Assembly (NCBI GenBank): GCA_003220495.1
Contig: QHSP01000046.1
Span: forward strand, 1-53,350
Direction of reading: 5' to 3'
Origin: Candidatus Rokuibacteriota bacterium
Lineage (GTDB): Bacteria; Methylomirabilota; Methylomirabilia; Rokubacteriales; CSP1-6
Length of the DNA: 53,350 nt
Under the pieces are notes generated by a model. It was not told the origin of the DNA. It saw only the letters and a list, made by a program, of their open reading frames with translations, and ran no database searches. Shown in pieces: positions 1 through 53,350 of the stretch. Numbering within the stretch: the first letter of the stretch is position 1; each line of letters begins with the position of its first letter. The position numbers and the translations under genes were made by a program.

Positions 1-28
1 TGAATCCTTTGCGCAGAGGTGCTTCATC

Positions 29-1393
29 ATGCGTGTCAGCGCATCGCTCTTCCTTCTGTTGCTCGCATCGCTCCCGCCCGTGACCGCGGCAGCGCAGTCG
101 GCGCCGAAGGCTTCATCAGGCCAGAAGTGGGTCGTCGCCTGGGTCGGCTCCGTCCAGGGGCCCTACCCCGTCGGCAACCCGTCGGCGCAACCGGACATGA
201 AATTGGCGTTCGCCTCTGCCGAGACGGGCGCGCGCGATCAGTCGTTCCGCATGATCGTCAAACCCGAGATCTGGGGACGCGAAGCGCGCCTGCGCTTCTC
301 GAATGCGCTCGGCACGAAACCGGTGACGTTCGACGCGGTGTACATCGGTCTGCACCTGACGAGCTCCGCCCTGATCCCGGGAACCAATCGCCCCGTGGCC
401 TTCGGCGGCAAGCGAAGCGTCACGATCCGGCCGGGCGATTCGGCGTGGAGCGATGCCGTGGCGTTGCCCTTCGTCCGAGACCCCGATCGCGCGGACCTCG
501 CCGGCCGCAAGCTCGCCGTGAGCTTTCACGTCCCCACCGAGAGTGGTCCGATGACCTGGCACGCGAAGGCGCTCCAGACCTCATATCTCTCGCCGCCCGG
601 CGCCGGACCGCAGAGCGCCGACGAGAGCGAATCCGCCTTCCCGATCAGCACGACGTCCTGGTATTTCCTGGATGCGCTCGACATGAGGGCGCCGAGCGAC
701 GCCGCCGCGATCGTCGCGTTCGGCGACTCGATCACGGACGGCACGCTCTCGACGTTGAACGGCGACGATCGCTGGCCCGACGTGCTCGCGCGGCGCCTGC
801 GGGCCGCGTATGGCAACCGCGTGTCCGTCGTGAACGCGGGCATCGGTGGCAACCAGGTCGTGGGGCCAACGGAATATTCTCCGCAGATGCCGTATCCCGG
901 CGGCCCATCAGCCGTCTCGCGCCTCGAGCGCGACGTGCTCTCGCTCTCCGGCGTCACCACCGTGATCTGGCTCGAGGGCATCAACGACTTCAGCAAGAAC
1001 GGCAACGCCACGGTCGAGGCCGTTCAGGCCGGGATGAAGGAGGCGGTCGGGCGCATCCGTGCCCGGATTCCCGGCGTCCGCGTGATCGGCGCGACCCTGA
1101 CGCCCGCCGTGGGCGCCAACAATCCCAACCACGGCTTCCCGGAGCAGGACGAGAAGCGCAAGGCGCTCAACGAATTCATCCGCGCCAGCGGCGTGTTCGA
1201 CGGAGTCGCCGACTTCGACAAGGTCATCGTCGATCCGGCGACGGGCGCGATGAAACCCGAGTTCGTGCACAACACGACGGTCGGCGGCGCCGGCGACAAC
1301 CTCCACCCGAACCGGCTCGGCTACGTCGCCATGGGCATGGCGATCGATCTCGGTCTGGTGGCGCCGGCGGCCGCGAAGGCGGTCAAGCGATGA
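29..1393 (+). CDS. Secreted SGNH/GDSL-family hydrolase
   Basis: This is a probable exported esterase or acylhydrolase of 454 aa. The first ~23 residues form a signal peptide (Arg2, a Leu-rich core, then AAAQSA). Residues ~30-200 look like an all-beta accessory domain. The SGNH core follows: block I is FGDSITDG with nucleophile Ser234, then NAGIGGNQ (oxyanion Gly), GINDFS (block III Asn) and DNLHPN near the C-terminus carrying the catalytic Asp and His. All four blocks are present, so it should be active; the substrate is unknown, with deacetylation of plant or cell-wall polysaccharide as one possibility. An AGAGG ribosome site lies about 9 nt before the ATG. Its stop overlaps the next start as ATGA, so the two genes are translationally coupled. 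Confidence 0.9.
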   Translation: MRVSASLFLLLLASLPPVTAAAQSAPKASSGQKWVVAWVGSVQGPYPVGNPSAQPDMKLAFASAETGARDQSFRMIVKPEIWGREARLRFSNALGTKPVTFDAVYIGLHLTSSALIPGTNRPVAFGGKRSVTIRPGDSAWSDAVALPFVRDPDRADLAGRKLAVSFHVPTESGPMTWHAKALQTSYLSPPGAGPQSADESESAFPISTTSWYFLDALDMRAPSDAAAIVAFGDSITDGTLSTLNGDDRWPDVLARRLRAAYGNRVSVVNAGIGGNQVVGPTEYSPQMPYPGGPSAVSRLERDVLSLSGVTTVIWLEGINDFSKNGNATVEAVQAGMKEAVGRIRARIPGVRVIGATLTPAVGANNPNHGFPEQDEKRKALNEFIRASGVFDGVADFDKVIVDPATGAMKPEFVHNTTVGGAGDNLHPNRLGYVAMGMAIDLGLVAPAAAKAVKR

Positions 1394-1956
1394 ATCATCA
1401 GACCGAGCCTGCAGCCCGCGTGGAGCCGATGCCGGCGCCGTACCCCCCCGAGCTCCAGAAGGTGTTCGACGCCATCATGCCGCCCGGCGTCCCTCCACTT
1501 TCGCTCTTCACGACCCTGGCGCGTGTCCCGCGCATCTGGGACCGCTTTCGGGCCGGCAGCCTGCTCGACCGCGGACCGGTCTCGCTCCGCCACCGCGAGA
1601 TCGTGATCGATCGAACCTGCGCGCGCTGCGGCTGCGCGTACGAATGGGGTGTGCACGTCGCGTTCTTCGCCCAGCGTGCGGCCCTGACGCCGGAACAGGT
1701 CCGCGCGACGGTGCACGGCGATGGGAACGATCCCGCCTGGACCGACGATGAACGGCTGCTGATCCGCATGGTCGACGAGCTGCACGACACGGCGAGCCTC
1801 TGCGACGAGACCTGGAGCGCGCTGGCGGCGGCCTTCAGCGTCGAGCAGATCCTCGAGCTGATCGGGCTGGTCGGCTTCTACCACACCGTCGCATTCTTCG
1901 CGAACAGCCTCAAGCTGCCTCCGGAGCCGCTGAGCGTACCGTTCCCCACGGCTTGA
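1390..1956 (+). CDS. Carboxymuconolactone decarboxylase family protein
   Basis: This is a 188-aa protein of the AhpD/CMD-like fold. The core from about residue 60 reads SLRHREIVIDRT, then CARCGCAYEWGVHV, the family signature around the conserved Tyr-Glu-Trp and His. A helical C-terminal half follows (EQILELIGLVGFYHT). Relatives act as decarboxylases, peroxidase partners or enzymes of unknown role, so the reaction cannot be fixed. The ATG at 1390 overlaps the stop of the upstream GDSL hydrolase by 4 nt. The open frame extends upstream through the hydrolase gene, but that part is out-of-frame shadow with an Arg/Pro-rich translation typical of non-coding GC-rich frames. Confidence 0.85.
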   Translation: MNHQTEPAARVEPMPAPYPPELQKVFDAIMPPGVPPLSLFTTLARVPRIWDRFRAGSLLDRGPVSLRHREIVIDRTCARCGCAYEWGVHVAFFAQRAALTPEQVRATVHGDGNDPAWTDDERLLIRMVDELHDTASLCDETWSALAAAFSVEQILELIGLVGFYHTVAFFANSLKLPPEPLSVPFPTA

Positions 1957-1968
1957 CGAGGGCCGCCC

Positions 1969-2853
1969 TCAGGCCAGGCCCTGCTCGTCCCGAGGCTCGG
2001 CGCGCGCGAAGCGCCCGCTCCGGAGATCCTCCAGCGTCTGCTCGATCTCCGCGCGCGTGTTCATCACGAAGGGGCCGTAGCGCGCGATCGGCTCGTTGAG
2101 CGGTCGCGCGGCCGCGAGCAGGAAGCGCCCGCCTCCGGATCCAGCCGACGCTTCGACGACGTCGCCCTCGCCAAAGACGACGAGCGACGGCGCGTGCGCG
2201 AGCTTCAGCTCGGGACCGAAGCGGACTTCGCCGTGGTCGACGTACGCGAACGCTGTGTGGCCTCGGGGCACTTCCTCGCGGAACTTGGCGCCCGGCGGCA
2301 GCACGACGTCGACGAACTTCGGCGCGACCGCCAGCCCCTCGACCGGTCCGGCGAATTTCCCGCCCTGCGCCTCGCCCGCGATCACGCGGATGCTCGCCCC
2401 GTCTTCGGTCTTCGTCTCGGCCAGACGCTCATCCTGGAGATCCCGGTACTTCGGCCGGCTCATCTTGTCCCGTGCCGGCAGGTTGAGCCAGAGCTGCAGG
2501 CCGGCGATGCCCTCGGGCCGCACCTGCGGCATCTCCTCGTGAAGGATGCCGCTGCCGGACGTCATCCACTGGATGTCGCCCGCGCCGATCGAGCCCTTGT
2601 GGCCGAGCGAGTCGCTGTGCTTGACCTCGCCCTTGCGAACGAGGGTGACGGTCTCGATGCCGCGATGCGGATGGTATGGGAACCCTGCCTCATAGTCCGC
2701 CGGCTTGACCGACTCGAAGTGGTCCAGGAGCAGGAATGGGTCGAGATGATCGAGCCGACGGGTGCCGATGCTCCGGCGGAGATGAACGCCGGCGCCCTCG
2801 ACCACCGGCTCGGGCGTGACGACGTATGCGACCGGGCGCGACAGCTGGCTCAT
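1969..2853 (-). CDS. Pirin family protein
   Basis: This is a bicupin protein of 294 aa, the normal pirin length. The metal ligands of the N-terminal cupin are visible: His61 and His63 in HPHRGIET, and His105 and Glu107 in GILHEE. The C-terminal cupin domain is present (PPGAKFREEV onward). Pirins bind Fe and act as quercetinase-like dioxygenases or redox-responsive regulators; which applies here cannot be told. A GGGAGG site lies 8 nt before the ATG. The gene is convergent with the preceding pair (12 nt between stops) and appears to be a single-gene unit. Confidence 0.92.
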   Translation of the reverse strand: MSQLSRPVAYVVTPEPVVEGAGVHLRRSIGTRRLDHLDPFLLLDHFESVKPADYEAGFPYHPHRGIETVTLVRKGEVKHSDSLGHKGSIGAGDIQWMTSGSGILHEEMPQVRPEGIAGLQLWLNLPARDKMSRPKYRDLQDERLAETKTEDGASIRVIAGEAQGGKFAGPVEGLAVAPKFVDVVLPPGAKFREEVPRGHTAFAYVDHGEVRFGPELKLAHAPSLVVFGEGDVVEASAGSGGGRFLLAAARPLNEPIARYGPFVMNTRAEIEQTLEDLRSGRFARAEPRDEQGLA

Positions 2854-2988
2854 GCGATGCCTCCCAGTCCTAGAGATGCAGATGCGACCACGAGCGGTTC
2901 AAGCCTACGCCCTCGCCACCGGGTCCGCCGCGGCCGGACCGAGCTGCGCAGGTCAGCGAGCTCAGGTCTGCTAGACTTCCGTCAGCCA

Positions 2989-3183
2989 TCATCCGACGAG
3001 CTGGCCAGCGAGATCCGCGTAGCGCCGTTTGATGGCGTCGCACTTTTCTGTGTGCGGCGGCGGCGTGGGATATATCGAGTCCGAGGGCGATCGAATCGAA
3101 CCGGCTCGAGCCGGCTCGGGCCCCCACAGCACGCAACCAGCCACCAACGTCGAGGCCAGAAACCAGGAGTGGCGATTGCCCAT
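2989..3183 (-). CDS. Small putative lipoprotein
   Basis: This is a 64-aa product. The start at 3183 is chosen because GGGGGAGGTG sits just upstream of the ATG, although the frame stays open further upstream to 3348. The N-terminus has a short basic region, a hydrophobic core and a lipobox-like LVAGC ending at Cys18, then a short polar tail with one more Cys (EKCDAIKRRYADLAG). I recognise no family. A lipid-anchored periplasmic peptide is the best reading; a cleaved secreted peptide is possible because ARAGS follows about ten residues later. The gene stands alone between pirin and yraN on the opposite strand to yraN. Confidence 0.5.
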   Translation of the reverse strand: MGNRHSWFLASTLVAGCVLWGPEPARAGSIRSPSDSIYPTPPPHTEKCDAIKRRYADLAGQLVG

Positions 3184-3346
3184 GGGGCACCTCCCCCGCT
3201 GTCGTGCGCCTTCGAGGGGCAAGCGTGAAGCCAAGCTGGTCTCGCGAAGGACCTTCCGATCCGGGCCTTTCGCCCGAAGCGCTTCACGATCGCGTATCAA
3301 ACATTGGGCATTTTCAGCCGCCGCCCGCTCGTTCACGATCCGAGGC

Positions 3347-3724
3347 ATGGGCGATCCGCGTCACGAGCTCGGGCGCGCGGCCGAAGAGGCGGCGGCGAAG
3401 CTCCTCGAGCGCTCGGGGCTGCGCATCGTCGCGCGCAACGTGAAGCTCCGCAACGGCGAGATCGACCTGGTCTGCCGCGATCGTGAGGTCTGGGTCTTCG
3501 TCGAAGTGAAGTGCCGGCAGGAGCGCTGGGACGACGGGCCCGGCGCGGCCGTCTCGTGGTGGAAGCGGAGGCGGCTCATTCGCCTGGCCCAGGGCTATCT
3601 GAAGTGGATGCACATCGCGGAGGCGCACTGCCGGTTCGACGTCGTGGCGGTGACGCCCCGCGGCGACGGGCGCTTCGAGATCCGCCACATCCCCGCCGCC
3701 TTCGACGCGACCGGGACAGTGTGA
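3347..3724 (+). CDS. yraN: YraN / UPF0102 family nuclease-like protein
   Basis: This is a 125-aa protein with the full UPF0102 signature: an N-terminal GRAAEEAAAKLLERSG helix, then NVKLRNGEIDLV (residues ~31-42, GEID at 37-40) and VFVEVKCR (E53-V-K55). The D...EVK arrangement is that of the PD-(D/E)xK restriction-endonuclease-like fold, so a role in DNA processing is likely though the family is poorly characterised. The ATG at 3347 is chosen because homologs begin just before GRAAEE; the open frame itself reaches back to 3029 with no family similarity. It stands alone, 38 nt before the next gene. Confidence 0.88.
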   Translation: MGDPRHELGRAAEEAAAKLLERSGLRIVARNVKLRNGEIDLVCRDREVWVFVEVKCRQERWDDGPGAAVSWWKRRRLIRLAQGYLKWMHIAEAHCRFDVVAVTPRGDGRFEIRHIPAAFDATGTV

Positions 3725-3762
3725 GGCCGGCCGCTTGAGATTTCGGGTACAATCACGCTCCC

Positions 3763-4809
3763 GTGACGATTCTCTGGGATGCGTACCGTAGCGCGCTCGG
3801 GTCGATCGCCCAGGCGGTCGGGCGCACGCCGCTCGTCACGCTCAACCGCGTGACCGCCGGCGTCACCCCGCCGATCCATCTCAAGCTCGAGTGGTACGGC
3901 GCGACCGGCAGTCTCAAGGACCGCATCTATCTGCACATGTTCGAGCGCGCCGAGGCCCGGGGCGACCTTCGCCCGGGCATGCGCGCGCTCGAGTGCTCGA
4001 CCGGCAACGCCGGGATCGCCTGCGCGTTCGTGGCGGCGGTCAAGGGCTATCGCTGCACGATCGTCATGCCCGAGGGCATGAGCGACGAGCGCAAGAAGAT
4101 CATGCGCGCCTATGGCGCCGACCTGGTCTTCACACCCGGCGGCGAGAGCGACGTCGACCTGTCGCTCCAGCGCCTGGAGGAGATCCGCGCGGGCGACCGC
4201 ACTGGCTATTGGGTGCCCGGCCAGTTCGACAACGCCGACAACGTCGAGGCGCACTACCGCACGACCGGCCCCGAGATCTGGGAGCAGGCCGGCGGGATCG
4301 TCGGCGCGTTCGTCGCCTCGCAGGGCAGCGGCGGCACGCTCACGGGTGTCGGCCGCTTCCTGCGCGAGCGGGACACGCGCGTGCGGCTCTACGCCGTCGA
4401 GCCCGAGGAGTGCGCGCTGCTCGCCCGGCGCGAATGGGGGCCGCACGGGATCGAGGGCATCGGCGACGGGTTCATTCCCGAGAACCTCGACGTCGCCCTC
4501 CTCTCCGGCGTCATCACCACCACCACCGGCGAGAGCCTGGCGATGGCGCGGCGCCTCGCGGCCGAGGAAGGCATCTTCTGTGGCATCTCCACCGGGTGCA
4601 ACGTCGCGGCCGCGCTCAAGCTGGGGCGACACCGCCCGGATCTGCCCTCGATCGTGACGATGGCGAACGACACCGGCCAGCGGTACTTCACGACGGCGCT
4701 CTGCGGCGAGGACAAGCACGTCGAGATCCCGGAGCGCGAGCATCCGATGGATCCGCGGACGCGGCGCGAGCTCGATCGCTACCAGCCGAAGTGGGAGATC
4801 CTCGCCTGA
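3763..4809 (+). CDS. PLP-dependent cysteine synthase family protein
   Basis: This is a fold-type II PLP enzyme of 348 aa, related to CysK/CysM. The PLP Schiff-base lysine is Lys52 in TGSLKDR. The substrate loop is STGNAGIA, and the phosphate-binding loop is GSGGTLTG near residue 190. The C-terminal region (SIVTMANDTGQRYF) is normal for the family. It could be an O-acetylserine sulfhydrylase, but many homologs in catabolic clusters use other beta-substituted amino acids, so I do not assign cysK. The start is GTG. The downstream CoA-transferase gene begins inside its 3' end, indicating one transcript. Confidence 0.88.
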   Translation: MTILWDAYRSALGSIAQAVGRTPLVTLNRVTAGVTPPIHLKLEWYGATGSLKDRIYLHMFERAEARGDLRPGMRALECSTGNAGIACAFVAAVKGYRCTIVMPEGMSDERKKIMRAYGADLVFTPGGESDVDLSLQRLEEIRAGDRTGYWVPGQFDNADNVEAHYRTTGPEIWEQAGGIVGAFVASQGSGGTLTGVGRFLRERDTRVRLYAVEPEECALLARREWGPHGIEGIGDGFIPENLDVALLSGVITTTTGESLAMARRLAAEEGIFCGISTGCNVAAALKLGRHRPDLPSIVTMANDTGQRYFTTALCGEDKHVEIPEREHPMDPRTRRELDRYQPKWEILA

Positions 4810-5762
4810 ACCCGGCCGAGTACGACTTCATTGCGGCGCGCCGCCGCACCGAGGCCAAGACCAAGTCGGCGGCCGAGAAGCTCACGAGCCTCGAGGACGC
4901 GGTCGGCCGCGTCAAGGACGGCAACCAGATCGGCGTGGGCGGCTGCCTGTTCTCGCGCACGCCCCTGGCGCTCATGCGCGAGATCCTCCGGCAACGCCGC
5001 CGCGGGCTCACGCTCGCACGCAATCTCACCTGCAACGAGGGCGAGCTGTTCATGGCCGCCGGCGCCGCGAGCCGCGTCATGACCGCGTGGATGTCGATCG
5101 GGCTGCCGTGGGGCGTGTCGAAGATCCTTCGCCACTATGTCGAGACGGGCGCGGTCGCGCTGGAAGAATGGAGCCATCTGGCGCTCGGGCTCCGCTTCCG
5201 CGCCGGCGCGATGGGCGTGCCGTTCCTGCCCGCGCTCACGATGCTCGGCTCGGATCTCGTCGGGGTCGGCGGCCTGAAGACCGTGCAGGATCCGTACACC
5301 GGCGAGACCCTGGCGGCGGTGCCCGCGCTCTTTCCCGACGTGGCGCTCCTACACGTGCACCGCGCCGATCGGTTCGGCAACTGTCAGATCGACGGCTATC
5401 CGCACATGGACGCCGACATCGCGCGGGCGGCGACGACAGTGCTGGTATCGACCGAGGAGATCATCTCGGACGAAGAAACACGCCGGTCCCCCGACCGCAC
5501 GGTCGTGCCCGGCTTCGTTGTCGATGCGCTCGTGCGCGTGCCGTTCGGCTCGTTCCCGCACGAGTGTTACGGTCTCTACGAGGCGGACTACGATCATTTC
5601 GCGGAATACTGCGCCGCGATCGACGCGCGCGGCCCCGCGGCCGTCGGCGAATATCTCGAGCGCTACGTGTACGGCCCGCCCACGTGGAGCGACTACCTCG
5701 ATCTCTTCGGCGGCGAGCGCATGGCCTTACAGGCCAAACGAGCGAAGGAGCTGACCGGGTGA
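4791..5762 (+). CDS. CoA-transferase, alpha subunit (GctA/IpdA-like)
   Basis: This is a class I CoA-transferase-type A subunit of about 323 aa. Supporting blocks are the N-terminal glycine loop DGNQIGVGGC, LARNLTCNEGELFMAAG, and the HVHRADRFGNCQIDGYP segment that is highly characteristic of the glutaconate/IpdA-like branch. There is no ATG near the expected N-terminus. GTG at 4791 (19-nt overlap with the previous gene) is the best canonical start; a non-canonical CTG at 4806 is the alternative. The open frame further upstream is shadow of the PLP-enzyme gene. The beta subunit follows after two short tandem repeats. The substrate is unknown; glutaconate-, 3-oxoacid- or ring-cleavage-type CoA esters are all possible. 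Confidence 0.85.
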   Translation: MGDPRLNPAEYDFIAARRRTEAKTKSAAEKLTSLEDAVGRVKDGNQIGVGGCLFSRTPLALMREILRQRRRGLTLARNLTCNEGELFMAAGAASRVMTAWMSIGLPWGVSKILRHYVETGAVALEEWSHLALGLRFRAGAMGVPFLPALTMLGSDLVGVGGLKTVQDPYTGETLAAVPALFPDVALLHVHRADRFGNCQIDGYPHMDADIARAATTVLVSTEEIISDEETRRSPDRTVVPGFVVDALVRVPFGSFPHECYGLYEADYDHFAEYCAAIDARGPAAVGEYLERYVYGPPTWSDYLDLFGGERMALQAKRAKELTG

Positions 5763-5889
5763 CCAAGCCAAGCGCCTCTCTCGGGCCACCTTCGGTCGGC
5801 GCCGGGCTCAGGCGCTCGATACAATGACCAAGCCAAGCGCCTCTCTCAGGCCACCTTGGGTCGGCGCCGGGCTCAGGCCCTCGATAGCA
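5760..5889 (+). repeat. 65-bp tandem repeat (2 copies) between CoA-transferase genes
   Basis: Two directly adjacent 65-bp units (5760-5824 and 5825-5889) differ at five positions. Each begins with TGACCAAGCC. The first unit begins at the stop codon of the alpha subunit and the second ends at the A of the beta-subunit ATG. Each unit contains a 22-codon mini-frame whose start overlaps the previous stop and whose stop overlaps the next start (GTGA, ATGA, ATGA). The period of 65 nt is 69 minus the 4-nt overlap. The predicted peptides differ at several residues, so the arrangement, not the peptide, is what is kept. Confidence 0.85.
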
Positions 5890-6659
5890 TGACCGGGCAC
5901 TTCAACGCCTCGGAGCTGCTCGCCGTGATCGCGGCGCGCCAGCTACGCGACGACACGACCGTCTTCGCCGGGGTCGGCGTGCCGCTCCTGGCCGCCGCGC
6001 TCGCGAAGCGCCGCCACGCGCCGCGGCTGACGATGGTCATCGAGGGCGGCATCATCGGGCCTCAGATCGCCCCGGGGCGGCTGCCGGTGTCGACCAACGA
6101 GATGCGCGCCGGCCACCGGGCGACGATGCTGCCGGGCATCACCGACGCGTTTCTCTTCGCTCAGCGCGGCTTCGTGGACGTCGGCTTCATGGGCGGGGCG
6201 CAGATCGATCAGTACGGCAACATCAACACGAGCGTGCTGGGCGCCGACTACTGGCGGCCGAAAGTTCGCCTGCCCGGAACGGGCGGCGCCAACGACATCG
6301 CCTCGCTGTGCCGCGAGGTCATCATCGTCACGGCGCACGAGAAGCGCCGCTTCGTCGAGCGCGTCGACTTCGTCACGAGCCCGTCCTGGCTCCGGGGCGA
6401 CGGGTCGCGCAAGGCCGCGGGGCTTCTCTTCGGGGGCGTCTCCCGTGTCGTCACCACGCTCGGCATCCTCGGCTTCGATCCCGAGAGCAAGCGCATGCGG
6501 ATCGAGGCCACGCACCCGGGTGTCTCGACGGACGCGTTGCGCCAGAACACTGGCTTCCCGTTGCTCGAGGCCCCGCGAATCGAGATCACCGAGCCGCCGT
6601 CGGACGAAGAGCTCGAGATGCTCCGGGCCCTCGATCCGGAGCGGCGCTTCCTGGGCTGA
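5889..6659 (+). CDS. CoA-transferase, beta subunit (GctB/IpdB-like)
   Basis: This is the 256-aa partner of the preceding subunit. The segment VIEGGIIG near residue 50 aligns with the SENG-type loop that carries the catalytic glutamate of class I CoA-transferases, so a Glu is present at the expected place. FVDVGFMGGAQIDQYGNINTS and LPGTGGANDIAS are typical of the beta subunit. The ATG at 5889 is chosen over an in-frame upstream start at 5856, which lies inside the repeat. The gene is followed 3 nt later by the LLM oxidoreductase, so the operon continues. Confidence 0.88.
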   Translation: MTGHFNASELLAVIAARQLRDDTTVFAGVGVPLLAAALAKRRHAPRLTMVIEGGIIGPQIAPGRLPVSTNEMRAGHRATMLPGITDAFLFAQRGFVDVGFMGGAQIDQYGNINTSVLGADYWRPKVRLPGTGGANDIASLCREVIIVTAHEKRRFVERVDFVTSPSWLRGDGSRKAAGLLFGGVSRVVTTLGILGFDPESKRMRIEATHPGVSTDALRQNTGFPLLEAPRIEITEPPSDEELEMLRALDPERRFLG

Positions 6660-6662
6660 CCG

Positions 6663-7622
6663 ATGACGGCCTTCGGGCTCGCGATCAAGAACTTCGTGGG
6701 GCCGGCCGAGACCCCCGACATCGACGCGCTCTACGCCTACGCGCAGCGGGCCGAGGCGCTCGGCTTCGAATCGCTCTGGGCATGGGACCACGTGATCCTC
6801 GGCGTCGAGCCGTCGTTCCCGATCCTCGACGCCATCGGCACCCTGACCGCGATCGCGGCGCGGACCGGCCGGATCAAGCTCGGCACCGGCGTGCTCGTGC
6901 TCCCGCTGCGCAACCCGACCGTCGCCGCCAAGGCGCTCGGCACGCTCGACGTCATCTCGAAGGGCCGCCTGATCCTCGGCGTGGCCGCCGGCTGGTACGC
7001 GCGCGAGTTCGACGCGGTCGGTGTGCCCTTCAAGCGCCGCGGCCGGCTCTTCGAGCGCAACCTCGACATCCTCACGCGGCTCTGGACCGAAGATCGCGTC
7101 ACGCTCCAGGTCGACGAGCACAACCTGCGCGAGGCCGTGATGCGGCCGCGTCCGGCCCAGCGACCGCGGCCGCCCATCCTGATCGGCGGCTACGTCGACG
7201 CCGTCCTGAAACGCGTGGCCACGAGCGGCGACGGATGGCTCACCTACTTCTACACCCCCGAGAGCTATCGGCGCTCGTGGGAGAAGATCGTCGGCTTCGC
7301 CCGCGAGGCCGGCCGAGATCCGCAGACGCTCAGCGGCACGAATCAGCTCGCGATCTACGTCGGTCGCTCGCGCGAGGCGACCGAAGCGCCGATGCGTCGC
7401 TGGCTCGAGACCGAGTGGGACGTCGCCGCCTGGAGCGAATCGACGATCGAGCACGCGATTCGCGGCAGCGCGGACGAATGCGTGGACCAGCTTCGTCCCC
7501 ACATCGAGGCGGGCGTGGACCGGCTCGTCCTCATCCCCTACCGCTACGAGCCCGAGCAGGTCGAGCTCATCGCCCGCGACGTCCTCCCCCGCCTGTCTCA
7601 CGCGTCGGCGACGCCGCGCTAG
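6663..7622 (+). CDS. LLM-class F420-dependent oxidoreductase
   Basis: This is a luciferase-like (beta/alpha)8-barrel oxidoreductase of 319 aa. Diagnostic stretches are ALGFESLWAWDHV, RIKLGTGVLVLPLRNP, LDVISKGRLILGVAAGW and PRPPILIGGY. Proteins of this subfamily are usually annotated as F420-dependent, though FMN use cannot be excluded from sequence. The gene starts 3 nt after the CoA-transferase beta stop, and its own stop abuts the next start. This places it in the same catabolic operon, probably acting on a ring or carbonyl intermediate. No F420 biosynthesis gene is in the window. Confidence 0.87.
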   Translation: MTAFGLAIKNFVGPAETPDIDALYAYAQRAEALGFESLWAWDHVILGVEPSFPILDAIGTLTAIAARTGRIKLGTGVLVLPLRNPTVAAKALGTLDVISKGRLILGVAAGWYAREFDAVGVPFKRRGRLFERNLDILTRLWTEDRVTLQVDEHNLREAVMRPRPAQRPRPPILIGGYVDAVLKRVATSGDGWLTYFYTPESYRRSWEKIVGFAREAGRDPQTLSGTNQLAIYVGRSREATEAPMRRWLETEWDVAAWSESTIEHAIRGSADECVDQLRPHIEAGVDRLVLIPYRYEPEQVELIARDVLPRLSHASATPR

Positions 7623-8285
7623 ATGGCCGACCGCGGCGAGACCTTCGAGCGCGTGCTGACCCCCGAGCCGGGGCGGACGGCGCTCGTGGTGGTCGATATG
7701 CAGCGCGGGTTTCTCGATGTCGGCGAGGCGATGGAAGTCCCGCCGGCTCGGGAGATCGTGCCGGTGATCCAGAGCCTGCTCAGCGTGTTTCGGGCCAAGC
7801 GTCTGCCGGTCGTGTTCACCGAGTTCGTGTACTCCGAGGCCGTGCCGGTCCTCATCGGCAGCCTGCACCCCGAGCACCGGCCGGCGCCGCCCGGCGCGCC
7901 GCGTGGCTTCGGTCTGCCGTCGTCTTCCTGTCTCGAAGGCACCGCGAGCGCCGAGACCGTGCCGGACCTCGCGTCCCGGCCCGGCGAGATCGTCGTACGC
8001 AAGCGCGGCTACGACGCGTTTTCGGGCACGTTCCTCGACGGCGCGCTGCGAGCCCGGAACGTGACATCTCTCGTGGTGACCGGTACGATGACGGACATCT
8101 GCGTGCTGGCGACCGTGACCGCCGCGCTCCACCGGGAATACCGGGTCACCGTGGTCGAGGACGGCGTGGCCACGCTCTGGCCCGAGCTCCAGCGAGCTGC
8201 GCTCGACATCATCGGGCGGGCCTACGGTCGCGTGGTGACCGCCAAGGAAGTCGCCGACCAGATCTCGCGCTGGTCGTGCCCATGA
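7623..8285 (+). CDS. Isochorismatase-family cysteine hydrolase
   Basis: This is a 220-aa alpha/beta hydrolase of the nicotinamidase/isochorismatase superfamily. The catalytic triad is complete: Asp25 in VVVDMQ, Lys127 in VVRKRGYDAF, and nucleophile Cys160 in TGTMTDICVLAT. With the neighbouring CoA-transferase, LLM oxidoreductase and DapA-like aldolase, an amidase step on a small amide such as a maleamate or N-carbamoyl compound is plausible but not proven. The ATG directly follows the upstream TAG with no gap. The 3' end overlaps or closely precedes the aldolase gene. Confidence 0.9.
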   Translation: MADRGETFERVLTPEPGRTALVVVDMQRGFLDVGEAMEVPPAREIVPVIQSLLSVFRAKRLPVVFTEFVYSEAVPVLIGSLHPEHRPAPPGAPRGFGLPSSSCLEGTASAETVPDLASRPGEIVVRKRGYDAFSGTFLDGALRARNVTSLVVTGTMTDICVLATVTAALHREYRVTVVEDGVATLWPELQRAALDIIGRAYGRVVTAKEVADQISRWSCP

Positions 8286-8299
8286 GCGAGGAGGGCGCG

Positions 8300-9253
8300 A
8301 TGAAGGGACCGCTGCGGTTCTCGGGCGTCATGCCCGCCAACGTGCTTCCGTTCACGTCGGATCTCGCGATCGACGAGCCGGCATACCGCCGGCACCTCCG
8401 CTGGCTCGCCGATACCCGTGGCGTCACCGGCATCGTCGCCAACGGCCACGCCTCCGAGGTCTCCTCGCTGAATCGTGAGGAGCGCAAGCGCTCGCTGGCG
8501 ATCGCGCTCGACGAGGTCGGCGGCGCCTGCCCGATCATCGCCGGCGTCTACTCCGACGGCACGCAGGACGCCGTCGATCTCGCCCGCGATGCGCGGGCCG
8601 CCGGCGCGGCGGGCGTGCTCGTGTTCCCGCCGACGCTCTTCATGTGGGGCGCCCAGCTCAAGCCGGACATGGTGCTGCGGCACTTCTCCGAGATCGCAGC
8701 CCGCGCCGATCTGCCGATCGTCGTGTTCGAGTACCCGCCGGCCTCGGGCATCGGCTATTCGCCGGAGACCCTCGCGCGGCTGGTCGAGATTCCCCAGATC
8801 GTCGCGGTCAAGGACTGGTCGAACGAGATCGTCGCCTTCGAATCGAATCTTCGGGCGCTACGCGGGACGGGTCGCCCGGTGGCGATGCTGTCGGCCTTCA
8901 CGATGTCGCTGATGGCGACCTTCCTGCTGGGCGCCGACGGCGCGATCTCCGGAATGGGCAGCGTCACCGCGGATCTGCAGGCCGAGCTGTTCGCGGCGTG
9001 CGGCAAGGGCGATCTGGACGGCTCCCGGCGGATCAACGACCGGCTGGCGCCGCTCGTGTCCGTCTTCTACGCGCCGCCCTTCGTGGACATGCACAACCGG
9101 ATGAAGGAAGCGCTCGTCCTCCTCGGACGGATCCCGGCGGCCTACGTCCGGCCTCCGCTGACGCCGGTCAGCGGCGCGGAGCGAGAAGCGATCCGCCGGG
9201 CGCTCGCGGCTTCGGGCTTGACCGCCGGGCGTGAGCACACCACCACTTCCTGA
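8300..9253 (+). CDS. Dihydrodipicolinate synthase (DapA) family aldolase
   Basis: This is a class I aldolase-type TIM barrel of about 317 aa. Evidence includes GVMPANVLPF at the N-terminus, GIVANGHASEV, the FEYPPASG loop with the conserved Tyr, and the Schiff-base lysine in VAVKDWS. The start at 8300 is preferred because AGGAGG precedes it by ~6 nt; an in-frame ATG at 8282 overlaps the upstream stop and is the alternative. Sequence divergence and the catabolic context argue against lysine biosynthesis; a 2-keto-acid aldolase or dehydratase is more likely. The frame is open for 981 codons upstream, but that is shadow of the two preceding genes. Confidence 0.87.
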   Translation: MKGPLRFSGVMPANVLPFTSDLAIDEPAYRRHLRWLADTRGVTGIVANGHASEVSSLNREERKRSLAIALDEVGGACPIIAGVYSDGTQDAVDLARDARAAGAAGVLVFPPTLFMWGAQLKPDMVLRHFSEIAARADLPIVVFEYPPASGIGYSPETLARLVEIPQIVAVKDWSNEIVAFESNLRALRGTGRPVAMLSAFTMSLMATFLLGADGAISGMGSVTADLQAELFAACGKGDLDGSRRINDRLAPLVSVFYAPPFVDMHNRMKEALVLLGRIPAAYVRPPLTPVSGAEREAIRRALAASGLTAGREHTTTS

Positions 9254-9269
9254 CAGGAACGAGGCGACC

Positions 9270-10049
9270 ATGGATCTTGGGATCAAGGGCAAGAACGCGA
9301 TCGTCTGCGCCGCCAGCAAGGGGCTCGGCAAGGGCTGCGCCATGTCGCTCGCCCGCGAGGGCGTGAACATCACGATGAACGCGCGGACCAAGGACACGCT
9401 CGAGGCCGCGGCCAAGGAGATTCGCGACGCGACCGGCGTGCGCGTGACGACGGTGGCCGGCGACATCACGACCGACGCGGTGCGGGCGGCGCTGCTCCAG
9501 GCGTGCCCCAACCCGGACATCCTCGTGAACAACGCCGGGGGTCCGCCGCCGGGCGATTTTCGCGAGTGGGATCGCGATGCGTGGCTGCGCGCGCTCGACG
9601 CCAACATGCTCACGCCGATCTTTCTGATCAAGGCCATCGTCGACGGGATGATCGCGCGGCGCTTCGGCCGGATCGTCAACATCACGTCGGTCTCGGTAAA
9701 GTCGCCCATCGACGTCCTCGGCCTTTCGAACGGCGCCCGCGCCGGGCTCACCGGGTTCATCGCCGGCCTCAGCCGGAAGACCGTCGCTCACAACGTCACG
9801 ATCAACAACATCCTGCCGGGCCCATTCGATACCGACCGGCTCCGCTCCACCATCGCGGCCGTCGCGAAGTCGAGCGGGAGATCGGTCGAGGAGATCACCC
9901 GGGAGCGTCAGGCCCAGAACCCGGCCGGGCGGTTCGGCACCGCGGCCGAGTTCGGCGAGGTGTGCGCGTTCGTCTGCAGTACCCAGGCCGGCTTCATCAC
10001 CGGGCAGAACTTCGTGCTCGATGGCGGCGCTTACCCGGGCACCCTTTAG
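9270..10049 (+). CDS. Divergent SDR family protein lacking canonical catalytic residues
   Basis: This is a Rossmann-fold SDR of 259 aa. The nucleotide-binding loop is CAASKGLG (residues 13-20) in place of TGxxxGIG. NNAG at 87-90 and Ser140 are kept. The YxxxK pair, expected 13 residues after Ser140, reads SNGAR (153-157), so Tyr is replaced by Ser and Lys by Arg. The C-terminal GQNFVLDGGAYPG motif is normal. The overall pattern matches the BKR_like_SDR_like group, which is known to lack the tetrad. The ATG at 9270 is preferred because AGGAACGAGG precedes it. It ends the catabolic cluster. Confidence 0.88.
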   Translation: MDLGIKGKNAIVCAASKGLGKGCAMSLAREGVNITMNARTKDTLEAAAKEIRDATGVRVTTVAGDITTDAVRAALLQACPNPDILVNNAGGPPPGDFREWDRDAWLRALDANMLTPIFLIKAIVDGMIARRFGRIVNITSVSVKSPIDVLGLSNGARAGLTGFIAGLSRKTVAHNVTINNILPGPFDTDRLRSTIAAVAKSSGRSVEEITRERQAQNPAGRFGTAAEFGEVCAFVCSTQAGFITGQNFVLDGGAYPGTL

Positions 10050-10266
10050 CGGGGCGCGGGCCGGGTGCGGGCAGGCCAGCCGCCGGGGTCGTTCGACCAC
10101 GCGGCACGCGAGCGCATATCCCGCCGTGGCGCCCGACATCCGCTAAAGGTGAACTCTTGCGCGGCTTAGAGGGTTAGTGTAAGTAGGGTCGATTCCCAAA
10201 CCGGCGATTCCGGTGCCCGCGTCACAGGCACCCGCCTGCGGCGCGCACCGTAAGGAGGAACATCTG
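10050..10266 (+). promoter_or_regulatory. Leader/intergenic region before the Liv-type operon
   Basis: This is a 217-bp non-coding gap. I see a short hairpin, GGTGCC...GGCACC, around 10212-10232, and a very strong ribosome site TAAGGAGG at 10251-10258, 8 nt before the binding-protein ATG. I cannot identify a convincing -35/-10 pair or any known riboswitch. Confidence 0.3.
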
Positions 10267-11571
10267 ATGGCTGAACGGTGGCACGACGAAGCCTGGGCGA
10301 AGGACATGTGGTGGAGTGGCAAGACGACTCGGCGCAAGTTCCTCGCGCTGTCGTCGGCGACGGCCGGCGCCCTGGGCGCGACGATCCTGGTCCCGGCACC
10401 CTGGCGGGATGCCTTCGGTCAGGCCAAGCCGTTCAAGGTCGGCGTGCTCCAGCCGCTCTCCGGCACCGGCGCGGCCGGCGGCAAAACCGCGCTGGTCGGC
10501 ACCCAGATGGCCGTCGACCGCATCAACCATTCCGGCGGCGTCAACGGCCGGCCGATCGAGCTGGTGGTCGCGGACTACGAGTCGAAGCCCGACGTCGGCC
10601 GCCGCAAGGCCGAGAAGCTCGTGCTCGAGGACAAGGTGGACGTCGCCGAGGGCGGCTATCTTTCGAACGTGTGCCTGGCGTGCATGCCGGTCTTCGAGGA
10701 GCACAAGACCGTGTGGATGATCGGTGTGTGCCTGGACACCACCATCACGACCAGCAAGTGCAGCCGCTACGTCTTCCGGCCGTTCGACTATGCGCCGGCC
10801 CAGGCCGTCGCCTTCTCCCCGTACCTCGTCTCGAAGATGGGGAAGAAGTGGCATATCGCATACCTCGATTATGCCTGGGGGCAGTCGACCAGGGACGCGT
10901 TCATCGAGCAGATCAAGAAGAACGGCGGCGACGTCGTCGGCACCACCGGCGTGCCGCTCGGCACGGCCGATATGGCGCCGTTCGTCTCGAAGATCAGCGG
11001 CAGCTTCGACGGCCTCTTCGGCATCTTCTTCGGCGCCAACGCCGTGAACTTCACCAGCGCAATCGCCGACCTCGGGCTCACCCGAAAGTACAAGTACGCC
11101 GGTGACGGAGCGATTGCGGAGTCGACGCACCTGTCCGCGCTGGGTCAGAAGATCGAGGGGTTCGTCGGCATCAACCGCTACATCCCGGTGATGGACCCGC
11201 CGCTGAACACACCGGCGCACAAGAAATTTTTCGACCAGGCCGTCGTCGAGCTCAAGAAGATCGATCCGTCCGGCCCGCTGCCGGACCGCTACGTGCAATC
11301 GAACTTCGAGGCGATGAACTTCCTGAAGCTCGGCATGCAAAAGTCCAGGTTCCGCGGCCGCGAAGACACGATGAATCTGATCGAGGCCCTGGAAGGCATG
11401 GACGTCAAGGAAGGCGACGATTTCCCGCAGGGCGACAAGACGATCCGGAAGGAAGACCATCAGGCGTTCCTGCGCGAGTTCATCTTCACGATTCAGAACA
11501 ACAAGCACAAGCTCCTGGAGACGATTGCCAAGGAGAAGACGCTCGTCCCGCCGGCGTGCAAGTTCGCGTAG
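10267..11571 (+). CDS. ABC transporter substrate-binding protein (Leu/Ile/Val type)
   Basis: This is a periplasmic binding protein of 434 aa with a Tat-type leader: the twin Arg22-Arg23 in TTRRKFLALSSATAG precedes a hydrophobic stretch. The mature part begins near AKPFKVGVLQPLSGTGA, then has INHSGGVNGRPIELVVAD, the signature of the type I LivK/Peripla_BP_6 fold. It starts the operon with the ATPases and permeases below. The ligand may be a branched-chain amino acid, amide or aromatic acid; such proteins are expanded in soil lineages and cannot be assigned from sequence. The start at 10267 is fixed by the TAAGGAGG site. Confidence 0.92.
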   Translation: MAERWHDEAWAKDMWWSGKTTRRKFLALSSATAGALGATILVPAPWRDAFGQAKPFKVGVLQPLSGTGAAGGKTALVGTQMAVDRINHSGGVNGRPIELVVADYESKPDVGRRKAEKLVLEDKVDVAEGGYLSNVCLACMPVFEEHKTVWMIGVCLDTTITTSKCSRYVFRPFDYAPAQAVAFSPYLVSKMGKKWHIAYLDYAWGQSTRDAFIEQIKKNGGDVVGTTGVPLGTADMAPFVSKISGSFDGLFGIFFGANAVNFTSAIADLGLTRKYKYAGDGAIAESTHLSALGQKIEGFVGINRYIPVMDPPLNTPAHKKFFDQAVVELKKIDPSGPLPDRYVQSNFEAMNFLKLGMQKSRFRGREDTMNLIEALEGMDVKEGDDFPQGDKTIRKEDHQAFLREFIFTIQNNKHKLLETIAKEKTLVPPACKFA

Positions 11572-11575
11572 GAAG

Positions 11576-11662
11576 ATGAGGGGCCCCGACGTGGCCCCGC
11601 TCGTTCAATGGGGGGCCCCGACATGGCCCCGCTAATTCAATGGGGGGCCCCGACATGGCCCC
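11576..11662 (+). repeat. 32-bp tandem hairpin repeat between binding-protein and ATPase genes
   Basis: Units start at 11576, 11608 and 11640, the last one partial. Each contains GGGGCC-(7 nt)-GGCCCC, a perfect 6-bp GC stem, giving up to three consecutive hairpins. Each unit begins with ATG, so the third carries an in-frame ATG of the livG frame. Such hairpins after a binding-protein gene often protect the upstream mRNA and lower expression of the membrane components; that is inference here. There is no U-tract, so these are not ordinary terminators. Confidence 0.8.
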
Positions 11663-11717
11663 CCATACCCCCCAGCGTTCGGAGCGCCCCGGGACGCTCC
11701 GCTGTTCCGCCTCGCGC

Positions 11718-12470
11718 GTGTCCGTGCTGAGCGCCTCGCCCATCCTCAAGACGGAATCGCTGACCGTGCGGTTCGGCGGTCTGGCGGCCGTCAACAACGT
11801 GACCATTTCCGTGTCCCGAGGCGAAATCCGTGGGATCATCGGGCCAAACGGGGCCGGAAAGTCCACCTTCTTCAACTGCCTGACCGGCGTGCTGCGCCCC
11901 ACGAGCGGCCGGATCGTGTTCAACGGCGAGGACATCGCGGGACTGCCCCCCCACGCCATCTCGCGCAAGGCGATCGCCCGCTCCTACCAGATCACCAACA
12001 TCCTGCCGGGCGCGACCGTCCTCGAGAACGTCCGAATCGCGAGCCAGTCCCGCCGCCACAACTGGAGCATGCTGCGGCATCATCGGGCGTACGGCGACAT
12101 CATCGCCCTCGCCCGCGCCATCCTCGCGGACGTCGGGCTCAGCGGCAAGGAGGACGAGCTCGCGTCGAATCTCTCGCACGGCGAACAGCGCAACCTCGAG
12201 ATCGGGATCGCCCTCGCGACGGAGCCAAAGCTCCTGTGCCTCGACGAGCCGACGGCGGGGATGAGTGTCGCCGAGACGCATGCCACGGTCGACCTGGTCC
12301 GGCGCATCGCGCGCGATCTCACGATCCTCATCGTCGAGCACGACATGGAAGTCGTGATGGGGCTGGCCCACACGATCACGGTGCTGAACTACGGCGAGGT
12401 GCTCGCCGAAGGCAGGCCCACCGAGATCCAGGCCAACCCACGGGTCCAGGAGGTCTACCTCAAGACCTGA
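11718..12470 (+). CDS. livG: Branched-chain amino-acid-type ABC transporter ATPase LivG
   Basis: This is an ABC ATPase of about 250 aa: LTVRFGGLAAVNNV at the N-terminus, Walker A GPNGAGKST, signature LSHGEQR, Walker B LLCLDEPTAGM, H-loop VEHDMEVVM. The start is uncertain. GTG at 11718 gives the usual LivG length and N-terminus; an in-frame ATG at 11640 lies inside the hairpin repeat and would add 26 residues. Neither has a good ribosome site. The stop overlaps livF by one base (TGATG), so the ATPases are coupled. Confidence 0.9.
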   Translation: MSVLSASPILKTESLTVRFGGLAAVNNVTISVSRGEIRGIIGPNGAGKSTFFNCLTGVLRPTSGRIVFNGEDIAGLPPHAISRKAIARSYQITNILPGATVLENVRIASQSRRHNWSMLRHHRAYGDIIALARAILADVGLSGKEDELASNLSHGEQRNLEIGIALATEPKLLCLDEPTAGMSVAETHATVDLVRRIARDLTILIVEHDMEVVMGLAHTITVLNYGEVLAEGRPTEIQANPRVQEVYLKT

Positions 12471-13177
12471 TGCTCATCCTCGAAAGCGTCGACGCCCACT
12501 ACGGCAAATCCCACGTGCTTCACGGCGTGTCGATCGAGGTGCGGGCGGGCGAGGTGGTCGGCCTACTCGGCCGCAATGGCGTGGGCAAGACGACCACGCT
12601 CAAGGCCATCATGGGCATGGCGCGCCGGACGGGCGGCCGCATCACGTTCGAGGGGCGAGACCTCCAGGGCGTGCCGCCGCACGGCCTGGCCCGGCTCGGC
12701 ATCGCCTGGGTGCCGGAGGAGCGACGGATCTTCCGCCTGCTCACCGTGCTCGAGAACCTCCGCACCGGGCTCGACCGCCCGGGAATCACGCCCGCCCATC
12801 GTGATGCGCTGCTCGAGAAGGTCTACGCGTACTTCCCGATCCTGAAAGAGCGCCGCCACCAGGCGGGCGGAACCTTGTCGGGCGGCGAGCAGCAGATGCT
12901 CGCGATCGCCCGCGCGATGATGCTCGAGCCCAAGATCATCCTGCTCGACGAGCCCACCGAAGGGCTCATGCCGCGCATGGTGGCTCAGATCCAGGAGATC
13001 GTCCACGCGCTTCACCGGGACGGCGTGGCCATCCTCCTGGTCGAGCAGAACGTGCCGCTGACGCTCGACGCGGCCGGACGGGTCTACATCATGGAGAAGG
13101 GTGCCGTGCGCCACCATGCCTCCGCGGTCGAGCTGCGCGCCGACCCCCGCGTCATTCACGAATACCTGGGAGTCTGA
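12470..13177 (+). CDS. livF: Branched-chain amino-acid-type ABC transporter ATPase LivF
   Basis: This is the second ATPase, 235 aa, the standard LivF length. Walker A is GRNGVGKTT, the signature is LSGGEQQM, Walker B is IILLDEPTEGL, and the H-loop is VEQNVPLTL. The LivF-type GIAWVPEERRIF segment is present. The ATG overlaps the livG stop by one base. It is followed 1 nt after its stop by the LivH permease gene. Confidence 0.93.
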   Translation: MLILESVDAHYGKSHVLHGVSIEVRAGEVVGLLGRNGVGKTTTLKAIMGMARRTGGRITFEGRDLQGVPPHGLARLGIAWVPEERRIFRLLTVLENLRTGLDRPGITPAHRDALLEKVYAYFPILKERRHQAGGTLSGGEQQMLAIARAMMLEPKIILLDEPTEGLMPRMVAQIQEIVHALHRDGVAILLVEQNVPLTLDAAGRVYIMEKGAVRHHASAVELRADPRVIHEYLGV

Positions 13178-13178
13178 G

Positions 13179-14039
13179 ATGGACCAGATCCTCGTCCAGA
13201 CGCTCCACGGGCTGGTCAACGGAATGGTCCTCGCGATGGTCGCCTCCGGGCTGACGCTCATCTTCGGCATCATGGACATCGTCAACTTCGCCCACGGCGA
13301 CCTCTTGATGCTCGGCGCGTTCGTCGGCGCCAGCGTGGTGGGCGTGACCGGCAACTACTGGCTGGCGCTGCTCGTCGCGGCGGTCGTCATCGCGATCCTC
13401 GGCGCCCTGCTCCAGATCACGACCCTGCGGCCGCTGATCGGGCGCGACCCGCTGACGACCATCCTGGCCACGTTCGGCGTCTCGCTGGTGATCCAGAAGT
13501 ACGCGCTCTGGCAGTGGGGCCCATCGGTGCGTCGCATCAACGAGCCGGTGCCGGGCGACTTCACCTTGTTCCACCTCCAGTACCCCTGGTACCGCATCGC
13601 CACGGCGGTCCTGGCCGGTCTGATCATCACCGGCCTGTGGCTCTTCCTGAAGTACGGCAAGTACGGCATCTGGATCCGTGCGACGACCCAGGACCGCGTG
13701 ATGGCCCAGGCGATGGGCATCCCGGTGCCGCTGGTCTACACGGGGGTGTTCGCCATCGGCTCGGCGATGGCGGCGGCCAGCGGCGTGCTCTTCGGCCCGT
13801 TCGCGGGCGTCACGCAAACGATGGGCTTCGATTTCACCCTGCGCGCGTTCATCGTGGTCGTCGTCGGGGGGATGGGGAACCTCGCTGGCTCGATCCTGGC
13901 CTCGATCTTCGTCAGCCTCCTCGAGAGCTACGCCGCGATCGTCGTGAGCCCCGCCCAGGCGGTGATCGTCTCGTTCGTCGTCCTGGTCCTGACGATGCTC
14001 TTCCGGCCCACCGGCCTGTTCGTCCCGACGCCGAAATGA
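13179..14039 (+). CDS. livH: Branched-chain amino-acid-type ABC transporter permease LivH
   Basis: This is an inner-membrane permease of 286 aa with about eight hydrophobic segments. Characteristic LivH sequences are the N-terminal LHGLVNGMVLAMVASGLTLI, FGIMDIVNFAHGDLLML, GIWIRATTQD and VVVGGMGNLAGS, the last being the cytoplasmic loop that contacts the ATPase. The ATG at 13179 comes 1 nt after the livF stop. Its stop overlaps livM as ATGA. It forms the channel with LivM. Confidence 0.93.
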   Translation: MDQILVQTLHGLVNGMVLAMVASGLTLIFGIMDIVNFAHGDLLMLGAFVGASVVGVTGNYWLALLVAAVVIAILGALLQITTLRPLIGRDPLTTILATFGVSLVIQKYALWQWGPSVRRINEPVPGDFTLFHLQYPWYRIATAVLAGLIITGLWLFLKYGKYGIWIRATTQDRVMAQAMGIPVPLVYTGVFAIGSAMAAASGVLFGPFAGVTQTMGFDFTLRAFIVVVVGGMGNLAGSILASIFVSLLESYAAIVVSPAQAVIVSFVVLVLTMLFRPTGLFVPTPK

Positions 14040-15016
14040 CCGCGATCTCCGCCGCGCCGCCGAGGACGCGCGCCGCCGGCTACTGGATCGCGTTCGCGAT
14101 GGTCGTCGGGCTGCTGCTGGTCGCGCCGCTGGTGCTCCCGCCATTCTGGCAGCGCTTCGCCACGGAGATCCTGATCTGGGGGCTCCTGGCGATGTCGTCC
14201 GACATCCTCATCGGCTACACCGGCATGGTCTCGTTCGGGCACTCGGCATTCTTCGGTCTCGGCATGTACGGCGCGGCCGCCGCCCTGCTCACGGTCAAGC
14301 CGCCGAGCCTCTCGCTGGCCCTCATCTATGGTCTGGTCGCCGCCGGCGGCGCGGCCGTCTTCGTCGCCTATTTCGCGACGCGCCTGCGGGAAATCTACTT
14401 CGCGATCTCGACCCTCGTCTTCTCGCAGATCTTCTACGTCATCATCTTCACCTGGACCGAGGTCACCGGCGGCGAGAACGGGCTCACCTTCGGCCAGCCG
14501 CGGCTGTCGATCCTGGGCCTCTGGAGCGACCGCTTCACGCCCACGACCTTTCACTGGTTCGTGCTGGCGGTGGTGGTGGTCTCCTACCTGGTGGTCCGGC
14601 GCATCACGCAGTCGCCCTTCGGCATGGTGCTCCAGTCGATTCGCGAGAACGAGCCGCGCACCCGGGCCATCGGCTATCCCGTCGAGCGCTACAAGATCGT
14701 GGCGGTGATGCTGTCCGGACTCTTCGCGGGGCTCGCGGGCGTCCTCTACGCGCTCCAGAACAAGTTCGCCGCGCCCGACTTCGTCTTCTTCGTCGTGTCG
14801 GGCGAGGTGGTGATCTTCAACGTGATGGGGGGCATGGGAACTCTGGTGGGGCCGTTCGCGGGCGCGGCGTTCTTTCTGCTCCTGCGCGAAAGTCTCTCGC
14901 GCCTCCCCTACCTCGCCGAGTACTACCTGATTCCCGTGGGTATCATCTTCATCATCATGATCATCTTCCTGCCGCAAGGGCTTCTCGGCTTCTTACGCCG
15001 TCGCCTCAACGCGTAG
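14036..15016 (+). CDS. livM: Branched-chain amino-acid-type ABC transporter permease LivM
   Basis: This is the second permease, 326 aa, with multiple membrane helices and the LivM signatures LIGYTGMVSFGHSAFFGLGM, LQSIRENEPRTRAIGYPVERYK (the EAA-like coupling region) and VFNVMGGMGTLVGPFAGAAF. The start overlaps the livH stop by 4 nt. It is the last gene of the importer operon; the next gene is convergent, with 40 nt between stops. The operon order K-G-F-H-M, with both ATPases before both permeases, differs from the E. coli order. Confidence 0.93.
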   Translation: MTAISAAPPRTRAAGYWIAFAMVVGLLLVAPLVLPPFWQRFATEILIWGLLAMSSDILIGYTGMVSFGHSAFFGLGMYGAAAALLTVKPPSLSLALIYGLVAAGGAAVFVAYFATRLREIYFAISTLVFSQIFYVIIFTWTEVTGGENGLTFGQPRLSILGLWSDRFTPTTFHWFVLAVVVVSYLVVRRITQSPFGMVLQSIRENEPRTRAIGYPVERYKIVAVMLSGLFAGLAGVLYALQNKFAAPDFVFFVVSGEVVIFNVMGGMGTLVGPFAGAAFFLLLRESLSRLPYLAEYYLIPVGIIFIIMIIFLPQGLLGFLRRRLNA

Positions 15017-15056
15017 CAGCCTGCGGCGTCGGCAGCGGCTGCCGGAGGCTTGCTCG

Positions 15057-15776
15057 TCAGGGCTGCGTGAGGGAAAGACGGGCGCGGGCTTCGCGGCAGG
15101 CGGTGACGGCGGCGGCGTAACCGACGAGCAGCGGATGAGGGCTCGCGGCCGTCGAGCGGGCCTGGGGAAGAAACAAGGTCGCGACGAAGAAGGGATGCTC
15201 CGGGAGCTCGACGATCCTGATCTCGCCCTCCGAGCCCACGCCGCTCACCCGGAGGCCGCACGCCTCGAACTGCAGCCGGTAGTCCGGGTTCACTCCGTAG
15301 TTGCAGTAGTAGGGCTCGACGGCCTCGGGCACGCCGTAGAGCCGCGCGGCGCGAGTGCGGGGGACCAGGACGACCCGTTGCTCTTGCCCCACGAGTGAGC
15401 ACGCCAGCGGCGTGATGACGAGTCGCGCCGCGTCGGGGCTCGTCTCAGCGTGGTCGGCGTCTCGGTACCCGAGGACGTTGCGCGCGAACTCGACGATCGC
15501 GTGCTGGAAGCCACCTCAGGTGCCGACCAGCGGGACTCCGCGCTCGCGCGCGTAGCGCACGGCGGCGAGGGCGCCGTCCATGCTGCGGTACGGGCTCGCC
15601 GGCGCGATCCAGACGCCGTCGTACGCGGACAGACGCTCGTCCCAGCCGCCTGCCGCGTCCGTCGGCACCCACGTGAAGCCGAGCCCGACGTGCTCGAGCG
15701 CCGCGTTCGTGAACTCGTGGGTCGGATTCGCCGGGTTGAAATCGCCGACGATGGCGATCTGCGCGCGCTTCCCCAT
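15057..15776 (-). CDS. CTP synthase C-terminal-region-related selenoprotein (Sec at UGA)
   Basis: This is a 239-aa glutamine-amidotransferase-like protein read through an in-frame TGA at 15518-15516 as selenocysteine 87. Before the TGA the frame reads MGKRAQIAIVGDFNP..., WIAPASPYRSMDGA and GVPLVGT. After it the same frame continues GGFQHAIVEFARNVLG..., and both halves match one family, the CTP synthase C-terminal-region-related (seleno)proteins. Sec sits at the nucleophile elbow where amidotransferases have Cys. The distal EHPFFVATLF is kept, but the His-Pro-Glu that completes a class I triad reads Leu-Pro-Gln, so glutamine hydrolysis is doubtful. A candidate SECIS hairpin follows the TGA. 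Conventional gene calling would split or truncate this gene. It is divergent from the PAP2 gene. Confidence 0.88.
15480..15504 (-). promoter_or_regulatory. Candidate bacterial SECIS hairpin
   Basis: Starting 11 nt after the UGA, the mRNA can fold as GC, a mismatch, then CGCGA paired with UCGCG, a U-U mismatch, a C-G pair and the apical loop GUCGA. The first loop base is G, 21 nt after the UGA. This matches the usual bacterial SECIS geometry (apical loop about 16-37 nt downstream, early G in the loop). It was folded by eye only. Confidence 0.6.
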
Positions 15777-15851
15777 CACGCCATCATCATTTCGACCGAG
15801 AGCGTACCACAGGTGCGCCGCGCGGCCGTCCCCTTGGTGGTCGGACGTACG

Positions 15852-16598
15852 ATGGAGATCGGGACTTCGCGAAGAATGCTTGACGCGTCTGCCAAGGCTC
15901 TTCGGCTCGCGGTCCGCTGGCTCACGAGCCAGGAGGCCGTCGTGCTCCTGGCCGCGCTCGGCATCGTCCTGTCTCTCCTCGTATTCTCGAAGACGGCCGG
16001 CGAAATGCTGGAGGGCGATCTCCGCGAGTTCGACGACGGCGTGCTGCGCCTCTTGCGTTCCCATGACGACCCGAGGGTTCCGATCGGCCCGGCGTGGCTC
16101 GTCCAGGTCGCCATCGACGTGACCGCGCTCGGCGGCACGGCGGTCCTCGCGATCATTCTGGTGATCGTGGTGGGCTACCTGGCGCTCGAGCGCCGGTACG
16201 ACGCGATCGTGTTGATCGTGGTCGCCACTGCCGGAGGTGGTGTGCTCAGCGAGCTTCTGAAATGGTGGTTCGCCCGCAAGCGGCCGGAGATCGTCCCGCA
16301 TCTGGTCGAGGTCGGCAGCGCCAGCTTCCCGAGCGGGCACTCGATGCTCGCGGTCGTGACCTATCTCACCCTGGGCGCGCTGCTCGCCCGGTTCGTCCCG
16401 CGACGACGAACCCGGACGTACTGCATCGTGGTCTCGTTCCTGCTGGCGCTGCTCATCGGCCTCAGCCGCGTCTATCTCGGCGTCCACTACCCGACCGACG
16501 TCCTCGCCGGCTGGTCCGCGGGTCTCGCGTGGGCGCTGCCGTGCTGGCTGATCGCGCGTTATCTACAATATCGAGGGCGTGTGAAGCCGCCGACCTAG
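15852..16598 (+). CDS. PAP2 superfamily phosphatase
   Basis: This is an integral-membrane phosphatase of about 248 aa. The three-part PAP2 active-site signature is complete: KWWFARKRP, then PSGHS, then SRVYLGVHYPTD. Hydrophobic segments surround these motifs (residues ~30-50, ~90-115, ~120-140 and the C-terminal pair). Such enzymes dephosphorylate undecaprenyl pyrophosphate, phosphatidic acid or PGP. The start at 15852 is chosen; ATG at 15876 is a possible alternative. The end overlaps the convergent LLM gene by 4 nt. Confidence 0.9.
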   Translation: MEIGTSRRMLDASAKALRLAVRWLTSQEAVVLLAALGIVLSLLVFSKTAGEMLEGDLREFDDGVLRLLRSHDDPRVPIGPAWLVQVAIDVTALGGTAVLAIILVIVVGYLALERRYDAIVLIVVATAGGGVLSELLKWWFARKRPEIVPHLVEVGSASFPSGHSMLAVVTYLTLGALLARFVPRRRTRTYCIVVSFLLALLIGLSRVYLGVHYPTDVLAGWSAGLAWALPCWLIARYLQYRGRVKPPT

Positions 16599-17545
16599 CC
16601 GTGGCGGATCACCGGGCCGAAGCTCTCCATGCGCTCGAGGCTCTCGGCGAGGCTCTCGCTGCGGAAGTCGAAGACGATCTCGCTCACGCCGAGCCGCGCG
16701 AACGCCGCGATGTCCTCCGCGATCTGCGCCGGGCCCCCGGAGAACGGCCGTCGCTCGCCGCCCGGGAGCTGACGCTGGCCCACGTCGTACACCGGCGCCT
16801 TGTACGAGATCGTCAGGGATTTGGGGTCGCGCCCCTCGGCCGCGGTGAGCCGATGGAGCTCCTCGACAAGGAGCCGCAGCTCCGAAGGTGGCAGCGGGAC
16901 GGCGGCGTTGGCGCCGACGGGATGCCAGCCGTCACCGAGGCGCGCCGCCCGTCGCAGGGCGGCCTTGCTGTGGCCGCCGACCCAGATCGGCGGGTGCGGT
17001 TTCTGAACGGGCTGGGGCCGGCAATGGAGCGCGTCGAATCGATAGAAGCGTCCGGAGAACGACGCCGGACTCTCCGTCCACAGCGTCTTGAAGACGCGAA
17101 TGTACTCGTCGGTCACCGCACCCCGCCGATCGAACTCCGGCGCGCCGAGCGCCTCGAACTCCTCGCGCATCCAGCCCACCCCGACTCCGAGCGTCACCCG
17201 CCCCTTCGAGAGCACGTCGATGGTCGCGAGGGCCTTCGCGGTCAGCACCGGATTCCGGTACGGCACGATCATCACGCTCGTGACCAGGCGCAGGCGCGTG
17301 GTCTTGGCGGCGACGAACGCCATCAGCGAAAGCTGGTCGAGCACGTCGCCCTTCCCGGGGAAGTCGCCCGAAACCGTGTAGGGATATCTCGACTTGATCG
17401 TCACCGGGAACACCAGGTGGTCGGCGATCATGACGGAGGCGAAGCCCAGGCTCTCGCCGCGCTGCACGAGAGTCTCCAGCGCCTCCGGCGACGCCGTGTG
17501 ACCGCGAGTGGGAAGATAGAAGCCGTAGCGCACGGACCACACCAT
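16595..17545 (-). CDS. LLM-class F420-dependent oxidoreductase (TIGR03619-like)
   Basis: This is a luciferase-like barrel protein of 316 aa: RYGFYLPTRG, LGFASVMIADHLVFP, TRLRLVTSVMIVPYRNP, KGRVTLGVGVGWMREEFEALG and PHPPIWVGGHSKAALRRAAR. It is paralogous to the enzyme at 6663-7622 but clearly distinct in sequence. A cofactor of F420 or FMN is inferred from the family. It is a single gene transcribed toward the PAP2 gene; divergent from it 60 nt away is the acyl-CoA dehydrogenase operon, whose substrates it may share. Confidence 0.87.
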   Translation of the reverse strand: MVWSVRYGFYLPTRGHTASPEALETLVQRGESLGFASVMIADHLVFPVTIKSRYPYTVSGDFPGKGDVLDQLSLMAFVAAKTTRLRLVTSVMIVPYRNPVLTAKALATIDVLSKGRVTLGVGVGWMREEFEALGAPEFDRRGAVTDEYIRVFKTLWTESPASFSGRFYRFDALHCRPQPVQKPHPPIWVGGHSKAALRRAARLGDGWHPVGANAAVPLPPSELRLLVEELHRLTAAEGRDPKSLTISYKAPVYDVGQRQLPGGERRPFSGGPAQIAEDIAAFARLGVSEIVFDFRSESLAESLERMESFGPVIRHG

Positions 17546-17605
17546 ACATCATCAAGGGGCGCTGGTGGTCGCCGGTCCGACGCGTTATTCTGACCGCCGC
17601 GTGCG

Positions 17606-18817
17606 ATGAACTTCGATTTCACCGAGGCCGAACAGGCGTTCGCCGACGAGGTCCGCCGATTCATCCGCGCGAACCCACCGGACACGTTCGCCGTCGATGG
17701 CATGGACGCGGGCTACGGCTCGGGCGCCAACTCGCGAGCCTTCATGAAGGCCCTCGCCGCGCAGGGCTGGCTCAGCATGTGCTGGCCGAAAGCCTTCGGC
17801 GGCCGCGAGCAGCCGATGTTCATGAAGCTCGTCCTCATGGAAGAGCTGGCGCTCGCCGGCGCCCCGTTCGGACCGCTCGCCGGCGTGTGGCAGACAGCCG
17901 ACGCGATCATCGAGCTCGGGACCGAGCGCCTGCGGCGCGACGTGCTGCCGGCGATCGCGCGCGGCGAGGCGACGTTCTGGCAGGGCTACAGCGAGCCTGA
18001 CGCCGGCTCCGATCTCCTCGCCCTCAAGACCGAGGCGCGGCGCGACGGCGATCACTACGTGATCCGCGGCCACAAGATCTGGTCGAGCCACGCCGGCATC
18101 GCGTCACACGGCCTCGTGTTCGCGCGGACGAGCCGCGAGACGCGGAAGAGCCGCGGCTTCAGCATGTTCGTGGTGGCGAACGGCACGCCGGGCATGGACA
18201 TCCGCCCCATCCGGAGCATGACCGGCGAGGTCTATCACCACGAGGTCTTCCTGGATGACGTGCGGGTGTCGGCCGACGTCATGCTCGGACCACCCGGCGA
18301 CGGCTTCCAGGCGCTCCTGAACGGACTCGACGCCGACCGGTTCTGGGGACGCTTCTACAAGGCGCCGGCGCTCGCACGGGTGCTCGGTCAGCTCGTGGAC
18401 TACGCCAACACGACCACGGTCGGCGGGGCGCCGCTCGCGCGCGACCCGTTCGTCCGGCGCCGGCTCGCCGCGATCGCGGCCGACATCGCGGCGCTCCGCC
18501 TCATCTTCTATCGCGCCGGCTGCCTCATCCGCGACGGCGCGCCCCTCACCTACCAGACCGCGATGGCCAAGGTCTACGCCGACGAGACCGGGCAGAAGCT
18601 GGCGCGTCTGGGCATGGACCTGCTCGGTATCTGGGGGCCGCTGCGCGAGGGCTCGCGTTGGGCGAAGCTCGGCGGACAGATCTCGCACCTCTATCAGACG
18701 ACACTCGGCCACACGATCGCGGGCGGCACCGCCGAGATCCTTCGCACCTCGGTCGCCGTGCGCGGCCTCGGCCTCTCGGCGGAACCGAAGGCCCCCGTCG
18801 AGACGAAGGCGCCCTGA
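17606..18817 (+). CDS. Acyl-CoA dehydrogenase, first of a pair
   Basis: This is a FAD-dependent acyl-CoA dehydrogenase of 403 aa with the three family domains: the N-terminal helical domain (FTEAEQAFADEVRRFI), the middle beta domain with GYSEPDAGSDL and VIRGHKIWSSHA, and the C-terminal helical domain. In the region of the classical catalytic Glu (YEGT in MCAD), this protein has IAGGTAEILR, as in many actinobacterial FadE proteins, so that Glu is absent. A second dehydrogenase gene follows 1 nt later. Adjacent unequal pairs of this kind form alpha2beta2 enzymes in steroid side-chain degradation, and the same may apply here. Confidence 0.9.
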   Translation: MNFDFTEAEQAFADEVRRFIRANPPDTFAVDGMDAGYGSGANSRAFMKALAAQGWLSMCWPKAFGGREQPMFMKLVLMEELALAGAPFGPLAGVWQTADAIIELGTERLRRDVLPAIARGEATFWQGYSEPDAGSDLLALKTEARRDGDHYVIRGHKIWSSHAGIASHGLVFARTSRETRKSRGFSMFVVANGTPGMDIRPIRSMTGEVYHHEVFLDDVRVSADVMLGPPGDGFQALLNGLDADRFWGRFYKAPALARVLGQLVDYANTTTVGGAPLARDPFVRRRLAAIAADIAALRLIFYRAGCLIRDGAPLTYQTAMAKVYADETGQKLARLGMDLLGIWGPLREGSRWAKLGGQISHLYQTTLGHTIAGGTAEILRTSVAVRGLGLSAEPKAPVETKAP

Positions 18818-18818
18818 G

Positions 18819-19937
18819 ATGGACTTTCGCCCGTCCCCGGCCCAGCAGATCTTGACCACGACGGCCCGCGCGTTCCTTCGCCAGCACTGTCCGCCCCAGC
18901 TCGTGCAGCGGCTGGCGCTCGACGAGCGCGGCTTCGACGAGGCCCTCTGGCGCCGCATGGCCGAACTGGGATGGCCGGGGCTCCTGATCCCGTCGGATCT
19001 CGGCGGCAGCGACGGCTCGCTGCTCGACGTCATCTTGCTCGTCGAGGAGATGGGGCGCGCCGGCCTGCCCGGTCCCTTCGTGGCGAGCGCGGTGGTGGCG
19101 ACGTCGCTCGTGCTCGCGGCGGGAAGCCCGGCGCAGCAGAAGCGCCTTCTGCCAGCGCTGGCCGCCGGGGAGCGGATCGCGAGCCTGGCGCTCGTGGAAG
19201 AGAGCGGCTCGTTCGATCTCGACGCCGTCGCGCTCGCGTGCACCGTGCCCGGGCGACTCGGCGGCCGGAAGCTCTTCGTCAAGGACGCGCACATCGCCGA
19301 CGATCTCGTCGTGGCCGTGCGGGTCGGCGCGACCCTCAGCCTCGTCGTGGTCCCGACGGATCGACCGGGCATCGCCCGCCTGCCGCTCGACGCGATCAGC
19401 GGCGAGAAGCTCTTCGAGGTGACCTTCGACCGCGTGGAGGTTCGCCCCGACGACCTGCTCGGCGCCGTCGGCGGCGGGGGCGCGCTCCTGGTACCGGCGC
19501 TGCGGGCGGGATCGCTCGCGCGCACGGCCGAGATGGTGGGCGGAGCGCAGCGCGTGCTCGAGCTGGCGGTCGAGCACGCGAAGACGCGCGTCCAGGGCGG
19601 GCGCCCCATCGGCGGCTATCAGGCCATCCAGCACTCGTGCGCCGATCTCGTTCGCGACGTCGACGCGGCGCGCGCGCTCCTCTACGCGGCGGCCTGGAAG
19701 GATGCGGAAGGCCGGGCCGCCGAGGCGGACGCGGCGCTGGCCAAGGCGTATGCGGGTGAAGCCTGCCTGGCGGTCGCGCGACGAGGCCATCAGATCTTCG
19801 GGGCCATCAGCTACTGCGAGGAGCACCCGCTCCACCTTCTCCACAAACGCATCCAGGCGGCGAGCCTCGACTTCGGCGACGCGCAGCTTCACCTCGAGAC
19901 CGTGGCGCGCGCGATCGGGCTCGAGGGCCGGCCGTAG
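18819..19937 (+). CDS. Acyl-CoA dehydrogenase, second of a pair
   Basis: This is a shorter acyl-CoA dehydrogenase family protein of 372 aa, beginning MDFRPSPAQQILTTTARAFL. The N-terminal domain (AELGWPGLLIPSDLGGSDGSL), the middle domain (LALVEESGSFDL, considerably diverged from the canonical FAD loop) and the C-terminal bundle (GGYQAIQHSCADLV, AISYCEEHPLHLLHKR) are all recognisable. The degenerate middle domain supports a non-equivalent subunit role beside the preceding gene. The ATG is 1 nt after that gene's stop. The radical SAM gene starts 11 nt downstream, so it is probably co-transcribed. Confidence 0.88.
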   Translation: MDFRPSPAQQILTTTARAFLRQHCPPQLVQRLALDERGFDEALWRRMAELGWPGLLIPSDLGGSDGSLLDVILLVEEMGRAGLPGPFVASAVVATSLVLAAGSPAQQKRLLPALAAGERIASLALVEESGSFDLDAVALACTVPGRLGGRKLFVKDAHIADDLVVAVRVGATLSLVVVPTDRPGIARLPLDAISGEKLFEVTFDRVEVRPDDLLGAVGGGGALLVPALRAGSLARTAEMVGGAQRVLELAVEHAKTRVQGGRPIGGYQAIQHSCADLVRDVDAARALLYAAAWKDAEGRAAEADAALAKAYAGEACLAVARRGHQIFGAISYCEEHPLHLLHKRIQAASLDFGDAQLHLETVARAIGLEGRP

Positions 19938-19948
19938 GACCAACACCG

Positions 19949-21442
19949 ATGAACATCTTGTTGCTGTCGATGCCCGACTCGTTCGAGCACATGCCGTCCG
20001 TCGCGATTCGCATGCCCAACGGCGCGCTGACCTCACTGGCCGGGAACGTCGATCCGCACCATCGGGTGGCCGTCGCCGATCTGATCCTCGTCCAGCGCCG
20101 GGTCCGCGAGACGCTCGAGCGTCTGGTACGCGAGATCGAGCCGGACCTCGTCGGCCTCTCGGTCATGACCTTCCAGAGGCACACCGCGCTCCGGATCATC
20201 CAGCTGATCCGGCGTCTCCGGCCCGCCGCGCGCGTGGTGGTCGGCGGCTACGATGCGAGCCTGGCGCCCGACGCCTACACGGATCCGAGCGCGGGCGTCG
20301 ACTTCATCGTGCGCGGCGAGGGCGAGCTGACGTTTCGCGAGCTCGTGAGGGCCCTCGAGCGCGGGGCCGATTTCACCGGCGTGGCGGGCCTCTCGTTCAA
20401 GTGCGGCGAACGCTTCACGCACAATCCGGACCGTCCGGTCAACGGCCTCGACGAGGGCGACGTGCGCCTGCCCAACCGCGGCGCGCGAGTCCTCAAGGGC
20501 TACACGATGGTCGGCCGGCAGGTCGACGTCGTCGAGACATCCCGCGGGTGCACCTTCGATTGCAGCTTCTGCTCGATCATCGAGATGCGTGGGCGCAACT
20601 TCCACACCTACCACTTCGACCGCGTCCTGGCGGACATCCGCGACGCGCGCGCGCACGGCGCCCGGGCGATCTTTCTGGTCGACGACAACATCACGCTGAA
20701 CGTGCGGCGATTCGAGGGGCTCTGTCGCGCGATCATCGCGGCGGGGCTCAACGACCTCGACTACACGGTGCAGGCGATGACCTCGGCCATCGCCAACCAC
20801 GGCCGGACCCTGGCGCCCCTCATGCGGCAGGCGGGCTTCCGGTACGTCTTCCTGGGGATCGAGAACATTCTCGACGAAGACCTCGAGTTCCTCCGGGCCG
20901 AGGCGAAGAACCGGCGGCGAGGCGACGGCGCGAACGGCGGCAACGCCGCGGTGACGGCGATCGAGTACCTGCACCAGAACAAGATGTACGTCGTCGGCGG
21001 GCTGATCGTCGGCAACCCGACCGACACCCGCGCGGCGATCGAGACCAATCTGGACTTCGTCCGCCGGTACGTCGACGTGCCGTACATCCAGCACCCGACG
21101 CCCTACCCCAGAACGCCGATGACGAAGACGTTCCGGGACCAGGGGCTCATCATCAACGAGCAGCTCGAGGACTATGACGGCACCACCGCGGTGGTGCGAA
21201 CGGCGCATCTCGACTCGGACGAGATCGAATTCTTGAGATGGCGGGCCGACCGATGGATCAAGCTCAAGCATCTCCCGGTGGCACTGGTCCACACACCCCT
21301 CTTCGCGCTGCGCAACGGGCTCAAGATGCTGCGGTACACCTTCAGGGGAACCACCATCAGGTCTATCCTGGGCCTCGAGGACGAGCGCAAGTCGTTCGAG
21401 CGTTATCGCGCCCTTCGGCGGGCCGAGCGGATGTACCTGTAA
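19949..21442 (+). CDS. B12-binding-domain radical SAM protein
   Basis: This is a 497-aa class B-type radical SAM enzyme. Residues ~1-150 form the Rossmann-like cobalamin-binding domain (VGLSVMTFQRHTALRII, RVVVGGYDASLAP, DFIVRGEGELTF). The radical SAM core carries the cluster motif RGCTFDCSFCS and continues through FLVDDNITLNVRRF and VFLGIENILDEDL. Relatives methylate unactivated carbons or cyclise rings in hopanoid, bacteriochlorophyll and antibiotic pathways; the substrate is unknown. It sits at the end of the acyl-CoA dehydrogenase operon, so a lipid- or polyketide-type acyl substrate is conceivable. Confidence 0.9.
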   Translation: MNILLLSMPDSFEHMPSVAIRMPNGALTSLAGNVDPHHRVAVADLILVQRRVRETLERLVREIEPDLVGLSVMTFQRHTALRIIQLIRRLRPAARVVVGGYDASLAPDAYTDPSAGVDFIVRGEGELTFRELVRALERGADFTGVAGLSFKCGERFTHNPDRPVNGLDEGDVRLPNRGARVLKGYTMVGRQVDVVETSRGCTFDCSFCSIIEMRGRNFHTYHFDRVLADIRDARAHGARAIFLVDDNITLNVRRFEGLCRAIIAAGLNDLDYTVQAMTSAIANHGRTLAPLMRQAGFRYVFLGIENILDEDLEFLRAEAKNRRRGDGANGGNAAVTAIEYLHQNKMYVVGGLIVGNPTDTRAAIETNLDFVRRYVDVPYIQHPTPYPRTPMTKTFRDQGLIINEQLEDYDGTTAVVRTAHLDSDEIEFLRWRADRWIKLKHLPVALVHTPLFALRNGLKMLRYTFRGTTIRSILGLEDERKSFERYRALRRAERMYL

Positions 21443-21450
21443 CTCCACAG

Positions 21451-21478
21451 TTGACAGGCCCGAGCCAAGCCCTATAGA
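21451..21478 (+). promoter_or_regulatory. Candidate sigma-70-type promoter upstream of sensor kinase
   Basis: A perfect TTGACA (21451-21456) is followed after 16 nt by TATAGA (21473-21478). It would begin transcription near 21485 and give a leader of about 215 nt before the kinase start at 21700. That leader contains a possible 15-codon frame at 21501-21548 and a stretch resembling the 5' part of a tRNA on the opposite strand. Confidence 0.45.
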
Positions 21479-21585
21479 CTTCGCTCTCGTGGAAAGGCCG
21501 ATGAGCGTTCCCCCGGCATTTCGCCTCCTTGGTCGCGGCGTCTTCTGACCGACGCCACCCCCTCCTTCTAGCTCGCTCCGGTAGG

Positions 21586-21650
21586 CGCCCCGAAATACGA
21601 GGGATCCCGCGTGGGACCTCGCGCAATCACCGACTGAGCTACCGCTCCGC
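21586..21650 (-). other. tRNA 5'-half-like relic in kinase leader
   Basis: On the minus strand the stretch beginning near 21648 reads GGAGCGGTAGCTCAGTCGGT, identical in style to the acceptor, T-A and D-arm start of a bacterial tRNA. It then diverges: no GAGC closes the D-stem, there is no T-loop motif and no matching acceptor 3' strand. It is therefore not a functional tRNA. It could be a truncated tRNA left by a rearrangement, or chance. Confidence 0.3.
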
Positions 21651-21699
21651 TGTCGATCGCGCTCAGCGATCGCGTGGTCGGCGCTCCGGGAGAGAACGC

Positions 21700-23133
21700 A
21701 TGCGGCTGGCGTCGAAGATATTTTTGACATCGGCACTCGTGATCGTCGTGCTCGCGGGTGTCGCGGCCTTGAGCCTGCGCTCGATCGATCGGCTCGTTTC
21801 GGCCAACCGCGACATCGTCACTCGCACGGTTCCCGCGCTTCGCCTCACCGCGGCCGCCCGCGAAGCGATCGAGCCGCTGATGCGCCTCGAGGTGCACGCG
21901 GTCGTCCTCGGCGACCCGCACTACACGACGGCGTGGACCGAGCGCGCGGCGCAGGTTGCCGACGATCTCGAGCGCCTCGGCGAGTATGCGCAGAGCAGCT
22001 GGGAGAAGCGGTACCTGCGTGAAGCGAGCGCCGCGTTCGACGGATACCGCAGCGTCGTCGCGCAGGAGCGCGCGCTCGTCCAGATGGGCGACCACCAGGG
22101 CGCCGTACGGCTGACCAACGTCGACGCGCGGGTGCTGGCCGAGCGGGTCGAGGAGCGGCTCGGCGCGCTGATGTCGGCAACCCACACGCGCGTCCTGTCG
22201 GTCGAGACCGACGCCGCGAAGCTCGAAGGACGCATGTGGACCTCGGTGTTCATCGCGCTCGGCGGCGCGGTCGGCCTGGCGTTGCTGGGCGCCGCATTCC
22301 TCGCCCACCGGATGACTCGATCCCTCAATGTCCTGTCCACGGCCGCGGCCGCGGTCGCGTCTGGCAAGTTCCGCGAGCCGATCACGCTGAAGAGCCGCGA
22401 CGAGATCGGATCACTCGCACAGTCGTTCAATTCGATGGTCGGGCAGCTGCGCCGGGTCGAGGAGACGCGGCGGGATTTCTTCGCGACCGTCTCGCACGAG
22501 CTCCGGTCGCCGCTCACGTCGATCCGCGGGGCGGCCGAGCTGCTTCGCGAGGGCGTTCCCGGTCCGCTCACCGACAAGCAGAAGCGGCTCGCCGACATCG
22601 TGTCGGTCAGCTCGGGGCGCCTGCTCCGGCTCGTGAACCAGATCCTCGAGATGTCGCGCCTGCAGGCCGGGCTCCTGGATCTCGAACGGAGCTCGCTCGA
22701 TCTCGCCGAGCTGGTCGATCGGGCCGTCGAGGAGCTTCACCCGCTGGCCTCCGAGGGGGCCGTGACGCTCGAGTGCGAGCGCATCGGTGCGAGCTTCCCG
22801 TACTCAGGCGACATCGAGCGCCTCCATCAGGTCATCGTCAACCTCGGCGCCAACGCCATCCGCTTCACCCAGCCCGGCGGCCGCGTCGTCGCGCGCGTGA
22901 TCGACGCGGGGCCGGAGTTCGAGCTGCAGATCGAGGACACGGGGGTCGGCATCCCGGCAGACGCACTACCGCACATCTTCGACGCCTATCGTCAGGCGCA
23001 TCGAGAGCGCGGCGGCACGGGCCTCGGCCTGGCCATCGTGCGCGGCATCGCGGAAGCCCACGGGGGCCGTGTGACCGTCGAGTCTCGCGAGGGCAAGGGC
23101 AGCCGCTTCACGGTCCTCCTCCCGCGCACGTAG
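21700..23133 (+). CDS. HAMP-domain sensor histidine kinase
   Basis: This is a membrane sensor kinase of 477 aa. A first membrane helix (residues ~5-25), a helical periplasmic four-helix-bundle-like region, a second helix (~175-200, SVFIALGGAVGLALLGAAFL) and a HAMP linker (RSLNVLSTAAAAVASGKFREP) precede the kinase core. The H-box is FFATVSHELRSPLTSIRG, the N-box NLGANAIRFT, with G1 DTGVGIP and G2 GGTGLGLAIVRG. The start at 21700 follows GGGAGAG; the open frame upstream is not family-like. No receiver-bearing regulator lies beside it: the next gene is a receiver-less sigma-54 activator. Confidence 0.92.
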   Translation: MRLASKIFLTSALVIVVLAGVAALSLRSIDRLVSANRDIVTRTVPALRLTAAAREAIEPLMRLEVHAVVLGDPHYTTAWTERAAQVADDLERLGEYAQSSWEKRYLREASAAFDGYRSVVAQERALVQMGDHQGAVRLTNVDARVLAERVEERLGALMSATHTRVLSVETDAAKLEGRMWTSVFIALGGAVGLALLGAAFLAHRMTRSLNVLSTAAAAVASGKFREPITLKSRDEIGSLAQSFNSMVGQLRRVEETRRDFFATVSHELRSPLTSIRGAAELLREGVPGPLTDKQKRLADIVSVSSGRLLRLVNQILEMSRLQAGLLDLERSSLDLAELVDRAVEELHPLASEGAVTLECERIGASFPYSGDIERLHQVIVNLGANAIRFTQPGGRVVARVIDAGPEFELQIEDTGVGIPADALPHIFDAYRQAHRERGGTGLGLAIVRGIAEAHGGRVTVESREGKGSRFTVLLPRT

Positions 23134-23310
23134 GCCCGCGTTCCACCCGTCGTCGTGGAGTCTTCACCGCTTCGTGCTCGGGGCGTCACAACCCCGGTCT
23201 ACAATCGGAGCGGTAAGGATCGAGCCAGTTGATTAATCAGTTTCTTACCAGCGGCAAACAATTGAGCTCTCCGAGCGACCGTAAGTGCGCGGAATTTCGT
23301 TCTATACATC

Positions 23311-23326
23311 TAGCACTTTCCTTGCA
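23311..23326 (+). promoter_or_regulatory. Candidate sigma-54 (-24/-12) promoter
   Basis: TAGCAC-TTTCC-TTGCA matches the TGGCAC-N5-TTGCA consensus except for G to A in the -24 doublet, with the correct 10-nt spacing before the GC doublet. It lies 42 nt before the start of the sigma-54 activator gene, suggesting autoregulation. A 10-bp palindrome TGATTAATCA at 23230-23239, about 70 nt upstream, could be an operator. Confidence 0.5.
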
Positions 23327-23367
23327 TACCGTTTCCGGCGGTTTCAACTCCATCCGGGAGGGAAACA

Positions 23368-24375
23368 TTGGGAATTGACGTGACCGAGCCGAAACCCACG
23401 CTGGAGCCTTCGCTCTTCGACGGTCACCCCCGGATGCGAGCCATCCGCTCGATCATCGAGAGCATCGCGGACACTGACACGACGGTGCTGATTCGTGGCG
23501 AGAGCGGGGTCGGCAAGGACCTCGTCGCCCGCGCGGTCCACTTCGCGTCGGCTCGCGGAAAGGGGCCGTTCGTCAAGGTCAACTGTGCCGCGATCCCCCA
23601 GGAGTTGCTCGAGTCGGAGCTCTTCGGTCACGAGAAGGGCTCGTTCACCGGCGCGCACCGCCGCAAGCCAGGACAGTTCGAGTTCGCGAACCAGGGCACG
23701 ATCTATCTCGACGAAATCGGCGAGCTGCCGCTCGCACTGCAGGCCAAGCTCCTGCACGTACTGCAGGACTTTCAGTTCTCGCGGGTCGGTGGCCATGCGC
23801 CGATCGACGTCGACGCGCGGGTGATCGCCGCCACCAACCGGCGCCTCGAGGAGGCGATGGCACGCGGCGAGTTCCGCGAGGATCTCTACTATCGCCTCAA
23901 CGTCGTGGAGATCCAGGTGCCGCCCTTGCGGGAGCGGCGGGAGGAAATCCCGGCGTTGACAGCATGGTTCCTGAACAAGTTCAACGCGCAGTACGGGCGG
24001 CGAAAGACGCTGTCGCCCGAGACGCTGACCCTTCTCGCGGAGCATCCCTGGTCGGGGAACATCCGTGAGCTGGAGAACATGATTCGCCGCATGGTCGTTC
24101 TGGCGGACGGAGAGCGGGACTTCGAGGCTCAGGCGGCGCGCTTCAGGCCCGGACGGGCCGCGGTCGCGCAGCCCCGGCAGTCGGTCAGCGAGAGCCTGCG
24201 GGAGATCGCGCGTCGGGGCGCGCGCGAGGCCGAGCGGCACGCGCTCGCGGAGGTGCTGGAGCGCGTGCGCTGGAATCGCGCCGAGGCATCCCGGATCCTG
24301 AAGGTCAGCTACAAGACGCTGCTCAACAAGATCGCCGAGTGTGAGCTGACGGCGCCCGCGCGCCGGCTCTCCTGA
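23368..24375 (+). CDS. Receiver-less sigma-54-dependent transcriptional activator
   Basis: This is an enhancer-binding protein of 335 aa. After only ~17 residues the AAA+ domain begins (LFDGHPRMRAI). Walker A is GESGVGKD, the sigma-54 contact loop is GSFTGA (variant of GAFTGA), Walker B is TIYLDEIGE, and the R-finger region is FREDLYYRLN. A C-terminal Fis-type helix-turn-helix follows (RWNRAEASRILKVSYKTLLNKI). No receiver or GAF domain exists, as in PspF. The start is TTG at 23368 with GGGAGGG 7 nt before it. It follows the HAMP kinase on the same strand, but lacks the Asp that a kinase would phosphorylate. Confidence 0.9.
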   Translation: MGIDVTEPKPTLEPSLFDGHPRMRAIRSIIESIADTDTTVLIRGESGVGKDLVARAVHFASARGKGPFVKVNCAAIPQELLESELFGHEKGSFTGAHRRKPGQFEFANQGTIYLDEIGELPLALQAKLLHVLQDFQFSRVGGHAPIDVDARVIAATNRRLEEAMARGEFREDLYYRLNVVEIQVPPLRERREEIPALTAWFLNKFNAQYGRRKTLSPETLTLLAEHPWSGNIRELENMIRRMVVLADGERDFEAQAARFRPGRAAVAQPRQSVSESLREIARRGAREAERHALAEVLERVRWNRAEASRILKVSYKTLLNKIAECELTAPARRLS

Positions 24376-24376
24376 G

Positions 24377-24403
24377 GTCCGGGCCGCCTTCGGCGGCCCG
24401 ACC
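24377..24403 (+). terminator. Strong GC hairpin, possible terminator
   Basis: CGGGCCGCC-TTC-GGCGGCCCG forms a perfect 9-bp stem with a 3-nt loop directly after the activator stop codon. A flanking GGT/ACC can extend the stem past a bulged C. There is no U-tract, so termination would be inefficient or Rho-assisted. Confidence 0.5.
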
Positions 24404-24412
24404 CCCTGCGAC

Positions 24413-24441
24413 TTGACAAGCCGGGAGCGCGCCCCTAAGGT
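24413..24441 (+). promoter_or_regulatory. Candidate promoter, possibly giving a leaderless mRNA
   Basis: A perfect TTGACA (24413-24418), a 17-nt spacer and TAAGGT (24436-24441) precede the ATG at 24450. The expected transcription start near 24448 would leave almost no leader, and no ribosome site is visible, consistent with leaderless translation of the CinA-like gene. Confidence 0.45.
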
Positions 24442-24449
24442 CGCAGCCC

Positions 24450-24935
24450 ATGAACGAGCTCGACGCACTGGCCAGATCAATCGCCACGCTCCTGAAGGAA
24501 CGAAAAGAAACCATCGCCGTGGCCGAGTCCTCCGCCGGTGGGCTGATCTCGGCGGCGCTTCTCTCGGTGGCCGGCGCCTCGGCCTACTTCCTGGGCGGCG
24601 GGGTGATCTACACGCAGGCAGCGCGGCGCGGGCTGCTGCGGGTGCCGGACGAGGCCGTGAAGGGCATTCGATCGAGCAGCGAGCCGTACGCGCTGCTCAA
24701 GGCGCGGACGATCCGGGAGCTTCTCGGCGCCACGTGGGGGCTCGCCGAGACCGGGGCGACCGGGCCGACCGGCAACCGTTACGGCGACGCGGCCGGGCAC
24801 GCGTGCATCGCGGTGGCGGGCCCCGTCGAACGCGCGATCACGCTCGAAACCGGCCACGGCGACCGAGAGAAGAACATGTGGGCGTTCGCGAAGCGAGCGC
24901 TCGAGCTCCTGGAGACGTCGCTCGGCAAGAGGTAA
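24450..24935 (+). CDS. CinA-family nicotinamide-nucleotide amidase domain protein
   Basis: This is a stand-alone CinA C-terminal (PncC) domain protein of 161 aa, the usual length for the single-domain form. Visible motifs are AESSAGGLISAALLSVAGAS (Thr-Gly-Gly of the canonical AESCTGG changed to Ser-Ala-Gly-Gly), FLGGGVIYT, and ETGATGPTGNRYGDAAG near residue 105. The family deamidates NMN to nicotinate mononucleotide in pyridine nucleotide salvage. The altered AES loop keeps the active-site Ser position, but activity is not certain. It is followed 11 nt later by the EEP hydrolase gene. Confidence 0.85.
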   Translation: MNELDALARSIATLLKERKETIAVAESSAGGLISAALLSVAGASAYFLGGGVIYTQAARRGLLRVPDEAVKGIRSSSEPYALLKARTIRELLGATWGLAETGATGPTGNRYGDAAGHACIAVAGPVERAITLETGHGDREKNMWAFAKRALELLETSLGKR

Positions 24936-24946
24936 GAGCAGGCTCG

Positions 24947-25696
24947 ATGCGAATCGTCTTCTGGAACATCCGGGCCGGCGGCGGTGTGCGTGTCGGCCGG
25001 ATCGCCGCCCAGCTCGAACGGTGGGCTCCGGATGCGGTGGCGCTCTGCGAGTTCCGCGCGACCCCGCCTAGCCTCGAGCTTGCCCACTCGCTCGCCGAAC
25101 TCGGACTCGCCTACCAGTCCACGACGGCCGAGACCGCACAGCCGAGCGCCAATCGCTTGCTGCTCGCGACACGGTTCCCGATGCGCCGGCTGCGTCTGAG
25201 GCTCGGGCCCGGGGATCCCGGGCGTCTTCTGCTCCTGGCCTCGGTCGAAGCCCCGGAGCCGCTGACCCTGGGCGCGATGCACGTCCCGAATCGGGTCACC
25301 GGACGCAAGGATCTCTTCTATGCGGCGGTGCTCGCGGTGCTCAACCGATGGCGGCGCGGACCTACCGTGCTGCTCGGCGACACGAACTCCGGGCGCCCGG
25401 GCATCGACGAAGAGACACCGGTGTTCGGCCCGCGTGAGGACGCGTGGCTCACGGGGCTCGAGCAGTCGGGATGGCACGATGCGTTTCGCCTCGTCCGGGG
25501 AACGGCGCGCGCGTACACGTGGTACTCGCCGAACGGCGGCAACGGCTTTCGGCTCGATCAGGCCTTCGTGAATCACCAGCTGCGGCCTCGCCTGCGGGAC
25601 GTTCGCTACGATTGGGGCCGGCGCGTGGGTCGTCCGGCCCGTCGCCTCAGCGACCATGCCGCGCTGCTCGTCGATCTCCAGAGCTCGATGAGGTAG
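24947..25696 (+). CDS. Endonuclease/exonuclease/phosphatase (EEP) family protein
   Basis: This is a metal-dependent phosphoesterase-fold protein of 249 aa. All core motifs are present in order: IVFWNIRAGG (Asn), ALCEFR (metal-binding Glu), GAMHVPN (His), LLGDTNS (Asp-x-Asn), FRLDQAFVN (Asp) and LSDHAALLVDL (catalytic Asp-His). This set fits a DNase I-like nuclease or phosphodiesterase. There is no signal peptide, so action is cytosolic. The ATG at 24947 is chosen because MRIVFWN is the family start. It is probably transcribed with the CinA-like gene upstream and the LLM gene 13 nt downstream. Confidence 0.87.
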   Translation: MRIVFWNIRAGGGVRVGRIAAQLERWAPDAVALCEFRATPPSLELAHSLAELGLAYQSTTAETAQPSANRLLLATRFPMRRLRLRLGPGDPGRLLLLASVEAPEPLTLGAMHVPNRVTGRKDLFYAAVLAVLNRWRRGPTVLLGDTNSGRPGIDEETPVFGPREDAWLTGLEQSGWHDAFRLVRGTARAYTWYSPNGGNGFRLDQAFVNHQLRPRLRDVRYDWGRRVGRPARRLSDHAALLVDLQSSMR

Positions 25697-25709
25697 AGTC
25701 GGGAGCTCG

Positions 25710-26771
25710 ATGCGCTTCGGAACGTACTACTTCCTGCAGGCCCCGCCCTCGATCCCCCACCCGGACGTCGTCCGGCGTGAGATCGAGCAGATGGTGTGGA
25801 CCGAGGAGCTCGGCTTCGACAGCATCTGGCTGACGGAGCACCATTTCATCGACTACGGCTTGTCGGTCTCGCCGGCCGTCCTGGCGGCGGCGGCCGCGAC
25901 GCGGACGCGGCGGGTGCGCATCGGCCTGGCCGCCGCGATCCTTCCATTCCACGATCCGGTTCGACTCGCCGAAGAGCTCGCGATCGTCGATATCCTGAGC
26001 GAAGGACGGCTCGACGTCGGTGTCGGTCGCGGCAACCGGCCCGTCGAGTTCGAGGGCTATCGCGTGCCCCAGATCGAGAATCGCGAGCGTTTCGAGGAAT
26101 GCCTCGCGATCATGCTCAAAGCGTGGACCCTGGAGCGCTTCGCGTTCGAGGGTCGCCACTTCACGATTCCCGAGGTCCGGGTGATCCCCAAACCGCTCCA
26201 GCGGCCGCATCCACCGGTGTACGTCGTGTGCACGAGCCCCGACACGATCGAGGCCACCGCCCTTCGCGGAGTCCCGATGCTGAACTCCCTCTTGCGTGGA
26301 GGACCCGAGCAGCTCGCCAAGAGTCGCGACACCTACCTCAAAGCGTGCGAGAAAGCCGGCCGAAGCGCCGACGAGGTCGCGAGCCTGCTGGGCCGCTGGG
26401 GCGTGTCGCGACACGTCTACGTGGCGCCGACCGATGCGCAGGCGCTCGCCGAGGCGAAGGACGCGGAGATGTGGTACCAGGAGTCGCTGCGGCGCTTCCT
26501 CATCCCCGAGCGGATCGACCGCGTGCACCCGATGCTCCAGCCGGGGTTCCGGGCGCTCGAGGAGCGCTTCGCGCACGTGTCGTACGAAGAGCTCGTGGCG
26601 GAGAGCGTTGCCTTTGGATCACCCGACACGGTCGCCGCGCGGGTCGAGGAATTCCGGCGGCTCGGGGTCGGCGAGATGCTCTGCTGGATGAACTTCGGCG
26701 GCCTCTCTCAGGATCGCGTGCGCCGCTCGATGGAGCTCTTCGCCCGCGAGGTCATGCCCCGGTTCCGCTGA
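25710..26771 (+). CDS. LLM-class flavin-dependent oxidoreductase (luciferase-like)
   Basis: This is a luciferase-like monooxygenase-type protein of 353 aa: MRFGTYYFLQ, EELGFDSIWLTEHHFIDYG (the TEHHF motif typical of the alkanal-monooxygenase branch), RVRIGLAAAILPFHDP, EGRLDVGVGRGN and RPHPPVYVV. This branch usually uses FMNH2 rather than F420. It is one of three LLM proteins in the window and the most luciferase-like. The gene is convergent with the minus-strand two-component operon, 47 nt from its end. Confidence 0.88.
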   Translation: MRFGTYYFLQAPPSIPHPDVVRREIEQMVWTEELGFDSIWLTEHHFIDYGLSVSPAVLAAAAATRTRRVRIGLAAAILPFHDPVRLAEELAIVDILSEGRLDVGVGRGNRPVEFEGYRVPQIENRERFEECLAIMLKAWTLERFAFEGRHFTIPEVRVIPKPLQRPHPPVYVVCTSPDTIEATALRGVPMLNSLLRGGPEQLAKSRDTYLKACEKAGRSADEVASLLGRWGVSRHVYVAPTDAQALAEAKDAEMWYQESLRRFLIPERIDRVHPMLQPGFRALEERFAHVSYEELVAESVAFGSPDTVAARVEEFRRLGVGEMLCWMNFGGLSQDRVRRSMELFAREVMPRFR

Positions 26772-26818
26772 CGCGCGCGGCGCGCCGCCGGTGGTCCGAC
26801 GCCGCCCAGCTCCTAGCG

Positions 26819-27964
26819 CTACTTCGCCCGGCCCAGCACCAACCCGATCGCTTTCGTGAAAGCCCCCACGGTGAACGGCTTCTGGAGCAGCGGGCCGAGC
26901 TTGGGCGCTTCGGCGGACGCACTGTCGCTCAGATAGCCCGAGACATAGAGAACCTTGATCTCCGGTCGTGAGGCCCGTACGCGAACGACCCACTCGTCGG
27001 CGAACGACGGTGGGATCCCGACGTCCACGACCATCAGGTCGATCCGGCTCCCGTGCTGCTGGCTGAGGGCCAGCGCTTCGTCGCGGTCCCCCGCCTCGAG
27101 GACCACGTAGTTCTGGAGCTGAAGGATCTCGCGTATCAGATCGCGCACCTCGCGCTCGTTCTCCACCACGAGTACGGTCCTGCCCTCGGCCGCCGCCGCC
27201 GGCGCCGGCGGCGGCGCCGGCGCTTCCACCAGGGTCGCGGTCTCGGGAACCCGCGGAAAGTAAATCTTGAACGTCGAGCCGGCACCGGCGTCGCTCGTGA
27301 CGCTGATCTGGCCGCCGCACTGCGTGACGACGTCGTACACCGACGCGAGGCCGAGCCCGCTGCCGCGCCCGGGCTCCTTGGTCGTGAAGTACGGCTCGAA
27401 CAGGCGCGCGCGGGTCTCGTCGTCCATGCCGTATCCGGTGTCGCCAACCGCCAGCATCACGGCCTGACCGACGTTGCTGGTCTCGATGGTGAGCCGGCCG
27501 CCGCTCGGCATCGCGTCGCGCGCGTTGACCACGAGATTCATGATCACCTGGCCGATCCGGTGCGGGTTCGCGCTGACTCGCGCCAGGCTGGGGCTGAGCC
27601 GCGTCACCAGCTCGATGGAGTCGCCGAGCAGCGGCTGGAGCACGCGCGTCACGTTCCCCACGAGCTGGTTGAGATCGACGGGCACCGGCGCCGGGATCGT
27701 TCGGCGGCTTCCCGAGAGGATCTGCTGCGCCAGCGCCGCGCCCCATTCGGTCGCCCGCTTGATCGCCTCCGCGTTCCGGCGGAGGGGATCGTCGGCGCGC
27801 AGCCGCTTCAGCATCATCTCCGTGTAGCCCGTGATGACGGCGAGCAGGTTGTTGAAGTCGTGGGCGACGCTGCTCGCGTGCCGGCGGAGGGACGCGTTGT
27901 CGGCCAGCGCCTCCTCGAGCCGCGCCGACTGGTCGCGCGCCGACACCGCGCCCCCCTCGGTCAT
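26819..27964 (-). CDS. Hybrid histidine kinase with C-terminal receiver
   Basis: This is a cytosolic hybrid kinase of 381 aa with no membrane segment and no PAS domain. A short coiled N-terminus leads to the H-box SSVAHDFNNLLAVITGYTEM (HisKA of the HDFNN type), the N-box NLVVNARDAMPSGG, G1 DTGYGMDD and G2 GRGSGLGLASVYDVV. An Ala/Pro linker precedes a receiver domain (VLVVENE, phospho-Asp in LMVVDVGIPP, Lys in LLQKPF). It is the last gene of the operon; its ATG overlaps the stop of the membrane kinase upstream by 4 nt. It may pass phosphate within the same system. Confidence 0.92.
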   Translation of the reverse strand: MTEGGAVSARDQSARLEEALADNASLRRHASSVAHDFNNLLAVITGYTEMMLKRLRADDPLRRNAEAIKRATEWGAALAQQILSGSRRTIPAPVPVDLNQLVGNVTRVLQPLLGDSIELVTRLSPSLARVSANPHRIGQVIMNLVVNARDAMPSGGRLTIETSNVGQAVMLAVGDTGYGMDDETRARLFEPYFTTKEPGRGSGLGLASVYDVVTQCGGQISVTSDAGAGSTFKIYFPRVPETATLVEAPAPPPAPAAAAEGRTVLVVENEREVRDLIREILQLQNYVVLEAGDRDEALALSQQHGSRIDLMVVDVGIPPSFADEWVVRVRASRPEIKVLYVSGYLSDSASAEAPKLGPLLQKPFTVGAFTKAIGLVLGRAK

Positions 27965-29856
27965 CGTGGCGCCTCCTCCCCGTGGGCGCTGGGCGGCTCC
28001 GGGATCAGCGACAGCACGATCGTGAACGTCGTGCCGCGGCCCGGCACGCTCTGAAAGCTGATCGCCCCGCCGTGGTCCTCGACGATCTTGTGCGCGAGGG
28101 CGAGGCCGAGACCGGTCCCGCTGTCACGCGTCGTGTAGAAGGGATTGAAGACTCGATCGGTGTCCGAGGGTTGGATCCCCACGCCGGTGTCCGCGATCTC
28201 CACCTTCACCCGGTTCGCCGGCCGCCGCCGGACCGAGCGCACCGCGTCGCCCGTGCCGGCCCACCCGGCGCGCACCGTCAGCCGGCCGCCGCGCGGCATC
28301 GCGTCGAGCGCGTTGGCGATCAGATTGACGAACACGCGGTAGAGCGCGTCCTTGTCCGCCTGAATCAGCGGCACGTCCCGGGCGTACTCGCGTACGACCT
28401 CGACGTGGCGCTCGTCGAGCTGCTCCACGTACAGCTCGAGGGCGCGCTCGAGGAGCTCCGGAAGCCGCACGAGCGTGAAGCTCATCCGGGACGGGCGCGC
28501 GAGCTCGAGCAAGCGCTCGACGATTCCGTTGATCCGCTCGAGCTCGCGCGGCACGACGTTGCCAAAGCGCGCGCGGAAATTCGGGTCGTCGACTTTCCGG
28601 TCCAGATGCCGGCTGAACGTGAGGAGCGAGGTGAGCGGGTTCTTGATCTCGTGGGCGAGGCCGGCGGCGAGCGTGCCGAGCGCGGCCAGCCGATCCGATC
28701 GCCGCAGGTCGTTCTCGAGCTGGCGCACGAGGGTCAAGTCGCGGAACACGCCGATGACGCCGAGGTCCTTCCCCTCGCCGCCCTTGAGCGGCGCCGTGCT
28801 GAACTCGATCGGCAAGGTGGAGCCGTTCCGGCGCCGGAGCGTGAGCGGCACGCTGGCGATCGGCGCGTGGCTCGCCAGGGTCTCCGTCAGGAGATCGCTG
28901 ATCTCGGGCGTGTGGGCGAACAGCTCGGTGCAATACCGGCCGGCGGCCTCGCCGCGGAAGAACCCGGTGAGGAGCTCGGCCGCCGGGTTGAGCGTGACCA
29001 CGCGTCCGTCGAGGTCGATCGTCACGATGCCGCTGGTGAGCGACCCGAGAATATTGTCGGTGTAGCTCTTGAGATCGGCGAGCTCCTCGAACTGCCGCCG
29101 CAGACCGCCGTGAGCCTCTTCCAGCGCCGTCCGCTGCTGGAGGAGCTGCGCGGCCATGTGATTGAACGCCGCGGCGAGCCGGCCGATCTCGTCGTGGGTC
29201 GAGTGCTCGATTCGCTGATTGAGCTCACCGCGCGAGATGGCGGCGGCCCCTTCCGCCAGCTGCCGGACCGGTCGCGCGATCCGGCCCGCCACCAGTGCGG
29301 CCGCCACGCTCCCGAGCAAGAGGGTCGCCAGGGTGAGGGCGCCGAGCTCAAGCCGGGTGCGCCGGAGCTCGGCTTCCATCCGCTGCTTGGAAAGACCGAG
29401 CCGCACGGTGCCCCACTTCCGGCCGTCCACGAGGACGGGCACGGCGAAGTCGTAGACGGCCTCGCCAGCGTTCGTGACGGTCTGCTGGGTCAGCGGCTCG
29501 ATCGCGCCGGCGGCTCGCTCGTGCGCGGCGCCGTGAAGTAGGAGGCCCACGCGCTCGGGGTACCGGCTGTGCGCCGCCACCTTGCCGTCGGCGTCGAGCA
29601 CGACCGCGTACACGACGTCGGGCTCGGCGGCCATCCGCACAACGTTCTGCTCGAGCGCCGTGAAGTTATAGAGGAGGAGCGGGCCGTAGGAGATCGCCGC
29701 GAGGTTCCGGGCGAGCGCCTCGCCGCGCCGCTCCATCTCCGAGATGATCCCGGCGCGCCCCTGGTGGTCGACCACCGCCATAACGGCCGTCATGACGAGG
29801 ACGATCACGAGGATCGTGCCCACCAGGAGCTGCGCGCGGAGCGAACGCACTCTCAT
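27961..29856 (-). CDS. Membrane sensor histidine kinase (periplasmic sensor-HAMP-PAS-HisKA-HATPase)
   Basis: This is a 631-aa kinase. A first membrane helix at residues ~8-28 and a second at ~178-198 flank a Cache-like periplasmic domain (VVYAVVLDADGKVAAHSRYP). A HAMP domain (GRIARPVRQLAEGAAAISRG), a PAS domain (GIVTIDLDGRVVTLNPAAEL) and the kinase core follow: H-box LAAGLAHEIKNPLTSLLTFS, N-box NLIANALDAMP, G1 DTGVGIQ, G2 SGTGLGLALAHK. Its ATG overlaps the stop of the solute-binding-protein gene by 4 nt, and its stop overlaps the next kinase, so all three are made in step. It likely signals to the NtrC-type regulator at 31892-33268. Confidence 0.93.
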   Translation of the reverse strand: MRVRSLRAQLLVGTILVIVLVMTAVMAVVDHQGRAGIISEMERRGEALARNLAAISYGPLLLYNFTALEQNVVRMAAEPDVVYAVVLDADGKVAAHSRYPERVGLLLHGAAHERAAGAIEPLTQQTVTNAGEAVYDFAVPVLVDGRKWGTVRLGLSKQRMEAELRRTRLELGALTLATLLLGSVAAALVAGRIARPVRQLAEGAAAISRGELNQRIEHSTHDEIGRLAAAFNHMAAQLLQQRTALEEAHGGLRRQFEELADLKSYTDNILGSLTSGIVTIDLDGRVVTLNPAAELLTGFFRGEAAGRYCTELFAHTPEISDLLTETLASHAPIASVPLTLRRRNGSTLPIEFSTAPLKGGEGKDLGVIGVFRDLTLVRQLENDLRRSDRLAALGTLAAGLAHEIKNPLTSLLTFSRHLDRKVDDPNFRARFGNVVPRELERINGIVERLLELARPSRMSFTLVRLPELLERALELYVEQLDERHVEVVREYARDVPLIQADKDALYRVFVNLIANALDAMPRGGRLTVRAGWAGTGDAVRSVRRRPANRVKVEIADTGVGIQPSDTDRVFNPFYTTRDSGTGLGLALAHKIVEDHGGAISFQSVPGRGTTFTIVLSLIPEPPSAHGEEAPR

Positions 29857-31457
29857 CGCGCGCGCTCGAGCCAGATCTTGCGCAAAGGAATGTAGGGATC
29901 GCCGAGGCCATTCACCTCGACGCTCCTCACGTAGGGCTGGAACAGGCGCTCGTACGCGCGGTGGAAGACGGGGATGATCGGAGCGTCATCGAGAATCAAC
30001 TGCTCCGCTTTCCGGTACGCCTCGACGCGCCGCTGGACGTCGCCCGCGCTCCGGGCGCTCGCGAGGAGATCGTCGACGACCGGATTCGCGTAGCCGAAGA
30101 AGTTTCGCGGGCTCTTCGAATGGAACAGCTTCGACAGGAAGTTGTCCGGGTCGGGGACGTCTGCGTACCAGGCGTAGAGAAAAATCGGCAGCTTGCCCTC
30201 GTCGAGCAGCTTCGAGAATGCCTGCCAGTCGGTGTTGTACTGGAAGTCGGCGGTGATCCCGACCGCGGCCAGCCACTTCTTCATCAGCGCGTGCTCGCGG
30301 ACGATGTCGGCTTGCCGAGCACCCGACCAGATGGCGAGGGGCGGCAACCCGCGGCCCCCCGGATACCCGGCCTCGGCGAGCAGCTCGCGCGCCCGCTGCG
30401 GGTTGTACGAATACCCGGCTAGCCCGGGATTGAAGCCGAGCATTCCCGGGGGCAGGATGCCGCGCGCGAAGGCGACCTGACCGAGGTACACGCTCTCGAC
30501 GATCGCCTCTCGGTCGATCGCCTGGACGATCGCCTGCCGGATCCGCCGATCGTTGAGCGGCTTCGCACGTGTGTTGAACCCGTAGAACCGCGCGCTGATC
30601 ATCGGCCGCTTCACGTAGATATAGCCGCCGCGCGCGACCAACTCCCTCCGGTCGACTCGGGCCGGCACCGGCGCATCCTCGAGGTTTCCCTTCTGGAACT
30701 CGTCCTGCATGGCGTCGCGCTGCTCGCCCGGGAAGATCCGGAAGACGAGCCGCGAGAGCCGTGGTGCGCCGTCGAAATACTCCTCATTGGCCTCGAGCAC
30801 GATTTCTTTGCCCCGCTCCCAGCGGACGAACTTGAATGGCCCCGTGCCGACCGGCTGGGCACCGAACGTCTCGCCCGTCTCGACGAGGTCGCGGGGAACG
30901 ATTTTGGCGTGGCCCACCGCCGCGATCGCGACGAACGGCGCAACGCTCTCATCGAGTGTCACCTGGACGGTCCGCCGGTCGAGTGCCACCAGCCCCGACA
31001 CGCTCTTCGCGCGCCCGTCTCTGAACTCGCGCGCGCCCTTCACGTTGAGGAACAACTCGGCCGCGCCCGAGCGCGTCTTCGGGTCGAGAATGCGTGCGAA
31101 CGAGTAGACGACGTCCTCGGCGGTGACCTCGCGCCCATGGTGGAACTTCGCGCCGCGGCGAAGAGTGAACGTCCACACGAGCCCATCGCGCGACGCCCGC
31201 CAGAACTCCGCGAGCGCCGGCACGATCGTGAGCGCGTTGTCGTACTGCACGAGGCCATCGAAGATCTGCTGCGAGATGGACAGGCTGTAGACGTCGCTGA
31301 CCCGCGCCGGATCGAGGGTCTTCGGGTCGTGACCTAGGGGCCGGCGGTAGACGCTGTTCGCGGGGCCATGGTCCTTGTCCTGGGCGCGCAGGGGCGAGGG
31401 TTGCGCGCACACGAGCGCGGCTGCAACGAGGAGAAGAAAGAGGAAGGGAGGGGGCAT
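29853..31457 (-). CDS. Family 5 (peptide-type) solute-binding protein
   Basis: This is an exported SBP_bac_5 protein of 534 aa. Residues 1-~25 form a signal peptide (FLFLLLVAAALVCAQ, cleavage near LRAQD). The mature protein has PKTLDPARVSDVYSLSISQQ, the classic family 5 N-terminus, then HGREVTAEDVVYSF, GTGPFKFVRW and LFHSKSPRNFFGYANPVVD. The start at 31457 is chosen for the signal peptide and GGGGAGG; the frame runs open upstream to 32162 as shadow. No ABC permease or ATPase is nearby. It is fused by a 4-nt overlap to a sensor kinase gene, which suggests that it serves as a ligand-sensing subunit rather than, or as well as, a transporter part. Confidence 0.92.
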   Translation of the reverse strand: MPPPFLFLLLVAAALVCAQPSPLRAQDKDHGPANSVYRRPLGHDPKTLDPARVSDVYSLSISQQIFDGLVQYDNALTIVPALAEFWRASRDGLVWTFTLRRGAKFHHGREVTAEDVVYSFARILDPKTRSGAAELFLNVKGAREFRDGRAKSVSGLVALDRRTVQVTLDESVAPFVAIAAVGHAKIVPRDLVETGETFGAQPVGTGPFKFVRWERGKEIVLEANEEYFDGAPRLSRLVFRIFPGEQRDAMQDEFQKGNLEDAPVPARVDRRELVARGGYIYVKRPMISARFYGFNTRAKPLNDRRIRQAIVQAIDREAIVESVYLGQVAFARGILPPGMLGFNPGLAGYSYNPQRARELLAEAGYPGGRGLPPLAIWSGARQADIVREHALMKKWLAAVGITADFQYNTDWQAFSKLLDEGKLPIFLYAWYADVPDPDNFLSKLFHSKSPRNFFGYANPVVDDLLASARSAGDVQRRVEAYRKAEQLILDDAPIIPVFHRAYERLFQPYVRSVEVNGLGDPYIPLRKIWLERAR

Positions 31458-31522
31458 GCCTCCCCTCCCCGCCCTGAGACGACTCAAAGACGACGTCGAG
31501 ACGGCGGACAAGCGCCCGAAGA

Positions 31523-31666
31523 CTAGTCCGCGCCGCCTTCCGCGGTCCCGATCGCCTGGAAGTATTGCGTTGAGCTGGACGTCGCCGACTCGATTACCGG
31601 CGCCACCAGCAAGAACGACCCGACTACCGCGGCCACCACCACGATGCCAGCCCATATCTTCGCCAT
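31523..31666 (-). CDS. Small single-pass membrane peptide
   Basis: This is a 47-aa product, starting MAKIWAGIVVVAAVVGSFLL and ending TAEGGAD. Residues 4-24 are strongly hydrophobic, followed by a Ser/Thr-rich polar tail, so one membrane helix is expected. A strong ribosome site GAGGAGG lies about 7 nt before the ATG. The gene lies between the NtrC-type regulator and the binding protein, on the same strand, 65 nt before the latter, and behind a candidate sigma-54 promoter. It matches no family I know. It may modulate the sensor kinase. Its short length makes it easy for gene finders to miss. Confidence 0.65.
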   Translation of the reverse strand: MAKIWAGIVVVAAVVGSFLLVAPVIESATSSSTQYFQAIGTAEGGAD

Positions 31667-31689
31667 TGCTCGTCCTCCTCAACGGGTGA

Positions 31690-31712
31690 GAAGCCCTCCC
31701 CATGAGGGCTTC
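31690..31712 (-). promoter_or_regulatory. Leader hairpin before the small membrane peptide
   Basis: GAAGCCCTC and GAGGGCTTC form a perfect 9-bp stem with a 5-nt loop. It lies between the candidate sigma-54 promoter and the ribosome site of the 47-aa peptide, so it would form in the 5' untranslated leader. It has no following U-run on the minus strand, so an mRNA-stability or binding element is more likely than a terminator. Confidence 0.55.
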
Positions 31713-31735
31713 GTAAGACAACCGCGAGGAAGTTA

Positions 31736-31751
31736 AGCAATTCGACGACCA
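31736..31751 (-). promoter_or_regulatory. Candidate sigma-54 promoter for the binding-protein/kinase operon
   Basis: On the minus strand TGGTCG-TCGAA-TTGCT matches the sigma-54 consensus at the GG and GC doublets with exactly 10 nt between them. It lies about 70 nt before the small-peptide ATG and downstream of the NtrC-type regulator gene, its natural activator. Confidence 0.5.
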
Positions 31752-31872
31752 TGTGTGGGACCAAAGTCGCAGTCGCATGACAAGTACCTGTTTCGTAACG
31801 ACCCACTCCCGAGCCCGCGCGGGATACCGCCGCGCCGTCGCACAATGAGTGTGCGGGCCGCCCAGTCGCTGG

Positions 31873-31891
31873 GCGCCCAACAACTGGGCGC
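31873..31891 (-). terminator. Hairpin directly after the NtrC-type gene
   Basis: GCGCCCA-(5 nt)-TGGGCGC is a perfect 7-bp stem starting one base after the stop codon of the regulator. There is no U-tract; a partial terminator or processing signal is possible. Confidence 0.35.
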
Positions 31892-33268
31892 TCAGTGCTC
31901 GCTGCCCGGCGCCCGTACTCCCCAGCGGGCGAGCTTCACCCGCAGCGAATTGCGATGCACCTCGAGAATTCGGCCAGCCTCGGTGAGGTTCCAGCCCACG
32001 CGCTCGAGGACCCGGAGCACGATCTGGCGCTCGAACTGGTCCGTCGCCTCGTTCAAGGGAAGCGCCTCGGCCGCTCGCACCTTCGTGGCCTGCTGAGGCA
32101 GCGAGACGTCGAGCGGAAGATCGTTGAGCTGGATGACGGGACCATCCGCCAGGACCACGCACCGCTCGACGACGTTCTCGAGCTCGCGCACGTTGCCCGG
32201 CCAGCGGTACGCCTGCAGCGCGGCGAGCGCTTCGGGCGATGGCCCGTCGATCCGCTTGTGAAACCGGCGATTGTCGCGCCGGATGAAATGGTCGACGAGC
32301 AACGGAACGTCCTGGATCCGTTCCCGTAGCGGCGGCACCACGACCGGCACGACGTTGAGCCGATAGTAGAGATCCTCGCGGAAGGCGCCGCGGCCGACGG
32401 CCTCCTTGAGGTTGGTGTTCGTCGCGGCGATGAACCGGACGTCGATCTTGACCGGGCGGGTACCGCCGACCCGCTCGACCTCGCGCTCCTGGAGCACGCG
32501 CAAGAGCTTCACCTGGAGCTCGGACCGCAGCGTGCCGATCTCGTCCAGGAACAGGGTGCCGCCCTGCGCGAGCTCGAACTTCCCCAGCTTTCGCTGGTGG
32601 GCGCCGGTAAAGGCACCCTTCTCGTGGCCGAACAGCTCGGACTCGATGAGCGTCTCGGCGATGGCGGCCGGGTTGACGGCGACGAACGGTCCATCGCGCC
32701 GCGGGCCCTGATGATGGATGGCCCGCGCGACCAGCTCCTTGCCGGTCCCGCTCTCGCCGGTGATCAGCACGGTCGTCGACGTGCGCGCGACCTGGGCGAT
32801 GAGGCCGTGGAGCTTGTCGATCGCGGGGTGCCGACCGACGATCTCGTCGAGGTCGTGCGCGCGCGCGAGCTCGGAGCGCAGGAACGCGACCTCGCGCTCG
32901 AGCGCCCGGCGCTCGAGGGCGCGTCGCGAAAGCGTCAGGAGCTCGTCCTCCTCGAAGGGCTTGGTCAGATAGTCGAAGGCGCCGAGCTTCATGGCGGCCA
33001 CTGCGGTGCGCACGGTCTTCACGGCGGTGACGAGGATCACCTCGATGCCCTCGTCGAGCGCCTTGATGCGCTCGAGCACCTCGATACCGTCCATCCCGGG
33101 CAATCGGATGTCGAGCAGGACGAGGTCGACCGCGGAGGCCCGGACGACGTCGAGCGCGCCGGGGCCGTCGGGCACGTCGACGACTTCGTAGTGGTCCTCG
33201 AGGATCAGCCGAAACGACTCCCGAACGCCTGGGTCGTCATCGACGACGAGGACGACGGGGCGCGCCAT
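31892..33268 (-). CDS. NtrC-family sigma-54 response regulator
   Basis: This is a 458-aa regulator with receiver, AAA+ and Fis-type DNA-binding domains. The receiver has the acidic pocket VVDDDPG, phospho-Asp53 in LLDIRLPGMDG and Lys in YLTKPFEEDE. The AAA+ domain has Walker A GESGTGKE, sigma-54 loop GAFTGA, Walker B TLFLDEIGT and YRWPGNVRELENVV. The C-terminal helix-turn-helix is NLTEAGRILEVHRNSLRVKL. It lies immediately upstream of, and on the same strand as, the peptide/binding-protein/two-kinase operon, whose promoter looks sigma-54-dependent, so it is the likely output of that system. Confidence 0.93.
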   Translation of the reverse strand: MARPVVLVVDDDPGVRESFRLILEDHYEVVDVPDGPGALDVVRASAVDLVLLDIRLPGMDGIEVLERIKALDEGIEVILVTAVKTVRTAVAAMKLGAFDYLTKPFEEDELLTLSRRALERRALEREVAFLRSELARAHDLDEIVGRHPAIDKLHGLIAQVARTSTTVLITGESGTGKELVARAIHHQGPRRDGPFVAVNPAAIAETLIESELFGHEKGAFTGAHQRKLGKFELAQGGTLFLDEIGTLRSELQVKLLRVLQEREVERVGGTRPVKIDVRFIAATNTNLKEAVGRGAFREDLYYRLNVVPVVVPPLRERIQDVPLLVDHFIRRDNRRFHKRIDGPSPEALAALQAYRWPGNVRELENVVERCVVLADGPVIQLNDLPLDVSLPQQATKVRAAEALPLNEATDQFERQIVLRVLERVGWNLTEAGRILEVHRNSLRVKLARWGVRAPGSEH

Positions 33269-33356
33269 GCCCGGACTCTAGCACCAATCTCGCTCACCCA
33301 GATGTCTTCGAACCGTGACATTGACGGCCCGCCGGGACCGATCGAACAATCACCTC

Positions 33357-34880
33357 GTGATCGCCCGGATCCTCTCCGCAGCCCTCGTCGGTGTCGAGGC
33401 CGCGCTCGTGCGGGTGGAAGTCGACGTCGCGCCGGGATTGCCGGCGTTCAACACGGTCGGTCTTCCCGACTCGGCTGTCCGCGAAAGCCGCGAGCGTGTC
33501 CGCACCGCGATCCGTAACGCCGGCTTCGCCTTTCCGTCCGATCGGATCACGGTGAACCTCGCTCCCGCGGACGTCCGCAAGGAGGGTACCTCGTTCGATC
33601 TCCCGATCGCGCTCGGCATACTCGAGGCCACGGGCGTGGTCAAGACCCGGTGCATCGGCTCGTTCGCTGTGGTCGGCGAGCTGGCGCTGGACGGCCAGAT
33701 CCAGGGAGTGCGCGGGGCGCTCGCCGTCGGGCTCGCGTGCCGGCGGCAAGGGATCGACACGCTCGTCGTGCCGCTCGCGAACCACGGGGAGGCGCTGGCC
33801 GTCGACAGCCTCCGGGTGTTCGCCGTGTCCACCCTGCGCGAGGCGGTGGGTCTCCTCAATGGTGGAGACCCGCCACCGGTGACGCCTGGCACGCCCGTGG
33901 CTCTCGCCGCGGCCATCGCGGACGATCTCGACTTCGCTGATGTCCGCGGCCAGGCCCACGCCAAGCGCGCGCTCGAGATCGCCGCGGTCGGCGCGCACAA
34001 CGTGCTGCTCGTCGGTCCTCCCGGAGGAGGCAAGACGATGCTGGCCCGGCGACTGGCGGCGATCTTGCCCCCGCTCAGCCGCGATGAGGTGATCGAGGCA
34101 TCCACGATCTGGTCCGTCGCCGGCTTGTTGCCGCGTTACGGCGAGCTGCTGAGCCGGCGTCCCTTTCGTGCGCCGCACCATACGATCTCGGTCTCGGGGC
34201 TCATCGGCGGCGGGAGTCCCCCGCATCCGGGCGAGGTGACCCTCGCCCATCTCGGCGTCCTCTTCCTGGACGAGCTACCCGAGTTCCAGCAGCACGTGCT
34301 CGAGTCGCTGCGCCAGCCGCTCGAGGACGGCCGCGTCACGATCGCCCGCGCCAGCGGCGTCAGCAGCTTCCCCTCCCGCTTCCAGCTCGTGGCCGCTGCC
34401 AACCCCTGCCGACGCGGCTGCCCGTCTCTCGACGGCTGCGTCTGCACGCCCGCCGAGCGCGCCCGATACCTCGGCCGCCTGTCCCGTCCGCTCCTCGACC
34501 GCATCGACCTGCACGTCGAGCTCCCCGCGCTCCTGCCCGGCGAGGTTCACGCCCTGGCCTCGGGCGACGCCAGCGAGGCGATCCGGACGCGGGTCGAGAG
34601 CGCTCGCCAGCAGCAGCGTGACCGCTTCCGCGCCAGCACGACCCGCGTCAACGCCACGATGAGCCCGCGCCAGGTTCGACGCTTCTGTCCGGTCTCCCCC
34701 GAGGCCGAGCGCCTGCTCGCCGCGGCCATGACACGCCTGGGGCTCTCGGCCCGCGGTCACGACCGCGTGCTCAAGGTCGCCCGCTCGATTGCCGATCTGG
34801 CCGGAGCCGACGCGCTGACGGCGGAGCACTGCGCGGAGGCGATCCAGTATCGCGGGCTCGACCGGCAATGGCGGGCGTGA
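33357..34880 (+). CDS. comM: YifB/ComM family Mg-chelatase-like AAA+ ATPase
   Basis: This is a 507-aa protein. The N-terminal ChlI-like domain begins IARILSAALVGVEAALVRVEVD, followed by GLPDSAVRESRERVRTAI. The AAA+ module has Walker A GPPGGGKTM and Walker B LFLDELPEF, then the Mg-chelatase insert SRFQLVAAANPCRRGCPS with its Cys cluster, and the C-terminal domain. In competent bacteria ComM is a helicase that promotes branch migration during transformation, in keeping with the type IV pilus genes elsewhere in the window. GTG at 33357 is chosen because homologs start there. It is divergent from the NtrC-type gene. Confidence 0.92.
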   Translation: MIARILSAALVGVEAALVRVEVDVAPGLPAFNTVGLPDSAVRESRERVRTAIRNAGFAFPSDRITVNLAPADVRKEGTSFDLPIALGILEATGVVKTRCIGSFAVVGELALDGQIQGVRGALAVGLACRRQGIDTLVVPLANHGEALAVDSLRVFAVSTLREAVGLLNGGDPPPVTPGTPVALAAAIADDLDFADVRGQAHAKRALEIAAVGAHNVLLVGPPGGGKTMLARRLAAILPPLSRDEVIEASTIWSVAGLLPRYGELLSRRPFRAPHHTISVSGLIGGGSPPHPGEVTLAHLGVLFLDELPEFQQHVLESLRQPLEDGRVTIARASGVSSFPSRFQLVAAANPCRRGCPSLDGCVCTPAERARYLGRLSRPLLDRIDLHVELPALLPGEVHALASGDASEAIRTRVESARQQQRDRFRASTTRVNATMSPRQVRRFCPVSPEAERLLAAAMTRLGLSARGHDRVLKVARSIADLAGADALTAEHCAEAIQYRGLDRQWRA

Positions 34881-34891
34881 TCCCCCGGCGC

Positions 34892-35146
34892 TCACTGCTT
34901 CTGCACGACGACCCGACCTTCGGCGTTCACGAACACTCGGTAGCGGCTTCCGTCCTTGCACGACGCGATGTAATCGTTGTCGCCCTGCTTGGTGGCGGTG
35001 AGGACCTGCCCGCACGGCTGTCCCTGCAGCGCGATCACGGCCGTCAAATCCTTCAGCACAGCCGGGTCATCGGCAGCGAGCGAGGGCGCTGCGAAGAGAC
35101 TCGCCGTCGACACGATCCAGGCACCAGCGTTGGTTCGCCTGCTCAT
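34892..35146 (-). CDS. Small secreted protein of unknown function
   Basis: This is an 84-aa product with a signal peptide (SRRTNAGAWIVSTASLFAAPSLAADD, cleavage after LAA-type motif near residue 29). The mature ~55 residues contain two Cys (GQPCGQV and IASCKDGS), likely a disulfide, and a beta-rich end YRVFVNAEGRVVVQKQ. The start at 35146 is fixed by GGGAGGAG upstream; the open frame continues to 35218. No family is recognised. It lies 29 nt after the Pro-rich membrane protein gene on the same strand, probably one transcript. Confidence 0.7.
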   Translation of the reverse strand: MSRRTNAGAWIVSTASLFAAPSLAADDPAVLKDLTAVIALQGQPCGQVLTATKQGDNDYIASCKDGSRYRVFVNAEGRVVVQKQ

Positions 35147-35175
35147 CGCTCCTCCCAATTGTTCGGACACACGAC

Positions 35176-35838
35176 TTAGAGATCCCGGAACTGGTCGGGA
35201 TCGGTCAGGATGCTCCACAGCGCTTCGCGCGACGACGAGACGTCGCGGGCGAGCACCGGATCGCTGTCTTGCAGCAGCGACAGCACCTTCAGGAGCAGCA
35301 GATCGTAGGCCTGCCGCAGCTTGGGCAACATGGATCGATCGCGCGACTTGTGGAAGTCGCGAAATTCATTCAACAAGTCGTCGACCTGGTTCTTGAGCGA
35401 GAGCTTGGTGAAGACACCGATCGCCTTGGTCTCGCGCAAGCGCTTCTCGAGCGAGTCCAGATCGAGTGTGGCCACCGCCGAGGGTGTCGCAGGCTGTGGT
35501 GGCGCGGGCTCGTTCGGTGCGGCGGTCCCTGGCCGCGGCGCGGCCTCCGTGGGAGGCGCGGTCTCCACCTTCTCCTCCTTCGTTGCGAGCCCGCCCGGCG
35601 CGAGCCCTCCGGGTCGCGCGCCTCCCTCGCGGGAGGCCGGCGGCTTCGTCGGAGGAGCCGGCACCGAGGGCTTGGGAGGCTCGACCCGCGGCGCCGGCGG
35701 CCTCCCGTCGCTCGCCTGGCTGAGCACGACCAGGACGCTCACGACCAACACTCCCGCGCTGTTGCCGAGGGTCACCGCTTGCCCCGCTCTTTGCTCCCCG
35801 ATCGGGCCTTGATCCCAGCATGCCCGACAATCCATCAC
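35176..35838 (-). CDS. Pro/Ala-rich membrane-anchored hypothetical protein
   Basis: This protein is up to 220 aa with three parts: an N-terminal hydrophobic helix (residues ~27-42, AGVLVVSVLVVLSQ), a ~75-residue Pro/Ala/Glu-rich linker of low complexity, and a helical C-terminal domain from ~120 (LDLDSLEKRLRETKAIGVFT, then LKNQVDDLLNEFRDFHKS). The start is uncertain: ATG at 35838 includes a Cys-x-x-Cys stretch; GTG at 35775 would begin just before the membrane helix. The design resembles periplasmic spacer proteins anchored in the inner membrane. The function is unknown. Confidence 0.65.
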   Translation of the reverse strand: MMDCRACWDQGPIGEQRAGQAVTLGNSAGVLVVSVLVVLSQASDGRPPAPRVEPPKPSVPAPPTKPPASREGGARPGGLAPGGLATKEEKVETAPPTEAAPRPGTAAPNEPAPPQPATPSAVATLDLDSLEKRLRETKAIGVFTKLSLKNQVDDLLNEFRDFHKSRDRSMLPKLRQAYDLLLLKVLSLLQDSDPVLARDVSSSREALWSILTDPDQFRDL

Positions 35839-35848
35839 CGGTCTTAAA

Positions 35849-36305
35849 ATGTCCGGGATGGTCCGGCTACGAGCGCACAGTCTTCTGGTAGGCGGCGACG
35901 AGCGCCCGCCGGTGATCCTCGTACACGGGGCCGCGAATTCAGCGCGGGTGTGGGCCTACTGGCAAGACGAGCTCGCCCGCTGCGGGTGGTCCTCGCACGC
36001 CATCGACCTCCGCGGCCACGGGGCGAGCGCGGCCGCCGAGCTCGGCACGACACGCATGGCCGACTACGCCGACGACGTCGTCGCGCTCGCGCGCGCGCTG
36101 CGGCAGCCGCCGATCCTCGTCGGCCGGGACGGCCGACACGCTATGGCCTCGCCAGCGGTATGACAACCTGCCTTTCGCAGCCGATCACGTCGAAATCAGC
36201 GGGGCCTCGCACTGGGGATTGGTCCTGAATCGGCGGGTGCTCTCGGGGATGGGATCCGCGGTCAGCCGCTGGCTCGAGAAGAACGTGCCGCGCGGGAGCC
36301 GGTGA
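35849..36305 (+). pseudogene. Alpha/beta hydrolase remnant with internal deletion and frameshift
   Basis: The 5' part (35849 to ~36124) encodes a typical alpha/beta hydrolase N-terminus: PPVILVHGAANSARVW (oxyanion HG), then HAIDLRGHGAS and MADYADDVVALARAL up to PPILVG. The next element should be the nucleophile elbow GHSMGG, but the sequence jumps, and from ~36139 in another frame reads the C-terminal end, DHVEISGASHWGLVLNRRV...RWLEKNVPRGSR, with the catalytic His in GASHWG. About 130 residues including the nucleophile Ser and acid are missing, so no active enzyme can result. A real deletion is the simplest reading; a local assembly error is the alternative. Confidence 0.7.
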
Positions 36306-36342
36306 GCCCGGCGACGGTGGGACGGCTACGGAGCGAGCGGGA

Positions 36343-37020
36343 CTAGCGACGGCCGCGCGGCGGGATGTTCGTGTAGACGATCGACCCGTCGTCGCCGACG
36401 GTCCGGTACACGGTCGTCGGCGCGCTCGCCGCGCCGTTCGTGGTGCCGTCGTAGTGAAAGAGCACGCGCGTCACGTAGTCGCGGGTCTCCGGGTACGGCG
36501 GGATCCCTCGATTTGAGACCACAGCTTTCTCGCCCGCGTTGTAGGCCGCCAGCGCCAGGGGCAGGTCATTCCCGAACCGGTCGATCAACCCGCGAAGGTG
36601 CCGGACGCCGCCGTCGATGTTCTGCTGCGGGTCGAAGCTGTTGCGGACACCGAGCATCGACGCCGTTTCCGGCATGAGCTGCATCAGCCCTTGAGCGCCC
36701 TTCCCGGACACCGCCTTCGGATTGAAGGCCGACTCGACGCGGATGACGGCCTGGACCAGGCGCTCCGGAACCCCGTAGCGCTCGGCGGCCGCCTTGATCT
36801 CGGTGGCGTAGCGCGCCGTGTCCGCGGGCGGCAGACGCAGAAAGCCCGCGGACGTGCCGGACGAGTACCCGGCGAGGTTCTTGTAGCGGGGATCGGTCGG
36901 CGCGTTCGTGAAGTGGACCGTCCCGTCGCCCTCCGAGAGCCGGTACACTTGGGCTCCGGCCGACGTCGACGAGACGAGGACCATAGAAATCACGCCCAGG
37001 AAATACCCGAGGCGGAACAT
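36343..37020 (-). CDS. Lytic transglycosylase (SLT domain) with flanking DUF4124-like segments
   Basis: This is a secreted 225-aa muramidase-type enzyme. A signal peptide (residues 1-~23) is followed by YRLSEGDGTVHFTNAPTDP, a DUF4124-like motif. The SLT domain has catalytic Glu96 in IRVESAFNPKAVS, GAQGLMQLMPETA, and ALAAYNAGEKAV. A second YRTVGDDGSIVYTNIPP repeats the DUF4124-like motif at the C-terminus. It cleaves peptidoglycan between MurNAc and GlcNAc, possibly to make room for pili or secretion complexes. It is a single gene, 77 nt from the end of lon. Confidence 0.92.
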   Translation of the reverse strand: MFRLGYFLGVISMVLVSSTSAGAQVYRLSEGDGTVHFTNAPTDPRYKNLAGYSSGTSAGFLRLPPADTARYATEIKAAAERYGVPERLVQAVIRVESAFNPKAVSGKGAQGLMQLMPETASMLGVRNSFDPQQNIDGGVRHLRGLIDRFGNDLPLALAAYNAGEKAVVSNRGIPPYPETRDYVTRVLFHYDGTTNGAASAPTTVYRTVGDDGSIVYTNIPPRGRR

Positions 37021-37097
37021 ACGGCTATGTTAGCCGACGCGGCGCCGCCCCTTCAAGGCTGAACGCCGCGTCCGGAAATGCTGTAAAGCCCCCGAAA

Positions 37098-39494
<2,397 letters not shown>

Positions 39495-39510
39495 GTTTCT
39501 CCTTTCGAAC

Positions 39511-39900
39511 CTAGAACAGATCGACAGGCTTGAGCTGACCGGACGCCGCCCGGACGAGTGCCTCCCTGGGCTCCTGCGGTCGGCTCTGACCCGCCGTCTC
39601 GCCGCCCTCCTCGCGGAGGTAGGTGACGAGATCCTCGATCTGTTTCTGCATCTCGATCATCCGACGTCTCATCTTTAGGATGACCTCGATCCCGGCGAGA
39701 TTCACACCGAGGTCACGTGTCAGCCTCAGCAGCCGCGCCAGCTCGTCGACATCTTCGGTCGAGTACATGCGCGTGCGCCCGACGGTTCGGCTCGGACGCA
39801 CGAGCCCCTTCTTCTCGTAGAAGCGAAGCGTCTGCGGGTGGACGTTGAGCATGTCGGCGACCACCCCGATCATATAGAGCGGCTTGCCGCGATCGGTCAC
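39511..39900 (-). CDS. hspR: MerR-family heat-shock repressor HspR
   Basis: This is a 129-aa MerR-type regulator. YMIGVVADMLNVHPQTLRFY is the HspR-type helix-turn-helix, then EKKGLVRPSRTVGRTRMYS, the winged part. A long dimerisation helix follows (LAGIEVILKMRRRMIEMQKQ). Its start overlaps the dnaJ stop by 4 nt, the arrangement seen in actinobacterial dnaK operons where HspR with DnaK represses its own operon. An effector other than DnaK cannot be excluded. Confidence 0.92.
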   Translation of the reverse strand: MTDRGKPLYMIGVVADMLNVHPQTLRFYEKKGLVRPSRTVGRTRMYSTEDVDELARLLRLTRDLGVNLAGIEVILKMRRRMIEMQKQIEDLVTYLREEGGETAGQSRPQEPREALVRAASGQLKPVDLF

Positions 39901-40784
39901 TCCGCACCTCCCCGATAACGCTCCAGCTTGGTCCGTGTCTCGACAGGCATCAGCCGCGCTAGCTCGCGCACGAGCTCGTGCGTCCGCGCGTCGAGCCCGG
40001 TCGGCATCTCCACACGGGCCGTCAGGTAGAGGTCGCCCGTCGACTCACCGGTCAACTTCGGCAACCCCTGACCGCGCAAGCGGAACACCTGACCGCCCGT
40101 CGTCCCCGGCGGCACGACCAGGACCGCCTCCCCAGACGGCGTGGGCACCCGGATTCGGGCGCCGAGCAGCGCCTCCCACACGCTGAGCGGGACGTCGCAG
40201 TGCACGCTGTCGCCCTTCCGCCGGAAGAACGGATGTTCCCCGACGCGCGTGCTGACGATCAGATCGCCGCGCGGCCCGCCGAACGGGCCGGCATTCCCCT
40301 CGCCGGCCACGCGGATCTGCGCGCCGGAGTCGACGCCAGCGGGAACCGCGATGTCGACCGCCTCGGCGACGCGTCGGACGCCCCGGCCAAGACACGCCGA
40401 GCACCGCCCCTCTCGGCCGGCGCCGCTCGCCCCGCACTGCGTACAAGGTGAGAACCGCTGGACGTCGAGCCGGACGCTCGCTCCCCGAACGACCTCGGCG
40501 AAGGTCAGATCCACGACCGCGTGGACGTCGTCGCCGCGCCGCCCCTCGGCGAGCGCCTCGTCGGCCCCGGCCGCGTGCCCGTACTGGTCGTACATCTGGC
40601 GCGCGGTGGGATCGCCGAGCACCCTGAACGCCTCCGCAATCTCCTCGAAGAGCTCGCGCGCTCGCTCGTCCCAGAAATTGACGTCGGGCGAATACTGCCG
40701 CGCGAGGCGCTGATAAGCTCGGCGGACCTCGCGCGGCGCCGCGGTCGCCGCGATGCCCAGAACCGCGTAGTAGTCGCGACGCAT
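39897..40784 (-). CDS. dnaJ: DnaJ-like co-chaperone with altered HPD motif and short zinc region
   Basis: This is a 295-aa J-protein. The J domain (residues ~3-70) is clear, RRAYQRLARQYSPDVN, but the essential His-Pro-Asp reads Ser32-Pro33-Asp34. There is no Gly/Phe region. Only two CxxCxGxG repeats occur (CTQCGASG and CSACLGRG, near residues 115-135) instead of four. The C-terminal peptide-binding domains (VDIAVPAGVDSGAQIRVAGEG, GEAVLVVPPGTTGGQVFRLRG) are normal. It lies between dnaK (6 nt apart) and hspR. It is probably a client-holding partner with weakened or different DnaK stimulation. Confidence 0.9.
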   Translation of the reverse strand: MRRDYYAVLGIAATAAPREVRRAYQRLARQYSPDVNFWDERARELFEEIAEAFRVLGDPTARQMYDQYGHAAGADEALAEGRRGDDVHAVVDLTFAEVVRGASVRLDVQRFSPCTQCGASGAGREGRCSACLGRGVRRVAEAVDIAVPAGVDSGAQIRVAGEGNAGPFGGPRGDLIVSTRVGEHPFFRRKGDSVHCDVPLSVWEALLGARIRVPTPSGEAVLVVPPGTTGGQVFRLRGQGLPKLTGESTGDLYLTARVEMPTGLDARTHELVRELARLMPVETRTKLERYRGGAE

Positions 40785-40790
40785 GAACCG

Positions 40791-42710
40791 CTACTTTTTC
40801 TTGTCGCCCAGATCCTCGAAGTCGGCGTCGACCACCTCGCCTTCCTTTGGACCCGGCGCGCCCTGGCTCTGCCCACCGGGCGCGCCAGAGCCGGCCGGCT
40901 GGCCCTGCGCCTGCGCTTCGCGGTACATGATCTCCGCGAGCTTGTGCGCCGCGTGGCTCAACGCCTCCTGGGCGCGTTTCATCCGCTCGATGTCCTCGCC
41001 CTTCAGCGCTTCGCGCGCCTCCGCGAGCGCGTCGTCGATCGCCTTGCGGTCGTTCTCCGCCAGCTTGGCGCCGTGCTCACCGAGGGTCCGCTCGGTCGAG
41101 TAGACGAGCGAGTCGGTCTGGTTGCGCACCTCGATCTCCTGCTTCCGCTTCGTGTCCTCGGCGGAGTTCGCCTCGGCCTCCTTCATCATTCGCTCGATCT
41201 CGTCCTTGGTCAGGCCGGACGACGCGGTGATGGTGATGTTCTGCTGCTTGCCGGTCGCCTTGTCCTGGGCGGCGACGTTCAAGATGCCGTTCGCGTCGAT
41301 GTCGAACGTCACCTCGATCTGCGGAACCTGGCGCGGCGCCGGCGGGATGCCTACCAGGTGGAACTTCCCGAGAGTCCGGTTGTCGCGCGCCATGGGCCGC
41401 TCGCCCTGCAGCACGTGGACCTCGACGGAGGTCTGATTATCGGCCGCCGTGGTGAAGACCTCGCTTTTCTTCGTAGGAATGGTCGTGTTGCGCGTGATGA
41501 GCGGCGTCATCACGCCGCCGAGCGTCTCGATCCCGAGCGAGAGCGGAGTGACGTCGAGCAGCAGGAGGTCTTTCACCTCGCCCGTGAGCACCGCGCCCTG
41601 CACCGCCGCGCCGACCGCGACGACTTCGTCCGGGTTGACGCCCTTGTGGGGCTCGCGGCCGAAGAGCTGCTTGACCGCCTCTTGAACCTTCGGCATCCGC
41701 GTCTGGCCACCAACCAGAATGACCTCGTTGATGTCCTTCGGGCTGACGCCGGCGTCCTGCATCGCTTGCCGGCACGGGCCGAGGGTCCGCTCGACCAGAT
41801 CGGCCACGAGCGCCTCGAGCTTGGCTCTCGTCAAGGTGAGCACGAGGTGCTTGGGCCCGCTCGCATCGGCCGTGATGAAGGGCAGGTTGATCTCGGTCTG
41901 CAGGGTGGTCGAGAGCTCGCACTTCGCTTTCTCGGCCGTCTCCTTCAACCGCTGAAGGGCCATCCGATCCTTCAGGAGATCGATCCCGTGCTCCTTCTTG
42001 AATTCCCCCGCGATCCAGTCCATCACGCGCTGGTCGAAGTCGTCACCGCCCAGGTGCGTGTCGCCGTTGGTCGCCTTGACCTCGAAGACGCCCTCGCCGA
42101 TCTCGAGGATCGAGATGTCGAAGGTGCCGCCACCGAGGTCGTAGACCGCGATCGTCTCGTCCTTCTTCTTGTCGAGGCCGTAGGCCAATGCCGCGGCCGT
42201 CGGCTCGTTGATGATGCGAAGCACCTCGAGACCGGCCACACGGCCCGCGTCCTTGGTCGCTTGCCGCTGGCTGTCGTTGAAGTAGGCGGGCACGGTGATG
42301 ACGGCCTGGGTGACCTTCTCTCCCAGGTACGCCTCCGCGGCTTCCTTCAGCTTTCGCAGGATCATGGCCGAGATCTCCGGCGGGGAATACTGCTTGCCCC
42401 TCACCTCGATCCGGACGTCGCCGTTGGCGGCCTTGACCACTTTGTACGGGACGAGCTTGGTCTCCTGGAGCACCTCGTCGTAGCGACGCCCCATGAACCG
42501 CTTGATCGAGAACACGGTGTTCTCGGGATTCGTGATCGCCTGTCGTTTCGCGACCTGTCCGACGAGAATCTCGCCTTCCTTCGTGAATCCCGCGACCGAG
42601 GGCGTGAGCCGGCTGCCCTCCTGGTTCGCGATCACCGTGGGATTGCCACCCTCGACGACCGCGACCACCGAGTTGGTCGTCCCGAGGTCAATGCCGATCA
42701 CCTTCGCCAT
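40791..42710 (-). CDS. dnaK: Molecular chaperone DnaK (Hsp70)
   Basis: This is a 639-aa Hsp70. The nucleotide-binding domain opens with [19 protein letters not shown], then [20 protein letters not shown] and [17 protein letters not shown]. The substrate-binding domain includes [19 protein letters not shown]. The C-terminal lid ends in an acidic tail ([17 protein letters not shown]), matching the EEVD-like bacterial tail. It refolds and holds unfolded proteins with DnaJ and GrpE; no grpE is in this window. It is second in the heat-shock operon, 84 nt after hsp20. Confidence 0.97.
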
Positions 42711-42794
42711 GTCGAATCCCCCTTCTCCTTGGTCTCAATGGCGACGGAGCGGGTCGACCCGCCCCGTCGCGTCAACTCCGTACCGCTCGATCGA

Positions 42795-43271
42795 CTAGAT
42801 GATGTCGATCTTGATCGCCTTGGGCTTGACCTCTTCCGCCTTCGGGAGCTTCACTTCGAGGACTCCGTCGCGGTAGGTTGCCTTCACCTTGTCAGCCTGC
42901 ACGGGCATCGGCAGCTGGACGCTGCGCTCGAACTTCCCGTAGGCGCGCTCGACGTGATGGACGCTCTCGTCCTTGGACTCGCGGTTGAATGTCCGCTCGC
43001 CCTTCACGGTGAGCAGATCTCCCATGATCGACAAGGACACGTCCTTCTCCGTGACACCCGGAAGCTCAAAACTCAGCACGAGATCATCCTCGGTCTCGCG
43101 CATGTCGAGGACCGGTGCCCAGGTCCGCACCGCCGACCCGGTCGTGGAGGCTGTGGGCCTTCCCAGGACACTGTCGAACAGACGGTTGACCTCTCCCTGG
43201 ATGTCGGTCATGTTGCGAAACGGATCCCATCGCTCGACGGACACGAACGGACGCCAACGCTCAATCGCCAT
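42795..43271 (-). CDS. Hsp20/alpha-crystallin small heat-shock protein
   Basis: This is a 158-aa small heat-shock protein. The alpha-crystallin domain runs from about residue 48 (WAPVLDMRETEDDLVLSFEL) to 148. The conserved GDLLTVKGERTF strand and the GVLEVKLPKAEE segment, which replaces the AxxxxGVLxxxxPK signature, are present. The C-terminal IKIDII provides the IxI-type oligomerisation motif. It is the first gene of the heat-shock operon, with a GGGAGGG ribosome site and a strong promoter upstream. Confidence 0.93.
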   Translation of the reverse strand: MAIERWRPFVSVERWDPFRNMTDIQGEVNRLFDSVLGRPTASTTGSAVRTWAPVLDMRETEDDLVLSFELPGVTEKDVSLSIMGDLLTVKGERTFNRESKDESVHHVERAYGKFERSVQLPMPVQADKVKATYRDGVLEVKLPKAEEVKPKAIKIDII

Positions 43272-43333
43272 CTCAAAGCCCTCCCTGGCTCATGCCGGTC
43301 TCCTTGACCCCGGCCATATTTGAGTACGAAAGT

Positions 43334-43362
43334 TATATATCATGTGAGTGGAACGCTGTCAA
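43334..43362 (-). promoter_or_regulatory. Near-consensus promoter of the heat-shock operon
   Basis: On the minus strand TTGACA (43362-43357), a 17-nt spacer and TATATA (43339-43334) precede hsp20, giving a leader of ~55 nt. Isolated ACTCA/ACTCAA half-sites lie at about 43346-43350 and 43320-43325. They resemble HAIR half-sites for HspR, but the full CTTGAGT-N7-ACTCAAG palindrome is not present. Confidence 0.6.
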
Positions 43363-43418
43363 ATCAAGGCCCGAGGCTTGATGGAAGTCCTTTCGGTCTG
43401 GGATGATAGGGTTGGCCG

Positions 43419-44060
43419 ATGCGGTCCGGATGCGTCCTGGTCATCGGAGGGATCGCCACCCTCCTGGGCCTGGCGGGGGCGTCGCTATGGGTCGGCTCCA
43501 GGCTGATCCGTGAGCCCGAAGTTGCGGCGGCCCTCGGCGCCCCAGAGGATGGTATCCGGGCGCAGCAGAAGATCTTCGATCTAGCTCGCGGCGAGCCCCG
43601 TGGATCGAGGGGGCGCCCGCATCAGGTCGTTTTCACCGAAGCCGAGGTGAACCGATTCCTGTCGACGAATCTCGTCGAGGTGGCCCAGATGCCCGTCGCG
43701 GTCAGAGCCGTCCGCCTCGCCGGGGAGGGGGTCGTCGAATTCAAGGGCCTGCTCTCGCTCCGCGATCTTTTAGCGGCGTCGCCCCTCGCCGGCCTCGCTC
43801 CTGCCAGCTGGCTCGAGCGCCAGGTTTGGCTGCATCTCAGCGCCAGGGCGAGCCTGGAAGTCGGAGCGAGCCGGAGCCAGCGCCGCTATCTTCGGTTCGA
43901 CGTCCAGCGCTTCGCGATCGGCCAGCAGCCGCTGCCAGGGATCCTCCTGCGGCTTCTGCCGAGCGCCGGACTCCAGGGTCTTCTCCGATGGCGAATGCCC
44001 GAATCGGTGGAGGCCATCACGATCGACTCCGGGACTGTCGCGATCAGGACTTCTTCGTAG
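43419..44060 (+). CDS. Membrane-anchored hypothetical protein
   Basis: This is a 213-aa protein. Residues 4-27 form a hydrophobic N-terminal anchor (VLVIGGIATLLGLAGASLWV). The rest is predicted periplasmic with alternating strands (HQVVFTEAEVNRFLSTNLVE, EGVVEFKGLLSLRDLL, YLRFDVQRFAIGQQPLP). The layout resembles bacterial lipid- or ligand-binding anchored proteins, but I do not recognise the family. It overlaps the convergent DUF1844 gene by 17 nt. Confidence 0.7.
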   Translation: MRSGCVLVIGGIATLLGLAGASLWVGSRLIREPEVAAALGAPEDGIRAQQKIFDLARGEPRGSRGRPHQVVFTEAEVNRFLSTNLVEVAQMPVAVRAVRLAGEGVVEFKGLLSLRDLLAASPLAGLAPASWLERQVWLHLSARASLEVGASRSQRRYLRFDVQRFAIGQQPLPGILLRLLPSAGLQGLLRWRMPESVEAITIDSGTVAIRTSS

Positions 44061-44418
44061 CGTGGACGTAGCGAAGCTGGAGGTCGTAGAGCACCTCCTC
44101 GAGGATTCGGTTCTCCTCGGGCGACCGGTGGCCCTCGGTCTTCTCGCGAAGCAAGATCAGTAGATCGATCGCGTCCGCAGCTTGGGCCAGATCGACCTGG
44201 CGCTCACCCGTGAGGGGATCGGGCGCGTCCCCCAGCGCGACGACGGCCGAGCTTGCGAGCATCATGAAGAGACCGGCCAGGCTTCGCTCGCCGGGGCTCA
44301 GGTCCGGCGGTGCGACAGGGGGCTCGGCGGCGGGCACGGGCCGCGGCGCTTCGTCCTCGTCCAGTCGCCTGCGCCTATCCGTGACCTTGAAAACGTCCTC
44401 GGGCTCCCCCTGGGCCAT
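44044..44418 (-). CDS. DUF1844 domain-containing protein
   Basis: This is a 124-aa protein. A charged N-terminal ~45 residues with a Pro/Ala stretch precede the DUF1844 core, SLAGLFMMLASSAVVALGD, followed by QAADAIDLLILLREKTEGH and LEEVLYDLQLRYV. The family is of unknown function. The gene is convergent with the anchored protein and divergent from mazG. Confidence 0.85.
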   Translation of the reverse strand: MAQGEPEDVFKVTDRRRRLDEDEAPRPVPAAEPPVAPPDLSPGERSLAGLFMMLASSAVVALGDAPDPLTGERQVDLAQAADAIDLLILLREKTEGHRSPEENRILEEVLYDLQLRYVHATKKS

Positions 44419-44453
44419 CAGGGTGAGCCTAGCACACGCGAAAACCCTTGCTG

Positions 44454-44459
44454 TATAAT
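44454..44459 (+). promoter_or_regulatory. Perfect -10 element before mazG
   Basis: TATAAT lies 21 nt before the mazG ATG. No convincing -35 element is visible 16-18 nt upstream. AGGAACGG before the start serves as ribosome site. Confidence 0.4.
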
Positions 44460-44480
44460 CGGTTAGCCGCAGGAACGGAA

Positions 44481-45290
44481 ATGACCGACTCTCCGGGTGT
44501 TCTCTTTCAACGGCTCCTGGACGTCATGAAGCGACTCCGCGAACCGGGTGGCTGCCCGTGGGATCGCGAGCAAACGCCCACATCACTCAAGCCGTATCTC
44601 ATCGAGGAAGCCTACGAAGTCCTGGAAGCGATCGAGTCTGGCGGGAGCGCGGCCGTGCGCGAGGAGCTGGGCGATCTGCTGTTCCAGGTCGTCTTCCACG
44701 CTCGCATCGCCGAGGAGCGAGGCGACTTCACGATGATCGATCTGCTCGGCCAGCTCATCGACAAGATGGTGCGGCGGCATCCTCACGTCTTCAGCGACGC
44801 GTCGGTTGGCACCGCGACCGAGGCGCTCGTCCAGTGGGAAGTGATCAAGCAGCGCGAGGCCAAGGACCGAGGCCAGGCGCGGTCGCTGCTCGACGGCGTC
44901 CCGCGTGCGTTGCCCTCATTGCTGCGAGCGCAGCGAGTTCAGAGCAAGGCCGCGCGCGTGAATTTCGACTGGCCCGACGCGCGGGCGGCGTGGCTCAAGG
45001 TGGAGGAGGAAATACGAGAGGCCGCCGAGGCGCTGGCGTCGGGCGACACACGGCGCATCCGCGAAGAACTCGGCGACGCGCTCTTCTCGCTCGTGAACGT
45101 GGCGCGGCTTTCGGACCTCGACGCCGACGACGCCCTCCACGGTGCGATCGAGAAGTTCCGCCGGCGCTTCACGAACATGGAAGCGGAGCTGGCCGCACGC
45201 GGCAAATCGGTCAGCGCGGTCCCGCCCGATGAGCTGGAGCGGTCGTGGGAGGCAGCGAAAGCCGGGGAGCGCAGCGAGAAACGGTCATGA
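44481..45290 (+). CDS. mazG: Nucleoside triphosphate pyrophosphohydrolase MazG
   Basis: This is a tandem-domain MazG of 269 aa. The first domain shows GGCPWDREQT, the metal-binding EEAYEVLEAI and EELGDLLFQVVFHARIAEE. The second repeats the pattern (EEIREAAEAL, EELGDALFSLVNVARL) with HPHVFSD between. MazG removes non-canonical or excess NTPs and lowers ppGpp. The ATG at 44481 is preferred over an in-frame TTG at 44448 because of its ribosome site. Its stop overlaps the macro-domain gene as ATGA. Confidence 0.93.
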   Translation: MTDSPGVLFQRLLDVMKRLREPGGCPWDREQTPTSLKPYLIEEAYEVLEAIESGGSAAVREELGDLLFQVVFHARIAEERGDFTMIDLLGQLIDKMVRRHPHVFSDASVGTATEALVQWEVIKQREAKDRGQARSLLDGVPRALPSLLRAQRVQSKAARVNFDWPDARAAWLKVEEEIREAAEALASGDTRRIREELGDALFSLVNVARLSDLDADDALHGAIEKFRRRFTNMEAELAARGKSVSAVPPDELERSWEAAKAGERSEKRS

Positions 45291-45823
45291 GGCTCAGGAT
45301 CGGCCAATCATCCATCTCGATCGAGCGCGGCGACATCACCGACTGGGAAGTCGACGCGATCATCAACGCGGCGAACTCGACGCTGTCCATGAGCACCGGC
45401 GTGGCCAGCGCCATCAAGCGCAAGGGCGGCGTCATCATCGAAGAAGAGGCGATGCGGCAGGGCCCCGTGGAGGTTGGCGAGGCCGTGCTGACCACTGGCG
45501 GCAACCTCGCCGCGACCCACGTGATCCACGCGGCCGTCATGGGCCCCGACCTCAAGGCGGACGGTGAGCAGGTCGCGACCACGACGCGCGCGGTCCTCGC
45601 GCTGGCGGCCAAGCATCGCATCACATCGCTCGCGCTCCCGGCGCTCGGAACGGGAGTCGGACACGTCCCGCCGGCCGTCTCGGCGAACGCGATGCTCAAC
45701 GCCGTGGTGTCTCATTTGAGAGGCGGCCCCACGGGCCTGAAGCGAGTCGTTTTCGTGCTTTATCAGGACGATGCGTACAAGGCCTTTACCGATACGTTGA
45801 AACGACTCGGTGGGGTACAGTAG
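45287..45823 (+). CDS. Macro-domain protein
   Basis: This is a 178-aa macro domain, probably binding ADP-ribose or related nucleotides. GDITDWEVDAIINAANSTLS (residues 15-34) carries the Asp and Asn of the ligand pocket. The usual Gly-rich GGGG loop is SMSTGVASAIKRKGG, a variant. ITSLALPALGTGVGH is the second binding loop. It is coupled to mazG by a 4-nt overlap, which suggests a nucleotide-repair or ADP-ribose housekeeping role. pilB begins 9 nt after its stop, so read-through is possible. Confidence 0.9.
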   Translation: MRLRIGQSSISIERGDITDWEVDAIINAANSTLSMSTGVASAIKRKGGVIIEEEAMRQGPVEVGEAVLTTGGNLAATHVIHAAVMGPDLKADGEQVATTTRAVLALAAKHRITSLALPALGTGVGHVPPAVSANAMLNAVVSHLRGGPTGLKRVVFVLYQDDAYKAFTDTLKRLGGVQ

Positions 45824-45832
45824 AAGATTACA

Positions 45833-47572
45833 ATGGCCCAGCAGCAGGTGAAGCTCGGGCAGCCTGTCAACCGCCGCCTCGGGGACCTCCTCGTCGCGGA
45901 CGGACTTCTCACCGCTGAACAGCTCAAGAAGGCGCTCGCGGAGCAGAAGGGCTCACCCGAAAAGCTCGGCTCCATCCTGGTCCGGCTGAATCTCGTCAAC
46001 GAAGATCAGCTCATCGGGTTCCTGTCGCGGCAGTACGGCGTCCCATCGATCACGCTCGGTCAGCTCGACATCGATTCAGACGTATTGAAGCTCGTGCCGG
46101 CGCCCATCGCGCGGAAGTACGAGGTCATCCCGGTGCGGAGGATGGGGAACTCGCTCGCGCTCGCGATGGCCGATCCGACGAACGTGTTCGCCCTGGACGA
46201 CATCTCGTTCATGACCAATCTGCAAGTGTTGCCCCTGGTCGCGTCGCAGACCTCGATCAAGAAGGCGATCGACCGCAACTACGAGTCGAAGACGGAGGCC
46301 ATCTCCAGCGTCCTGTCCGACATGCAGACCGACCTCGCCAACGTCGAGGTCGTCGATGAAGGTGAAGAAGGCGCCAAGGTCGACGTCTTCGAGCTGAAGG
46401 AGTCGGCCGACGAAGCGCCAGTCGTGAAGCTGGTGAACATGGTGCTGGTCGACGCGATCCAGAAGGGCGCCTCCGACATTCACTTCGAGTCGTACGAGAA
46501 GATTTTCCGGATCCGGTTCCGGATGGACGGCGTGCTGCACGAAATGCTGGCGCCACCGAAACGGTTGGAGGCAGCGATCCTCTCCCGTTTGAAGATCATG
46601 TCGAACCTCGACATCGCCGAGCGCCGGCTGCCGCAGGACGGCCGCATCAAGCTCCGCTACAGCAATCGCGAGATCGATTTCCGCGTCTCGACACTCCCCA
46701 CGATCTTCGGCGAAAAGGCGGTTCTCCGAATTCTCGACAAGGAGTCGTTGAAGCTCGATCTGACGCAGCTCGGCTTCGACGACTGGAGCCTCGACAAGTT
46801 CAACGCCGCGATCCACCAGCCGTACGGCATGGTGCTGATCACTGGACCGACCGGATCCGGCAAGACCACCACGCTCTACTCGGGCATCCACACCATCAAC
46901 TCGCCGGACGTGAACATCATGACGGCCGAGGATCCGGTCGAGTACAACCTGAAGGGCGTCAACCAGGTTCAGATCAACGAACACGTCGGCCGGACATTCG
47001 CGGCCGCGCTCCGCTCCTTCCTCCGTCAGGACCCCGACGTGATCCTCGTTGGTGAGACGCGCGACCTCGAGACCGCGCAGATCAGCATCCGCGCCGCGCT
47101 CACCGGCCACCTGGTCTTCTCGACCCTGCACACCAACGACTGCCCCTCGACGATCGCGCGGCTTCTCGATATGGGGATCCCGCCGTTCCTGGTCGCGTCG
47201 TCGCTGCTCCTCGTCCTGGCCCAGCGCCTGGGTCGAAAGGTGTGCAAGCAGTGCCGGGAGCCGTACGACGCCGACGAGGAGAGCCTCGTCACATATGGCC
47301 ACGTCCCGACCGGGAAAGGGAAGATCCAGTTCTACAAGGGCAAGGGCTGCGCGGCGTGTAACTTCACGGGAATGAAGGGCCGTATCGCGATCTACGAGGT
47401 CATGCCGATCAGCGAGGAGCTCCGCGACGCCATCCTCAAGAATGCTCCGACCGCCGAGATCCGGACGATCGCGCAGGCGGCGGGCATGAAGTCTCTGCGG
47501 CAAGCCGGGCTCGCGAAGGTCATTGAAGGAACTACGACGATCGAGGAAGTCCTCAGAGTTACCCTGTCTTAA
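45833..47572 (+). CDS. pilB: Type IV pilus assembly ATPase PilB
   Basis: This is a 579-aa GspE/PilB-type ATPase. The N-terminal MshEN-like domain (RLGDLLVADGLLTAEQLKKA) precedes the core. Walker A is GPTGSGKTTT, the Asp box IMTAEDPVEYNL, the His box LTGHLVFSTLHTND, and Walker B LVGETRDLETAQ. The tetracysteine zinc site spans CKQC (near residue 470) and CAAC. It powers pilus extension in the cytosol. It heads the pilBTC-SR run. Confidence 0.96.
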   Translation: MAQQQVKLGQPVNRRLGDLLVADGLLTAEQLKKALAEQKGSPEKLGSILVRLNLVNEDQLIGFLSRQYGVPSITLGQLDIDSDVLKLVPAPIARKYEVIPVRRMGNSLALAMADPTNVFALDDISFMTNLQVLPLVASQTSIKKAIDRNYESKTEAISSVLSDMQTDLANVEVVDEGEEGAKVDVFELKESADEAPVVKLVNMVLVDAIQKGASDIHFESYEKIFRIRFRMDGVLHEMLAPPKRLEAAILSRLKIMSNLDIAERRLPQDGRIKLRYSNREIDFRVSTLPTIFGEKAVLRILDKESLKLDLTQLGFDDWSLDKFNAAIHQPYGMVLITGPTGSGKTTTLYSGIHTINSPDVNIMTAEDPVEYNLKGVNQVQINEHVGRTFAAALRSFLRQDPDVILVGETRDLETAQISIRAALTGHLVFSTLHTNDCPSTIARLLDMGIPPFLVASSLLLVLAQRLGRKVCKQCREPYDADEESLVTYGHVPTGKGKIQFYKGKGCAACNFTGMKGRIAIYEVMPISEELRDAILKNAPTAEIRTIAQAAGMKSLRQAGLAKVIEGTTTIEEVLRVTLS

Positions 47573-47601
47573 ACAGGGTTATTGCGGCGTAGGGAGGCAC
47601 G

Positions 47602-48720
47602 ATGGCCGCCAACATGGCCGATCTTCTGCAACTTATGGTGGACCGTGGCGCGTCGGACCTGCACATCACGAGCGGGACGTATCCGCAGATCCGCGTCAAC
47701 GGCCGCCTCAACCAGCTCACCCAATTCGAGGTGCTGGCGCCGCAGGACACCCAGCGGCTTTCGTACAGCGTCCTGAACGAGGGCCAAAAACAGAAATTCG
47801 AAGAAGAGAACGAGCTCGACCTCTCCTTCGGCATCCAGGGCCTCGCGCGCTTCCGCTGTAACGTTTACCGGCAGCGCGGCGCCGTCGGGTGCGCGATCCG
47901 CGTCATCCCGTACAAGATCCGCTCGTTCGACGAGCTGGGGCTGCCGCAGATCGTCCAGCAGCTCGCGGACCGGCCCAAGGGGCTGATCCTCGTGACCGGG
48001 CCGACCGGGTCGGGCAAATCGACGACGCTCGCCGCCATGATCGACAAGATCAACAACGAGCGTCACGATCACATCATGACGATCGAGGACCCGATCGAGT
48101 TCGTCCATCCGCACAAGCAGTGCCTCGTCAACCAGCGCGAGGTCTTCGCCGACACGCATTCGTTCACGAAGGCGCTCAAGTCGATCCTCCGCCAGGATCC
48201 GGACGTGGTCCTCGTCGGCGAGATGCGCGACCTCGAGACGATCGCCGCAGCGCTGACGATTGCGGAGACCGGCCACCTGACGTTCGGCACCTTGCACACG
48301 AACTCGTGCGCCCAGACGATGAACCGCATCATCGACGTGTTCCCGACGGCCCAGCAGGCGCAGGTGCGGGCGCAGCTGTCGCTCGTGCTCGAGGGCGTGC
48401 TCTCGCAGACGCTCATTCCCAAGGTCGGCGGCGGACGCGTGATGGCGCTGGAGATCATGGTCGCCACCCCCGCCATCCGCAACCTCATCCGAGAGGAGAA
48501 GATCCACCAGGTGTATTCGGCGATCGCGACCGGCCAGAAATTCGGGATGCAGACGATGAATCAGGCCCTCTCCGACCTGACGAAGCGGCACCTGATCACC
48601 CGTGAGGACGCGCTGAACAGATCGACGCTGATCGAGGAGCTGCTGCAGCTTCTCGGACACGATGGTCCGGCGGCCACTGCCAGCGCAGGCGCCGGCGTCT
48701 CACCGTTCGCCAAACGGTAG
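47602..48720 (+). CDS. pilT: Type IV pilus retraction ATPase PilT
   Basis: This is a 372-aa retraction ATPase with an N-terminal PAS-like domain (LLQLMVDRGASDLHITSG), Walker A GPTGSGKST, HIMTIEDPIEF, the PilT-type AIRxIP motif (AIRVIPYKIRSFDELGLP) and LVGEMRDLETI, with LTFGTLHTNSC. PilT depolymerises pili for twitching and DNA uptake. It starts 29 nt after pilB and ends 14 nt before pilC. Confidence 0.96.
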   Translation: MAANMADLLQLMVDRGASDLHITSGTYPQIRVNGRLNQLTQFEVLAPQDTQRLSYSVLNEGQKQKFEEENELDLSFGIQGLARFRCNVYRQRGAVGCAIRVIPYKIRSFDELGLPQIVQQLADRPKGLILVTGPTGSGKSTTLAAMIDKINNERHDHIMTIEDPIEFVHPHKQCLVNQREVFADTHSFTKALKSILRQDPDVVLVGEMRDLETIAAALTIAETGHLTFGTLHTNSCAQTMNRIIDVFPTAQQAQVRAQLSLVLEGVLSQTLIPKVGGGRVMALEIMVATPAIRNLIREEKIHQVYSAIATGQKFGMQTMNQALSDLTKRHLITREDALNRSTLIEELLQLLGHDGPAATASAGAGVSPFAKR

Positions 48721-48734
48721 GAGGAGCGCAGACC

Positions 48735-49937
48735 ATGGCCATGTACGCCTTTCGCGGCCGATCCGGCGGAGCCGTCGTCTCCGGCGAGATCGAAGCGAAC
48801 GACCGACCCGCGGCGGTGACGGCGTTGCGGGCGAGAGGCGTCGTCGCGACGTCGGTGCAGGAACGGTTGGCCAAGCCGGTCGGGATCAAGAAGATCGGCG
48901 GCAAGGTCAAGGACAAAGACCTGGCGATCTACACCCGCCAGTTCTCCACGATGGTCGACGCCGGCCTTCCGATCGCGCAGTGCCTGGCGATCCTCTCGGA
49001 GCAGAGCGACTCGAAGTCTTTGCGCGACGTCACCGGAAAGATCGCGCGGGAGGTCGAGGGTGGCGCCACCTTGGCCGAGTCGTTCCGGAAGTACCCCAAG
49101 GTCTTCAACGACCTGTTCACCAACATGCTCCAGGTCGGTGAGTCGGGCGGTGTGCTCGACGTCGTCCTGCAGCGCCTGTCGGGCTACATCGAGAAGGCGG
49201 CCAAGCTCAAGAGCAAGGTCAAGGGCGCCATGGTGTACCCCGTCACGATCATCAGCGTGGCGGTGCTGGTCATCGTCTTCATGATGATCTTCGTCATCCC
49301 GACGTTCGCAAAGATGTTCCAGGGCCTCGGCGCCGACCTGCCGCTGCCGACCAAGATCGTCATGTTCATCTCCGAGTTCACGCAGAAGTACATCCTCATC
49401 ATGGTGGGCGCGGGTGCCGGCGCCATCTACGCGCTCAAGCGCTACTACAACACCGAGCAGGGCAGTAACGTGATCGACGCCTTCCTGCTGAAGGTGCCGG
49501 TCATCGGCATGCTCATCCGCAAGGTCGCCGTCGCGCGCTTCACGCGGACGCTCGGCACGCTCATCTCGTCCGGCGTCCCGATCCTCGAGGGGCTGCTCAT
49601 CACCGCCCGCTCGGCTGGCAATCGGGTCGTCGAGCGAACCGTGATGCAGGCCCGGACCGCGGTCACCTCCGGCCGGGCGCTCTCCGAGCCGCTCAAGGGC
49701 AGCACCGTCTTCCCGCCCATGGTCGTCCACATGATCAGCGTCGGCGAGAATACCGGTGCGCTCGATCAGATGCTCTCGAAGATCGCCGACTTCTACGACG
49801 ACGAGGTCGACACCGCGGTCACCGCGCTCACGTCGCTGCTCGAACCGATCATGATCGTCTTCCTGGGCGTGGTGGTCGGCGGCCTCGTGGTCGCGATGTA
49901 CCTTCCGATCTTCCGTCTGGTCACGATAATGAAGTGA
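48735..49937 (+). CDS. pilC: Type IV pilus inner-membrane platform protein PilC
   Basis: This is a 400-aa protein of the GspF/PilC family. It has two cytosolic four-helix domains, the first with TRQFSTMVDAGLPIAQCLAI and the second with FTRTLGTLISSGVPILEGLL. Three membrane helices are present, including VTIISVAVLVIVFMMIFVIP and the C-terminal IMIVFLGVVVGGLVVAMY. It anchors PilB and PilT motors at the membrane. It stops 4 nt before pilS. Confidence 0.95.
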   Translation: MAMYAFRGRSGGAVVSGEIEANDRPAAVTALRARGVVATSVQERLAKPVGIKKIGGKVKDKDLAIYTRQFSTMVDAGLPIAQCLAILSEQSDSKSLRDVTGKIAREVEGGATLAESFRKYPKVFNDLFTNMLQVGESGGVLDVVLQRLSGYIEKAAKLKSKVKGAMVYPVTIISVAVLVIVFMMIFVIPTFAKMFQGLGADLPLPTKIVMFISEFTQKYILIMVGAGAGAIYALKRYYNTEQGSNVIDAFLLKVPVIGMLIRKVAVARFTRTLGTLISSGVPILEGLLITARSAGNRVVERTVMQARTAVTSGRALSEPLKGSTVFPPMVVHMISVGENTGALDQMLSKIADFYDDEVDTAVTALTSLLEPIMIVFLGVVVGGLVVAMYLPIFRLVTIMK

Positions 49938-49941
49938 AGTA

Positions 49942-51558
49942 GTGAAAGCGCTCACCGTCGGCGGGCCGCTCCAGGGATTCGCCTGGGCGCGGCTCGGGGT
50001 CTCGCTGGTCCTGCTGGCGCTCGCGCCGATCGTGCCGCCCGGCCTCATGCCGGGCGAGAGCCAGATCTTCGCCGTCGGGCTCCTCATCGCCCTCGCGTCG
50101 TCGAGCGCGATCCTCCTGCTCGGGCCGCCGGCACAGCCGCGCCGGCTCGCGTGGTTCATCTGCCTGCTCGACTCCGCGCTCATCACGGCCGTGGTCGTCG
50201 CCACCGGCGGTGCCCGCTCGATCTTCATTTTCCTGTACGTGCTCTCGGTCACCGCCGCGTGCGTGATGCTCTCGCGCACGCGGGGGCTCGCCATCGCCGC
50301 GATCTGCAGCCTGCTCTACACCGGGATCGTGACGGTGCGCACGGTGCTCCCGTTGACAGTATTCTTCGACGCGCCGCAGGAGACAACGGCGCTCGAGCTC
50401 GTCACGATGTTCCTCAACGCGGCGACCCTCCTCGTCGTCGCGATCATCGCGGGCGGCCTCGGCGAACGGTACCGCGCTACCCGGCAGGAGCTCGAGACGC
50501 GGCAGAAGGATCTCCGCGACCTGCAGGCCTTCAAGGACCTGATCTTCCAATCCGCCGGCACCGGGTTGATCGCTCTGGATCGAGACCATCGGATCACAGC
50601 GTTCAACCGCGCCGCCGAAGAGATCACCGGGGTGCCGGCGGCGCGGGCCATCGGCCAGAGCTGGCCGACGCTCATCGGGCCGGTGGTGCCGCTGGCCTCG
50701 ATCGAGGCGACGATCGACGGCAACCCGCGCGCGTCCATGCGGCACGAGACGGCGCTTCGCCGGCCCGACGGCTCGACGGTGCCGGTCCGCATGACCTTCT
50801 CAGCGCTCCGCTCCGGCGAAGGCGACCGGCTGGGGCTGATCACCGCCTGTGAGGACCTCTCGGCGATTCGCGCGATGGAGTCGCGGATGCGGCAGGCCGA
50901 TCGACTCGCGACGGTCGGGCGGATGGCCGCGAACATCGCGCACGAGATCCGCAACCCGCTCGCCTCGCTCACCGGCGCGATCGAAGTCCTCACCAGCCCC
51001 CACACCGCCGAGGACTCCCGCGAGCGCCTCTCACAGATCGTCGCGCGTGAGTCCGAGCGACTCAATCACATCATCAAGAACTTCCTCGAGTACGCGCGAC
51101 CGGCGCCGCTGTCGATCGCGACCTTCGACGTGACGGTCGCCGCCGAGGAGGTGCTGCTGCTGCTGGAGCACCGCGCCAGTCCCGGGAGCCTCAAGGTGAT
51201 GCGCGAGTTCGCGCCGTCCGTCCTGTGGCCCGTCGACGCCCAGCAGTTCCGCCAGATTCTGTGGAATCTCTGCCTGAACGCGGTCGAGGCGATGCCGGAG
51301 GGCGGCGAGCTTCGGGTCGCAGTCACCGTTCGCGGCGAGACGCTCGAGGTCACGGTCGGCGATACCGGCGAGGGCATCGCCGCGGGCGACCTCTCACACG
51401 TGTTCGAGCCCTTCTTCTCCACCAAGTCGGAGGGGACCGGCCTCGGGCTCGCGCTCGTCCACCGCGTCGTCCAGGAGCACGGCGGCGACATCGACGTCCG
51501 GAGCTCGCCGGGCCTGGGCACCACCTTTACCCTCACCCTCCCTTCCCGCCATGCCTGA
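49942..51558 (+). CDS. pilS: PilS-type sensor histidine kinase
   Basis: This is a 538-aa kinase. The N-terminus has about six membrane helices (residues ~15-170), with no periplasmic domain, as in PilS. Then a PAS domain (GLIALDRDHRITAFNRAAEE), H-box MAANIAHEIRNPLASLTGAI, N-box NLCLNAVEAMPEGG, G1 DTGEGIA and G2 EGTGLGLALVHR follow. The start is GTG at 49942. It overlaps pilR by 8 nt. In Pseudomonas PilS reads pilin levels in the membrane and acts on PilR. Confidence 0.93.
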   Translation: MKALTVGGPLQGFAWARLGVSLVLLALAPIVPPGLMPGESQIFAVGLLIALASSSAILLLGPPAQPRRLAWFICLLDSALITAVVVATGGARSIFIFLYVLSVTAACVMLSRTRGLAIAAICSLLYTGIVTVRTVLPLTVFFDAPQETTALELVTMFLNAATLLVVAIIAGGLGERYRATRQELETRQKDLRDLQAFKDLIFQSAGTGLIALDRDHRITAFNRAAEEITGVPAARAIGQSWPTLIGPVVPLASIEATIDGNPRASMRHETALRRPDGSTVPVRMTFSALRSGEGDRLGLITACEDLSAIRAMESRMRQADRLATVGRMAANIAHEIRNPLASLTGAIEVLTSPHTAEDSRERLSQIVARESERLNHIIKNFLEYARPAPLSIATFDVTVAAEEVLLLLEHRASPGSLKVMREFAPSVLWPVDAQQFRQILWNLCLNAVEAMPEGGELRVAVTVRGETLEVTVGDTGEGIAAGDLSHVFEPFFSTKSEGTGLGLALVHRVVQEHGGDIDVRSSPGLGTTFTLTLPSRHA

Positions 51559-52936
51559 CACTCGCGTCCTCGTCGTCGACGACGAACGGAGCATGCGCGA
51601 GCTCCTCGCGATCATGCTCAAGCAAGCCGGTCACGAAGTCACGATCGCCGAGGGCGGCGAGCAAGCCGTGGAGGTGATCAAGAGCGAGTCGTTCGACCTC
51701 GTCATCACCGACTTGCGGATGCGGAAGGTGGACGGCATCGCCGTCCTGCGCGCCGCGAAGGAGCACTCGCCCAGCACGGTCGTCCTCGTGGTGACCGCCT
51801 TCGCATCGACCGAAACGGCGGTCGAGGCTATGAAGCTTGGCGCCTACGACTACGTCACCAAGCCGTTCAAGCTCGACGAGATCAAGCTGACGATCGCCAA
51901 CGCGCTCGAGCGCAAGCGGCTCCAGGATGAGAACCGCGAGCTCCGGACGCAGCTCCGGCGCGAGCGCGGCTTCGAGAGCTTCGTCGGCAAGAGCCGTCAG
52001 ATGGTCGAGCTGCTCGAGGTGATCCGAAAGACCGCCGACGGGCTCTCGACGGTGATGGTCACGGGCGAGAGCGGAACCGGCAAGGAGCTGGTCGCACAGG
52101 CGATCCACCAGGAGAGCCCGCGCCGGGCCGGCCCCTTCGTCTCGGTCAATTGCGGGGCCATTCCCGAGACCCTGATGGAATCCGAGCTCTTCGGGCACGT
52201 GAAAGGCGCCTTCACCGGCGCCGTCGCCAACACCGTCGGGCTGTTCTCGGCGGCCAATGGCGGCAGTCTCTTCCTCGACGAGGTCACCGAAGTCCCCCAG
52301 TCCGTCCAGGTCAAGCTTCTGCGCGCAATCCAAGAGCGCGAGATCCGCCGGGTCGGCGACACGCGCGACGTAAAAGTCGACGTGCGGCTGATCGCCGCCT
52401 CGAACCGGGACGTGGCCAAGGCGGTCGCCGACGGGATCCTCCGCGAAGACCTCTTCTATCGGCTCAACGTCATTCCGATCCAGCTGCCACCGCTCCGGGA
52501 GCGCCGAGAGGATATCTCGCTCCTGGCGGCGCACTTCGTTCGGAAAATCTCCGACGAGCTCGGGAAATCCGTGAAGGGGGTCAGCCCGGAGGCGCTCGCG
52601 ATTCTCGAGAACTACCGTTGGCCCGGCAATATCCGCGAGCTCGAGAACGTGATCGAGCGAGCGCTGGTCCTGGGCAGCGGCGACGTGCTCGAGGCCGATG
52701 CGCTGCCTCCCGACCTCCAGCAATCGCGTGCCTCGCAGGACGTCCCGGTGGAGATTCCCGCCGACGGGCTCGATCTGGAGGCGACCTTGGACCAGATCGA
52801 GAATCGATATCTGCAGATGGCCCTGGCGCGCACCGGCGGCGTTCAGACTCGCGCCGCCGAGCTGCTTCGGGTCAGCTTCCGACAATTCCGATACAAACTC
52901 CAGAAGCACAGTCAGCGCTCGCCCTCTCCTAGCTGA
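51551..52936 (+). CDS. pilR: PilR-type sigma-54 response regulator
   Basis: This is a 461-aa NtrC-family regulator. Its receiver has phospho-Asp54 in LVITDLRMRKVDG and Lys in YVTKPFKLDE. The AAA+ domain has Walker A GESGTGKE, the loop GAFTGA and Walker B SLFLDEVTE. The Fis-type helix-turn-helix is VQTRAAELLRVSFRQFRYKL. It should activate pilA, whose upstream region carries a -24/-12 site ~130 nt after this gene. Confidence 0.94.
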   Translation: MPDTRVLVVDDERSMRELLAIMLKQAGHEVTIAEGGEQAVEVIKSESFDLVITDLRMRKVDGIAVLRAAKEHSPSTVVLVVTAFASTETAVEAMKLGAYDYVTKPFKLDEIKLTIANALERKRLQDENRELRTQLRRERGFESFVGKSRQMVELLEVIRKTADGLSTVMVTGESGTGKELVAQAIHQESPRRAGPFVSVNCGAIPETLMESELFGHVKGAFTGAVANTVGLFSAANGGSLFLDEVTEVPQSVQVKLLRAIQEREIRRVGDTRDVKVDVRLIAASNRDVAKAVADGILREDLFYRLNVIPIQLPPLRERREDISLLAAHFVRKISDELGKSVKGVSPEALAILENYRWPGNIRELENVIERALVLGSGDVLEADALPPDLQQSRASQDVPVEIPADGLDLEATLDQIENRYLQMALARTGGVQTRAAELLRVSFRQFRYKLQKHSQRSPSPS

Positions 52937-53068
52937 CGTCTCGCGTAACCGCTTCGACCTGACGCTGTTCGTCATCGACGCTGCCTGGCTTCGTCATTCC
53001 TCGTGGCCGTATCCGGAAACTCGACCCTCATGTGGCTGCTAGCAAAGGGATTCCGAGAATTTTTGCGA

Positions 53069-53084
53069 TGGCACCGAGCCTGCA
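53069..53084 (+). promoter_or_regulatory. Sigma-54 promoter of pilA
   Basis: TGGCAC-CGAGC-CTGCA has a perfect -24 half and one mismatch (C for T) at the start of the -12 half, with correct GG-N10-GC spacing. It lies about 66 nt before the pilA start. PilR-dependent sigma-54 control of pilin is well known in other bacteria. Confidence 0.75.
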
Positions 53085-53149
53085 ATATCCCAATGCGCAA
53101 GGAACGACAACGTTCGAGAACGCGAACAAAAAAACAAGGAGGATTCACC

Positions 53150-53350
53150 ATGATGCGGTTCTGGACGAAGAAGATAGGGAACCAGCGAGGCTTCACCCTC
53201 ATCGAGCTGATGATCGTCGTCGCGATCATCGGCATCCTGGCGGCCATCGCCATCCCGCTCTACGCCAACGTGCAGGCGCGCGCGCGGATCGCCAAGGCCC
53301 AGGCTGACGCCCGTGCGCTCGCGTCGGCCATCTCGATCTACAGCGCCCAC
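53150..53350 (+). CDS. pilA: Type IV pilin PilA (partial, cut by window end)
   Basis: The first 67 residues are present and the frame runs off the end of the window. The prepilin leader is MMRFWTKKIGNQRG with cleavage after Gly14, giving the N-methylated Phe and the canonical FTLIELMIVVAIIGILAAIA, Glu at +5. The helix continues ANVQARARIAKAQADARALA. A strong AAGGAGG site precedes the start at 53150; a second ATG at 53153 is in the same frame. It forms the pilus fibre. Confidence 0.95.
   Translation, partial: MMRFWTKKIGNQRGFTLIELMIVVAIIGILAAIAIPLYANVQARARIAKAQADARALASAISIYSAH

Follow-up and report, generated by a model that had tools for sequence, protein, structure and literature searches.

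A predicted Rokubacterial selenoprotein on the CTP synthase glutaminase fold, with the catalytic triad dismantled

Contig QHSP01000046.1 of a Candidatus Rokuibacteriota bacterium, a soil bacterium of the Rokubacteria, provides a 53,350-nucleotide stretch of DNA (the window) in which a mechanical list of open reading frames splits one region into two pieces, one of 111 aa at 15057-15392 and one left open that ends at 15516. A TGA codon in the same frame separates them. This arrangement raises the question of whether the TGA is a stop or is read as selenocysteine (Sec), and of what a protein spanning it might do. The explanation best matching the evidence described below is, very probably, a selenoprotein that is not an ordinary glutaminase.

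The initial annotation had joined the two halves of one protein family across this single TGA, placed the gene at 15057-15776, and held that standard callers would report two fragments. Each of these points was borne out, the last by the mechanical list itself. The strand, left unstated there, is the minus strand; a plus-strand reading of the same interval gives a meaningless frame and was discarded. Translated from 15776 down to 15060 with TGA as Sec, the gene encodes 239 residues (MGKRAQIAIVGDF...RGVPLVGT-U-GGFQHAIVEFARNVLG...ARLSLTQP), with RGVPLVGT-U-GGFQHAIVEFA around U87, and the TGA at codon 87 is the sole in-frame interruption. The gene and its key codon are as follows:

15057 to 15776, minus strand: complete predicted selenoprotein gene, with the ATG at 15776, 239 codons and the stop TGA at 15057-15059 (from the translation and the family match given below).
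15516 to 15518, minus strand: UGA codon 87, predicted Sec, equivalent to the nucleophile Cys379 of E. coli CTP synthase (from the homologue column and the phmmer alignment to 1s1m).

When TGA codons flanked on both sides by coding signal were sought across the entire window, only two strong cases emerged, codon 87 and a TGA at 6657-6659 on the plus strand. The latter scored higher and is an ordinary gene junction, where the next ATG follows two codons on in the same frame.

The gene stands alone in the window. To one side, a branched-chain amino acid ABC transporter operon, ending at 15016, runs convergently with it; to the other, a PAP2-family phosphatase is encoded divergently at 15876-16598. 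We draw no functional link to the ABC transporter, acyl-CoA dehydrogenase and PAP2 neighbours, as this arrangement is shared mainly by close relatives and is changed in others. Scanning for promoters and terminators around the gene yielded nothing.

The joined protein belongs to NF004836 (PRK06186), the NCBIfam family 'CTP synthase C-terminal region-related (seleno)protein'. It matches this profile at full length, with residues 6-224 covering profile positions 2-227 of 228, at 297.4 bits against a curated cut-off of 260 (E 4.9e-89). A class I glutamine amidotransferase (GATase) match is also found (PF00117, 34.1 bits, cut-off 22.8). The protein is not itself a CTP synthase: the PyrG profile gives 117 bits against a cut-off of 462.75 and aligns only over positions 291-525 of 526, without the N-terminal synthetase domain. 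The family name, which had been taken as established, is so in the curated record, and the family has already been described in print as containing selenoproteins. Table 3 of deep-Sep (2025) lists a predicted 'glutamine amidotransferase (COG0504, PyrG)' selenoprotein from Desulfosediminicola ganghwensis, together with homologues containing TGA or Cys (PMC12013277), and a 2026 review names the family as NF004836 with the motif GxUxG (PMC13188914). The Rokubacterial gene is therefore a further member of a known selenoprotein family. It shares with the published case the curated family, the GxUxG motif and the replacement of a family Cys by Sec, and differs from it in its host, Rokubacteria here and Desulfosediminicola in the published table. 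A literature search on PRK06186 returned nothing relevant, and no function for the family was found; nor was any discussion of the lost triad, of the invariance of Cys158, of the synonymous signature or of the Sec-to-Cys reversion described below found in the literature searched.

Comparison with relatives bears directly on the identity of position 87. In 59 genomes, comprising the gene's own and those of its relatives, a clear Sec form is present in 14, with TGA at the identical column in every one; the other strong matches are ordinary CTP synthases. Altogether, 29 Sec-form loci were found, representing 20 distinct proteins with about 46-91% identity to the Rokubacterial protein. All share the TGA column, and sequence is conserved on either side of it. 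Twenty Sec and 32 Cys sequences remained for alignment once duplicates had been dropped. At position 87, where the initial annotation had suggested looking for Cys or Sec in homologues, the residue is Sec (TGA) in 20 and Cys in 32 of these 52 distinct sequences and never another residue, and no homologue terminating before the UGA was found. The Sec homologues are nearly all Rokubacterial, and the 32 Cys forms are more distant. A wider scan of contigs added Sec forms that include metagenome-assembled genomes (MAGs) labelled Chloroflexi, Bacillota and ANGP1, as well as Cys forms mainly from Actinomycetota, together with Nitrincola, Rahnella and Thermosporothrix; no relatives were found in viral contigs. 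In the maximum-likelihood tree, three Cys forms from Actinomycetota MAGs (L069-L071) are nested within the main Sec clade (support 97/93). They likely represent a secondary reversion from Sec to Cys, because of this nesting and because they retain the Gln205 typical of Sec forms. One homologue from an Actinomycetes MAG (L100:807-2429) carries a C-terminal fusion to an Rce1-like membrane protease domain (PF02517, 46.8 bits).

The predicted structure places the UGA in a well-known fold. The best structural match to an AlphaFold2 model built from a 47-row alignment (pLDDT 95.6, pTM 0.93) is E. coli CTP synthase, in its glutaminase domain (Z 33.7; 230 residues superposed at rmsd 1.7), and Foldseek agrees; together with PF00117 this identifies the GATase fold. 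In that enzyme, as is well established, Cys379 is the nucleophile, His515 and Glu517 complete the triad, Arg470 binds the glutamine carboxylate, and Gln383 and Glu403 contact glutamine. Mapping by phmmer alignment to 1s1m equates residues 87, 203, 205, 159, 158, 91 and 111 with positions 379, His515, Glu517, Arg470, 469, Gln383 and Glu403, respectively. The positions that matter most for function, counted over the 52 aligned homologues, are these:

15168 to 15170, minus strand: codon 203, Leu at the His515 position, lost (Sec forms 16 L, 3 V, 1 Q; Cys forms 29 Q, 3 V; His in 0/52).
15162 to 15164, minus strand: codon 205, Gln at the Glu517 position, lost (Q in 20/20 Sec forms; E in 28/32 Cys forms).
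15303 to 15305, minus strand: codon 158, invariant Cys (52/52), aligned with E. coli 469 beside the lost Arg470; candidate partner of Sec87.
15501 to 15503, minus strand: codon 92, family-specific His (51/52), five residues past Sec.
15717 to 15719, minus strand: codon 20, invariant His (52/52), at the third position of the first helix (residues 18-29 of the model).

Position 159, the equivalent of Arg470, is Asn or Ser in most of the 52 homologues, and Arg is lost in nearly all. Conversely, Gln91 and Glu111 are kept in nearly all members, S61 (T in two), P62 and Y63 are fixed or nearly so, and C126 is present in 49 of 52. His20, the SPY turn, Cys87, Gln91, His92, C126 and C158 are also kept in homologues from Klebsiella, Methylobacter and a Streptomyces plasmid. 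The Cys-His-Glu triad of a functional class I amidotransferase is thus absent, and its nucleophile position alone survives, as Sec. The initial annotation had set the TGA exactly at the nucleophile elbow of this fold. Structurally this holds, as Sec87 corresponds to Cys379; amidotransferase activity, on the other hand, does not follow from it, as the His, Glu and Arg are lost.

These features separate the protein from its nearest structural relatives. The glutaminase domain of CTP synthase shares the fold, the nucleophile position and the equivalents of Gln383 and Glu403, but has Cys instead of Sec, retains His515, Glu517 and Arg470, and is attached to a synthetase domain. A separate candidate for an ordinary CTP synthase is encoded in the same genome (G000:C131:57203-57916). 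The class I GATase-like hydrolases PuuD and SpuA have the superfamily fold (Z about 24), but they are gamma-glutamyl hydrolases with 17-19% identity, and the Rokubacterial protein lacks, where it would be expected, an equivalent of their catalytic His, the residue altered by H221N in the SpuA entries 7d50/7d53.

The gene product would be a free-standing CTP synthase glutaminase domain, lacking the synthetase domain and carrying Sec on the nucleophile elbow. As judged from the alignment, it most likely does not hydrolyse glutamine, because the equivalents of His515, Glu517 and Arg470 are replaced. Binding of a glutamine-like ligand may persist in the family, since Gln91 and Glu111 are retained in nearly all members. 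With a pKa of about 5, a selenolate is already ionised at neutral pH and can act without a base, in keeping with the total loss of the triad, Glu included, in Sec forms. Sec/Cys87 would form a covalent adduct or a selenenyl-sulphide with a small substrate; the invariant Cys158 could then resolve the selenenyl intermediate, perhaps with His92 or His20 serving as acid/base, a weaker suggestion drawn from conservation. Such chemistry, a thiol/selenol redox reaction or group transfer at a Sec/Cys nucleophile, is the likeliest working model, put forward tentatively and at slightly less than even odds. The fuller proposal, that the glutaminase fold has been reused, with Sec87, Cys158 and His92/His20 replacing the triad for redox or group-transfer work on a small substrate, perhaps one with a soft metalloid or a thio group, is possible but more doubtful.

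The surroundings of the Cys forms offer some hints about function. A LysR-type gene lies near the Cys form in 23 loci, all from Actinomycetota and often directly divergent, although some of the copies grouped in this cluster are other LysR genes located nearby. This linkage suggests a separately regulated activity rather than a CTP synthase subunit. In Klebsiella (L135, L136, L139), genes for DUF523 and DUF488 proteins lie divergently to the Cys form, and a selenoprotein has been reported for the DUF523 family as well (PMC12013277). The Klebsiella records themselves are unusual: CP125156 is a 5.37 Mb sequence labelled as a plasmid, apparently a mislabelled chromosome, and NZ_CP138733 is an 8.2 kb 'plasmid' on which these genes follow in identical order and which may be an assembly artefact. 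On a plasmid of Streptomyces sp. NBC_01708 (L138:4815-8711), the Cys form closes a set of overlapping genes, sharing bases with a small ORF that itself follows iPGM-like and EPSP-synthase-like genes, and the set lies inside an arsenic resistance island with arsR, arsC, arsB, trxA, trxB and pst genes. Pairs of EPSP-synthase and iPGM genes of this kind are part of organo-arsenic biosynthesis, and it is possible that this Cys form participates in such a pathway; support for a role in the arsenic cluster was not found in the literature searched.

The same observations lend themselves to another interpretation, in which the protein is a non-enzymatic regulated switch whose Sec/Cys senses oxidants, electrophiles or metalloids and which binds a ligand without turning it over. 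The lost triad, the LysR regulator near many Cys forms and the single Cys form within an arsenic gene island would all be in keeping with a sensor. Sec, however, is costly and normally kept for catalysis, and several polar residues besides Sec are invariant, which makes a switch rather unlikely.

A working glutaminase or amidotransferase, with Sec used for speed, other residues standing in for the triad and ammonia passed to an unknown partner, is distinctly improbable. Its case draws on the fold of the CTP synthase glutaminase, on the kept glutamine-contact equivalents Gln91 and Glu111, and on the printed label, as both publications call the family a glutamine amidotransferase (PMC12013277, PMC13188914). 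Yet the position of His515 never holds His, that of Glu517 is Gln in all Sec forms and that of Arg470 is mostly Asn or Ser; the protein has no synthetase domain, and a conserved neighbour with an acceptor domain was not found in the neighbourhoods compared.

The preferred reading, a selenoprotein with chemistry other than that of a glutaminase, depends on the UGA being recoded, and the nucleotides downstream of it provide evidence for this. The initial annotation had reported a SECIS-like hairpin after the TGA. It was found within the coding sequence, with an apical loop beginning with G, and it coincides with synonymous constraint confined to Sec forms:

15477 to 15506, minus strand: SECIS-like hairpin, +12-41 nt from the first base of the UGA (RNAalifold consensus).
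15465 to 15506, minus strand: peak of synonymous conservation, codons 91-104, in Sec forms only.

The stem pairs GC.CGCGA with UCGCG.GC, has an inner C-G pair and carries the apical loop GUCGA, which begins about 21 nt past the UGA. In the RNAalifold consensus, its 8 pairs are kept in 16/16 main-clade sequences, with one broken cell. No compensatory changes were seen in the main clade, because the hairpin hardly varies. Among 17 Sec sequences, codon identity for the same amino acid reaches 0.93 in codons 91-104, compared with about 0.60 over the remaining codons, whereas codons 88-104 of 23 actinobacterial Cys sequences are unremarkable (0.61 vs 0.64 elsewhere). Measured against same-amino-acid columns elsewhere in the same genes, the Sec forms show 0.92 where 0.63 is expected (0/20,000 permutations), and a set restricted to eight divergent sequences gives 0.86 vs 0.57 (0/20,000 permutations). 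Synonymous constraint in Sec but not in Cys forms is as expected for a putative SECIS inside the gene. Folding energy is less informative: the local 30-nt hairpin is among the most stable 4-7% of synonymous shuffles in the main clade, a modest effect, and the whole 54-nt region folds no better than dinucleotide or synonymous shuffles (mean z about 0). Stability of the full region, not being significant, was consequently dropped as proof of a SECIS, and the synonymous-conservation test was used in its place, along with the local hairpin. An Rfam scan of the window gave no match. In a divergent Sec clade (L035-L037), this stretch differs in sequence, being of the CAUACUCU/AGAGUAUG type, and still forms a strong hairpin at almost the same position (about +12 to +42), with the loop GUU in two members and GGU in the third. 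As the hairpin registers differ, no covariation between this clade and the main one could be counted; the predicted SECIS of L035-L037 seems to have been rebuilt instead of co-varied.

The host also encodes the apparatus that such recoding uses, as the initial annotation had suggested looking for. The genome (G000, 5.98 Mb, 98.4% complete) contains the following genes, the first three clustered together on contig C152:

C152:34565-34658: tRNA-Sec, 69.8 bits (gathering 47); ARAGORN tRNA-SeC with anticodon tca (UCA).
C152:31858-33210: SelA, 591 bits.
C152:29930-31813: SelB, 357 bits.
C1:77537-78481 (L020): SelD, 337 bits, interrupted in frame by a TGA of its own (motif CAGUASK).

By this in-frame TGA, the SelD of the same genome is itself a selenoprotein. 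SelA scores above its cut-off in 57/59 genomes of the class, and since the machinery is class-wide, its co-occurrence with the gene is uninformative within the class. SelB bound to the hairpin after the UGA would place Sec at codon 87.

It is very improbable that the TGA is a true stop, leaving two fragments or a decaying pseudogene. The two ORFs in the mechanical list would be read in this way at face value, but 20 distinct genes, some no more than about 46% identical, carry the TGA at this codon with the flanking frames intact, Cys fills that column elsewhere, synonymous constraint lies just downstream, and the Sec machinery is complete. Reading of the UGA as another amino acid (such as Trp, by near-cognate readthrough), with selenium unused, can practically be dismissed, since the column holds Cys and never Trp in homologues, tRNA-Sec, SelA, SelB and SelD are encoded, and the gene's own stop is TGA. 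Three marks of a bacterial selenoprotein are present here: a UGA in frame at a column that Cys or Sec occupies in homologues, a hairpin soon after it with G among the first apical-loop bases, and Sec machinery in the genome. On comparative grounds, the selenoprotein interpretation of the gene appears sound, and comparison of the homologues shows the predicted recoding of the UGA to be under selection.

A gene split by standard annotation is hereby confirmed as one, and a recently named selenoprotein family is extended to uncultured Rokubacteria. Membership of this family should not be taken to imply glutamine amidotransferase activity, as the triad is dismantled and the nucleophile either retained or exchanged for selenium; as a statement of function, the amidotransferase label is probably wrong. 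Cys forms occur in culturable Klebsiella, Rahnella and Streptomyces, which makes testing practical, and Sec/Cys87, Cys158, His92 and His20 are the residues to probe for a new activity on a well-known fold.
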